This document shows, piece after piece, positions 1 to 45,859 of a stretch of 45,859 bases of DNA. The position numbers were made by a program, and so were the translations under genes. Each line of letters starts with the position of its first letter. The first letter of the stretch is position 1. The notes under the pieces were generated by a model. The model was not told where the DNA came from. It was given only the letters and a program-made list of their open reading frames with translations, and made no database searches. The stretch comes from K189A clade bacterium (GTDB lineage Bacteria; Pseudomonadota; Gammaproteobacteria; Pseudomonadales; Azotimanducaceae), in contig CABZTD010000015.1 in assembly GCA_902528515.1 (NCBI GenBank), positions 1 through 45,859 of the forward strand, read 5' to 3'.

Positions 1-327
1 TTGGATACGGATGGTGACGGGCGTCCGAACACTTGTGACGATGAATGCGCGTCTGATGGCATGGTTGCTGACGCTGATGATGATGGTGACATGGTACCGG
101 ATGTTGATGATGGATATCCCTTGATTTCTCTTGGTACAAATCTCGATACAGATATGGATGGAAGACCAGATAAATGCCCGTCAGACTGTATGTTGCTTGG
201 TATGATGGCCGATGAAGACGATGATGGAGATGGAGCGCTCGATTATGCTGATCCTTTCCCATTGGACGCTAGTACCTTAAAAGGCAAAAAAGCGCCTACT
301 GAAATAAAACTCTTGGAGGCGCAATGA
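1..327 (+). CDS. Asp-rich thrombospondin type 3 repeat protein, 5'-truncated by window edge
   Basis: The frame is open at base 1, so only the C-terminal ~108 residues are seen and the true start lies outside the window. The sequence is a series of Asp/Gly-rich units of the D-x-D-x-D-G-x-x-D type (DTDGDGRPN, DADDDGDMVPDVDD, DTDMDGRPDKCPSDC, DEDDDGDGALDYADPFP). These are typical calcium-binding thrombospondin type 3 repeats of exported Gram-negative proteins, with paired Cys between repeats. The stop overlaps the next start by four bases (ATGA), so the two genes are probably translationally coupled. The repeats would rigidify a cell-surface or secreted protein by binding Ca2+. The rest of the protein, and hence its specific role, is unknown. 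Confidence 0.8.
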   Translation: MDTDGDGRPNTCDDECASDGMVADADDDGDMVPDVDDGYPLISLGTNLDTDMDGRPDKCPSDCMLLGMMADEDDDGDGALDYADPFPLDASTLKGKKAPTEIKLLEAQ

Positions 328-1928
328 AAAAAAGAACTTTTTTGACTTTTCTTTCGGCTTGCTTGCCGCTTCAGGCATCGGCGCTCGGCCTCGACGATAT
401 TTCCGATAAGAGCAAACCACTATTTACCGATATATCTGTGACGGCGCAGCATCAGTACTACATAGGGACAGTATTCGACTCGCTGAATAAGTATTTATGC
501 AGTCTTGCTCAAAATCGTCATGAAAATCACGCGAATTTAATGAAGGATGTAAACGGCTCCACTGCGGCTTACCGTGCCATCCTAGATGATGTTCAATGCG
601 GCATGGCCGCGAGATCAACGCCTCGAGTTGTTCTTGCAGAACAAGAAAGCACCGACAGCGAGATGACGGTTCAACAGTGGGCTATTGGAGGCGTGGGAGG
701 TATATACCCCTATGCTATGAGGGCGAAGGTCATTGAAGAAGCAACAGAGGGAAATCCTTTCGGGATAATGGAGTTCGACATTGAAGTGCTCTCCGGCGTA
801 AACAACCCGGAAACGGTATACAAATTTCGCTCTACGTCGACCTATGCAGATTCAGATACGGTTGACGTCAAGTTGGCGATGTACCTGGATCAGGTTATTG
901 TTGATAACACGAAAGAGTTAAATACCGAAGCTCAGTTTTTCTCCGCTAATCTCGAACACGATCTAGATGATTCTGGGAGAGGGACGATAGTCGCAAAGTT
1001 TTTCTCTCCGCGGGGCGATAGTAGGCTCTACCCAGAAGGAATCCCTGTCACCTTTAGAGCGATCGATGTCGATTACAACGCACAGTTCTTAAGATACAGA
1101 GTCACGCTCGACTATTATCTAGCTGAGTACGCGCCCATTTTCGTTGAAAACGGTGGCTACTATCTCAAGCAATACGACGAGGGGGAGGTCTGCATCAAGC
1201 GCTCAGACCCCTGGCAGTACGTTGATAAGTTCGGCATATATGATGATCAAGGGGATCAGAATACGGAGACGTTTACGGCGCAGTACACCTCTTCCGACGG
1301 AACGGTTTACGAGCTGAACGTCGACGGCATGGATTTTTCAACGCCTATGGTCTGTCGCGCTTGGGCTGATGGCACCGTCACGGGAGAGGACGCGGAAAAT
1401 TGTTCTGGTGTTTATCGGGGCATTTCGAACGGTGCAAATCTTAGAAGCGTAGAGCCCCCTGACTATGCGCAAATTGTTCGAAGTGACGGTGTTGAAGGGA
1501 CTTACTTGATCAGGCGGCTGCTGACGAGAAACGTTTTTGAGCAGGTCGCACTGGAGGAGTGCGAGTCGCTTACGATTGGTGCTACAAGAGAGGCGCCTAA
1601 TCATTTGTTCTATACGGAGGAAAGTCTTCTAGACTTTTCTTGGCCCCTAACGGGAGCTCCGCTTGTAAATTTGTTTGAGGAGGATGTCGACAATGATCCC
1701 TCGGGTTATAAGGGCGCGTGGTACTCTCCGCTCGGGGATTATGATGAGGACGGCGTCTTAAATTATGTTGACGCTTTCCCGGAAGATCCCGAAAAAAGTG
1801 GTGATCTGGACTATGATGGCGTCGCAGACGATCAGGATATTACCGAAGACGTTATTTCCTACGACCACTCAGATATCTTTTTCCCTAATGCGGTGGAACA
1901 TTTGTCCCCTTCGGCAGCGCAACCTTAG
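324..1928 (+). CDS. Secreted protein of unknown function with C-terminal TSP3-like repeats
   Basis: A 534-residue protein. It has a clear Sec signal peptide (MKKRTFLTFLSACLPLQASA, cleavage after ASA) and a GGAGG ribosome-binding site eight bases upstream. The long middle part has no domain I recognise. The last ~60 residues carry two Asp-rich motifs, DYDEDGVLNYVDAFPEDP and DLDYDGVADDQD, of the same thrombospondin type 3 type as the upstream gene. The 4-base overlap with that gene suggests one operon and a joint surface or periplasmic role, with Ca2+ binding at the C-terminus. Function is not assigned; exported location is well supported. Confidence 0.8.
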   Translation: MKKRTFLTFLSACLPLQASALGLDDISDKSKPLFTDISVTAQHQYYIGTVFDSLNKYLCSLAQNRHENHANLMKDVNGSTAAYRAILDDVQCGMAARSTPRVVLAEQESTDSEMTVQQWAIGGVGGIYPYAMRAKVIEEATEGNPFGIMEFDIEVLSGVNNPETVYKFRSTSTYADSDTVDVKLAMYLDQVIVDNTKELNTEAQFFSANLEHDLDDSGRGTIVAKFFSPRGDSRLYPEGIPVTFRAIDVDYNAQFLRYRVTLDYYLAEYAPIFVENGGYYLKQYDEGEVCIKRSDPWQYVDKFGIYDDQGDQNTETFTAQYTSSDGTVYELNVDGMDFSTPMVCRAWADGTVTGEDAENCSGVYRGISNGANLRSVEPPDYAQIVRSDGVEGTYLIRRLLTRNVFEQVALEECESLTIGATREAPNHLFYTEESLLDFSWPLTGAPLVNLFEEDVDNDPSGYKGAWYSPLGDYDEDGVLNYVDAFPEDPEKSGDLDYDGVADDQDITEDVISYDHSDIFFPNAVEHLSPSAAQP

Positions 1929-2861
1929 GGGATTGTGTTGAGTTGCCAAAGGCGGCGTAGCGATGCAGCCCGAATCCCGATTGAAAACCGGCATTTGATC
2001 AAGGTTGGCACATTTTTATAACCCCTTGCTGACTAACCATTTTGAAATGTTTGTCGGGTAGATAACCTAGACCTTCTCTTCTCCGACGGGGTGTTCATTT
2101 TTTGGACCAGATGCAAGCCAAGCCTTGCCAGGCTTTTAAGAATGTTGCTGATTAGCTCGAGCCGGCAGTTGGATAATAACGATAACGCGACTGGGTTGGA
2201 TCTCAGCACTTAGCGCCTCAAAATCAAATGGAGTGAGAGTTCGTTGTCGTCTTATGGGTTGAGGAATCTGAAAGGCTTGGCAGCCGAATGAAAGGTTACC
2301 AAGCGCCAGCGAGCTTATTGCGCGATTCAAATGAAAGTCGTTCACGTGCTGAAAAATAATGACTTGGATTCAGAGAAGTCTCTATCAAGAGAATCTTGAA
2401 CAAAGGGAAGGAGATGTGGAACGAGATGCCGCTAGTTACTTTGGAGAGGGAAGATCATTTGACGGCATCTCGTCCACACATTGAGATAAGCGAAAAGCGT
2501 GCCACTTTTTGTAAAGCTAGCTATGAAATATGCTTTTCGCGCAAATTTTTGTTGCTTATGCGGGGTTTAAAGCCGAAAAAAATATTAAAAACAATAGGTT
2601 AGACAATTCGGTCAACCATCGCCGAGGTATGCAATTTATTCAAAAGCAGACACGTGTTGGCCTCGCTTTGCTCAAATGGAACTTCCAACGCTCGCAAAGT
2701 GGCGGAAATCCGTCAAATTGAGGCATCTATTTTCCGGTTTCCGTACAATTTAGAGAGATAAAACCAGGTTTGTTCGCGCTGCGTCGGGGTTGTCCCGTTA
2801 TCGAAAGCGACGTTTGCGCATATCGCGATCGTCGAATGAACTATCTGAACTGGAATGGATC
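1929..2861 (+). other. Long intergenic stretch (~930 bases) with one large inverted repeat
   Basis: No convincing gene. The short open frames here lack ribosome-binding sites and recognisable protein character. It contains a weak hairpin followed by T residues at 2120-2137 (AAGCCT/AGGCTT, loop TGCC), which might end transcription of the upstream operon, and the large inverted repeat listed separately. The promoter of the downstream NHL gene must lie at its right end, but I cannot fix a -35/-10 pair. Confidence 0.5.
2415..2478. repeat. Inverted repeat, 16-17 base arms
   Basis: The left arm at 2415-2431 (TGTGGAACGAGATGCCG) is the reverse complement of the right arm at 2463-2478 (CGGCATCTCGTCCACA) except for one extra A in the left arm. 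The arms are separated by 31 bases. A transcript would form a long hairpin with a single bulge. No T-tract follows, so a simple intrinsic terminator is unlikely. It could be a remnant of a small mobile repeat or a structured RNA. Confidence 0.7.
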
Positions 2862-4115
2862 ATGATACGGCAGTCCTTAAAAATTTTGTGTTTTATGGCT
2901 TCACTGTCGTCTGCATTAGGCTTTTCTCACGGCTTAGCAGATGAGCATGTCGCTGCCGCACTACTGCTTTCCCCGGCTGTTCGATCACCTAATGTCGGAC
3001 TCACTATGTTGCAGCGTGAATCTATCAACGGCGCAAAAATGCCGCGCTTTGCGGCCGACCCGTCCTGGCCCCAGTTGCCTAAAGGTCATCTGATTGGACA
3101 AGTCAGCGGGGTATCGGTTGATAGAGAGGGAGATATATGGGTGGTTAACAGACCGAACTCGCTTCATCCTATGGACACAGGCGCATTACGAAAACCACCA
3201 ATCTCCCTTTGTTGTAAACCGCTGGACGAAGTAATCGAATTTAGCCCAGATGGCCGTATAAAACGTAATTGGAGCGGTAGAGATTCTGCACCAACTATTG
3301 ATGGCGAACCTCAGTATCCGTCAAATATTCACGGCATTTTTGTCGATTCAACGGACACCATTTGGATAGCTGGAAATGGGCCAGGAGACCACCTGGTAGT
3401 GCGTTACACAGCCGAAGGCGAGTACCTTGGCCAATTCGGGCTGAGGAATGAAACGAACGGTAATTTGGATAGACAGGCGCTAGGAAATCCTGCTGATATT
3501 TCGTTCGATCCAGTGACCTCCCAGGTCTTAATTGCCGATGGATACACAAACCGAAGAATTATTGAGTTCAATTACGAAACTAAAAAATTTACAAAATATT
3601 GGGGTGCTTTCGGAGAGGCTCCGGAAGGTGCCTCCAGACAAAAGGACTTTGACTTCACCCAGGCGATGACTACGCCGGAAGGCGGAGTAGACGCAAAAAC
3701 ACTAGTTTTTAGCGATATCGTGCACTGTATCGTTCGAGGCCCCGATCAACTGCTTTATGTTTGCGACAGACGAAACAACCGAGTACAGGTTTTTGCCGAA
3801 TCTCAAAATCGTGCAATCACTTACAAAGAGTCAATAGAAATTGCGCCTGTAACTGGAGGAACGGGCTCAGCTACAGATATAGCGTTTTCTCCTGATGGAT
3901 CCTTCATGTATGTTGCCGACATGGTCAATGGCCGAATTTGGGTATTTGACGGTAAGACTCGAGAGAAACTCGGATCAATGGGAAGACCCGGACGCTATGC
4001 AGGCCAATTTCATTGGCTGCATAGTTTGGATGCTGACAGTGAGGGAAATCTTTATGCAACCGAGGTGCATACAGGTCAACGAGTGCAAAAACTTGTATTT
4101 CTCGGTGTCGAGTAA
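2862..4115 (+). CDS. Exported NHL-repeat beta-propeller protein (peptidyl-hydroxyglycine amidating lyase-like)
   Basis: I chose the ATG at 2862 rather than the upstream TTG at 2790. It places a good Sec signal peptide at the N-terminus (MIRQSLKILCFMASLSSALG) and gives 417 residues. The mature part has repeated blade motifs of the NHL type, for example GQVSGVSVDREGDIWVVNRP, GIFVDSTDTIWIAG, NPADISFDPVTSQVLIADGY and SLDADSEGNLYATEV. This matches periplasmic proteins annotated as peptidyl-alpha-hydroxyglycine alpha-amidating lyase family or six-bladed beta-propellers, which are common in marine proteobacteria. An N-terminal residue pattern with RFAADPSWPQLPKG before the first blade is usual in this group. 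Real amidating lyase activity is unproven; the role may be ligand binding. It appears monocistronic. Confidence 0.8.
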   Translation: MIRQSLKILCFMASLSSALGFSHGLADEHVAAALLLSPAVRSPNVGLTMLQRESINGAKMPRFAADPSWPQLPKGHLIGQVSGVSVDREGDIWVVNRPNSLHPMDTGALRKPPISLCCKPLDEVIEFSPDGRIKRNWSGRDSAPTIDGEPQYPSNIHGIFVDSTDTIWIAGNGPGDHLVVRYTAEGEYLGQFGLRNETNGNLDRQALGNPADISFDPVTSQVLIADGYTNRRIIEFNYETKKFTKYWGAFGEAPEGASRQKDFDFTQAMTTPEGGVDAKTLVFSDIVHCIVRGPDQLLYVCDRRNNRVQVFAESQNRAITYKESIEIAPVTGGTGSATDIAFSPDGSFMYVADMVNGRIWVFDGKTREKLGSMGRPGRYAGQFHWLHSLDADSEGNLYATEVHTGQRVQKLVFLGVE

Positions 4116-4772
4116 TCCATTGGCTTAGCAAAGGGCGAAGGTTGGCCTGGTACCTGTCTTCGCAGATGTCGAATCCTATTTCCACCTTGGTTTACCGCTT
4201 TCTAGTTGGGCATCTGTCACCGCTGAAGACGAAATAAACAAATTGTCCCGCAATGAAACGTTCAAGGTTCTGTTGGCTGAGGGTTGTGGGGGCGTCTCTA
4301 GGGGATAAGGTTGATGGATACTGAAGTAAACATGAAAACCATTAGGTACTATGCTTTCTCGTCGAAGCTTAAGGCTAATCGTTTAATCGTAATGCCTTTT
4401 CCATGTGTTTGATAATGTTCAATCCTCGTTAAATTGAGGCTCGCTTATGTTCAACTGTGGGAGCCAACGTCGTAGCTGCGTCGGAAAACGCTATTCCTTC
4501 ATGCTCAAAGTCTTCAAGCCCCTACAAACGAAGTACCCTTTTTGCCGCCCCGTCCTCGTCTTTTTTCCTATGTCTTCATACTGACTCTTTCGGCTTGATG
4601 TTCCGACAAATACGCGTGAGATACTCAACTCCTGTAAATCGGTGGTATTTACCCTACAGAAAGATAGGCGCGGGTTGAGACTTAAGCCTCTTAGCTCTGT
4701 ACCGCGGGTCACTGGTGGTTCGTTGGCGGTTCGATACACTAGGTGACCACCAGAAACCTACGGAGACAAAAA
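4116..4772 (+). other. Intergenic stretch, no gene seen
   Basis: About 650 bases without a credible gene. Open frames on both strands here lack start signals and protein-like composition. An inverted pair GCGAAG/CTTCGC around 4134-4163 could form a weak hairpin after the NHL gene. Nothing else is supported. Confidence 0.4.
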
Positions 4773-5114
4773 TTGAAAAAATTTCTTCTGATCGCGTTTA
4801 CATTGTTGTTCGCTAAAGTTGGGCACGCTGACGGGCACGGACATGTATATCTCGTTGATTTTAAATGTGAGCCATCAGCGTACGTCGAATTTGCTTCGAT
4901 GACGCTGGAGGAACTGAATGCTCAGTTCCCGAAGGGCTCAACAAAACTTGCGCGATATCACGACCTCACGTCGGGTAGCGGTATTGTATTAATTGAGACA
5001 GATGATCCGACTCTCGCGATCAAACACGTCAATCCTTGGAGCGGAATGTGCGATTCCACCATAACGCCTGTTGTAAATGACAAAAAAGCGCTGGAAATAT
5101 TGCCGAAGCAATAA
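4773..5114 (+). CDS. Small exported DUF3303-like protein
   Basis: I placed the start at TTG 4773 because GGAGA lies seven bases upstream and the product then begins with a signal peptide (LKKFLLIAFTLLFAKVGHADG, first residue read as Met). It has 113 residues. The mature part follows the DUF3303 pattern: an opening strand (VYLVDFKCEPS), a helix, a Gly-rich turn (DLTSGSGIVLIETDD), then a W-S motif (NPWSGMCDSTITPVV) and a short C-terminal helix. DUF3303 proteins are single dimeric alpha/beta-barrel domains of unknown function and are usually cytoplasmic, so an exported version is unusual. It sits next to three larger exported proteins that may have a similar fold. Confidence 0.7.
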   Translation: MKKFLLIAFTLLFAKVGHADGHGHVYLVDFKCEPSAYVEFASMTLEELNAQFPKGSTKLARYHDLTSGSGIVLIETDDPTLAIKHVNPWSGMCDSTITPVVNDKKALEILPKQ

Positions 5115-5180
5115 TCAATAATTGAATCGAGGAATTACTAGAAAACGAAAATACTTCCTTTGTTCTATCAGATGTGAGCG

Positions 5181-5242
5181 ACCCCCTTTTTGGCTTTAGC
5201 TTCCCGTACAGATTGCGTTGGAGCAAGAAGCGGAAAGGGGGT
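5181..5242. repeat. Inverted repeat upstream of lipoprotein gene
   Basis: ACCCCCTTT at 5181-5189 is perfectly complementary to AAAGGGGGT at 5234-5242, 44 bases apart and 46 bases before the start at 5289. In a transcript this would fold as a leader stem. It may be regulatory, or a terminator-like structure for the preceding gene, but the long loop makes either uncertain. Confidence 0.45.
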
Positions 5243-5288
5243 AGGCTGTTCGAATCAGAGGAAGGGATGACTAATTGAGGAGATTTTT

Positions 5289-6155
5289 ATGAAACAAATG
5301 GTTCTATTTGGTTCGTTGCTTATCGCGATCTTGGGTTGCGCTAAGCAAGAGGAAGCTGCTTCGCAAGCGAGCGTTGCCGCCGTGCCGGATGCGGTGGAGG
5401 CTACGCAAATTGAGTCTGCGACCGTTGAGCCCGATGCATATTACGAGTACTTGTGGTGCGAACAGGGCGAAGATTACTCACAAGAATCAATGGCCGAGCT
5501 CACTAACAACTGGAATTCGGTTATAGACGGCATGGATGCGCCGGATTTAGCCGCGTTTGGATATCTTCCAAGAGGCTGGGAGACGGAAAGCTATGACGGC
5601 CTCTGGGTATTACGTTGGAACTCAAAAGCAGATAGTGATGCGGGATGGGAAGCTTGCGCTGCTTCGGAAGCATGTGCTGCTCATGAAGCTAAGTTCGCTT
5701 CTGTACTGACCTGCGGCGATGAGGTTGGCGTTAACCGCTTTGGTTTTAACTCCTTTGTTCCTCAGCCGGTGCCAGAGACCTTCACTGGCGATCCCGCGCC
5801 GTATTACTTAACCAATATGTTTTGCTCCTATAACGAAGGTAAAGGTCCTGCAGATTTACGTGCGTGGGGAACAAATTCCTATTTGCCAATGCTCTCAGAG
5901 GGGGCTGAAGAGAACTCTGAATCAAGTTATTGGTTCATGGTCGGCGGACCTGATTTCGAAGTAAATGAGGAAAGTCCGTTTGATTTTAATTGGCTAAATT
6001 ACTGGCAGACAGCTGAAGAAGGCGAGGCGGCCTCCGCAGCATTTGCTGCATCAGAGGAAGGCCAGGCGATGCGGGCGTCTTTCGATGAGGTGGCGACATG
6101 TCAGGATCCTCAACCTTGGGACGGTTATGTAATTCGGCGTAATCAAGCGTCTTAG
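5289..6155 (+). CDS. Lipoprotein with two tandem ~100-residue Cys-bracketed domains
   Basis: A 288-residue protein with a GAGG ribosome-binding site and a lipoprotein signal peptide (MKQMVLFGSLLIAILGC, lipobox ILGC, acylated Cys17). After an Ala/Glu-rich linker come two similar domains, about residues 52-140 and 172-280. Each starts with a strand ending in Cys (YLWCEQGEDYS; NMFCSYNEGKG), has a Trp-rich middle and a Glu/Ala-rich helix, and ends with a second Cys (VLTCGD; VATCQD), suggesting one disulphide per domain. The exported protein at 8289-9074 has the same layout and the same C-x-x-NEGK motif, so the two are paralogues. No function is known to me; the fold resembles a dimeric alpha/beta barrel (inference). 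Confidence 0.75.
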   Translation: MKQMVLFGSLLIAILGCAKQEEAASQASVAAVPDAVEATQIESATVEPDAYYEYLWCEQGEDYSQESMAELTNNWNSVIDGMDAPDLAAFGYLPRGWETESYDGLWVLRWNSKADSDAGWEACAASEACAAHEAKFASVLTCGDEVGVNRFGFNSFVPQPVPETFTGDPAPYYLTNMFCSYNEGKGPADLRAWGTNSYLPMLSEGAEENSESSYWFMVGGPDFEVNEESPFDFNWLNYWQTAEEGEAASAAFAASEEGQAMRASFDEVATCQDPQPWDGYVIRRNQAS

Positions 6156-6172
6156 AGAGTCGCAAAGACGGC

Positions 6173-6198
6173 GGCGGTCGGGTCCTGGCCCGGCCGTC
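6173..6198 (+). terminator. GC-rich hairpin after the lipoprotein gene
   Basis: GGCGGTCGGG at 6173-6182 pairs over all ten positions (two G-T wobbles) with CCCGGCCGTC at 6189-6198 around a TCCTGG loop. It starts 17 bases after the stop of the lipoprotein gene and lies between it and the convergent hydrolase gene. There is no T-tract on either side, so it may protect the 3' end or cause a pause rather than act as a classic intrinsic terminator. Confidence 0.45.
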
Positions 6199-6355
6199 GA
6201 TAGTCGAGTGCGAGCTTCGCTTAAAGACTTATCATAAGTTTCGCTTAATCGCGCGTTCTCCCGCGGATCGCAAATCACGCTTGCATCAGCCGAGTGTCGA
6301 AACTCGTTGATCTTTCTGACCGGTTGGAACAAGAGACGCGAGCTAACGCTGACCT

Positions 6356-7642
6356 CTACTGCGCAGTCTCAGAATATGCTGCAGATTCGAAGGCTTGAAG
6401 TGTTTCAATGGATGCGCGATCAAAAAAAGGCGCCACTTGGGTTGCAAAAATTCCATAGATATCTGCGTCCCTGTCTATCCAAAAGTAAGTGTTAAAAAGC
6501 CCCCCCCAAGAACCTGAGTTGGCATGACGTCCGGATTCAATTCCAGAAGGGTGCAGCAGCAGCCCCAAACCAAAGCTCGCTTCTGCGCCAAAACTCATAT
6601 CGATGTCGTTGGTGAATAACGGTGCCTGCGTTTTCGCGATACCAATATTCGGTGAGTCGATTTCAACCGTGAAAATCAAATTGATCGACTCGGCGGAAAG
6701 GATTCGATGCTCTTCATACATCCCATTGCTTAGGAGACACTGTAGTAATTTGGCGTAATCAGGCAATGTCGAATATAGATTTCCGCCGCCGCTATAGTGG
6801 GCACTACTGTACTTTTCCGATGCCCTTGGAGCCGACATAAGGGGGACTTCAATCAGATCACTCTCAGAAAAAAGCGACAAAAACTTAAAGATCGTGTTGG
6901 CTTCGTCTCTGAAAAGTAAATGCGCGACTCGCTCAATTTTTTGCTCTGGAATTTCATAAAAAGAGTCTTTCATTTGAAGTGGTCCGAAAATATTCTCGTC
7001 AAAGTACTTGGCGAGCGTCAGACCAGATACCTCTTCAACGATTAATCCTAACCAATCTGTCCCTATCCCATACTCCCAGCGCGTGCCTGGCTCGAAAGCG
7101 ATTGGGGCGTTCGCGATCATTTCTTTGCCTGATAAAAGGTCGCCGGTGAGACCTGCTTCTTCAGCTGTCATGGCGTTGCGATTCCACATGCTGTAAACGA
7201 AGCCCGATGTGTGGGTCATTAATTCTCGCACCGTAGGTTTTCTCTCGGGAGGAACCAGAATCGCCGCGCCACTGTCGTCAAAACCTGTGAGTTTTTTTAA
7301 GTTAGCCAACTCCGCTAAATAAGAATCAACAGGTGCATCAATATCTAATTTGCCCTCATCATGGAGCTGTAACGCAGCCACCGTCGTGATCAGCTTCGTC
7401 ATGGATGCAATGGCAATAATTGTATCTACTTCAGCCGGGTGTTCTTGGGCGAGACTGGTGAATCCATGAGCAGCTTGAAACGTTAGTCCACGGGAGTCTC
7501 CCAAAACACCAATGGTCATGTTTAGTCGCTTATCCAAAACGGGCTCCCGTAAAGCTTCATTTAAAGGAGTTGAATCTAGGGCGAAGAGTCCTGTAGACAC
7601 GCTGTAAACGAGAAAAAAGAGAAGTATATTTTGGACAAGCAT
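6356..7642 (-). CDS. Exported serine beta-lactamase-like hydrolase (class C / esterase EstB type)
   Basis: I chose the ATG at 7642, giving 428 residues with a signal peptide (MLVQNILLFFLVYSVSTGLFA); a longer frame extends to 7741 but hides it. The nucleophile motif S-x-x-K is Ser80-Met-Thr-Lys83 (IASMTKLITTVAALQL), followed by the usual DEGKLDIDAPV. The family's Y-x-N region appears as WEYGIGTDWLG, with the Tyr kept and the Asn absent. The third box is HANSGSWGG near the C-terminus. This is the beta-lactamase-related Pfam family, which includes esterases and D-aminopeptidases; the altered second box favours an esterase or peptidase over true antibiotic hydrolysis. It is convergent with the lipoprotein gene. 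A run of eight G in the coding strand at 6500-6507 lies inside the SWGGLF segment. Confidence 0.85.
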   Translation of the reverse strand: MLVQNILLFFLVYSVSTGLFALDSTPLNEALREPVLDKRLNMTIGVLGDSRGLTFQAAHGFTSLAQEHPAEVDTIIAIASMTKLITTVAALQLHDEGKLDIDAPVDSYLAELANLKKLTGFDDSGAAILVPPERKPTVRELMTHTSGFVYSMWNRNAMTAEEAGLTGDLLSGKEMIANAPIAFEPGTRWEYGIGTDWLGLIVEEVSGLTLAKYFDENIFGPLQMKDSFYEIPEQKIERVAHLLFRDEANTIFKFLSLFSESDLIEVPLMSAPRASEKYSSAHYSGGGNLYSTLPDYAKLLQCLLSNGMYEEHRILSAESINLIFTVEIDSPNIGIAKTQAPLFTNDIDMSFGAEASFGLGLLLHPSGIESGRHANSGSWGGLFNTYFWIDRDADIYGIFATQVAPFFDRASIETLQAFESAAYSETAQ

Positions 7643-8288
7643 TGGTCGAACGTTCTCTAAACCGGGTATACACAAGTGTAAAGGAAAGCACCTAAGCAGG
7701 TTAATTTTCGAGAACACGCTTACGTAGTGGTTGCATGTCACTTCCTGTCAGTGGAAATGCAAGCCGAAGCGAGAAAACTTGTGGGGGTTCTTGGGGGGAA
7801 TAGAACCGAATTTTCAATAAATAAAAAGACGGAAACAGAAAGTAAACGATTGTTCTCGATCCTCTCGGCCCGCCCAGATTTCGTTTCACCTATCTATGCC
7901 TACCAAACTCATCCACTAGCCGCTTGTGCAGCTTTCTCCATGCCCTATTGAGTAGTCGTTCCTCGCTAGCTCGCGCAACCGTTCTAGAAACCGTTCCTTC
8001 ATGATGCTTCGTCGGCCGCGTGGGGGGTTGTCGCCTTCATCGTCCGTTGTTGGCTACTCGGATCTCCAGAGATTCGTTGGTGTTTTCCGAGGAAGCATTG
8101 CCAAACAACTTTCCCTACTTTCGGCGGCGAAATCTGCCGATGCTGCAAGTCTAGCCATGCAGGCATCTCGACGACGGCTAGCCAATATTTCGTCGTCCCG
8201 CAAGGATTGTCTAGCATAAAAATGTCTCAACACTGGGGGCATACTGCATTACCTTTGACAGTTCCAATAAAAACAAAAGGAGTGGTAA
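7643..8288. other. Intergenic region between divergent genes
   Basis: About 650 bases separating the minus-strand hydrolase from the plus-strand secreted-protein gene, so it should hold promoters for both. The part at 8001-8219 is open in more than one frame on both strands, but none of the products resembles a protein and there are no ribosome-binding sites. I see no firm promoter or operator. Confidence 0.4.
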
Positions 8289-9074
8289 ATGATAAAAACA
8301 ATACTCGGCGTTTCTGCCTTCATACTCGTTTTTAATTCGCAAACCTCGCTTGCCGACGATCATCTGTTTACTGGGGGCATGGATCCTGCTGCGCCCTTTA
8401 ACGTGCAGGTCAATGTATGTTCACTGAACGAGGGTAAGTCTCTCGCCCAATACAACCGCATGAATGAAAAGTATTTTGCTTGGGCTAAGGCTAATGGAGT
8501 GGAAACAACTTTTGTTCGTCATACCCCACTATTTAGCCATGCCAATAGCAATAATCCGTTAGGTTTTGATTTCCTCGATTTGCTCGGATCGGATTACGAA
8601 ACCAGCGGAAAGGCATGGGACCTTTGGCTGGGATCATCAGAAGGGCAAAAGTTAAATTCGGAATGGCAAGAGATTGGATCGTGTAACGTTAAAATGGCGA
8701 CGGTCGCTATGCAATGGGGAGATGTAAACGCTTTAAATGAGGATGACGACCGGATCGTCACTTGGAACTGGTGCACACGAAAGGACGGGGTCTCAACTGA
8801 ACAGGTTATGGCCAAGCATCAAGCCATCGCTAAGGAGTACTCCGACGGTATCGGCAATATTGGCTGGTTCACCTTTGTGCCGCTGATCGGTGGAGCCAAT
8901 TCTTCAGGCGATTTCGCGCACATTGTGGTCTATCCCGATGCGCAGGGCTTAATGCAACACCAAAAGTGGTATAGCGAAGGCGGTTGGAAGATGCGCCAGG
9001 ATTACTACACATATGTTGATTGCAACGGCGATTCAGCCATGACAGAAACCGTCATGCATCGACCAGGCGATTAG
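8289..9074 (+). CDS. Exported protein with two tandem Cys-bracketed domains
   Basis: A 261-residue protein with a strong AAAAGGAG ribosome-binding site and a Sec signal peptide (MIKTILGVSAFILVFNSQTSLA, cleaved before DDH). Two similar domains follow, about residues 36-140 and 150-250. The first runs from NVCSLNEGKSLAQY to EIGSCNV and the second from NWCTRKDGVSTEQ to TYVDCNG. Each therefore opens and closes with a Cys and contains a W...S-E-G motif before the last helix (LWLGSSEGQK; KWYSEGGWK). It shares the C-x-x-NEGK motif and overall layout with the lipoprotein at 5289-6155. Function unknown; periplasmic and probably disulphide-stabilised. The RND adaptor gene starts shortly after it on the same strand, so they may be co-transcribed. 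Confidence 0.75.
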   Translation: MIKTILGVSAFILVFNSQTSLADDHLFTGGMDPAAPFNVQVNVCSLNEGKSLAQYNRMNEKYFAWAKANGVETTFVRHTPLFSHANSNNPLGFDFLDLLGSDYETSGKAWDLWLGSSEGQKLNSEWQEIGSCNVKMATVAMQWGDVNALNEDDDRIVTWNWCTRKDGVSTEQVMAKHQAIAKEYSDGIGNIGWFTFVPLIGGANSSGDFAHIVVYPDAQGLMQHQKWYSEGGWKMRQDYYTYVDCNGDSAMTETVMHRPGD

Positions 9075-9089
9075 CCTTGGATACGCCGA

Positions 9090-10313
9090 TTGGAGCTCGC
9101 TTCATCGCACTTTAAGTGTGTGAGGAGCGTCGCTTCGCTAAGATGTAGCTGTCTGATTTGCAAACCGCCAATTCATAGAGCAACTGCCTTGTCATACGTG
9201 CGCCGTGTTTTTAAAGAGAGTTCAGTCGCAGTCACCCGCGCCCGAGAAGAGAAGATAAACCGAAAGATCAAGTATTGGTTCAGGTTTTCCTGCGTTTTGT
9301 TTTTCGCGGGATGCGATGCGAGCGAGATAGCCGCACCTGCAGATCAGGGAATCCGCCCTGCCAGAATTGTTGAGGTCTCGCTGGACGAATCTCTAAAACA
9401 GATGGTGTTTGTAGGGCATATAGAGGCCTCGAACGCTATAGATATGTCTTTTGAGGTAGCGGGTGCTTTAGAGAGTTTTCCCGTTCGTGAGGGTCAGACT
9501 TTAAAAAAAGGTGCACTTATTGCTGCGCTCGATCCGACTGACTATGAGCTCGCCGTACGGGAAGCGCAGTTACAACTGCAGTTGGCTCAGCAAGACTACC
9601 AGCGCAAGGCGGATGTTCTCGCAAGAGGCGGGATTGCCAAGTCTTTAGTTGCTGACGCGAAGTCCTTCGCTCTCTTGCAAGGTGTGCGCCTTGAGCAGGC
9701 TCAACACAGATTGAGAGACACCAAAATGTACGCTCCCTTTAACGCTTATGTCTCAAGGCGTTACGTCGATAACTATGTGAAAACGCAGGTAGGTGACCGC
9801 ATCGTGCGGCTTAACGATTTAGATCAGCTACTGGTGGTTGCCAGCATTCCTGAACAAACGTTGGCGTCAGTTATTGATAATTCGAGGGCATCAGTTTTTG
9901 CAATATTTGATTTTATGCCAGGCCAGATGTTCCCCCTGGAATACCGAGAAAATCGAGGTGACGCAAACATTGTCGGTCAAACTTACGAGGTTTCCTTCGC
10001 AATGGCTCGTCCAGATTCCCGCGAGATTTTGCCTGGCATGACGGCGACCTTAGTCGTGCAATTTGCGGAAAATTCCAATATCACTCCGGAATATTTGCTG
10101 CCTATTAGTGCCTTAGTCACGGACGCAGAAAAGAAAGTTTATGTCTGGCTGTTTGATCAAACTTCGCAAAGGGTTCATAAGCGCTATGTATCGGTGGGTA
10201 GTCCCACACCATCGGGCGTCTATGTGACTCAGGGCCTTGTTGAGGGCGATCTAATTGTCTCGTCTGGAGCGAATCAGCTTATGGAAGGCATGAAAATCCG
10301 TCCTTTGGACTAA
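9090..10313 (+). CDS. RND efflux periplasmic adaptor (membrane fusion protein), lipoprotein
   Basis: A HlyD/AcrA-family adaptor. A lipobox-like sequence (CVLFFAGC, Cys75 counted from TTG 9090) suggests inner-membrane anchoring. This implies that the real start is downstream of 9090, perhaps TTG 9189 or GTG 9198, because the first ~35 residues are not protein-like. Then come the lipoyl half-motif (FPVREGQTLKKGALIAALDPTDY written in parts: VREGQTLKKG, LIAALDPTDY), a coiled-coil hairpin rich in Gln and Ala, the second lipoyl half (KMYAPFNAYVSRRYVDNY), a beta-barrel and a membrane-proximal domain. It ends 18 bases before the RND pump gene, so the two form an operon. No outer-membrane factor gene follows; a housekeeping TolC is presumably used. 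Confidence 0.88.
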   Translation: MELASSHFKCVRSVASLRCSCLICKPPIHRATALSYVRRVFKESSVAVTRAREEKINRKIKYWFRFSCVLFFAGCDASEIAAPADQGIRPARIVEVSLDESLKQMVFVGHIEASNAIDMSFEVAGALESFPVREGQTLKKGALIAALDPTDYELAVREAQLQLQLAQQDYQRKADVLARGGIAKSLVADAKSFALLQGVRLEQAQHRLRDTKMYAPFNAYVSRRYVDNYVKTQVGDRIVRLNDLDQLLVVASIPEQTLASVIDNSRASVFAIFDFMPGQMFPLEYRENRGDANIVGQTYEVSFAMARPDSREILPGMTATLVVQFAENSNITPEYLLPISALVTDAEKKVYVWLFDQTSQRVHKRYVSVGSPTPSGVYVTQGLVEGDLIVSSGANQLMEGMKIRPLD

Positions 10314-10331
10314 CGGTCTTACGCAAAAAGC

Positions 10332-13300
10332 ATGAAAGATATTGCTCGTTTATCAATTGAACGACCGCTTTATGGCTGGATGCTTGCCATTGCTTGTCTC
10401 GCTGGCGGCCTAATCGGCATCGATACAGTCGGTCGGCTTGAAGATCCACCTTTCCCGCTTATGCACGTTTACGTGATAACTCCGTATCAAGGTGCGTCAG
10501 CTGTAGAGGTAGAGCAAGAGGTTACCGACCAGATTGAGTCAGCGCTGCAAGAACTTCCTTACATTGAAAACATCACGTCGAAATCCATTTCTGGTCGGTC
10601 AGAGGTGTTGGTTGAGATTCAAGACCAATACAGTGGCAGTGATACGGCGCAAATTTTTGACGAGCTCAGGCGCAGGGTTTCTGAGGCTGCGATGCGATTG
10701 CCTCCGGGCGCTGGTCCATCAATTGTTGAGGACGATTTCGGTGACATTTATGGGGTGATGTATGCGGTTACGGCTGAGGACTACTCGCCAGACGAAATAC
10801 GCGATATCGCGACATTATTGAGTACTGGGTTTAAATCCGTTGAACACGTGGCAAAAGTACAGATTGCTGGAGTTCCAGGAGAAGCTGTTTATGTAGAGCT
10901 CGATAGTCGAAAGTTTGCAAGGCTTGGTATACCGATTGACGATTTGCTGGCGCGATTTGTAGTGGAGAACCAAGTTTTTTCATCAGGGTCTTTTGTGTCT
11001 GGAACGCGGCGGTTGCGGATTGCTCCCGAGATGGCATTTGACAGTGTGGAGGCCTTAGGCCGTATGCGCATTGGCAAGCCAGGTTCAACACAAATATTAG
11101 AGCTGGCCGATGTGGCCACTATAAAACGCGAAAAGCTTGAGGTGCCTGAGCAAATTATCAGGCACCAAGGAAAAGAGATTTTTACCCTCGGGGTGTCAGT
11201 GACACCGGGACAAAATGTCGTTGACGTTGGTAAAGCCGTCGATGCCAAACTAGCTTCAATGAAAGAGCTTCTGCCCCTAGGGGTAGAGGTAAACACCATT
11301 TATGCACAGCATACTGTTGTTGAAGCTTCAATTTATCAGTTTCTCAATAACTTAGCGCTGTCTGTTATTTCTGTAATTGCTGCGCTTTGTCTTTTTATGG
11401 GGTGGAGAGCGGGTGCTGTTGTTGGTGCTGCTTTGCTGCTCACGGTGCTGGGCACCATATGCATAATGTCCATTATCGGTATCGAGCTGCAGCGTATATC
11501 GTTAGGCGCCCTGATGATCGCTATGGGCATGTTGGTTGATAACGGGATTGTCGTCGCCGAAGGCATGGTCATCGGTGTAAGAAGAGGACTGACGTCTGCC
11601 GAGGCAGCGTCAAATTCGGTGAAGAGAACCCAGTTTGCTTTACTCGGTGCGACGATTATCGGCATTGCGGCTTTTGGCCCCATCGGCTTGTCCAGCGACG
11701 CGACTGGCCATTTTTTGCGCTCGCTATTCCAAGTGGTGGCTATCTCGCTGTTACTGAGTTGGGTTTTGGCGGTCACCGTCGTACCTCTTTTTGGTAGTTA
11801 CCTATTAACGGCGCAGAAGCCGGTAGAGGAGGACAAGCTATACCAGGGCACTCTTTATAAGCCTTACCGGATTTTGCTGGGGATAGGTATGCGGCGAGCA
11901 TGGACTGCTGTATTAGTCATTTTAGCCATAACTGGCACCTGTATTTATTTGGCGCAATACATGAAGCAGTCTTTTTTTCCGCAAACGAACACACCTTTGT
12001 TTTATGTTGATTACCGCTTGCCGGAGGGATCGGATATTCATGCAACCCTTAGTGACGTAATAGATCTTGAGGGGTTGATCTTGGAATATGAGGGCGTAGA
12101 GGCAATAACGAGCTTTGTAGGCCGTGGTGCTACGCGTTTCACCACGATCATGAAGCCCGAACAACCGAATTCCGCCTATGCCCAGCTAGTTGTTAGAGTA
12201 CGAGAGCTGTCTGAAATGGATCAATTGATGGCTTTAATTGATTCACGGCTGCTTAGTCAAAGACCAGATGCGCAAATTCAGGTATCTCGCGCAGAGTTCA
12301 CTTCGGGCAGTTCATCGAAGTTTGAGGCGAGATTTTCTGGACCGAATAACGATGTCCTCCGAGAGCTTGGACAGCAAGCGCTAGCCGTCTACCTTAAACA
12401 TAATCTGATTGATCGCAAACTTGACTGGCGTCAGCCTGCTTTCAAACTGGTTCCACGATTTAACGACGCTAGGGCTCGAGTCGCTGGGGTTACTCGAGCT
12501 GACCTTGCTCAGACCCTCGCGTTCGGTAGTCAGGGCATTCCAGTTGGCATCTTTCGCGATGCAGATAAAGTAATTCCAATTGTCGCTCGCGCGCCCCTTG
12601 CGGAGCGCGGTGATATTGATCGAGTCATGAACCGGCTCGTCTGGAGCCCTACTCAGCAAACCTATATTCCGGTCTCTCAAATAGTGGCGCGCTTCGATCT
12701 GCGGGCCGAAGATGCGACTATTTTTCGTCGCGATCGAGTCCGTACACTACAGGTACAGGCCAACCCGCCAAAGGGTTTTAACTTTAATCTGGCTTTCGCC
12801 GAAGTCCGCGGTGACATAGAAGCAATCCCGTTGCCGCCTGGCTATCGCCTGGAGTGGGGCGGCGAGTTCGAGGCTAACGCGAGGGCTTATACGGTGATGA
12901 GTCAGAAAATTCCGCTGGCTCTGCTGATTATGTTCGTTATTACCGTTCTGATGTTCGGCAAACTCAAGCAAGCTTTCGTGATCTGGTTGACTGTGCCCAT
13001 GACTTTTTGCGGCGTTGTTCTGGGTTTGTTGGCCACTGATTTATCTTTCACTTTTCCCTCATTCCTCGGTTTTTTGAGTCTTTCTGGGATGCTGATAAAA
13101 AACTGCATTGTATTAGTTGATGAGATCGACAAACGTTTTGATGAACAAGGCTTAAAAGTTGCCACCCTGATTGAGGCCAGCATTAGCAGACTTCGACCAG
13201 TGATTTTGGCCGCAGGTACGACTATCGCAGGCATGTCTCCTTTGCTCGGGGATAACTTTTTTCGCGAGATGGCAGTTTGCATCATGAGCGGCCTTGCTTT

Positions 13301-13382
13301 TGCGACACTTTTAACCCTGGTAGCAGTACCCGTTTTCTACCGGCTATCGCTGGGTAAAAGGTTGCTGGAAGATGCGCACTGA
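10332..13382 (+). CDS. RND-family multidrug/solute efflux pump, inner-membrane subunit
   Basis: 1016 residues, the normal size of a HAE1/AcrB-type RND transporter. It has the expected order: first membrane helix (YGWMLAIACLAGGLIGI), a first periplasmic loop with the VEQEVTDQIESALQ segment, six membrane helices from about residue 335, then the same topology in the second half. In the proton-relay helix the motif is GMLVDNGIVVAEGM (about residues 399-412), so the first of the two Asp of AcrB is kept and the second is Asn. The partner Lys is present in LIKNCIVLVDEID (about residue 922). The Asp-Asn form is seen in other RND subfamilies, so a functional pump is likely. It would work with the adjacent adaptor at the inner membrane; the substrate cannot be told from sequence. 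Confidence 0.92.
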   Translation: MKDIARLSIERPLYGWMLAIACLAGGLIGIDTVGRLEDPPFPLMHVYVITPYQGASAVEVEQEVTDQIESALQELPYIENITSKSISGRSEVLVEIQDQYSGSDTAQIFDELRRRVSEAAMRLPPGAGPSIVEDDFGDIYGVMYAVTAEDYSPDEIRDIATLLSTGFKSVEHVAKVQIAGVPGEAVYVELDSRKFARLGIPIDDLLARFVVENQVFSSGSFVSGTRRLRIAPEMAFDSVEALGRMRIGKPGSTQILELADVATIKREKLEVPEQIIRHQGKEIFTLGVSVTPGQNVVDVGKAVDAKLASMKELLPLGVEVNTIYAQHTVVEASIYQFLNNLALSVISVIAALCLFMGWRAGAVVGAALLLTVLGTICIMSIIGIELQRISLGALMIAMGMLVDNGIVVAEGMVIGVRRGLTSAEAASNSVKRTQFALLGATIIGIAAFGPIGLSSDATGHFLRSLFQVVAISLLLSWVLAVTVVPLFGSYLLTAQKPVEEDKLYQGTLYKPYRILLGIGMRRAWTAVLVILAITGTCIYLAQYMKQSFFPQTNTPLFYVDYRLPEGSDIHATLSDVIDLEGLILEYEGVEAITSFVGRGATRFTTIMKPEQPNSAYAQLVVRVRELSEMDQLMALIDSRLLSQRPDAQIQVSRAEFTSGSSSKFEARFSGPNNDVLRELGQQALAVYLKHNLIDRKLDWRQPAFKLVPRFNDARARVAGVTRADLAQTLAFGSQGIPVGIFRDADKVIPIVARAPLAERGDIDRVMNRLVWSPTQQTYIPVSQIVARFDLRAEDATIFRRDRVRTLQVQANPPKGFNFNLAFAEVRGDIEAIPLPPGYRLEWGGEFEANARAYTVMSQKIPLALLIMFVITVLMFGKLKQAFVIWLTVPMTFCGVVLGLLATDLSFTFPSFLGFLSLSGMLIKNCIVLVDEIDKRFDEQGLKVATLIEASISRLRPVILAAGTTIAGMSPLLGDNFFREMAVCIMSGLAFATLLTLVAVPVFYRLSLGKRLLEDAH

Positions 13383-14108
13383 GGCGTTTTCGAAGTCTTA
13401 TAAACTTTTTGAATGCTCGTAATGGGATTTCTATTCCCTTTGTCGGGGCGCGCATCTGGGGATCAAAGTGAGAGCTTAGATAAATAATTCAATATAGACA
13501 GTTGATGATATCTCATTCTCGACCACGTCCGCGGCAACCAAACGTAGGTTGCTCAGCTGCTCCTTTTAACTTAGGAGCGAGAAAATGAAAAAAACCGATT
13601 GTCGATTTAGCCTTCGTAACGAAGAGCTTATGAGTCATCTGTTTTAGACCTATTCAAAAACTGACCTCTAATCAGGCTCTGGCCGCCTCCGCGGTAGCTC
13701 GGCCACTGACGATTAACAAGGCTACACAAACTTTCTAGCGTGAGTCTGGTCTGCGCGGCATCTTTAGGATATGCAAAAGCTAGGTTTGACCGATTTAGCA
13801 GCCGACGTCGGGCGGAGGAAAATCGCTCTCGTGCTTTTGGTAAAACCATCTTTTGCGATGGAGACGACCGATAACTAAGCTTGTTTTTCGAATGGCATCA
13901 AAGATAGGTTTTCTGTTCAAGCCAGTTCCTCGCTGATCGACCTGAACCACTCAATCAAGCCGTCCAAGTGGGGAATTGAGTAGCTTGGCTATTCAGAAAA
14001 ATGGAGCCGTTTCTCGAGCAAAGCGTGGCCCCGTGCGGTTCTGCAAGGCTGCAACTAAATTAAATTTATAAGGTAGTATCGAGTCTCCAACAATTAAAAG
14101 GTCTCCTT
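13383..14108. other. Intergenic stretch with possible remnants
   Basis: About 725 bases with no full gene. A 20-codon frame with a good ribosome-binding site is listed separately. On the minus strand near 13919-13985 an in-frame stretch reads PHLDGLIEWFRSISEELA and stop, preceded closely by another stop; it resembles the tail of a real protein and may be a gene remnant, but it is too short to assign. The A+T-rich segment just before 14109 (around 14055-14075) is the likely promoter zone for the next gene. Confidence 0.4.
13585..13647 (+). CDS. Possible 20-residue peptide with strong ribosome-binding site
   Basis: ATG 13585 is preceded by TTAGGAGCGAGAAA, an excellent Shine-Dalgarno at good spacing. 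The product would be MKKTDCRFSLRNEELMSHLF. It is too short to recognise. It may be a small peptide, a leader, or a coincidence. Confidence 0.2.
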   Translation: MKKTDCRFSLRNEELMSHLF

Positions 14109-14849
14109 ATGAAAACACCCCTCGTTACCTTTTTGCTGCTGCTTGCAAGCTCATTCAGCTTTGCCTCTACCTGGTCAGTGTATGAGGTTCAGGTCAAGCA
14201 AAGCGATGCGCCCGCCGTTGCCTCAGCTCTTGATAAATTTATGCAGTCAGGTGTTGGCAAATCGATGCCTGGCGGAGTCCACTTAAACGCGACTCTTTTC
14301 GGAGGAACAAACAAGGCGACGCATGCATTCGTTTTGCTCTTCCCAGATCTTGCGACCCAATTAGAATGGCAGGCGTCGGTACCAACAACTGAAGCAGGCC
14401 AAGAATTTGGCGCCGCAATGGATGCACTCGCGACTCCCGTAGCGAGCTGGACGAATTCAATGATCAAAGTTTGGGGAACGCCTTCGAACAGTGACCGTGT
14501 TCATCAAGTCACTCGTTTTTACACGACTGATCCGTTAGCCGTTCTCGCAGCTCAAGAAAAATTGATGTCGGATCCCTCAATGGCTGATTTTCCAGGTCAA
14601 GTTGGCCTGAGCCAGACCGCGATAGGTAACCGACTCGGCGCAAACGGCGCTTACACCACTCACGTGTTTACCGTCGGATTCGAGAGCGTCAAAGAGATGG
14701 AGGATTGGGGGAACTATTTGAACACGCAGCCTGCTTGGGCAGAGTATCTTCAAACAGTGAATGGTGTCGCGACTTTCATGGGCACGGAGCTTGTGACCAA
14801 TGCGGCGGTGTATGACGCGAAAATGGATCTCGAGACCTTTCTTAAGTAA
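14109..14849 (+). CDS. Exported protein with two tandem alpha/beta-barrel-like domains
   Basis: 246 residues with a Sec signal peptide (MKTPLVTFLLLLASSFSFAS). Two domains of ~105 residues follow. Each starts with a strand (WSVYEVQVKQSD; VHQVTRFYTTDP), then a helix, then a strand pair with a conserved H-x-F core (ATHAFVLLFPD; TTHVFTVGFES). Each ends with an aromatic-containing helix (QLEWQASVPTTEAGQEF; MEDWGNYLNTQPAWAEY). This internal duplication has the strand-helix-strand-strand-helix order of dimeric alpha/beta (ABM-like) barrels. It lacks the bracketing Cys of the proteins at 5289 and 8289 but has the same overall design. Function unknown. A strong hairpin follows it at 14903. Confidence 0.7.
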   Translation: MKTPLVTFLLLLASSFSFASTWSVYEVQVKQSDAPAVASALDKFMQSGVGKSMPGGVHLNATLFGGTNKATHAFVLLFPDLATQLEWQASVPTTEAGQEFGAAMDALATPVASWTNSMIKVWGTPSNSDRVHQVTRFYTTDPLAVLAAQEKLMSDPSMADFPGQVGLSQTAIGNRLGANGAYTTHVFTVGFESVKEMEDWGNYLNTQPAWAEYLQTVNGVATFMGTELVTNAAVYDAKMDLETFLK

Positions 14850-14902
14850 ATGTCAGCCAGAGCTTTCACTTTATTGCGATTGCTCCACTTAACGCGGTCG
14901 TA

Positions 14903-14947
14903 CCCTCTTGCCTTCCCCTGCCTGAACTCGCGGGGAAGGCGCGAGGG
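14903..14947 (+). terminator. Long hairpin after the secreted-protein gene
   Basis: GCCTTCCCC (14910-14918) pairs perfectly with GGGGAAGGC (14932-14940). After one mismatch and one wobble the stem continues with CCCTC (14903-14907) against GAGGG (14943-14947). The loop is 13 bases. It lies 53 bases past the stop at 14849. The T-rich but not continuous sequence CTATTCTGTTC follows, so it is a plausible but not classical terminator. Confidence 0.5.
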
Positions 14948-15531
14948 CTATTCTGTTCAGCAGTTATTCTTTTCTTGGGTCCAACAAATACCGGTAAGGT
15001 CGCGACGCTTACCTCTAATCCTAGGAAAATGCGCTAGGCCGAAGGGCTTTTGTAAAAATCTAGCAGTGAGTTCGTTTTCCTCAAAAAGCTCACTATAAAA
15101 CATCAGAGCCGGGGCACTCTGACCTGCAAACTTGGGATATCGGCCTCTTTATGTATCAATAATGGGCGTCAACTAACTACAGTATCTTGTTTTCGGACTC
15201 TAGAGTTCTTTTAGAGCGCAAAAAGTTAGAATCGCTAATTCGAGTCCGGCGATAGACTGAAATATGTTACGGGTAAGCACAAAGCTTTTAGCTAACACGT
15301 GGTTTACACTGAAGTAAAAATCTTCTTCGTAATCGCATCTGGCTCTGACTGCTTGGAAGCGCTGCCCGCGTAATTCAATAATTTTAAGAATCGTGTGCGA
15401 TCTTTGAGAATGGACCGGTAAGCTCCTAGCTTCAGATCGACATCAGGTAGCTCAACAGAAGAGAATTGCTTTAATCCTTAAAGTAAAGCACCCCAGGCCT
15501 TTTGAAATAGCTTTAGGAAGATTTATTTTTG
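14948..15531. other. Intergenic stretch, no gene seen
   Basis: About 580 bases without a supported gene on either strand. It must contain the promoter for the methyltransferase gene. AGGAAG at 15515-15520 is that gene's ribosome-binding site. Confidence 0.4.
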
Positions 15532-16587
15532 ATGCTTAATTTAGGAATCAAATTAACTGAGCTTGGAATAATTCCTGAATCTGTTCTTAGGATAGCCATC
15601 AAAAAAATAATCCAGGAACGTCTTTCGGAAATTCCAAGTGATATTGAAGAGCGGGAATCAAAGAAAACTGATTTTATTGAGGAATTACGCACGAGTCCGA
15701 TTGCGCTAAGCACCCAACAAGCTAATGAGCAACACTATGAGGTACCACCATCTTTTTTCAGCGAAATTATGGGTTTTTATCTAAAATATTCCTGTGCCTG
15801 GTTTGATGAAAGTACAACATCTCTAGATGCCGCCGAAGAGAATATGCTCAAACTTTATGTCGATAGACTAGGTATCCGGAATAACCAGCGAATTCTTGAT
15901 TTAGGATGTGGTTGGGGAAGTTTCACACTCTACGCTGCTGAAAAATTTCCGAATTCAGATTTTGTCGCCGTATCTAACTCTAACGATCAAATAGGATTCA
16001 TCAACAACACTGCGAAAGCAAGGTCTTTGAGAAATGTTCAAGCGATTAAACAGGACATGAATGACCTTTCTTTGGCTGGGTCCTTTGACAGGATTATTTC
16101 TATCGAAATGTTCGAACATATGCGGAATTATGGCGCATTACTAAAAAAACTTGTCGACCATCTGTTGAGTGATGGCAAGATGTTCGTGCATATTTTTACC
16201 CATCGTAATTATCCATATCCCTATGAGGAGAGAGGTCCTTCAGATTGGATGAGCAAATACTTTTTTACTTCAGGTCTTATGCCCTCACATGACATTTTTT
16301 CTCATTTTGAAGATGATTTTGTAGTTGAACGAAAGTGGAAAATAAATGGCTCGCACTATGCCAAGACTTGTAATTTTTGGCTTCAAAATCACTACAGAAA
16401 TAAGAAAAATATCATAGATATATTTTCAAAACATTATCCGAACCCAAGACAATGGTTTGTTAGATGGCAATTATTTTTTTTAGCATGCGAGGAACTCTTC
16501 GCTTGCAATGAAGGTAACGAATGGTTTGTATCACATTATTTGCTGACACCTAAAATTGCCAGTTGTCGAGACGACAACACCTCATGA
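15532..16587 (+). CDS. SAM-dependent methyltransferase, coclaurine N-methyltransferase / CFA-synthase-like
   Basis: 351 residues from ATG 15532; TTG 15529, in frame and eight bases after AGGAAG, is an equally possible start. An N-terminal helical part leads to the substrate-contact motif NEQHYEVPPSFF and YLKYSCAWF. The SAM site is LDLGCGWGS (residues 122-130), followed by AVSNSNDQIGFI and the ISIEMFEHMRNYGALL helix, then FVHIFTHRNYPYPYEE and YFFTSGLMPSHD. This order is that of the cyclopropane-fatty-acid synthase superfamily and, in detail, of the coclaurine N-methyltransferase-like branch known from plants, algae and some bacteria. Substrate unknown: a small amine is possible, a fatty acid less so. 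The gene is visibly richer in A and T than its neighbours, which hints at horizontal transfer. Confidence 0.85.
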   Translation: MLNLGIKLTELGIIPESVLRIAIKKIIQERLSEIPSDIEERESKKTDFIEELRTSPIALSTQQANEQHYEVPPSFFSEIMGFYLKYSCAWFDESTTSLDAAEENMLKLYVDRLGIRNNQRILDLGCGWGSFTLYAAEKFPNSDFVAVSNSNDQIGFINNTAKARSLRNVQAIKQDMNDLSLAGSFDRIISIEMFEHMRNYGALLKKLVDHLLSDGKMFVHIFTHRNYPYPYEERGPSDWMSKYFFTSGLMPSHDIFSHFEDDFVVERKWKINGSHYAKTCNFWLQNHYRNKKNIIDIFSKHYPNPRQWFVRWQLFFLACEELFACNEGNEWFVSHYLLTPKIASCRDDNTS

Positions 16588-16649
16588 GCTAATTGGCAGT
16601 TGAGATTGGTGACTACAGGTTTTACTTTCAGCGCATAACATCGCCATTG

Positions 16650-16689
16650 TGGCCTTGCCAGTGGCCGCATTGGATGCGGCGCTAGGCCA
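16650..16689 (+). terminator. Two-tier hairpin after the methyltransferase gene
   Basis: GCCGCAT (16664-16670) pairs with ATGCGGC (16674-16680) around a 3-base loop. Outside an asymmetric internal loop, TGGCCT (16650-16655) pairs with AGGCCA (16684-16689). It is 62 bases after the methyltransferase stop. No T-tract follows. It may act in transcript ending or stability. Confidence 0.4.
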
Positions 16690-16813
16690 GGTCTGCTTCA
16701 AGTGCTGGAAGTTCATGCAGGCCGATACTTTTAAGACGTTGTGCACGCCACTTCAAAACTGATTCGCGCTAGAGTCAGCTGCCGATAATCCCGTTTCGAG
16801 TGGAAATAATCGT

Positions 16814-18004
16814 ATGAAAATTCTTGCAATCGGTGGCAGCGGTGGCATGGGTAGGTTTGCGGTAGATGCGGTTCAGCATTTGGACAGTGTCGAGCAGATC
16901 GTTGTCGCTGATTTGAACGAGGTTAGTGCCCGAGGCTTCGCCGCGCAACTAAACAGTAAAGTAAAAGCGATAGGGTTAGACGTAAATGACGGTGCAGCCT
17001 TGCGAAAGGCCATGGCTGACACAGATTTAGTCATGAATACTTGCGGACCTTTCTTCCTTCATGCTGTGCATGTCTTGCAAGCAGCAATTGAAACAGGATG
17101 CCATTACCTGGATATCTGTGACGATTGGGAACCCACTCTTGAGATGCTTACGTTGGATCAAAAAGCTAAGGACGCTGGTGTGTCGGCTACGGTGGGACTG
17201 GGAGCTAGCCCAGGGATCTCAAACATGCTGGCATTAATTGCTATGCGAGAGCTCGATTCCTGTTCCACTGTATATACCGGTTGGGATTTTGGGGGTGCCA
17301 CTCCAGAGAGTGAATCTTCTCAAGCAGGTGTAAATGCAGCAATGCTGCACGGTATCGAGCAGATGACCGGCAAGGTGAAAATCTTTCGGAATAGTTCTTA
17401 CGAGTTAACTAAACCCCTTGCCCCTATCACGGTTCGATTGCCAGGGTTAAAACCTTTCCGAGGCCATATTTTTGGTCATCCAGAGGCCTTAACTTTCCCT
17501 TACAACTATCCACATTTGCATGAGTCGATAAACTTGGCCCATGGAGGCGACATCGATTCTTGGTTGTTAAAAGGCATACTAGGCTTGGTAAATAGAGGCC
17601 TTGTCAGTCGCGCTCGAGCAGCTGCTTTGTTAACTTGGTTTGAGGGCCAGAGAGTTTTGGATGTTGAAGAGGCAAACGCCGACTCTCTTCCAGCGATGTA
17701 TGGTGTAGCTATTGGAGCCAAAGACGCAGAGCCAGCCAGCGTAGGAGCGGCTTGGATCGGTGAGGCGGCTGATAGAGGAACAGAAACAGGGCTTAGTATG
17801 GGAGCAGCAACTGGCATACCCTTAGCCTGCGGTGCGCAATTTTTGCTAGAGGGCCGTATTGAACAAAAGGGGGTATTTACCCCGGAAGCCGGCCACATAG
17901 ACCCCTTAGAATTCTTAACGGAAGTCTTCAGTCAGTACGAAGCGTCCGGTAAATTAGCGACTGGGGCCCTTGAAGACAATGTACGAATATCGAGGTCTTG
18001 GTGA
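16814..18004 (+). CDS. Saccharopine dehydrogenase-like NAD(P)-dependent oxidoreductase
   Basis: 396 residues starting with a Rossmann dinucleotide-binding motif right at the N-terminus (MKILAIGGSGGMGRFAVDA, GxGGxG type). There follows VVADLNEVSARGFAAQL with the acidic residue that binds the ribose. The stretch VMNTCGPFFLHAVHVLQAAIETGCHYLDICDD (in parts: NTCGPFF, ETGCHYLDICDD) is the hallmark of the saccharopine dehydrogenase/LYS9 family, and GLGASPGISNMLA follows as expected. Bacterial members of this size act on varied amino-acid-like or keto substrates, and the substrate here is unknown. It stands alone, with an 850-base gap before the next candidate gene. Function class is secure; a lysine pathway role is not implied. 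Confidence 0.85.
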   Translation: MKILAIGGSGGMGRFAVDAVQHLDSVEQIVVADLNEVSARGFAAQLNSKVKAIGLDVNDGAALRKAMADTDLVMNTCGPFFLHAVHVLQAAIETGCHYLDICDDWEPTLEMLTLDQKAKDAGVSATVGLGASPGISNMLALIAMRELDSCSTVYTGWDFGGATPESESSQAGVNAAMLHGIEQMTGKVKIFRNSSYELTKPLAPITVRLPGLKPFRGHIFGHPEALTFPYNYPHLHESINLAHGGDIDSWLLKGILGLVNRGLVSRARAAALLTWFEGQRVLDVEEANADSLPAMYGVAIGAKDAEPASVGAAWIGEAADRGTETGLSMGAATGIPLACGAQFLLEGRIEQKGVFTPEAGHIDPLEFLTEVFSQYEASGKLATGALEDNVRISRSW

Positions 18005-18855
18005 ATTCCACCCCGGAATCGTGTCGCATTGAGTCCTCGTTTCTTAGCTCGCCTTTTATTTTTAGTGACCTTTTATTACCGCAAAAACCGTCAAAGTAAT
18101 GACAGTTGCAAGCACATGCAAAAATGGTAAGTGAACAAAAACCTCCTGTCTTCCAGTTCAACCGCGGAATCCTTTCTAGCTTAATATATGAAGAATGCCT
18201 CTGAAGTAGGCGAAAGAAAGGAAGTCCCGTTTGAATAAGGAGATTGGCGAAGCGCTTATCTGTGAAGGCATGCTTACCGACCTTCCTTTGCTTGCTAATA
18301 ATGCAGTCAAAACGCTCCGCATCATGGGGGATGCGTATGCATCTTCATTAAGGTGGTCACTAAATTGCGCGATACCCAGGGCATGGATTAATGTTCGCGC
18401 ATAACTGCCTGGTATTAGCTTAGTAGATGATTTCATCAGCCCCGAGATAGAGTTGGTTGACCTTTGTTTATCTTCCCCCTCACTAGCATTGGCACTGTTA
18501 CGATTGAAGTGAGAGGCGGGTTAAAGAGCTAGGCTATCGCTATCAGCCATTATTCGGTAGGTCGACACAGATGGTTTAAATCTCGAGCCGAGCCTGGCGA
18601 TGTTTTTTTGAATTTTTAGTGACTTAGCAATCGTTCGCTAATATCTTCGTTGCAGCGTCGATGCTTTTTGCCCTACCTGGGTGGTGAAATTCACGTACCC
18701 CACGGCATTATAGAAACGACGGTGATGTCTCAGTCACTGCGATTCAACACAGTCACTGCTTCGACATTTTATGTACTACAAATCGATTTTTTTGAACCCA
18801 GCGCTGCGTCTGAGTAAGACTCGGGATTTTTGATCCTCATATTGAGGAGACGGGG
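18005..18855. other. Long intergenic stretch with a probable gene remnant
   Basis: About 850 bases without an intact gene. The middle part, 18231-18512, reads on the plus strand as a protein-like sequence broken by a stop and is listed as a pseudogene candidate. The right end contains ATTGAGGAGACGG, a ribosome-binding site for the small frame at 18856. Confidence 0.45.
18231..18512 (+). pseudogene. Decayed gene fragment, possibly HDOD-like
   Basis: In one frame from TTG 18231 the sequence reads NKEIGEALICEGMLTDLPLL..NAVKTLRIMGDAYASS and stops at a TAA (about 18402). It then continues in the same frame with SLVDDFISPEIELVDLCLSS and PSLALALLRLK before a TGA at 18510-18512. The second piece resembles the HDOD domain segment E-L-x-x-L-x-x-x-D-P-x-L-x-x-x-L-L-R-L. 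A short frame upstream (ATG 18188 to TAA 18238) overlaps the start. The internal stop and abrupt end suggest a decayed regulatory gene. The HDOD match is by eye only and weak. Confidence 0.25.
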
Positions 18856-19059
18856 TTGATTATCGACGAAGTATCATTATCTGGGGCGTTGAAATACTGC
18901 AGCGTTGTGCGCCACGAGCTAAAAAGATTGGTTAACGAAGCGATGCTTCAGCAGCGATTACTGATAAATGATCCAGTGGATGTTGCCGAGACGATGAACT
19001 GGGAGTCTAAAACAGCACTTATTGGGGGCCGTCTAATCCATGTTGCCTACAGCACTTAA
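18856..19059 (+). CDS. Possible small protein overlapping the start of the semialdehyde dehydrogenase gene
   Basis: 67 codons from TTG 18856, preceded by ATTGAGGAGACGGGG with a good Shine-Dalgarno. It ends 20 bases inside the dehydrogenase gene, whose own ATG at 19040 has no obvious ribosome-binding site. This arrangement would fit translational coupling. The product is a charged helix-like sequence (VVRHELKRLVNEAMLQQRLL) with no family that I recognise. It could be a real small gene or leader, or chance. Confidence 0.35.
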   Translation: MIIDEVSLSGALKYCSVVRHELKRLVNEAMLQQRLLINDPVDVAETMNWESKTALIGGRLIHVAYST

Positions 19060-20533
19060 CGCAGAAGAAATAGCGGGCCTTTCCGAAAAGGCCTTTTTCA
19101 AAACCAACGCGCTTATCGCGGGACGCTGGCAAAGTTCCGCTACGGGAGATACGTTCGCCGTAGACAATCCGGCTACTGATGAGGTCGTAGCGCTTGTTGC
19201 GAATTGCGGTGAAATCGAGACAGAGCATGCCATCGCAGCGGCGAAAGACGCCTTAGCTGGTTGGGCGCAAACCCCAGCAAAACATCGAGCCAGAATGCTA
19301 CGGGCGTGGTTTGACCTGATCATTGAAAACGAACAAGACCTTGCGTGTCTGTTGACCGTTGAGCAGGGCAAGCCGCTGGACGAAGCGCTCAGCGAAGTTC
19401 GATACGGTGCCAGTTATATAGAGTGGTTTAGCGAGGAAGCGAAGCGCATTTATGGCGACGTCATTCCAGCTCCCAGTACAGATAAACGCATCTACACGCT
19501 CAAGCAACCTGTTGGCGTGGTGGCCTGCATCACGCCGTGGAATTTTCCCAGCGCCATGCTCGCGCGTAAAATCGCACCAGCGCTTGCAGCAGGTTGCACC
19601 GTCGTCTGCAAGCCAGCAAATGAAACACCACTTTCGGCCTTTGCTTTGGGTCACTACGCGATAGAAGCGGGGGTGCCTGCCGGTGTTATCAATATCTTGT
19701 GTGGCAAAACCCAAGAGATTGGCGCAGCTCTTACCGGCAGTTCAGTCGTCAGAAAACTCTCGTTTACCGGCTCAACCGCAGTGGGCAAGATGCTTACTGC
19801 AGCCTGCTCTGGCACCATGAAAAGGACCTCCATGGAGCTGGGCGGGAACGCACCTTTTATCGTTTTCGCCGACGCCAATTTGGAAGCCGCAATCGATGGG
19901 CTGATGGCCTCGAAATTTCGTAATAGCGGCCAAACCTGTGTTTGCGCAAATCGCGTCTTGGTTGCAGAAGAAATTATCGAACAGTTCACACAGATGCTGG
20001 CAGACAGGCTATCGAAATCTGTGCTGGGCAACGGTTTGATTCAGGACACAACCATTGGGCCATTAATTCAAAAGAGCGCCGTAGCAAAAGTTAAAGGACT
20101 AGTGACTAGGGCCATTGAGCAGGGTGCAAGGCCAGTGAATGCGCACCATGAAACGCCGGCTAAGGGCAACTTTGTACCGCCCTTGATACTCAAAGACGTG
20201 ACCGCGGACATGGAGATTTTCGATGCCGAGATCTTTGGCCCTGTAGCGACCCTCATAAGCTTTAATCATTACGATCAGGCTATTAAGCTCGCCAACCAAA
20301 CCACAGCCGGGTTAGCTGCTTATGTCTACACGCAAAACGCTAGTACGATGATCAAGGCCAGCGAGCAGTTGGAGTTCGGCATTGTCGGAGTCAATGAAGG
20401 GATTATTTCAAACGAGATGGCGCCCTTCGGCGGAGTGAAAGAGTCCGGGCACGGCAGAGAAGGATCTAAATATGGTCTGGAAGATTATCTTGAGGTGAAG
20501 TACGTGTGCCTTGGGGGTTTGCACGAGGCCTAA
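19040..20533 (+). CDS. gabD: NAD(P)-dependent succinate-semialdehyde dehydrogenase family protein
   Basis: 497 residues, the usual length of an aldehyde dehydrogenase. Cofactor and active-site motifs are all present: Asn168 in TPWNFP, the FTGS turn at 242-245, the general base Glu266 in SMELGGN, and the nucleophile Cys300 in [11 protein letters not shown]. The Cys-x-Cys arrangement (Cys300, Cys302), the [13 protein letters not shown] string and the late [21 protein letters not shown] string are those of the GabD group (succinate- or glutarate-semialdehyde oxidation). The reaction would be semialdehyde plus NAD(P)+ to dicarboxylate in the cytoplasm. It lies 700 bases upstream of an oxygenase operon and near a polyamine-type importer, so it may finish breakdown of an imported amine. 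Malonate or malate semialdehyde are alternative substrates. Confidence 0.88.
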
Positions 20534-21235
20534 TCGAAGCACTCGTTGGTGCCGCCGCGTCTTACTTTAACCAGACATTCCTTAGCTTGATCAGTTGATA
20601 CATGCTTATTTCGGGCTGTGCTGTGCAGTCTGATGAACATATTTTGACTAGGGCGATGTCCAAAGCATAGTTTGCATTGAGGTCACGCTGTCAAAGGACT
20701 CGTGGTTTCGGTAGCGCAACCAATATGCGAGTCAGAGGTGTCCTCTGTTGTTGACTTTCAACAATAGGAGCCGCGGTATTTCGACGCACGACTCCAGCCG
20801 TAAAAGATCACAGGGAAGTTGACTCAAACCAACTAGGACGGTGAGCTAATTGAGAACTTGCTCTGAAGTGGGTTGGTGCGGTGCTATCGCCTGCGGTTAA
20901 GTGGCTAGCAATGGCCCACACGTTGGACGAGACTTGCTTGTAGAATCGGGTATTGCAACTTTTTTAAAAGGCATTCTGAGAGGACTTTCTGAGCGAATTT
21001 TCGCAAGCCTGCCGTAAAAAACGTTATCCAAGATCTAGCGAAAAACACAACTTGCCTTTCACTAGTTGGATTGTTTGTATCTAAAGAAATTCGTTTGGCT
21101 CAAGCCTTGAGGGGTTGTTGCTCTCGTTGTATCGTTTTTTGAAAGTCGGCGGATTTGAATTGGCTTGCCGAGCATCTGTGTCAGCGACAATGCTGAACAT
21201 GAAAATTAAGAGAGTTTTTACGGAGCGAAGAAAAC
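20534..21235. other. Intergenic stretch before the oxygenase operon
   Basis: About 700 bases with no supported gene. It contains a small perfect hairpin at 20748-20764 (TTGTTG/CAACAA) and an imperfect palindrome near 21180-21197 (TCAGC-GACAAT-GCTGA), 40 bases before the operon start, which could be an operator. The ribosome-binding site of the next gene is the GGAG in CGGAGCGAAGAAAAC. No -35/-10 pair is clear. Confidence 0.4.
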
Positions 21236-21889
21236 ATGGGTCAACGGAACCTGATCGAAGGAACACCGGTGTTGGTCGTAGTAGATATTCAAAACGGAGA
21301 CCCGCCACAAGACGGCGTGAGCCCTATTCCGCATATGGAAAGCGACGGCTCTTGGGTCAATAACGCGACCAAACTCATTCAAGGCGCAAGGGACGCTAAT
21401 GTACCCGTCGTCTTTATCCAAGAAGCACATCGTAGAGATCTTATCGACTTCGGCAGAGAATTAGATGGCGCGGAGGGCGTGCATCTGCTTGAGGGCGATC
21501 ACGGCACTGATATCCGCTCTGAAATTGGTATGAGAGAAGACGACTACTTTATCAAAAAGCGCAGATACTCTTGCTTCTTTGGCACAGACTTTGAGCTACT
21601 CATGAAAGGGCTTCACGCAAACACACTGATCTTTATTGGCGGGCTGACGGATGTTTGTGTTCATTACTCTTTCGTTGATGGCCACCAGAACGATTATTTC
21701 TGCCGCGTTGTTGAAGATAGTGTGACGGGTTCTTCTCTGCACGCACACGAGGCCTCTCTGAATGCCATGGAGTACTTGCAGACAGGGGCGCGGCGGAACA
21801 CTGAGGAGGTACTGCGCGCCTTTCAGCGAATAGCCGAAGATTTGCAGGTAGCTAACACCATCACAGAGCCGCGGAGTGCAGTGACATGA
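21236..21889 (+). CDS. Isochorismatase-fold cysteine hydrolase
   Basis: 217 residues. The catalytic triad of the family is visible: Asp17 in VLVVVDIQNG, a Lys at 107/108 in FIKKRRYSCFFGTDFE, and nucleophile Cys141 in GGLTDVCVHYSF with the usual preceding dipeptide. Members hydrolyse amides, carbamoyl groups or vinyl ethers, e.g. nicotinamidase, N-carbamoylsarcosine amidase and isochorismatase. In this setting, ahead of two oxygenases and near an amine-type importer, an amidohydrolase role on a nitrogenous substrate is more likely than isochorismate cleavage (inference). It is the first gene of a four-gene chain; its stop overlaps the next ATG by four bases. Confidence 0.88.
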   Translation: MGQRNLIEGTPVLVVVDIQNGDPPQDGVSPIPHMESDGSWVNNATKLIQGARDANVPVVFIQEAHRRDLIDFGRELDGAEGVHLLEGDHGTDIRSEIGMREDDYFIKKRRYSCFFGTDFELLMKGLHANTLIFIGGLTDVCVHYSFVDGHQNDYFCRVVEDSVTGSSLHAHEASLNAMEYLQTGARRNTEEVLRAFQRIAEDLQVANTITEPRSAVT

Positions 21890-22998
21890 GTCAACTGCTA
21901 ACTGCTGACGATATCGCAACGCAAGGTCAAAGCTGGAGCACTCTTCCAGTAATAGATATGCGTTGCTGGACAGAAGGAAATGCGCAGGAGAAAAAACAAT
22001 TCGCGCAACAAGTAATTGAGACTTGCAAAGCGGCGGGGTTTTTTTACATATCAGGACACAACGTAACGCCTGAGGCACTGCAAGACGTTTATGCTGCGAG
22101 CAAAGATTTCCACCGGCAAAGCTTGGAGTTTAAATCCAATTATCACATAGCCGATAGCCGTCATCATCGCGGCTGGGTGCCATCTTCTGAGGTGGGTGAA
22201 TTCGAAAAGGATGGTGATCATCACAAAGTATTTTATGAGTCCTTCGACCTGTCTTTTGAAGTAGCATTAGACGACCATCGAACCCATCAGGGGTATGGTT
22301 TGGTAGGTCCAAACGTCTGGCCGAATCTTTTAGATTTTCAATCAAAGGTCACTGCTTATTACGATGCCGTATATGCTTTGGGACGAGAGCTTTTGAGTAT
22401 TTTTGAATGCGGCCTTGGCATGGCGCATGGAACGCTGCTTAAGCAAGTGACTGCACCGCCATCACAACTGCGCCTGCTTAAATATTTCGAAAACGATGCT
22501 CCCGCAGATCGTTTGAATCACGGTATTGATGCTCATTCGGACTTTGAATGTTTGACTATTCTGCATGCGACGCATCCCGGACTACAGTTGCTTTCATCTG
22601 ACGACCATTGGGTCGAGACGCCCCCTGTAAAAGATTGTTTTACGATATTAGTGGGCGACTGCCTTGAGGCCTGGACCGGCGGCTATCTCAAAGCAACGCA
22701 ACATCGTGTGGTGAATCGAGGGATCGAGAGATTTTCTCTCCCTTTCTTTTTTAGTGCTGACTATGACTGCGAAGTGATGCCGCAAAAACCTTTTGATACC
22801 GCTGAAGCTATGGCTGCCTACCCGGCGTTTAAGGCCGGCGAGCATCTTTACAGCCGCACAATCACGGTTTTCCCCTATCTGCGGAAATTAGTAGACCAGG
22901 GAAAACTGACCATCAACTTTGAAATAAAAGAAGAGAGCCCCTTTAAAAGATTGTCGGTCGAGGAGAGAGCTATGCTAGAAAATACTGCCCAAGGATGA
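21886..22998 (+). CDS. 2-oxoglutarate/Fe(II)-dependent oxygenase, isopenicillin N synthase-like
   Basis: 370 residues of the IPNS/2OG-Fe(II) family. The N-terminal part has the typical LPVIDMRCW and CKAAGFFYISGHNV segments. The iron ligands are His217 and Asp219 (DAHSDFECLTIL) and His273 (ATQHRVVNRG). Arg282-x-Ser284 (ERFSLPFFFS) would bind the 2-oxoglutarate carboxylate. Between them is the conserved LVGDCLEAWTGGYLKA. Enzymes of this type hydroxylate, demethylate or desaturate small molecules using O2 and 2-oxoglutarate. It is coupled by 4-base overlaps both to the hydrolase before it and to the Rieske oxygenase after it, so the three probably act on one pathway. Substrate unknown. Confidence 0.9.
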   Translation: MSQLLTADDIATQGQSWSTLPVIDMRCWTEGNAQEKKQFAQQVIETCKAAGFFYISGHNVTPEALQDVYAASKDFHRQSLEFKSNYHIADSRHHRGWVPSSEVGEFEKDGDHHKVFYESFDLSFEVALDDHRTHQGYGLVGPNVWPNLLDFQSKVTAYYDAVYALGRELLSIFECGLGMAHGTLLKQVTAPPSQLRLLKYFENDAPADRLNHGIDAHSDFECLTILHATHPGLQLLSSDDHWVETPPVKDCFTILVGDCLEAWTGGYLKATQHRVVNRGIERFSLPFFFSADYDCEVMPQKPFDTAEAMAAYPAFKAGEHLYSRTITVFPYLRKLVDQGKLTINFEIKEESPFKRLSVEERAMLENTAQG

Positions 22999-24086
22999 CA
23001 AATCAGCTAATCCGGCTACAGCCCTCAGATGGCTACGTATTGCAGCCAAATCACTACTACTCTCAACAATGGTTCGATACTGAGCAAAAGAATTTGTTCG
23101 GTAGAACATGGACCTTTGCAGGATTAGAGGCGCAGCTAAGCGAGGTAGGTGATTACCTCTTGGTGGAGGTTGGCTATCAACCTATGCTTGTTACCCGATC
23201 AAAAGACGGCAAGCTGAATGCACTGCATAACGTCTGCCGGCACCGGGGAGCGAAAATGCTAACCGAATGCGGGCGCGTTCAAGGAATTTCCTGCCCTTAT
23301 CACGCGTGGCGTTACGAACTAAGCGGAGAGCTCACCCACGTGCCGCAGCAAACAACTCAATTTCCTGATCTGGAAATGAGTGACTGGGGATTGTTGAAGG
23401 GCAGCGTTGCGCTGTGGGATGGCCTGGTTTTTGTCCACGCAGACCCAGATGCTCAGCCGTTATCCCATTGGTTTGCGGGATTGGATAAACGGCTGGAAAG
23501 GTTTCGTCCATCACGGCTGTGCGAGATCAACGTGAGTGTTTACCCGATAAAAGCCAACTGGAAATTTTTCGTCGAAAACCATATAGATTGGCTGCATCTT
23601 TACTACCTGCACTCAAGCAGCTTAAGAGACTTTGCTCACGATACCGGCGAGCTAACGCAACACGGTCCGCATTGGACGTCCTTTGAGAATGTCCGTGATG
23701 GGCAAGATTCCAATGCCGCTGAGAGGCGCCCTGGACTTAAAGAAATCCCTGGCCTGCATGCTGACGATGCCTTTATCGGCGCACATCTTATTTTCCCTAA
23801 CCTCGCTTTACTGACTAGCCCGACGTCATTTGCGACGGTTAACGTGCAGCCAACTGGCCCGGAAACCTGCGAAGTAGAAATTAGAACCCTTGCAATGCCT
23901 GGAAGCGTTATGCCCGAGGAGGGTTTCAAGGAGCTAGATCAGGTAATGGGCGAGGACTGCGGCGCAGTAGAACGGCTACAGCAGAGTGTCCGCTCCAGCG
24001 CTTTTTCGGTCGGCCCAATGGCGAAGCGCTGGGAGGAACCCATAGTGAAATTCCAGCAATCTTATTGCGGATTCATGGGCCTGTGA
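22995..24086 (+). CDS. Rieske non-heme iron oxygenase, catalytic alpha subunit
   Basis: 363 residues. The Rieske [2Fe-2S] cluster ligands are Cys81 and His83 (NVCRHRGAKM) and Cys100 and His103 (ISCPYHAWRYEL). The mononuclear iron site follows as Asp198-x-x-His201-x4-His206 in FVENHIDWLHLYYLHSSSL, with a further acidic ligand candidate in VMGEDCGAVERLQ. This is the aromatic-ring-hydroxylating dioxygenase alpha family, which also contains demethylases and monooxygenases acting on quaternary amines such as glycine betaine, stachydrine and carnitine. It needs a reductase; none is encoded next to it. The 4-base overlaps at both ends place it firmly in the 21236-24745 operon. Confidence 0.9.
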   Translation: MTNQLIRLQPSDGYVLQPNHYYSQQWFDTEQKNLFGRTWTFAGLEAQLSEVGDYLLVEVGYQPMLVTRSKDGKLNALHNVCRHRGAKMLTECGRVQGISCPYHAWRYELSGELTHVPQQTTQFPDLEMSDWGLLKGSVALWDGLVFVHADPDAQPLSHWFAGLDKRLERFRPSRLCEINVSVYPIKANWKFFVENHIDWLHLYYLHSSSLRDFAHDTGELTQHGPHWTSFENVRDGQDSNAAERRPGLKEIPGLHADDAFIGAHLIFPNLALLTSPTSFATVNVQPTGPETCEVEIRTLAMPGSVMPEEGFKELDQVMGEDCGAVERLQQSVRSSAFSVGPMAKRWEEPIVKFQQSYCGFMGL

Positions 24087-24745
24087 GCAACCTAGGCCAG
24101 CGTAGAGAGCCGGGGTTAGTTGCAAATACGCGTCCTTTCGGAGTGCCCTCCGCCAACGCATGTCCAAAACTGACCGGTAAGAGACTTGTACGTGAATATA
24201 TGCTGATCAACGATGCCAAGGTTGAGGATTCAGTTGAGGTTTTATGGTTGCAGTGCAAAACATGGTTCGTCGACATAAGAACGGGTTTCAATAAAGACTC
24301 GGGGAAGGGCTGGGCGTTTGCAGGTCAGATTGAATGGGAAGAGCCGAGAGTCACGTTTTATCATTTGATCGATACCGACGGCGATACTGGAAGTGACTGC
24401 GGCAGTTTTGTCTTTACGAACCTCGGTTGTTTGGAAGTCGGCGAAGTGATCCGCGATAACGTACTTTTACCCTTCGAAGAGAAGTGGTTGCGGTTTGCGG
24501 ACTCTTCAAGCACTCGCGCCTTCATCGCCGAGAATGACAATCAGCTCGCAGCGGTGAAAATCCAGCAAGCTAAATACACTGCCTGCGTCAGTAAGATTGG
24601 CGCAGCGATTTATGTCGATCAAGGCGGTGTGTTGGAACTTGATCGGGTATTCACAACCCGAGAGAAAGACACAGGCGGGGGCAGCACGATTGCGCTACTG
24701 GATTATTTTGCCTCGGCGCACTGGCAACTCGCCGAAACAAGCTAG
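24083..24745 (+). CDS. Hri1-like (lipocalin-type) protein
   Basis: I chose GTG 24083, which gives a GTGA 4-base overlap with the Rieske stop as at the other junctions, rather than TTG 24065. It has 220 residues. The core has features I associate with the fungal protein HRI1 family: LWLQCKTWFVDIR, GWAFAGQIEWEEPRVTFYH, LIDTDGDTGSDCG, then LEVGEVIRDNVLLPFEEKW. HRI1 proteins are lipocalin-like beta-barrels with no proven enzymatic role. A bacterial copy locked into an oxygenase operon suggests binding of the pathway substrate or product. The match is from memory of the family pattern and should be tested. It ends one base before the convergent binding-protein gene. Confidence 0.65.
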   Translation: MSNLGQRREPGLVANTRPFGVPSANACPKLTGKRLVREYMLINDAKVEDSVEVLWLQCKTWFVDIRTGFNKDSGKGWAFAGQIEWEEPRVTFYHLIDTDGDTGSDCGSFVFTNLGCLEVGEVIRDNVLLPFEEKWLRFADSSSTRAFIAENDNQLAAVKIQQAKYTACVSKIGAAIYVDQGGVLELDRVFTTREKDTGGGSTIALLDYFASAHWQLAETS

Positions 24746-24759
24746 GTTAACGCGTTAAC
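24746..24759. repeat. 14-base perfect palindrome at the convergent gene junction
   Basis: GTTAACGCGTTAAC is its own reverse complement. It sits exactly between the convergent ends of the Hri1-like gene (ends 24745) and the binding-protein gene (ends 24747), and encodes the last residues and stop of the latter. It could be a protein-binding site or chance. Confidence 0.5.
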
Positions 24760-25826
24760 GCGCGTTGCCACATTTTCTGCATATCGCTTGCCCGGTCGAC
24801 CATTACCTGAGAGGCGGGGGTGACTACCTTGCCAAGCGTCGAAACCTTTTCATATTCCATTTGAGTAAGGTTTAGATCATCGAACGGTAAGACCGGCGAG
24901 AGTTTCATCTTCCTCGCGTACTCTACCTGAATCTCTGGTTTTAAGCAGAAATCGACAAAGCGCTCGGCGCTGTTCAGATGCGGTGACGTTGCGGGGCAGG
25001 CAAAATAGCCGATGCCCATATAAGCGCATTCATTAGGAAACACCGAAGTCACTGGCAAACCCTTTTCCCCCAACAGCAGCGCCACGTCGTGGGGATACAT
25101 GCCGGTGACAATATCACCCGATCTTAGGCCCTGTTCCATTTGACTCTCTCCAGTCCACCATAGTTTGATCCTGGGCTTAATTTTGCGTAGCAGAGCAAAA
25201 ACTTCGCGAAGTCCCTCATCAGTCTCTAGTGATGAGTTCCCGTCGAGATAAACATTTGCCAACGTCTCGAGCAGACCGCCGTTATAAAAGCCCTGCAGAC
25301 CAATGCGATTTTTATATTGAGGTGATTCAAAAACTTCTTTCCAAGAAACAACCGGCTGACCCGCGGTTGCTGAGGTATTCGTTACGAGATTGATAAACCA
25401 AGCCATTGTCCCAACCCCGGTAATCCCGCCATCACCTTCGTTGATGTATTTGTCCTGAAGCCCGGTTAAGTTCTTTAGACTTGCCTTACTAAAAGGCTGA
25501 AGCATCCCACCTATTCTCTCCAAACGAATGATTTGGGAGCGAGTCAAAATAGTAAGATCGACGGGGGTAAGGCCATTTCTTACGGCATTGGCGATGCCAA
25601 AGACCCAAGTATCATCAAGACTCTGGCTGACGACGTTTACCGATATACCGGTCTCGTCAGTGAATTTATTCGCCACATAGCTGGTAAAGGCCTCCTGAAA
25701 AACACCGCCAAAAGCCGATACCGTGAACGGTCTTGATTGCGACAAACTAGCGGCGGCATAGCCACTAGATGGCAAGACTGCTGGCATAATTGCTGCTGAC
25801 AGCGAAAGGAATGAGCGTCTTTTCAT
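24747..25826 (-). CDS. ABC transporter solute-binding protein, spermidine/putrescine type (paralogue 1)
   Basis: 359 residues. The N-terminus MKRRSFLSLSAAIMPAVLPS is a twin-arginine-type export signal ending in GYAAA. The mature part has the family 1 solute-binding pattern: FTVSAFGGVFQEAF, GISVNVVSQS, then GVGTMAWFINLV, GRIGLQGF-like KNRIGLQGFYNGG, a WWTGESQMEQGLRSGDIV ligand-site segment, and SAERFVDFCLKPEIQVEYA near the end. This is the PotD/PotF-like group that binds polyamines and other amines. It is closely related to the next gene upstream (25878-26945). It is transcribed away from the ATPase/permease operon, and it would capture substrate in the periplasm. Confidence 0.88.
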   Translation of the reverse strand: MKRRSFLSLSAAIMPAVLPSSGYAAASLSQSRPFTVSAFGGVFQEAFTSYVANKFTDETGISVNVVSQSLDDTWVFGIANAVRNGLTPVDLTILTRSQIIRLERIGGMLQPFSKASLKNLTGLQDKYINEGDGGITGVGTMAWFINLVTNTSATAGQPVVSWKEVFESPQYKNRIGLQGFYNGGLLETLANVYLDGNSSLETDEGLREVFALLRKIKPRIKLWWTGESQMEQGLRSGDIVTGMYPHDVALLLGEKGLPVTSVFPNECAYMGIGYFACPATSPHLNSAERFVDFCLKPEIQVEYARKMKLSPVLPFDDLNLTQMEYEKVSTLGKVVTPASQVMVDRASDMQKMWQRALTR

Positions 25827-25877
25827 GGCAACGTTATATCCGTGTTTTTTTCGTTGTTAGAAGCAACAGCATAAAAC

Positions 25878-26945
25878 TCAGCGCGTAATCATGCGCTGCC
25901 AAAGCCGCTGTAGGTAATCTGCTTGCTCGACCATGACGGCCGCGGCCGGCATTATTGGAGGAATCTTAGTGCTTACCAAATCGAATTCATCCTGCGAAAG
26001 GCCAACCTCTTCACTTGGCAGCACCGGGGCTAATTTCATCGCCCGAGCAAATACTGCTTGGTTGTCAGAGCGAGAACAAAAATCGATGAAGCGATGAGCA
26101 TCGACTGTTCTAGTCGAGTTATAGGGGATACATAGTTTGTTGATGCCTGTGAAACTTCCTTCATCTGGAAACACGGAGGCGATGGGGAAGTCTTCGGCTG
26201 CAAGCAGCATTGCAATGTCGTGAAAGAACGACCCTGCAACCACGTTTTGGCTGCGCAGGGCCTGTTCCATTTGGCTTTCCGCGGTCCACCAAAAGCCTAC
26301 CTGCTCTTTAAGTTCGGCAATTTTCTCAACAACTTCACGGATACCTGCGCGCGACGCCAGTGTTTCAGCGCCGTCAAAGTAGGTTTTCGCAACAATCTCA
26401 ATCATTCCTCCGTCGTACAGTCCTATAAGTCCAATCTTTTTGCGAAAAAAATCATCCTCAAAAACTTCCTTCCAAGACGAAGGTGGATGGGTGACGGCTT
26501 CGGGGTTAATCACTATATTCTGATACCACTCCATCACACCAACACCCAAAGTGTTGTCTTCGGAAGTAAACAAATAGCGATCGCCTAGCCGAGCCGCCGC
26601 GGGCATCTCTTGCATTTGCAAGGGCTGGACGATGTTGCCCATTCTAGCGATCTTGGTGAGCCCAACTTGATCAAGGAACGTAAGGTCCATAGGGTCCAAG
26701 CCGCCCCTAACCGAGCGCACTAACGGAAATAACCAGTCATCTCCCTGTCCCTGGCTAATGGTCGTCACAGGTATACCGGTTTCCTGGGTAAATTTTCGGC
26801 AGATCTTTGACTCGAATTCATCTTGGAAAAAACCGCCAAACGCCGACACGCGAAGTGGTGCCCCACTAGGGGCCGCAGAATGCAAAACTGAACTGCTAAG
26901 TGTTGGTGCCGCTATCGCGGCTTTAAGGAAATGACGTCGTTTCAT
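25878..26945 (-). CDS. ABC transporter solute-binding protein, spermidine/putrescine type (paralogue 2)
   Basis: 355 residues from ATG 26945; a GTG three codons upstream is possible. The signal MKRRHFLKAAIAAPTLSSS fits the Tat consensus R-R-x-F-L-K very well. The mature sequence parallels the neighbour throughout (LRVSAFGGFFQDEF, GLDPMDLTFLDQ, GVGVMEWYQNIV, KKIGLIGLYDGG, FWWTAESQMEQALRSQNVV). It is thus a tandem duplication that has diverged to moderate identity. Two binding proteins feeding one permease would allow two substrates or affinities. It is divergent from the ATPase gene, sharing a 134-base promoter region. Confidence 0.88.
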   Translation of the reverse strand: MKRRHFLKAAIAAPTLSSSVLHSAAPSGAPLRVSAFGGFFQDEFESKICRKFTQETGIPVTTISQGQGDDWLFPLVRSVRGGLDPMDLTFLDQVGLTKIARMGNIVQPLQMQEMPAAARLGDRYLFTSEDNTLGVGVMEWYQNIVINPEAVTHPPSSWKEVFEDDFFRKKIGLIGLYDGGMIEIVAKTYFDGAETLASRAGIREVVEKIAELKEQVGFWWTAESQMEQALRSQNVVAGSFFHDIAMLLAAEDFPIASVFPDEGSFTGINKLCIPYNSTRTVDAHRFIDFCSRSDNQAVFARAMKLAPVLPSEEVGLSQDEFDLVSTKIPPIMPAAAVMVEQADYLQRLWQRMITR

Positions 26946-27079
26946 TGTAAGCACCCAAATATATGCTATCTTTTTTTAGCGTTGGCATAGTTCTACTGCA
27001 AGTTACATGCCCATAGACACGACGCACAGGCCAATAAATCGCGATCAAATAATTGCATCAAACTGCCCAGGAAGCCTTT
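26946..27079. promoter_or_regulatory. Divergent promoter region of the importer genes
   Basis: This 134-base gap separates the binding-protein genes (minus) from the ATPase/permease operon (plus) and must hold both promoters. It is A+T-rich around 26955-26985. Two copies of ATCAAA, 13 bases apart from start to start (27046-27063 region), precede the ATPase gene and could be regulator half-sites. AGGAAG about seven bases before ATG 27080 is the ribosome-binding site. Confidence 0.4.
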
Positions 27080-28126
27080 ATGTCTCAGGTATTCGACGGT
27101 ATCAGTCTTAGAGACGTTGCTGTGGAACTCGATGGCAATGCCATCGTACAAGGCATTAATTTGGAATTTGCACCAGGATCGTTCACGTCGCTGCTGGGGC
27201 CGTCGGGCTGCGGAAAGACAACGCTTCTCAGAGTGCTAGCCGGACTGCAGCAACCTTCAACAGGCACTGTCTATAGCGGTGATGAGAACATTACCGAAAA
27301 TACGCCTGCCCAGCGCGATTGCGGCATGGTATTCCAAACACTTGCCTTATTTCCTCACCTGAACGTGATAGATAACGTAATGTTCCCGCTGCGACGCTTA
27401 AAGCTGCCTACGACATCCATGCGAGAACGTGCTCTCGATTTGCTGCGCATGATGCACATTGAGGATGTGGCAGTTCAGCCGATCGATAAGATTTCTGGCG
27501 GGCAGGCGCAACGAGTCGCGATTGCCAGGGCTCTGGCTCAGGGCCCGCATTTGTTGTTACTAGACGAGCCATTTTCCGCGCTTGATGCCGAACTGAGAGA
27601 CGAGTTGCGTACTGAAATACGCGTGATTCAAAAAAAACTAGGCATCAGTGTTGTCATGGTAACTCACGATCAGGAAGAGGCATTTACAGTAAGCGATAAA
27701 GTGGTAGTCATGAATGCTGGTTGCATAGAGCAGGTAGGATCGCCTTCCACCTTGGTTTTGTCACCGGAAACGCAATTTGTCGCGAAGTTTGTGGGGCGGC
27801 GCAATGAAATAAACTGCTATCTCAACGATGGCTGCCTGTATCAGTCACAAACTAGCAAACTTGTTGCTAGCGATGTGACGCCTACCACGGTCAGCGAGTC
27901 GAATAAATACAAGGTGTATTTTGCTCCAGATGCTGTTGTGGGTTCTGGCGAGATAGAAGCCAATGTACTCTTTCATCGAGACGCCGGCGGTTTCCCGCAA
28001 ATATGCGCCCGGTGTTGCGGAGCAACTATCTGGCTAAAAAACCTTTGGCCAGACTCCCCAGAGACAATCCAGTTTGGCCTAGACATGACCAAGGTGTTCG
28101 TTTTTTCGGACAAGCAATGTGAATAA
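27080..28126 (+). CDS. ABC transporter ATP-binding protein, PotA-like
   Basis: 348 residues from ATG 27080, which has AGGAAG upstream; a longer frame starts at 27053 without one. All nucleotide-binding motifs are intact: Walker A GPSGCGKT (40-47), Q-loop Gln86 (MVFQTLALFPHL), signature ISGGQAQRVAIARAL (138 on), Walker B LLLLDEPFSALD (158 on) and switch His196 (VMVTHDQEEAF). The ~110-residue C-terminal part matches the position of the TOBE regulatory domain of PotA/FbpC-type subunits. It energises the two permeases encoded next; its end overlaps the first permease start by 8 bases. Confidence 0.92.
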   Translation: MSQVFDGISLRDVAVELDGNAIVQGINLEFAPGSFTSLLGPSGCGKTTLLRVLAGLQQPSTGTVYSGDENITENTPAQRDCGMVFQTLALFPHLNVIDNVMFPLRRLKLPTTSMRERALDLLRMMHIEDVAVQPIDKISGGQAQRVAIARALAQGPHLLLLDEPFSALDAELRDELRTEIRVIQKKLGISVVMVTHDQEEAFTVSDKVVVMNAGCIEQVGSPSTLVLSPETQFVAKFVGRRNEINCYLNDGCLYQSQTSKLVASDVTPTTVSESNKYKVYFAPDAVVGSGEIEANVLFHRDAGGFPQICARCCGATIWLKNLWPDSPETIQFGLDMTKVFVFSDKQCE

Positions 28127-28970
28127 GCAGCAACTACCCATTGCAGCTCCCCATCTGTTATTGGTGCTCTATTGCATCATCGTCTCGTTCGCACCATTGC
28201 TGTTTTTGTTCACCACCTCGGTATCAACAACAGACCCTCTGACCGGCCAGGTAATTAGCTACGGTCTGAATAACTTTCAGGAGGTGTTTTATGATACTTA
28301 TTACGCCGTTCAAATCGCCTATACCGTAGGCCTCGTGTCCGCGATAACTGTCGTAACATTGAGCATGGCGGTGCCGCTGACACTTGCCATTGCCAAATTG
28401 AAGAATGTTGCGCGCAGCGCTTGGGTGGTTATGCTGCTGGCAAGCCTCGCGCTGTCTGAAGTTCTTACCGCATTCGCCTGGCAGTTGCTGCTTTCTCACA
28501 GCAGCGGAATTCCTGGCTGGCTGAGTTATTTAGGCATTATTTCCGGTGATAAATCCTGGTGGCCTAGCTTTCCAGCCATGTTCGTCGTGATGGTTTACTT
28601 CTCTCTACCAATCGCGATGATTTTGCTGCTTCCGGCAATCCGCAGGCTAGACCCATTTCTCATAGAGAGTGCCTACACCATGGGGTTTTCCAAAATAGCG
28701 GTGTTTTTTTTGATCCTGATTCCCTCGTTGCGCGGCCCCATATTTCAAACGGCAATTCTCACCTTCCTACTTAATATTGGCGGTTTTGTAATATCGCAGC
28801 AGCTGGGCAAACCCTCAGACTGGATGTTCGCGGTATTCATCGCTGACTTTATGAGAACTTTCAACGTACCCTTCGCGGTGGCTTTGTCTTTTTGTCTGCT
28901 CATCGCGGTGCTGCTGTGTCTCGCTGTTGCTAACCTGATTTTTGGCAGAAAGCCCGTTGAAACTCGCTAG
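28119..28970 (+). CDS. ABC transporter permease, PotB-like
   Basis: 283 residues starting at GTG 28119, inside the end of the ATPase gene. It has about six membrane helices. The first one (LLLVLYCIIVSFAPLLFLF) is followed by a periplasmic loop with SYGLNNFQEVFYDTYYAVQIAYTV split by the helix start. The permease EAA motif that docks to the ATPase is LIESAYTMGFSKIAVFFLILIP (in parts: IESAYTMGFSK, FFLILIPSLRG). This matches binding-protein-dependent permeases of the polyamine family. It works as a heterodimer with the next gene product in the inner membrane. Confidence 0.9.
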   Translation: MNKQQLPIAAPHLLLVLYCIIVSFAPLLFLFTTSVSTTDPLTGQVISYGLNNFQEVFYDTYYAVQIAYTVGLVSAITVVTLSMAVPLTLAIAKLKNVARSAWVVMLLASLALSEVLTAFAWQLLLSHSSGIPGWLSYLGIISGDKSWWPSFPAMFVVMVYFSLPIAMILLLPAIRRLDPFLIESAYTMGFSKIAVFFLILIPSLRGPIFQTAILTFLLNIGGFVISQQLGKPSDWMFAVFIADFMRTFNVPFAVALSFCLLIAVLLCLAVANLIFGRKPVETR

Positions 28971-29745
28971 ACTGCTATCTCTGACTGGCCTTTCCATATT
29001 TCTGTACACGCCCATTATTGTGGTACTGGGCTCGTCATTTAATGGCCCACGACAGATGGCCTTCCCGCCCCAAGACCCCTCAATAAGTTGGTATACCAAT
29101 TTTTTTTCTGATACCAGTTGGACCACCTCACTGTTTAATAGCATTGTCATTGCGGTTTTCTCCTCGACCTTTGCCACAGTTATAGCATTGGTGACAGCTC
29201 TGCTTTTGTGGCAAAAAGACAGCAAACTGCATCAGACCTTCGTTGGTGCAGTAAGTCTGCCTTTTTTGCTGCCTGGGATTGTTTTTGCAGTTTCGATCTC
29301 ATTGGTTACAGCGTCGCTGGGATTGCTCGGCTCGCTGGTCGGCATTATCTTAGGTCACACGGCGTTGTTGGTTGCGATACCCCTTGTCACCGCGCGACTT
29401 GGCTTAGCTCAAATAGAGCAAATTCAAGTCGAGGCTGCGAAGCTTATGGGCTATTCCGACCGACAGATACTGACCAAGCTCGTTATTCCCATCATTCGCC
29501 CTTACCTTGTGGCCGGTGCGCTGTTTTCGCTAATCATATCCATGAACGAATACATCGTCGCTTTCATGGTTAGCGGCTTCTCAATAGAAACATTGCCGAT
29601 AAAAATTTATAACTCACAGCGATACGGTTTCGAGCCAACGCTTTCCGTGGGCACCATGGTTTATATGATGTTTTCGCTGGTTTTGCTTTCCTATATTGCG
29701 GCCTCGGGAAAACTGTGGAGCTTGCTGGGCATTAAAGAGTCGTGA
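28942..29745 (+). CDS. ABC transporter permease, PotC-like
   Basis: 267 residues if started at TTG 28942; TTG 28957 is an alternative, and both lie within the end of the previous gene, so translation is coupled. About six membrane helices are visible, beginning with SLTGLSIFLYTPIIVVLGSS. The characteristic PSISWYTNFFSDTSW loop of PotC-type subunits follows. The ATPase-docking EAA motif is VEAAKLMGYSDRQILTKLVIP. It completes the importer: ATPase, two permeases, and two binding proteins on the other strand. Confidence 0.9.
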   Translation: MAESPLKLARLLSLTGLSIFLYTPIIVVLGSSFNGPRQMAFPPQDPSISWYTNFFSDTSWTTSLFNSIVIAVFSSTFATVIALVTALLLWQKDSKLHQTFVGAVSLPFLLPGIVFAVSISLVTASLGLLGSLVGIILGHTALLVAIPLVTARLGLAQIEQIQVEAAKLMGYSDRQILTKLVIPIIRPYLVAGALFSLIISMNEYIVAFMVSGFSIETLPIKIYNSQRYGFEPTLSVGTMVYMMFSLVLLSYIAASGKLWSLLGIKES

Positions 29746-29988
29746 AATAAAGGCACAGCAGGGCGAGACAAGAAAAGATGTTTTGCAGCAAAAAAGAAAG
29801 AACGGCAAAGAATTTCTTATAAAGATAGGACTAACCGGGCGATAACCGCACTAAATCCGCGCGCCACGCCCAGCGAATTTCAAACACTCACTCAAAATTG
29901 TTCAAGTTTTAAGCCAAGGCTGATATTTGAAATAACAAACAAATAAACCTAATGACCGAACTAGTCCTTGTAAATGGTCAGCACATCG

Positions 29989-30519
29989 TCATTCGCTGAT
30001 AATTTTTTCAGGCAGCGCATTCCACTCATCCCAAGGAATGTCCAGTCCAGGGAAAGCGGGAGCCTTAAAAGGCCAGACCTCGTCTAACCAGTCCTTCAGC
30101 GTAATCTCCAGTAGGTTTGGCTTGACGTTCGGATTCTGTACGCCGGATCGTGTCCAGAAATAGACTTGTGCGTCAAAGCCAGTTTTTGAGCAAGGGTAAA
30201 TGTAGACGCATCCAATAACTCGCGATTCGTCCAACTCAACGACGGTGTAGGTAAAGGAAGTACGCCGCTGAAATTCCTTTTGGTGCCAGGCCAGATCGAT
30301 CAAATTCTGTTCGATGGTAAGGCCTTTTGGCCATATGGTGTTGGGCCACAAATCATAAAGCTTCTCGGCGCTACTCATAACCGCATCAAAGTCTTTTATA
30401 ACGTCGTTGACAGTCAACATCCGCAATCGAAAGGCTCTAGTCTCTAGCGTGGAGGGCACTTCAAAGGTACTTGGCACTAGTTCGATCGCTGAGTTTGGTG
30501 AAATTGAAGTGAGCTTCAT
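29989..30519 (-). CDS. GNAT-family N-acetyltransferase-like protein
   Basis: 176 residues from ATG 30519 (TTG 30534 is also in frame; neither has a good ribosome-binding site). An N-terminal strand-helix unit (FRLRMLTVNDVIKDFDAVMSS) leads to a core with FTYTVVELDESRVIGCVYIYP, the pair of antiparallel strands of a GNAT fold. VYFWTRSGVQNPN then marks the next strand. The acetyl-CoA pyrophosphate loop Q/R-x-x-G-x-G/A is not clearly kept, so the protein may be a degenerate or divergent acyltransferase. It is convergent with the importer operon and separated from it by ~240 bases. Substrate unknown. Confidence 0.65.
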   Translation of the reverse strand: MKLTSISPNSAIELVPSTFEVPSTLETRAFRLRMLTVNDVIKDFDAVMSSAEKLYDLWPNTIWPKGLTIEQNLIDLAWHQKEFQRRTSFTYTVVELDESRVIGCVYIYPCSKTGFDAQVYFWTRSGVQNPNVKPNLLEITLKDWLDEVWPFKAPAFPGLDIPWDEWNALPEKIISE

Positions 30520-30954
30520 TGAAGTCGTATCCAAGCAAAAAAAGATAAAGACATCGAAATGGCGCGGTAGGCCCGATTTTAGTGATGTTTATCAAGTGAA
30601 TCACAGGCTCGTCACAAAGAAAATGCACGCTGGCCTGGAAGATTCTTGGGGGCACACAATGAAATGCGTAGAAAGAAGTCAACGGAAATAGAATGTTTTC
30701 GTTTACGCCCGCTTGCCTAATTTATAGGGCTTGGGATTTAAAGAAGCTTTTAGCGGATCTAAGGCCCGTCTGGAATTTTGACTGAATGGATGGCGAACAC
30801 CCAGTAGCGGCATGTTTTTGTTCGGTTTATGGAATGTCGCCGTCACGCGCGATGCACACTCTCCACTGCAACGCTTTCGTTTTTTCTACCCTGCTAGACG
30901 TAGATTTTTTAGGCGGATCCAGGATCTGAACGTCGCACCCGAAACTACCAGGAT
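30520..30954. other. Intergenic stretch, no gene seen
   Basis: About 435 bases. Open frames cross the acetyltransferase start on the other strand but have no start signals or protein character. No repeat or structure stands out. Confidence 0.4.
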
Positions 30955-31944
30955 TCACTCTACAAGTTTTGTTCCGGAATCTTTAGCAATCCAATAGTTG
31001 AAAAATTTCCATATTTCGTTGCTAGCATCGATGTCTTGATTCTTGCCAAATCCTATCCCTAATAAGCCTATGTAACGTGCCGGGTAATACCATTTCCCCA
31101 AGCGGGCTCCGGGCCAATCATGTCCCCCACCTTCAATTCGAAAGTACCAAAGCTCATTGTTTTTGCCGGATGAACCATACCGTTCAAAAATAACATTGCT
31201 GTCGCCGTAAAATAATGGTCGATGCGTGTTAGCTAAGGGTGTTACTGAAACTTTACCCACCTTTAATCGACCAGCCCAAAAAGCGATGGTATCTTCTTGA
31301 CTGGCATATGCCCCCCAGCCATCCTCGTTATTAATATCACCGGCGTATCGAGTGACTGGGTCTTGGGTGCCGCTAATTGCCAGGATGGGTGGTGGTGATT
31401 CAATGTCGCAGTTGTCCATGAGACTTTTCATCATCGAGCCGGCAACGGGCGCTAAAGCCCGGAACAAGTTGCCTGTTCGGCAAGCAAGCAAGTAACTCAT
31501 ATCCCCGCCGTTGGACATTCCGGTCGCAAAAATCTGATCCTGCTCTACTGGAAACCTATCCAAAATTTGTTTGACGATAGCCTCGATATAAGCGACGTCG
31601 TCGATTTTGCTGTCTGCGTGAAACTCATAACCGACATTAAAAAACGCATTGTCGCGAGTGTCTTTACTGCCTTGCGGGTAGGCCACTAAGAACCCGTGTT
31701 TCTCGGCAATTTCATTCATACCGGAATAGGCCGCAATTGCCTTAGCGTTACCTGAGTAACCGTGCATAACAAGGACTAAAGCTGGCCTTTGCATTAAGGT
31801 ATTTGGTTGATAAAGCCAGTAGGGGCGCTGAAGTTCGTCGCCTACAGCTACTTGCTCCTCGCCGAATTGGCCTCGCTCGGAGAAACACTGGGGAACCGTT
31901 ACAAATCCCAGGAACAACGCCGACAAGTAGATTAATTTTTTCAT
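30955..31944 (-). CDS. Exported PHB-depolymerase-family esterase
   Basis: 329 residues with a Sec signal peptide (MKKLIYLSALFLGFVTVPQCFS). The alpha/beta-hydrolase core shows the oxyanion strand LVLVMHGYSGNAKAI (His61-Gly62) and AYPQGSKDTRDNAFFNVG. The conserved DDVAYIEAIV precedes the nucleophile elbow GMSNGGDMSYLLAC (Ser144), and ALAPVAGSMM follows. The catalytic His is in EGGGHDWPGA. This is the LpqC/PHB depolymerase/feruloyl esterase C-like group, which cleaves ester bonds of polyhydroxyalkanoates or plant-derived esters outside the cytoplasm. There is no separate substrate-binding domain, so small soluble esters are plausible. Monocistronic. Confidence 0.88.
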   Translation of the reverse strand: MKKLIYLSALFLGFVTVPQCFSERGQFGEEQVAVGDELQRPYWLYQPNTLMQRPALVLVMHGYSGNAKAIAAYSGMNEIAEKHGFLVAYPQGSKDTRDNAFFNVGYEFHADSKIDDVAYIEAIVKQILDRFPVEQDQIFATGMSNGGDMSYLLACRTGNLFRALAPVAGSMMKSLMDNCDIESPPPILAISGTQDPVTRYAGDINNEDGWGAYASQEDTIAFWAGRLKVGKVSVTPLANTHRPLFYGDSNVIFERYGSSGKNNELWYFRIEGGGHDWPGARLGKWYYPARYIGLLGIGFGKNQDIDASNEIWKFFNYWIAKDSGTKLVE

Positions 31945-32214
31945 TCAGCCAGTCCATTCAGTCAATGTTTTTCAGCGACCCGAAACATAAACCCATGCGG
32001 TTTGTGGCTAGTATCTAAGAGCCAGAAGCACAAGCCAAGACGCAGTGACCGTGTGTATATTCTCCGAATCGAGATGGTGGCTAGCTAATGTTATTTCCTA
32101 ATAGAACCTTAAAAATCTTTGCGAAGTTTAAGGTTCAGGTGATGCTCGTTAAGGATGCAACTGACTTGCCAATAGCAACCGATAATCGGCACGCAGCAAT
32201 GAGTCCATTAGGTT

Positions 32215-33627
32215 TTATTCAGCAACGGCTCGAGTCGCCTGTTCCTCGCGCACCAAACCGAGCATCAGTCCACCGACAACGATTAGCATTACAAGAGACG
32301 CGAAACCAATTCTTTGCGACTGCGTGATGTCGGTGACGACAGCAACCAGTAACGGCGCCAGAAAAGCCGTGATTGATCCGCTAAGGCCATATAGACCAAA
32401 GAATTGTGTGGCCATCTCGGGGGGCGATATTTTTGCCATCAATGTGCGCGAGGCTGACAAGCCCGTTACGAAGAACAGAGCGAAGGCTTGGTTTGTTGCT
32501 AGGTAAGCTAGCTCCGCCAAGGTTCTAAAGTACGGGAAAGCCCACACAGGCTCATCAGAAGCGGGAATTACAAAGAAAAGTGTTTCGGGCGTGATTGAAG
32601 TTAGAACCACGAGAAGAGTGGCGCTCCCAAATATTGAGACTTTGAGAGTCCGCATGGAACCCAGCCGGTCCTCCAAACGTCCACCCAAATAAGCGCCGAT
32701 CATTGCAGACACACTTGTAGTTAAGCCAAAGATCAAAAGCGTTATGGTTTCCCAACCAAAGTTTCCGGCAGCGTAAACACCACCAAAAATTAGCACGCCC
32801 ACCATGCCGTCGTTAAACAACATTCGCGCAACTAAATACACAGCGATATTAGAGTAATGCTTGATTAATTGGCGCAGAGTAGTGGCAACCTCCCTTATCC
32901 CGGTCCGCGCAGCTTGTCGCCAAGTGATCCCTCGGCTTAGGCCATCTGGGGTGAACAGCAGCACCGGCAAAATAAAAATTACCAACCAAATACCGGAGAT
33001 AGGCCCAACGATACGATCATGTTCGTTCAGGCTATGGTCAATACCCAATAGCGGTCGCTCGGGCAGGAATGGCCAATCCTGCACACCCGGCAAAGCGAAA
33101 GCAAAAAGCACAAAGACCATCATCGAAACGGCGCCAAAGTTGCCCAGAGCGTACGCCAGACCAGAGACCTCTCCCGCTCTCTCGGCTGGTGTGATGCTTG
33201 GCAGCATGGCATTGTGGAACACTTCAGCGTATGCGAAAGCCACCATAATTATGAATATCAAACCGACGCTAGAGTAGAGGGATAGGCCTTCGCTGCCAGG
33301 CTTCACCCACCACAATAAAAATCCTCCTAAAGCGATCGTCCCGTAAGTAACTAGGATCCAGGGTTTGCGTCGGCCGACCGTGTCGGCGATAGCGCCGAGA
33401 AAGAGAATCGTCGCAGCTAGCACGAACCCTACGGATGCATTGATATAACCAATAAGCGATTGGCCGCGAACAGGATCACCAACTACAACGGCGCTGAAGT
33501 AGGGAAAAAAAATGTAGATCACTACCATGATGTAAAAAGGGTCGCGCGCTGCCTGACCGAAGGCCCAGCTGTAGTAACCTAAGGGTGATGCTGCGGGAGT
33601 TCCTGCCAAGGAAAGGATCTGATTCAT
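32215..33627 (-). CDS. MFS transporter, Atg22/UMF1-like
   Basis: 470 residues with about twelve membrane helices; the start at 33627 has GAGGA eight bases upstream. The N-terminal SPLGYYSWAFGQAARDPFY, the first long pair of helices and the loop motif GAIADTVGRRKPWI (MFS motif A) are visible. The second-half motif is GGRLEDRLGSMRTLK. The initial 'YYSWAFG...PFY' pattern is that of the Atg22-like UMF1 family, which in yeast exports amino acids from vacuoles and in bacteria has unknown substrates. It is 550 bases from the amidase gene on the same strand. Confidence 0.85.
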   Translation of the reverse strand: MNQILSLAGTPAASPLGYYSWAFGQAARDPFYIMVVIYIFFPYFSAVVVGDPVRGQSLIGYINASVGFVLAATILFLGAIADTVGRRKPWILVTYGTIALGGFLLWWVKPGSEGLSLYSSVGLIFIIMVAFAYAEVFHNAMLPSITPAERAGEVSGLAYALGNFGAVSMMVFVLFAFALPGVQDWPFLPERPLLGIDHSLNEHDRIVGPISGIWLVIFILPVLLFTPDGLSRGITWRQAARTGIREVATTLRQLIKHYSNIAVYLVARMLFNDGMVGVLIFGGVYAAGNFGWETITLLIFGLTTSVSAMIGAYLGGRLEDRLGSMRTLKVSIFGSATLLVVLTSITPETLFFVIPASDEPVWAFPYFRTLAELAYLATNQAFALFFVTGLSASRTLMAKISPPEMATQFFGLYGLSGSITAFLAPLLVAVVTDITQSQRIGFASLVMLIVVGGLMLGLVREEQATRAVAE

Positions 33628-33989
33628 AAAATGTATCCTCGTACAGAAAAAAGATTTATTTTCATCAGTAACAACCTAGCTTCCACCGTTTAGACTAATT
33701 TGGTGAGGACCTTCGATATTAAGTCGATACCAGAATAGGCATTTGTAGTGGCAGCCGCGCTATGCGATCGCTTTCCTCATCCCCCGGTCTTTTTGTCGTA
33801 CGCACAGTCATTTCGCGCTCATTCGGTAGCGCGCTGGCTGAAGTCTAAGAGCTTACTAAAAACGTGTTGCGATTGACGGCAGCGACGTATCGGCATACTT
33901 GCCGAGATAGGTTTAGGACTCAGGCCTCCCGCCAGGCAGATTTGCCGCAACTCGTCTGGCTCGGTCGCTCCGCCTAGCAATTACTGCGC
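33628..33989. other. Intergenic stretch, no gene seen
   Basis: About 360 bases between two minus-strand genes. It must carry the promoter of the MFS gene near its left end. No terminator with a T-tract or other structure is evident. Confidence 0.4.
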
Positions 33990-35435
33990 TCAAGGGTAAG
34001 CAGCTGGCGCTGAGAATCCTCCTATTTGCTCGGCAACTAGTTTTGCAAATTCAATGCATCGGTAGTCTCGAAAAGGTGCGCTGACGGCCTGCAAGCCAAT
34101 TGGCAGGCCATTTTTAGAAAGGCCTGTGGGGAAGACCGTGCTTGGCAGGTACGAATTTACAACAATGCCTGCCCACATTAGTTGTTGGAAATAAGGTTGC
34201 TGCTCGCCATCTACCATAAGATTTCGATCGTTAAAGGGTCGGTGATCGTGAGAAAAAGCCTCCGTTGCCATTTGTGGGCATACTAGAATGTCCCAATCTT
34301 TAAAAAAATCTGCCCAGGCGTGGCGAAGTTTTTCGCGTCGGCTATTTGCGCGTATCCACTCTCGATGGGATAGCACGGCCGCTCGAGCGTTCACTGCATC
34401 TCGGGACAGATCTGTCGCTTCTAGCGCAGCGACTTTAGCCTGCATTTGAGCTACGGTTTGATCATCCCACGCTGCTGTCATTACGGAATTCAGCAATGTC
34501 TGATAATTTATTGTTGCCTTCTCGAGATCGAAGTTCGGGCGGGCGGTATAAGAAACCCGCGCACCAAGACGCTCCAGCATTGCGCCAACCTGCAAAGACC
34601 TTTCTTCCACCTCCCTAGCGACCGGAGCTATAGGATCTGTAGCCCAAATCGCTACACGGAAGTCTCTCAGTTTCGTCTTTTCAGCAGCTGGTAGATTAAG
34701 CGTCCAGCCTAATGCTTCTCTATCAGCTGGGCCGGCCATTATTGAAAGCGCGAGTTTGAGATCGTCGGCACTGCGAGCTAGCGGACCGCATACTGCAAGA
34801 TCTGCTTCTGGTTGGTTGGCAACGAGCTCATGGCCCTGCATTGGGACAATGCCGAAGGTGGGTTTGTGGCCGTATACACCGCAAAAATGTGCAGGATTGC
34901 GAATGGAGCCGCCTATGTCAGAGCCCGCTTCTAATGCGGTGAAGCCTGCTGACAAGGCTGCGGCGCTTCCGCCAGAGGAGCCGCCTGGAGTTCGCGAGAC
35001 GTCCCAAGGATTACCGGTTTTCCCATAAATTGGGTTGTAGCTTTGAAAGTCGGCCAGATCCACCGGCACGTTTGTCTTACCCAGAAAATGCGCTCCCGCG
35101 TCTTTGAAGCGGCGCACGGCAAGACCATCGCTGGCAGCAACATTGTTTCGAAACGCTTCGATTCCCCAAGTCGCTGGAGTGCCTTCAATGACATAGGATT
35201 CTTTGATGCTCATTGGCACGCCGTGCAAGGGCCCCAGGGATTCTCCTCGCGCCAGAGCGGCATCCGCAGCGTCTGCTGCCGCTCTTGCTTTTTCAAAGGT
35301 ACGCACGATGACCGAATTGATTTCATTGTCGTACTTTTCGATACGTTCAATATAAAGTTCTGTGAGCTCGCGCGAACTAATTTCTTTTTTGCGAATACGC
35401 GTCGCAAGCTGGCCCGCTGACTCAAAAGCGATCAT
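33990..35435 (-). CDS. Amidase signature family enzyme
   Basis: 481 residues; the ATG at 35435 follows a strong AGGAGGAAGG. The Ser-cisSer-Lys triad is complete: Lys78 (GVPMSIKES), Ser153 (TPGGSSGGSAAALSAG) and nucleophile Ser177 (GSDIGGSIRNPAHFCG). The 24-residue spacing between the two Ser is the family standard. IDxxxVR-like start (INSVIVRTFEKA) and LGKTNVP are also typical. No signal peptide, so it is cytoplasmic. It hydrolyses C-N amide bonds; the substrate is unknown. It stands divergent to the NTF2-like gene. Confidence 0.93.
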   Translation of the reverse strand: MIAFESAGQLATRIRKKEISSRELTELYIERIEKYDNEINSVIVRTFEKARAAADAADAALARGESLGPLHGVPMSIKESYVIEGTPATWGIEAFRNNVAASDGLAVRRFKDAGAHFLGKTNVPVDLADFQSYNPIYGKTGNPWDVSRTPGGSSGGSAAALSAGFTALEAGSDIGGSIRNPAHFCGVYGHKPTFGIVPMQGHELVANQPEADLAVCGPLARSADDLKLALSIMAGPADREALGWTLNLPAAEKTKLRDFRVAIWATDPIAPVAREVEERSLQVGAMLERLGARVSYTARPNFDLEKATINYQTLLNSVMTAAWDDQTVAQMQAKVAALEATDLSRDAVNARAAVLSHREWIRANSRREKLRHAWADFFKDWDILVCPQMATEAFSHDHRPFNDRNLMVDGEQQPYFQQLMWAGIVVNSYLPSTVFPTGLSKNGLPIGLQAVSAPFRDYRCIEFAKLVAEQIGGFSAPAAYP

Positions 35436-35544
35436 CGTTCTTTCCTTCCTCCTCTTTGCCTTGAAATATATACCTTCGGAAGGGGCTGTCTACGCCAATC
35501 AATCTTCGTTATAACAAGGTAAGAATTAATAAGGGGTGATCGAG

Positions 35545-35934
35545 ATGAAGAATGCTGATGAGACTCGTATTAGAGAGACCATACAAATTTATTTTGATTC
35601 AATGTTTGAATCCAACGCTGATAAAGTCCATCAAGCTTTTCATCCCAATGGACGAATTTGCGGCGATACCCCTCAAGGGTTTTTTGAAATGACCGTAGCT
35701 GACTTTGCGTCGTTTGTTGATGCTCAACCACCTGCTTCTGACGCGGGTGAAGTCCCTTTCCTTGAAGTACTGTCGCTGAACGTACACGGCCAAACCGCTG
35801 TTGCTCGGGTGAGGGACGATTACATCGGTAATCGGTATCTTGATACGCTTTCATTCGTTAAAACTAATGAGTGTTGGTCGATCTATAACAAGCTTTTTCA
35901 CATAGAAGGTTCAGCAGGAGGCGCAGCGGATTGA
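35545..35934 (+). CDS. NTF2-like (SnoaL / putative lumazine-binding type) small protein
   Basis: 129 residues from ATG 35545, placed nine bases after AAGGGG; GTG 35536 abuts that site and is less likely. The pattern is an N-terminal helix (ETRIRETIQIYFDSMFESN), a second short helix with HQAFHPNGRICG, then strands FLEVLSLNVHGQTAVARVRD and YLDTLSFVKTNECWSIYNKLFH. This is the cone-shaped alpha+beta fold of nuclear transport factor 2-like proteins, close to the putative lumazine-binding group. Such proteins bind or isomerise small molecules. It is divergent from the amidase gene with ~110 bases between, suggesting shared control. Confidence 0.75.
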   Translation: MKNADETRIRETIQIYFDSMFESNADKVHQAFHPNGRICGDTPQGFFEMTVADFASFVDAQPPASDAGEVPFLEVLSLNVHGQTAVARVRDDYIGNRYLDTLSFVKTNECWSIYNKLFHIEGSAGGAAD

Positions 35935-36353
35935 GCTTGCTTTTTCAGACCCTGCAAAAACCGAAGTGGAGCACAAAACCCATATTTTCTGGCGTTAGAG
36001 ATAGGTGGATTTGAGTAAACTAGGCTTAACCAAGGTGTGTCTTTGCGCAACCGTACCAACCGAGGCACACATCAAATCAACGAACTCCAAAGCCCGCTCA
36101 AGATCTACCCTACAGGGCTCGTTTTTCGAAAAGAGAGCTAATGTTGCAGATAGGCAAATAAATGAAACGGCGAATCCTTCACAGGCGTTGGCATTTTTTG
36201 ACTTAGGAGACGGTGTCGGCTCGCGACTTGACACAAAAAGAAAACACTTTTGGCTTCTCTTAAATTCTCTTCGATCACTTGTCGATCGCAATTGCGAAAC
36301 GGTATCTGTGGAGGCGTCACAGCATATCGGTCGTTTGTTAAAAGGATTTAATT
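35935..36353. other. Stretch before the CoA-transferase pair, coding status unclear
   Basis: About 420 bases. Both strands are open over most of it (plus 36005 onward, minus 36381 back to 35995), but neither product resembles a family and neither start has a ribosome-binding site. It may hold a decayed gene. TAAAAGGATTT just before 36354 is the ribosome-binding site for the next gene. Confidence 0.35.
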
Positions 36354-37388
36354 TTGGACAAAGTTTTAGAGATCGGTTCATACAGCGCAGGATTTGTCGG
36401 CAGATTGTTTATTCAAAATGGGCACGAGGTTACGCGCATCGAAACCGCTCAGCCCCCGGCTTGGGCGAGTTCAGAGGCGATGACAACATTTTTGCATGCA
36501 GGCAAAGAGCGTATTCATGCTAGATCTAAAGACTTTGCGGACCTGGCAGCTAAAGCTGACATTGTTGTCTTGGAGGCCTCTTCAGCGGATCACGCTGCCT
36601 CTTTCGGCGTTGATCGATGGGTGTCACCAGTAAAGGTTGTCATAAGCCCATTTGGTCTCACAGGACCAAAACGAAATTGGCGTGCGACGCCGCACACGTT
36701 GCTTGCGATGGCCGGGTATACGCAGATCATAGGAGATGCAGGAAGAGCTCCTTTGTCCTTACCTGGCCATTACGTGGAATTCCAGTCCGCACAATTCGCT
36801 TTTACCGCCGCTAATGCATGTCGCTTTTCTAAAGAGTCGAAACTTATCGACGTGAGTATGTATGAGTCTTTACTCGCCCTAAGTCAGTTTACAACGGTCA
36901 TGTGGAGCTGTGCAGGAAGGGTGCGCTCGCGTCACGGTTCGGACTTTTATTGGGTGGTGCCTAGCAACCTCTTTCGTTGTTTGGACGGATGGGTTTACAT
37001 CAACACGGTGCCAACTTTTTGGGATGCCATAACGGTGTTCCTTGAATTACCAGAGCTGGCAATAGATCCGCGATTCTCTGACAACGACCTACGCATGCAA
37101 CATAGAGATGCTCTGCACGAACTGATAGGCGACGCGCTAATATCCGTTACTAAACGAGAAATTCGAGCGCGTGCCACTGCCGCTCGGATTCCTGCCGGTG
37201 TGGTGCAATCGTTCGGCGAGGTATTGACTGATAAACACCTAGCACAACGAGATTTCTGGCAGAACATAAGAGCGTTAGATCACAAAATCCTGACTTCGCC
37301 TAGCTCAGGTTTCCAAGTAAACAACCGTGCTAGAGGCAACTTTGCGCTAAAGCATGTCGTAACGCATAAGCACGAAAGCAATGAGTGA
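36354..37388 (+). CDS. Class III CoA-transferase (CaiB/BaiF) family, atypical partner subunit
   Basis: 344 residues from TTG 36354, eight bases after AAAAGGA. The family pattern is kept in part: LEIGSYSAGFVGRLFIQNGHEVTRIE, VISPFGLTGPKRNWRATPHTLLAMAG, and IDVSMYESLLAL. The region that normally carries the catalytic Asp reads SLPGHYVEFQSAQFAF, so by my alignment the Asp is replaced by Glu142. It is also shorter than the usual ~400 residues. It overlaps the next CaiB gene by 8 bases. Two-gene class III CoA-transferases with unlike subunits are known (e.g. benzylsuccinate CoA-transferase BbsEF), so this may be the non-catalytic half of a heteromer. Confidence 0.82.
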   Translation: MDKVLEIGSYSAGFVGRLFIQNGHEVTRIETAQPPAWASSEAMTTFLHAGKERIHARSKDFADLAAKADIVVLEASSADHAASFGVDRWVSPVKVVISPFGLTGPKRNWRATPHTLLAMAGYTQIIGDAGRAPLSLPGHYVEFQSAQFAFTAANACRFSKESKLIDVSMYESLLALSQFTTVMWSCAGRVRSRHGSDFYWVVPSNLFRCLDGWVYINTVPTFWDAITVFLELPELAIDPRFSDNDLRMQHRDALHELIGDALISVTKREIRARATAARIPAGVVQSFGEVLTDKHLAQRDFWQNIRALDHKILTSPSSGFQVNNRARGNFALKHVVTHKHESNE

Positions 37389-38637
37389 TATTCCAGAAAT
37401 CAACGGTCCACTAAATGGCATACGCATTTTAGACCTTACGCACGTTTGGGCTGGACCATTAGCTACCCGAATTTTTAGCGATTTGGGAGCCGAGATCATA
37501 AAAGTAGAAAGAGCGCTAGGTCGCGGAACTAAAGTGGCAATGACGGAACCTATCGCGGGTTGGCTAGGAGGCGAGCCTGGAGATGAGCCATGGAACAATA
37601 ACGCAGCTTTCGCGAAACTCGCTCGTAATTCTCAAAGTATTTCCCTTGATTTGAAAAAGCCCCGGGGAAAAGAATTATTCTTGGAGTTAGTTGCGAAAGC
37701 CGACGTTGTAATCGAAAACTTTAGCGCTCGAGCCATGCCTTCTATGCAACTAGGTTGGAAGACCCTAAAGAAGCATAATCCGAGGCTGATTTATATAACT
37801 ATGCCAGGGTACGGTACAACCGGGCCCTACAAGGATTGGGTAGCTTTTGGGCCAACCGTTGAACCCATGACCGGGTTATCTCAAATGCTAGGCTACAGCG
37901 AAAACGAACCCCGAAATTCAGCTATGGCTCTCATGGACCCTATCGCTGGTACCACAGCTTCTGTGGCGCTGCTTTCGGCGTTGCGCGAGCGGGAAGAAAC
38001 AAATCTTGGCGCCTTCGTGGAGATGTCGTTACACGAAGCGGGCACAGTATTCAACGGTCCATGGCTCATTGATCATCAACTTGGCAACGACTTGAAGCCT
38101 TTCGGTAATGCCCATCCGCAGATGGCCCCACACGGTGTGTATAAATGTAGGTCGAGGGATTTGGAAGACGACGCTGATTGGGTTGCAATAGCATGTGAAA
38201 ATGAGGAGGACTGGGGCAACCTGCTGTGCCTGCTTGATTTGGATTTTGATCCCGGCTGGGACCTGGTCGTCAGGCAACGTTTTCGTAGCGAAATCGATCT
38301 AGCGATAACCGCATGGACTCTTCAATTCGATAAGCACGATGCCGCAGAACGGTTACAACGAGTCGGGATTCCAGCGGGTCCCGTCGCAACTGCCCCAGAC
38401 ATGCTTTTAGAAGCACAAGCCTCAGAGCGAGATTTTTTCGTGCCGCTGGAGCGATCTGCCACGCTAGTACCAGGCAACCCAATACATATGGAAGGTCTAT
38501 CCAGCAAAGAGTGGTCGCCTTGTCCTCGGTTGGGAGCTCAGAGCCAGAGAATTTTGCAAAACTGGTTGGGATATACGCCGAGTGATACGAGAGCTTTTTT
38601 GGATGCCGGAATAATTGCCGAGGCGCCTACCGACTAG
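37381..38637 (+). CDS. Class III CoA-transferase (CaiB/BaiF), catalytic subunit
   Basis: 418 residues, normal family length. The N-terminal GIRILDLTHVWAGPLATRIF and LGAEIIKVER, the ISLDLKKPRGKEL segment, VVIENF, and the MPGYGTTGPYKDWVAFGPTV string are all standard. The catalytic Asp is Asp186 in NSAMALMDPIAGTTA. The enzyme moves CoA from a donor thioester such as succinyl-CoA to an organic acid through mixed anhydride and Glu/Asp-CoA intermediates. It starts 8 bases inside the previous gene. Carnitine and aromatic or branched acids are among known substrates; none can be chosen here. Confidence 0.92.
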   Translation: MSDIPEINGPLNGIRILDLTHVWAGPLATRIFSDLGAEIIKVERALGRGTKVAMTEPIAGWLGGEPGDEPWNNNAAFAKLARNSQSISLDLKKPRGKELFLELVAKADVVIENFSARAMPSMQLGWKTLKKHNPRLIYITMPGYGTTGPYKDWVAFGPTVEPMTGLSQMLGYSENEPRNSAMALMDPIAGTTASVALLSALREREETNLGAFVEMSLHEAGTVFNGPWLIDHQLGNDLKPFGNAHPQMAPHGVYKCRSRDLEDDADWVAIACENEEDWGNLLCLLDLDFDPGWDLVVRQRFRSEIDLAITAWTLQFDKHDAAERLQRVGIPAGPVATAPDMLLEAQASERDFFVPLERSATLVPGNPIHMEGLSSKEWSPCPRLGAQSQRILQNWLGYTPSDTRAFLDAGIIAEAPTD

Positions 38638-38817
38638 CAGCGAAGCTCTTTTACTTTATGTAAATTTTAATCTCGAAGAGCTCAAGAGGACTCGAGTTTT
38701 GTGAGGCTTGTAGTTTCTAAATGGTTAGCATGGCGGTGGCGCGGAGTTTTTAACGCGCTACCGCAGGCGAGAATTTTTTCATGGTCTTAGTTAGTAGATT
38801 GGTTCGCTATCAGGAAG

Positions 38818-39876
38818 TTATAGAGTGTTCTTCGCCCCTAGAAACCGATCTATGCCGAGTGTTTGGCGTACGCCTTCTGTCGCGATCCGCATAGGCTCAT
38901 CAAGCGGTATACCTGTGGCATCCGCTGTGCGCACTAGGCCATTAAAGATGGCAACGATGGCGGACGCCTCTGAAAACGCTTCGACTCCGATAGATCCAAC
39001 CAGGGTGTTTCTTGTATCCTCAATGTTGTGATCTCCCCGAGTCACTGCTTCGGCAAAAGCGACCAATGCTTCTCCATGTTCGACTAGTTCAGCTCCATGG
39101 CCGCCCATAGTTGCCTGAACTTCTACATCTTGGTCAACCGCCTTACTGCTTGCACGAAGCAGCATGACATGAGCGCTAGTTCAGTAGAAACACTCATTAA
39201 CTGATGACACCCTTGCTGCGAGCAGTTCTGCTTGAGGACGCGATAGAGGGCCATCCCAGACCATGTCATTAAAGCCGCCACCCTTACCAACATACATGCT
39301 GCTAACGTTCTGCATGAAAAGGGCGTTTGCTGCAGGCACTAGACTTAGCGCTCTGGAGACGTTGGGTCCATCCCATGGGTCGACCATCTGCAGATATCCC
39401 CCTATATCCGTCGCATTGTCCGATTTGACCCCTGAACAGGAGCCACCCGTGGCCTTGGGCAACATCTCCCTGGGCCGTCCTAAAGCTTCCGAGAATGCGT
39501 CAACCGCACTAACGGAAGCAACGATGGCGACTAACTCCGCGTAGGGACCGTCGCCAATCGACGCGATCTGCTTTTTAGCCCATAAGCGATCGATTTTACC
39601 CGCGTCGGCGGCGACTTTTCTGACCGTTTCAAGAGTATCCCGATTGAGCCTAGAGTCGGGATAGGATCGATTGAAAGGTAAGTCACTGCGTTGCGAACGA
39701 GCCGTTCTTGCTTGCTTTGCGATCTCGAGACGATCAACGTCCGACCAAAAACTTCCTGCAGAAGCAATAGCCTTCCATGTCTGACGATGCGCATCGACAA
39801 TATCCTGTCTTACATAGGCTGCTTGCAGACCCCAACTTTCCTCACTTTCCCCTGCGTAATTGAAAGTTTCGGTCAT
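38818..39876 (-). CDS. Probable selenoprotein, AhpD/carboxymuconolactone decarboxylase-like, with in-frame UGA (Sec232)
   Basis: Read through the single in-frame TGA at 39181-39183, this is a 352-residue protein from ATG 39876, which has GAGGAG about 12 bases upstream. Without read-through it breaks into 231- and 115-residue pieces. The TGA falls in NECFY-U-TSAHVML, so the AhpD redox motif C-x-x-C-x-x-x-H becomes Cys229-x-x-Sec232-x-x-x-His236. Sequence on both sides is family-like: YAELVAIVASVSAVDAFSEA before it and FNGLVRTADATGIPLDE after it. A SECIS-like hairpin follows directly. AhpD-fold proteins reduce peroxides or serve as thiol redox carriers, and Sec would sharpen this activity. The alternative is a nonsense-mutated gene, but the exact position at a redox Cys argues against it. 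Confidence 0.85.
39140..39168 (-). promoter_or_regulatory. Candidate bacterial SECIS element
   Basis: Reading the minus strand downstream of the TGA, GTCATGCTGCTT (39168-39157) pairs with AAGCAGTAAGGC (39151-39140). That is eleven of twelve positions, with one A-A mismatch and two G-U pairs, around the 5-base loop CGTGC. The loop starts 24 bases after the TGA and has a G in its first two positions. The bacterial SECIS model asks for an apical loop about 16-37 bases after the UGA with an early loop G, and this fits. It would recruit SelB with Sec-tRNA. Confidence 0.75.
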
Positions 39877-40221
39877 CGGTCTTTCTCGCTCCTCGCCGGC
39901 TTTATCGGTATTGCGTACGGGCAGATGTGGATTCATGCATCCGCAAAAACTCTAGCGCAACATTCCTGGTCCAGACAATCCCGCGTGATTGAAAATTGGC
40001 TCTGAAGAAAACCTCTAAAAAAATTAGCAACGTCGGCAAGCGAAGCTCTTTTTGATTCATCGCTATTTTATTAGGCGAGTTGTGCCTGCTTTTTTGGAAG
40101 CTTGAGGCATAGGTTTCACGTCATTACTCTATTAGCTTGAACTCTAGGCTGACCACCTTGTGGCAGTACGTGATTGAAAGAAGACGATCACGGAATTATG
40201 GGATCATTAGACGGATAAGAT
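39877..40221. other. Divergent intergenic region
   Basis: About 345 bases between the selenoprotein gene (minus) and the SDR gene (plus). It should hold both promoters. It includes the right-hand copy of the 14-base direct repeat. No clear operator or promoter boxes. Confidence 0.4.
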
Positions 40222-40992
40222 ATGTTTGAGCTCAACGGAAAGACCGCTTTGGTTACTGGAGCGACACGCGGCATAGGTGAGGCCAGTGCCCGAGCTTTGG
40301 ATAGCGCGGGCGCTCGCGTCATCCTTAGCGGCAGGACAACTAATGATCTTATCCGCGTCGCGAGCGAGTTAAAAAATGAGCCGGTGATTTTGGAAGTGGA
40401 TCTCTCGCCACGAGGAGCAGGGTCGCGGCACGCCGAGCAGGTTCTAGAGGTTACGCAAGGAGAAGGTGTAAATATTATTGTCAATAACGCGGGGATACCG
40501 ATGCGTAGAAGCCCTGAGGCGCTGTCTGAGGAGGATTTTGATCTGGTTTTCTCGATCAATGTTCGTTCTTTACTGATGCTGAGTATTGGGCTTGCTGAAC
40601 CAATGAAGCGTCGGGGCGAAGGGTCGATCGTCAACATTTCGTCTGTAGCGAGCTTGCGTGGTCCTTTGGGTCGCGTCGCATATGCCGGTACGAAGGGCGC
40701 AGTGGATGCGATGACGCGAGCGCTTGCTACTGATTGGGGAAATTGGGGAATACGGGTAAATTCCATTTGTCCCGGTTTAATTGCGACCGCAATTTGGGAG
40801 CGCGACCGGAACAACTCGCCTGGCTTGATAGAGCGAATGGAGAATAACGTTGCCCTAAAGCGATGGGGATTCGGTGACGACATCGCAGATGTGGTCCTCT
40901 TTTTTGCCTCTGATGCATCACGCTATGTAACGGGCGAGGTTATCGCGGTTGATGGCGGCATGGCGCATGTGGGGTCGGCACCGCGAGAATAA
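40222..40992 (+). CDS. Short-chain dehydrogenase/reductase (SDR) family oxidoreductase
   Basis: 256 residues of classical SDR type. It has the cofactor motif TGATRGIG (12-19), the NNAG strand motif (88-91), catalytic Ser140/141 (VNISSVAS) and the Y-x-x-x-K pair Tyr154/Lys158 (AYAGTKGAVDAM). The closing GEVIAVDGGMAHVG loop completes it. It would reduce a carbonyl or oxidise an alcohol with NAD(P)H; SGRTTND after strand 2 slightly favours NADP. No transit signal, cytoplasmic. Its substrate is unknown; it may serve with the CoA-transferase genes nearby in degradation of an organic acid. Confidence 0.92.
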   Translation: MFELNGKTALVTGATRGIGEASARALDSAGARVILSGRTTNDLIRVASELKNEPVILEVDLSPRGAGSRHAEQVLEVTQGEGVNIIVNNAGIPMRRSPEALSEEDFDLVFSINVRSLLMLSIGLAEPMKRRGEGSIVNISSVASLRGPLGRVAYAGTKGAVDAMTRALATDWGNWGIRVNSICPGLIATAIWERDRNNSPGLIERMENNVALKRWGFGDDIADVVLFFASDASRYVTGEVIAVDGGMAHVGSAPRE

Positions 40993-41044
40993 GCGTTCAG
41001 AAATGTCTATTTGCCGCACGTTGTTTTGGTTCAAATCTACCTGA

Positions 41045-41823
41045 TTATCGTCTGTCTATGATGGTGTGTTCTTTCCCGAAGAGAAATGTCGAGCGTTTCA
41101 TGTCTATGAAGTTGTGCTCGTCTTTTATAAACGCATGATTTGCCCGACGTGCCTCGTCAGTATTCGACGCTTTCCCTATGTCCACCAAGCTTCTGCATGA
41201 CCTATATGAGAGTCAACAATAGTGCCTCGGGCTTTCTGAAGTTCGGTGTCCAGTGTGGAATTGGCACGATGCACTTGCCGATAACAAAGCGTATTAGTAA
41301 CCTCATCGTAAGATCTAACGGTTGGCCCATCGTGCGTCAGCCAATAGTGTCTGGCTTTCTCTTCTGAAAGTTTTGATTGATGTCTTACTGGGAAAAATGC
41401 CCTCAGAATGTTGCTTTTCGGTTTTGCTGAAATATTTTCGGGTGATGGATTTATTTGTGGATATTCATAGGCAAGCCAGAGGGGAGAACTAGGTAAATCG
41501 ATGAACTTAGATTCGTCTTCAATAAGGGCGGCACTAGCCTTGGCGGCTTTAACCCCTGTGGATTCCATTTGATTTGTTAGATCAGCCTCGGAGGACCACC
41601 AAAGTTCGGCAACACCGTCGTAATGAGGTTCCATTTTCCCACGTGCTTTTTGCGCAGCTTCATTAAGTCGAGATTCGATAGTGTGTGTTTGAACATACCG
41701 AAGTATGTTGAGGTTTGTTGCAAAGCTAGCAACCAAAGGAGCATGTTGGTTTAGCCAATAATCTTGAAACTCTGCGAGCGTCACGTGAAGTTGGCGCCTG
41801 AGTGCAAATACAAGCCCTATCAC
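41045..41823 (-). pseudogene. Tandem EthD-domain protein gene, frameshifted in second domain
   Basis: From GTG 41823 the frame encodes a first EthD domain (VFALRRQLHVTLAEFQDYWL .. HAPLV, DGVAELWWSSEADL, FIDLPSSPLWLAYEY). It then encodes most of a second (FFPVRHQSKLSEEKARHYWL .. HDGPTV, HIGHAEAWWT), ending at a TAG at 41176-41178. In another frame the missing tail is still readable: SNTDEARRANHAFIKDEHNF, IDMKRSTFLFGKEHTIID, ending at TAA 41045-41047. The second domain is also about six residues shorter between WW and FID than the first, so a small deletion probably caused the shift. EthD proteins are alpha/beta-barrel proteins of uncertain function linked to ether degradation. Probably a recent pseudogene, or a sequencing error. 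Confidence 0.7.
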
Positions 41824-42152
41824 GCGATTTATCCGCTGCTTAAGGGTCTTTGTTCATCCTTATCCCAGCTGTTACTCAAGTCAAATTAGAGATAAAAGTC
41901 CTATGCGCCTAGTCCCAGCATTTTGTCAGCACAAGTTCAGTCAATTAATTCGGTTCAGTACTCTTGTTAGAAGGTCGATATACAGCCTAGAGATGCCTAA
42001 AATGTTTGGGGTAAGGGTAGTCCTAAACCCATTAGCTTTTCGGGAGCCTTTCGAGTTGCAGGAAGTTGCTGCACCTCGAACAGGCGATTCCGACCCTGAT
42101 CTTAATTCATGGAACTCAGGACGCCCGCTTTCGCGCCAAGTTCGTTCGGGCA
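41824..42152. other. Intergenic stretch, no gene seen
   Basis: About 330 bases between two minus-strand genes. A plus-strand open frame crosses it but runs antisense into the hydrolase gene and has no ribosome-binding site or family resemblance. Confidence 0.4.
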
Positions 42153-43094
42153 CTAAACCGTTTTCATGTTTTCGATTAGCGCGCTTGAGATATCACGTAA
42201 TAGTTCGTCAGGTATTTCGTGGCCTACCCCCTCCATCATTAAAAGCCTCGACTTATAAATTCCATCGTTTAGCGCTTCAGCATGGTCCGTTGGTATGAGT
42301 GGATCTTCAGACCCATGAACAATGATCGTAGGAGCTGAAATATCGCGAAGCCTTGATAATTGGCTTGGCGTAACGTCTACCGCTGTAGAATGCAAAGCGC
42401 TGGGGTTGTAACCATGCGACAGAAGTTTCTTTCCTCTTTCGAGGACACGGTGCTCGTCAAATTTGAACCTCGACCCATGGTATGCACGTGCAATTCCAAT
42501 GGCCGCCTCAAGAGTTTTGCCTTTGATACCAAAAATTGCAGACTCGAGCGTCTCCTCAAGGAATTTGGGCGGTGTGCGGCTAAGGTTCTCATCGTGCAAA
42601 CCAGGTGTCGTAATCATCAAGCCCAGCGATTGAACTCGCTGAGGATGATGTATCGCCAAGATCTGCGCGATTAGTCCGCCCATTGATGCTCCGATAATAT
42701 GGGCTCGATCTACCTCCAAGTAATTGAGCAGGCCTATGGCATCTTCTGCCATATCAAAAAGATCATAGTGATTTGGATGAGGGGAATTGTGCGTAGGTTT
42801 CGAGTCGGTTTGGGCGAAATTTTTTTTGAGAATTGAGCGCAGCAGCGAAGCCGGTAAGAAACTCGCAATCCGTTCCACCCGAGTTTTTTTTCCAAACCAA
42901 GTGCTTTTACCGGAATCACGGTTATCGAAGCGAATGACGCGCATTCTGTGATCGACCAAGTGCTCAATTAACCCGGCAGGCCAAGCCTGCGAATTCATAT
43001 ACGCGCCCATTATAAGCAAAACGACCGGATCGGATCGCTCGCCAAATTCCTCCCACCATAAATTTAATTGGTTAATCTTGGTCAAGTTACCCAT
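42153..43094 (-). CDS. Alpha/beta hydrolase
   Basis: 313 residues from ATG 43094, which begins right before the first strand (INQLNLWWEEFGERSDPVVL); the frame is open back to 43199 and a longer form is possible. The oxyanion segment is LLIMGAYMNSQAW, then VIRFDNRDSGKS. The nucleophile elbow is GASMGG (Ser137), the acid HGSEDPLIP, and the His GVGHEIP near the C-terminus. This is the haloperoxidase/esterase-like branch of alpha/beta hydrolases, which includes aclacinomycin methylesterase-like and other small-ester hydrolases. Substrate unknown, cytoplasmic. Confidence 0.88.
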   Translation of the reverse strand: MGNLTKINQLNLWWEEFGERSDPVVLLIMGAYMNSQAWPAGLIEHLVDHRMRVIRFDNRDSGKSTWFGKKTRVERIASFLPASLLRSILKKNFAQTDSKPTHNSPHPNHYDLFDMAEDAIGLLNYLEVDRAHIIGASMGGLIAQILAIHHPQRVQSLGLMITTPGLHDENLSRTPPKFLEETLESAIFGIKGKTLEAAIGIARAYHGSRFKFDEHRVLERGKKLLSHGYNPSALHSTAVDVTPSQLSRLRDISAPTIIVHGSEDPLIPTDHAEALNDGIYKSRLLMMEGVGHEIPDELLRDISSALIENMKTV

Positions 43095-43339
43095 GCCTAA
43101 ATCCGATACTTCACTTATCAGCGGTGTCTCAAATATTTTTCTGGAGAGAAGATTGCCACACCTTCGACCGAATGAGTGTGTGGTGTCTTGAGGAAGCATT
43201 CACGTTTGTCGGCGCTAATAACGTTATTTGATTCTGTTTTCGGCTTTACCCGGGCGGTCGCGGAAAAATATCGATTAAGTTGTGTTCGTTCAATTCGGCT
43301 GTTGATATTTTCGTCACACACAAAAAGGAGGATGCGGTA

Positions 43340-43723
43340 ATGAGATTCTTTGCGGTTGTTTGCGGTTTGAGCCTGCTTTTTTCTGCAATGGTCGGGTCTT
43401 CGGGCATGTGGATGTTTGACCCAACGAGCCTTTTGATCGTAATTTTTGGCGGAAGTTTACACGTCTTGGCGAGAGGCGGTCTAAGGCAAAGGTTCGAGGA
43501 AGTTGTTAGTAACTTCGGAGACGGGGCAGTTTACTGGGGGTGGCTCTCGATGTTAGTTGGCTTGGTCGGCATTGGTGCCCACTATACTGTTGATCGGGGC
43601 CCTGAGTTACCCGCTGCGGTAGCTGTTGCTCTCTTGTCTGTTCTTTACGGATACGCCATTAAATTTTTGGTTGCTGCTCCGTTAGGAACTCGTGTTGCAG
43701 ACACCAAAATCTTCAGCGGATAG
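43340..43723 (+). CDS. Small four-helix membrane protein resembling the MotA/TolQ-type channel core
   Basis: 127 residues from ATG 43340, nine bases after an AAGGAGG; a longer frame from 43280 has no such signal. Helix 1 (FFAVVCGLSLLFSAMVG) leads to FDPTSLLIVIFGGSLHVLA, which closely resembles the start of MotA-family proteins (F-x-D-x-x-S-L-L-I-V-x-G-G-T-L). Two further helices follow (WGWLSMLVGLVGIGAHYTV; AAVAVALLSVLYGYAIKFLV). The large cytoplasmic domain of MotA between helices 2 and 3 is absent, replaced by a short QRFEEVVSNFGDG linker. It may be a reduced MotA-like protein of unknown function. No MotB/ExbD partner is nearby. Confidence 0.65.
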   Translation: MRFFAVVCGLSLLFSAMVGSSGMWMFDPTSLLIVIFGGSLHVLARGGLRQRFEEVVSNFGDGAVYWGWLSMLVGLVGIGAHYTVDRGPELPAAVAVALLSVLYGYAIKFLVAAPLGTRVADTKIFSG

Positions 43724-44235
43724 TCCAACCGCTGTAGAACTCGATAGAGTGCGTTACGAAAGTTTTCGTGCTCAGCAACGAGGCGGCTAAATCGCCTAAA
43801 TTCATTGGATCATTAGATCCGATAGTTAAAGTCCCACACCGGGAGCTGGTCAGGATAATTCGTATTGCGAGGCAGTGCGCAGATTAAGAGCAGTTTGTTT
43901 TTCGGGGACAAAATAGCCTCGTGACACCCATGATTTGACAAAGAGATTAATAAATTGGCAGCTAGTAAACATATTAGTGTCATCAGTTTCATCATTTACT
44001 GAAAAACCAATAGCTCACCGATCATTAAGGACTTTATCTCCTGAAACCCCCTACGACAGGCTCTTGCCTGTAATGCAAGGATGCTCGTCATGCCCTATTA
44101 AAACGGGGGCGTCAAACTGGGATGCAGACAAACGTGAGAAATTGCTTCGGCAGTTTGGTTTTAGCCTGAGAAAGTCGACTATAATCCTTCACAGTGACTG
44201 GAAAGCCAATTAGGCGTCACACTTAAAAAACGTAC
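43724..44235. other. Stretch with a small hairpin and a possible small gene
   Basis: About 510 bases. A perfect short hairpin ACAGGC-TCTT-GCCTGT lies at 44056-44071. One minus-strand frame (43813-43995) has a signal-peptide-like start and is listed separately. The plus-strand frame across 43935-44213 has no start signal; it includes CSSCP but nothing recognisable. Confidence 0.4.
43813..43995 (-). CDS. Possible small exported peptide
   Basis: 60 codons. The product starts MMKLMTLICLLAANLLISLS, which would be a good signal peptide or membrane anchor, followed by about 40 residues (NHGCHEAILSPKNKLLLICA then PRNTNYPDQLPVWDFNYRI). No ribosome-binding site is clear. It may be a real small secreted protein or a chance frame. 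Confidence 0.3.
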   Translation of the reverse strand: MMKLMTLICLLAANLLISLSNHGCHEAILSPKNKLLLICALPRNTNYPDQLPVWDFNYRI

Positions 44236-44928
44236 CTATGCATCTGCTCCATCGCCTGCAGGTTCAACGGCTTCAATATCTTTCTCGATGTGGTTATAGA
44301 CTTCTCCAAAAGCAATAACGGAGATGGGGAGGAGCCAAAATAGGGGTATCAACAGGAGCAAGGCACCAACGACGTTTACGACCGCTAATATTAAAGAAAG
44401 AATAAGAAAGCGCCCGAAATTTTTTGTCACTGCCTTTCTGGAGGCTTCCATAGATTCCCAAACTCCCATTTTTTTGCCCATTAGCAAATAGGGCGCGAAG
44501 CTGTAGGAGAGAGCGAAGTAGATCCCCGGCAGGATAAATAACCCGAAGCCCAACAAGGTAATTAGACTGACAAGCGTTGCGAGCAATAAGAGAGGCAGAA
44601 AGTGACGATAGGGCTGCACGATCATGTTGTAGTCAATTTCTAAGCCGGCCGATTTTTTGATGCCCAACAGTCCGATTCCGTAACCTAACGGAGAGAGGAG
44701 TAGTGATAAAACAATGCCAGGTAAATTTTCAACGAGGAAATCGTACGAGTCGGGGGAAACCAAAGTTGTGAACGAATATGAAAAAACCAAGCTAAGGACG
44801 AAATAGCACAAGCAGTAAACCAATATGGCTTGAAGAAATGTTAGTTTGGCGCCCTGATGCTTGATGCTCGCATTTTTCAGAACACCCTCAATTGTCCACG
44901 GCTTATTGGCATCGTGGTTTGCCTTCAT
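44236..44928 (-). CDS. Multi-pass membrane protein of unknown function (YciC/DUF-type)
   Basis: 230 residues from ATG 44928, with GGAG about 11 bases upstream; the frame runs on to 45027 but that part is not protein-like. Five or six membrane helices are visible, including LTFLQAILVYCLCYFVLSLV, LPLLLLATLVSLITLLGFGL and FLILSLILAVVNVVGALLLL. Between them are LFILPGIYFALSYSFAPYLL and MGVWESMEASRKAVTKNFGR. The P-G-I-Y ... M-E-A-S-R-K pattern is common to bacterial inner-membrane proteins of the DUF975/YciC-like and GlpQ-membrane-domain type. The C-terminal tail is acidic. Function unknown. Confidence 0.8.
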   Translation of the reverse strand: MKANHDANKPWTIEGVLKNASIKHQGAKLTFLQAILVYCLCYFVLSLVFSYSFTTLVSPDSYDFLVENLPGIVLSLLLSPLGYGIGLLGIKKSAGLEIDYNMIVQPYRHFLPLLLLATLVSLITLLGFGLFILPGIYFALSYSFAPYLLMGKKMGVWESMEASRKAVTKNFGRFLILSLILAVVNVVGALLLLIPLFWLLPISVIAFGEVYNHIEKDIEAVEPAGDGADA

Positions 44929-45338
44929 TTTCGTTCTTACTCCATTCGTTGATTTGTTGCTCACGAGCCAGTTTCTGCTCGAGCAGTATATAGAGCTTCT
45001 GATGCTTTCATGCGGTGAATGCAGCAATCATTGATTGAATTGGAAACTGGGCTGCGGAAAACGTGAAGCTAAATCCTAAGTACCCCGCTTGGCTCCAAAA
45101 AAAAATTCCCGCAAAGTGGTAACGAGCAAGCTTTAGTCCATGTCCAGCGGTCCTTGGTTTGCATCCAGATTTGATGGCACTGAATTCGTACGCCAAAGAT
45201 AAATACCAAAGACTTGTATTCTGGCGGCTCTCCCCGATGTCAAAACGAAATTCCACGAGATACTTGGCTTTTTTTAATCACATCCTTATCTTGATCGGCA
45301 AGCGGTTGTTAGCACTTTTAAACCCGTGACAGCGTTTT
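44929..45338. other. Intergenic stretch, no gene seen
   Basis: About 410 bases with no supported gene between two minus-strand genes. It should hold the promoter of the membrane protein gene. No repeats or strong hairpins noticed. Confidence 0.4.
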
Positions 45339-45641
45339 TCACGGCTCGAAGGCGTTCTTATTGCGGCACGCAATGACAGCAGCTATGACAGCGTCAACGG
45401 TTAATACCGTGGACTGATCTTTCTGAATTTTGCGCAGGCAAATATCAATATTTTCTTTTCCTGCTGGCACTTGATGTAGCCTTTTGGAATCAGCTTCAGA
45501 CTCGCAGGAACGCATCTCATCATTAACGCACCCAACATTTGCACACTTCTTTGGTTGTGGGAAATCACATGAATCCCCCCAACCTTGGCTAGCTACGCAG
45601 AGCAATATCAGCCCTGCTAAGCAAGGCTTCAATCTTTTCAT
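45339..45641 (-). CDS. Small exported Cys-rich protein
   Basis: 100 residues from ATG 45641, chosen because it starts a Sec signal peptide (MKRLKPCLAGLILLCVASQG, cleaved near WGDS). The mature part has six Cys (DSCDFPQPKKCANVGCVNDE, RSCESEAD, DICLRK, IACRNK), consistent with periplasmic disulphides. The second half, with TVLTVDAVIAAVIACRNKNA, looks helical. No family recognised. It is the last gene of the window. Confidence 0.65.
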   Translation of the reverse strand: MKRLKPCLAGLILLCVASQGWGDSCDFPQPKKCANVGCVNDEMRSCESEADSKRLHQVPAGKENIDICLRKIQKDQSTVLTVDAVIAAVIACRNKNAFEP

Positions 45642-45859
45642 GTTATTTCGTCCCAACAAGAGAACATTAGATTTTTGCAATCCTCGGATTCGTTTAGATA
45701 AATCGTAACGTTAATGAACTGTTGCACATTGAAATACCCGCTTTTAGGCCCGACAAGCACACCCTGATATTTTTTGGCCGCGAATGTCAGGGGTAATCAA
45801 CAGCGAGCTACAAAACAACGCGAACTGGTAATCCATGGTGAGAAGCTCCAAGCAGTTCA

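Follow-up and report, generated by a model that had tools for sequence, protein, structure and literature searches.

A gene with an in-frame UGA in a K189A clade bacterium very likely encodes a selenoprotein of the AhpD-related family NF041238

The stretch of DNA analyzed here, hereafter the window, comprises 45,859 nucleotides from a K189A clade bacterium (contig CABZTD010000015.1 of assembly GCA_902528515.1), and on its minus strand (38818..39876) it carries a putative selenoprotein gene of 352 codons, which runs from an ATG at 39876-39874 to a TAA at 38820-38818. The start was placed according to the alignment of relatives, another in-frame ATG at 39936 being a possible alternative. With TGA read as selenocysteine (U), the frame yields 352 residues and contains exactly one TGA (39183-39181, minus strand), at residue 232; without read-through, the mechanical open reading frames of the region encode 251 and 115 amino acids. 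The original prediction, in which the strand was unstated, had placed a single TGA at residue 232, together with Cys229 and His236, and all of these positions are correct in the minus-strand frame. The local sequence reads VSSVNE-C229-F-Y-U232-T-S-A-H236 and the site motif extends upstream to a glutamate (E217-x11-C229-F-Y231-U232-T-S-A-H236). The codon of Cys229, the presumed resolving partner of Sec232, lies at 39190..39192, and those of Glu217 and His236, both presumed proton relays, at 39226..39228 and 39169..39171, all on the minus strand. The protein is composed of two parts, a C-terminal AhpD/CMD half bearing the CxxU site (residues about 172-350; 38827..39363, minus strand), delimited by Pfam CMD, by a match to TIGR01926 below its cut-off and by the structure model, and an N-terminal helical half (residues about 24-132; 39481..39807, minus strand), which on the basis of the model, a half-versus-half comparison and the CxxC count is apparently a degenerate AhpD-like domain devoid of CxxC.

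The window protein matches the NCBIfam family NF041238 (AhpD_rel_CFYUT, "alkylhydroperoxidase-related (seleno)protein") with 286.4 bits against a cut-off of 175, from residue 22 to 345 and over positions 1-355 of the 357 of the profile, and the family motif CFY[U/C]T is present as CFYUTSAH. The match thus covers both sides of the TGA, in agreement with the two family-like halves that had been described around it, and the proposal of an AhpD-like selenoprotein is supported by a family that is itself catalogued as (seleno)protein. Pfam CMD (PF02627) is found at residues 204-243 with 30.7 bits (gathering cut-off 23), while the peroxidase-related enzyme model TIGR01926 (46.2 bits, residues 208-320) falls below its cut-off of 81.8 and the AhpD core domain TIGR00778 (27.2 bits) just below its cut-off of 27.8. 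The family was first described in 2005 in the Sargasso Sea selenoproteome as hypothetical protein 1, which had a CXXU motif and was represented by four Sec sequences; a SECIS was predicted for it and functional evidence was lacking (PMC1088965). In a 2026 review NF041238 appears as "AhpD-related protein (hypothetical protein 1, Sargasso Sea metagenome)", with CxxU and one Sec (PMC13188914). The latter was the only source in which a search of literature full text found the accession NF041238, and the accessible portions of later selenoprotein reviews give no function for the family. The family has therefore been known since 2005 and the window gene is a further, somewhat stripped-down member: it shares with NF041238 and the Sargasso protein the whole length, the CFYUT motif, one Sec at CxxU and a SECIS-like hairpin after the UGA, but the clade to which it belongs (9 rows, on a long stem branch) is devoid of the N-terminal CxxC found in 95 of 116 rows. 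The same genome also encodes an ordinary peroxidase-related protein with CFYC (L063:1889-2452, G000:C5; TIGR01926, 213 bits). In a relative, an AhpD-like frame that is likewise interrupted by TGA at CxxU (L064, G031:C127; CVYUTDAH) scores below the cut-offs of both NF041238 (51 of 175) and TIGR01926 (65 of 82), and is possibly a further AhpD-like selenoprotein.

The model of the window protein, built from a 50-row alignment, is mainly helical (mean pLDDT 94.7, pTM 0.94), and that of L078, a relative with the N-terminal CxxC, reached a mean pLDDT of 93.8 and a pTM of 0.93. A Foldseek search of the PDB with the window model placed at the top the AhpD-like peroxidase-related proteins 2prr (YP_296737.1), 6k40, 2oyo and 3c1l, followed by Bmp8; the listed probability is 1.00, but the E-values, with a best of 0.0034 and none as low as 0.001, are weak, and the matches span about half of the model. 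A sequence profile matched 6k40 (E 6.6e-15) and 2oyo (E 1.9e-13) to the C-terminal half. The catalytic set described for YP_296737.1 consists of Glu74, Cys86, Tyr88, Cys89 and His93 (PMC4674687), and its spacing (Glu-x11-Cys-x-Tyr-Cys/Sec-x3-His) is that of Glu217, Cys229, Tyr231, Sec232 and His236, with Glu217 standing 12 residues before Cys229, as Glu74 before Cys86. Two alignments of relatives, A1 (26 rows) and A2 (50 rows), show no variation at Glu217, Cys229, the Sec position or His236, and Tyr231 is invariant in A1 and present in at least 90% of A2. The C-terminal half shares with the peroxidase-related proteins (TIGR01926; 2prr, 6k40, 2oyo, 3c1l) the helix-turn-helix site and the Glu-x11-Cys-x-Tyr-Cys-x3-His spacing, whereas those proteins comprise about 190 amino acids and use Cys, in contrast to the 352 amino acids and the Sec of the window protein.

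By analogy with AhpD and YP_296737.1, Sec232 and Cys229 would act as redox partners in an AhpD-like active site: upon activation via Glu217, Tyr231 and His236, the selenol of Sec232 would reduce a hydroperoxide, most likely an organic one, Cys229 would resolve the oxidized Sec232 to give a selenenylsulfide, and some cellular dithiol donor may re-reduce the latter. The catalysis, the substrate, the electron donor and the use of the second half are inferred, and a thiol/selenol hydroperoxide reductase catalyzing a peroxidase reaction has, in our view, about an even chance of being the right description. A lesser though still considerable chance is left to a real selenoprotein of the family with a different reaction, for instance a reductive dehalogenation, which is the mechanism of Bmp8, or a dithiol-disulfide exchange with a partner protein. 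Bmp8, known as a debrominase from its PDB titles (6ohi, 6ohj), has the AhpD-like fold and appears among the structural matches at ranks 11-13 for the window model and 10 and 12 for the L078 model, and the N-terminal half also matches it weakly by sequence (E 0.28); nevertheless, the peroxidase-related proteins rank above it structurally, and the site residues and their spacing are those of the peroxidase-related proteins. No oxidative-stress genes are found among the near neighbors of the window gene, which encode two CoA-transferases III, an SDR, an EthD protein, an alpha/beta hydrolase, an amidase and an MFS-type protein, a context that speaks for the other reaction. The CoA-transferase pair also occurs beside the L065 copy, and CoA-transferase matches, mostly short, are found in Chloroflexota loci; among 50 hand-picked neighbor proteins of the loci MFS_1 was detected in four and no other family in more than three. 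As no neighbor family recurs in more than four of these proteins, the genomic context does not name the substrate.

In order to follow the TGA among relatives, 58 genomes (the window's own and 57 relatives) were searched together with 14 control genomes. NF041238 was found over its cut-off in 30 of the 58 and in none of the 14 controls, the 47 match rows corresponding to 46 genes, one of them split over two frames; in G030, a family copy (G030:C346:19209-20268, L060) is split in this manner. Of the 46 genes, 45, the window's own included, have TGA as the site codon and one (L056) has TGC; L064, being below the family cut-off, was left out of this count. In a second set, formed by the 80 loci from named genomes that are the best of 385 relatives by likeness to the window protein and hence not a random sample, the codon is TGA in 80/80; for L090, L091, L105 and L118 the row used is the tandem neighbor of the match, and the matched copy also has TGA. 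Pooling gave 125 rows (117 distinct), some loci being the same records in both sets (e.g. L065, L058), with 124 TGA and one TGC. The TGA had been expected at the second Cys of C-x-x-C-x-x-x-H, and the homologous rows, with Sec in 124/125 and Cys in 1/125 at this place and similarity on both sides, came out in favor. The A1 alignment joins the window to 25 of the other 45 genes, and A2 and A3, of 50 rows each, join it to 49 of 79 loci, all hand-picked; L059 and L060, which have no N-terminal part, enter neither the tree nor the 116 rows scored for the N-terminal CxxC.

According to their record titles, the relatives belong to Gammaproteobacteria, Alphaproteobacteria, Myxococcota or Deltaproteobacteria, Chloroflexota or Dehalococcoidia, Acidimicrobiia, Binatia and others. 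In a class-wide sample of 274 genomes searched at E 1e-40 the family was found in the window's own genome only, with no further Cys forms, and its distribution is thus patchy. The sole Cys form seen, L056 (G030:C41:9762-10808; CFYCSASH, TGC), sits on a long branch in a genome that also has Sec copies. A second CFY-TGA copy flanks the first in 10 of the 79 loci (L069, L070, L077, L090, L091, L105, L106, L118, L120 and L128), and in L090 the two copies are tandem neighbors in the same direction. The branch of the window mixes copies of the same genus with copies titled Myxococcota or bacterium TMED88 (L069-L072; 50-53% identity where measured, L069-L071), which suggests transfer between phyla.

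The frame remains under constraint beyond the TGA, where coding character had been noted over 120 residues. Between the window gene and L058 (78% identity) dN/dS is 0.14 over the 231 codons before the TGA and 0.11 over the 113 after it; against five other relatives synonymous sites are saturated, with pN/pS of 0.25-0.44 before and 0.30-0.51 after. Immediately downstream of the UGA, a hairpin resembling a bacterial SECIS is found (39144..39164, minus strand; 8 pairs, loop CGUGC, 24 nt between UGA and loop). The bSECIS criteria given in PMC13188914 (legend to Fig. 2) are a loop of 3-9 nt, a stem of 4-16 bp, a G in the first two loop places, a distance of 16-37 nt from the UGA and an energy of at most -7.5 kcal/mol, and the window hairpin lies within all of them, with a loop of 5 nt, G in second place, 8 pairs, 24 nt and -8.8 kcal/mol for the 23-nt hairpin. 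A search of the window with Rfam returned no matches, and when the 63 nt that follow the UGA were shuffled, 154 of 200 shuffles folded as well as the native sequence, which thus shows no excess stability. Random synonymous recoding of the window gene would produce the four core pairs in 6.2% of cases, and it is therefore from the comparison across rows that the case for a SECIS draws its strength. Among the 116 distinct UGA rows, the four core pairs beside the loop are all formed in 111 and a G occupies one of the first three loop places in all 116; the loop-adjacent pair 27-33, which joins two third codon positions, is C-G in 105 rows, U-A in 8, U-G in 3 and mismatched in none. Taken alone, the 23-nt hairpin reaches -7.5 kcal/mol in 64 of these rows and stays above in 52. 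In a position-wise codon-shuffle test, run after the negative 63-nt energy test, the five-pair score of 533.5 out of 580 compares with a mean of 521.2 (sd 1.2) after synonymous codons have been exchanged between the sequences within each column (0/2000 as high), a procedure that treats the rows as independent though they are related, and with 225 (sd 13.5) when synonymous codons are freely drawn (0/500 as high). In the Cys gene L056 three of the four core pairs are kept by letters, the loop-adjacent pair is lost (A-G) and the predicted fold differs. As judged by this comparison of sequences, the SECIS-like hairpin is kept beyond what the protein constrains.

No tRNAs are encoded within the window, the sel genes being located on other contigs of the genome (2.13 Mb, 89 contigs, 75% complete). 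The presence of selA, selB, selC and selD, proposed beforehand as a check, was borne out for all four in the same genome: selA (C7:47657-48949, 524 bits) and selB (C7:49011-50837, 381 bits) are over their cut-offs, as is tRNA-Sec (selC; C7:53851-53939, 73.1 bits against 47), and selD forms the C-terminal part of a 747-amino-acid fusion with a pyridine nucleotide-disulfide oxidoreductase (L062:750-2993, G000:C16; 258-261 bits against 125). A second look at the stretch of C7 itself reproduced selA, selB and tRNA-Sec, and the independent call of ARAGORN (tRNA-SeC, anticodon tca) supports the tRNA-Sec. The fusion scores 468 bits with the 'fusion_not_SelD' model, below its cut-off of 700, and Ndh-SelD fusions have been described from marine metagenomes in the GOS paper (PMC2398784). 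Directly behind the tRNA-Sec (L061:8851-8943) lies a phage-type integrase gene (Arm-DNA-bind_3, Phage_integrase; L061:9089-10333, G000:C7), and perhaps an element has integrated at selC. Matches over the cut-off in the 14 controls amount to one for selA, two for selB, two for selD and five for tRNA-Sec, and 40 of the 58 genomes have a selD match above the cut-off; consequently, tRNA-Sec and selD alone say little. Counting as sel-positive any genome with selA at any listed E-value, or with selB or tRNA-Sec over the cut-off, and after removing by hand the tRNA-Sec match of G042 (49.9 bits against 47), which has neither selA nor selB over the cut-off, 25 of the 58 genomes have both family and sel genes, 5 the family only, 9 sel genes only and 19 neither, so that the two are associated (Fisher p 1.4e-4, kinship ignored). 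In the 21 genomes outside the genus the corresponding numbers are 2, 0, 2 and 17 (p 0.029, kinship ignored), and within the genus (37 genomes) they are 23, 5, 7 and 2, with no association (Fisher p 1.0, kinship ignored). The 5 of 30 family-bearing genomes with no selA match and neither selB nor tRNA-Sec above the cut-off are G010, G013, G015, G031 and G033; G010 is 96% complete with about 520 contigs and G031 90% complete with about 390, while the completeness of the other three is 58-73%. As selA, selB and selC lie close together in the window genome, the loss of one contig could account for each of these cases.

The match to NF041238 on both sides of the TGA and the retention of the TGA in homologues mean that the in-frame TGA is not due to chance, and the apparent stop in the 352-residue frame almost certainly encodes selenocysteine in a redox enzyme. 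We put at roughly 93% the probability that the gene encodes a selenoprotein of the known family NF041238, a reading supported computationally by family, codon conservation, hairpin, machinery and fold. Judging from the conservation, the hairpin and the machinery, the hairpin immediately downstream of the UGA would guide SelB to insert selenocysteine at residue 232. That the UGA is instead a true stop separating two proteins, the second initiated at the ATG at 39165, is very improbable: open reading frames of 251 and 115 amino acids do exist, but such a cut would split the active site between Cys229 and His236, the only homologue with a sense codon at this place (L056) has Cys and reads on, and the hairpin would be purposeless, and this reading was rejected on these grounds. 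Still more improbable is a pseudogene, in which the TGA would have arisen in a Cys gene through a nonsense mutation or a sequencing error. The window genome is a draft of 89 contigs, and in the close relative G024 a further TAA interrupts the copy L032/L067 (G024:C95) 20 codons past the Sec codon; the same TGA is nevertheless found in 124/125 homologous rows from several phyla, selection after it is purifying and the hairpin is kept, and it was on the conserved TGA that this explanation was rejected. The L032/L067 copy itself is either decaying or affected by an error; L067, with its TGA and extra TAA, is absent from the 125 pooled rows and from the hairpin, tree and CxxC tables, its counterpart L032 being kept, cut at its TAA. 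An organism-wide reassignment of UGA, e.g. to Trp, for which no supporting evidence was found, is equally far-fetched and was rejected given the tRNA-Sec, SelA and SelB and the Cys at this place in Sec-free relatives (L056 and the protein in L063), to which the first stop after the site (TGA 50, TAG 44 and TAA 30 in 126 rows, duplicates and L064 included and two running off the stretch) adds a weak argument that presupposes TGA as stop.

When the N- and C-terminal parts of the alignment are compared as profiles, 124 columns align and the N-terminal CxxC falls on CxxU (P 0.00084, with a probability of only 23.8%), which is suggestive of a second, degenerate AhpD-like half. The N-terminal CxxC, which precedes RKxALSP, is found in 95 of the 116 rows covering it, two rows have CxxT, and it is absent from the window's clade of 9, from 8 Chloroflexota and from L093; L139 was also scored as absent by column, maybe through an alignment slip. 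A quick tree requires no fewer than 4 changes of the CxxC label, and in it the clade of the window, composed of 5 same-genus copies and 4 titled Myxococcota or bacterium TMED88, forms one branch (SH-aLRT 100), the joining of L093 to it being flagged as a long-branch risk. By this comparison, the clade has lost the second cysteine pair that most relatives bear and would work with one site only. In the portions of the literature on the family that were available, no mention of the second CxxC or of its loss was found.

Two AhpD-like halves in one chain, one of them with a redox site, are a feature of the Sestrins that the window protein may share. Sestrin2 is twofold pseudo-symmetric, but its redox site is N-terminal (PMC4674687), in contrast to the C-terminal site found here, and the likeness considered is a structural one. 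The L078 model aligns with Sestrin2 (9lvj_U) over 350 columns including gaps (TM 0.45/0.52, probability 0.75, E 0.89), and no Sestrin is present among the best 50 of the 403 structural matches of the window model. A likeness to Sestrins has been discussed for fused AhpD pairs of bacteria, in some of which one half is free of cysteine, and E. coli YciW likewise has two AhpD-like domains (PMC11429811). The model GroundWater_YciW (NF053654, YciW-related (seleno)protein) matches 2 of the 50 members of A2 (best E 0.00043), but not the window protein at E up to 1. We may speculate, although it is rather unlikely, that NF041238 comprises bacterial Sestrin-shaped fused AhpD pairs in which the N-terminal CxxC is a built-in relay or a second catalytic center for the Cys-Sec site, and that this relay was lost in the clade of the window and, separately, in the Chloroflexota clade, leaving the selenium site to operate alone with a reductant from outside. 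If true, the family would offer a natural before-and-after pair for a fused AhpD dimer turning one half into a non-redox domain.

Beyond the original prediction, the analysis adds that the family was already catalogued, that a SECIS-like hairpin follows the TGA and that the N-terminal half looks like a degenerate AhpD-like half. The window gene is very likely whole and not broken, in an organism equipped to use selenocysteine, and a gene caller that treats the TGA as a stop would split the enzyme right at its active site. The second CxxC, kept by most of the family members compared here and lost in several lineages, provides a testable handle on the roles of the two halves.
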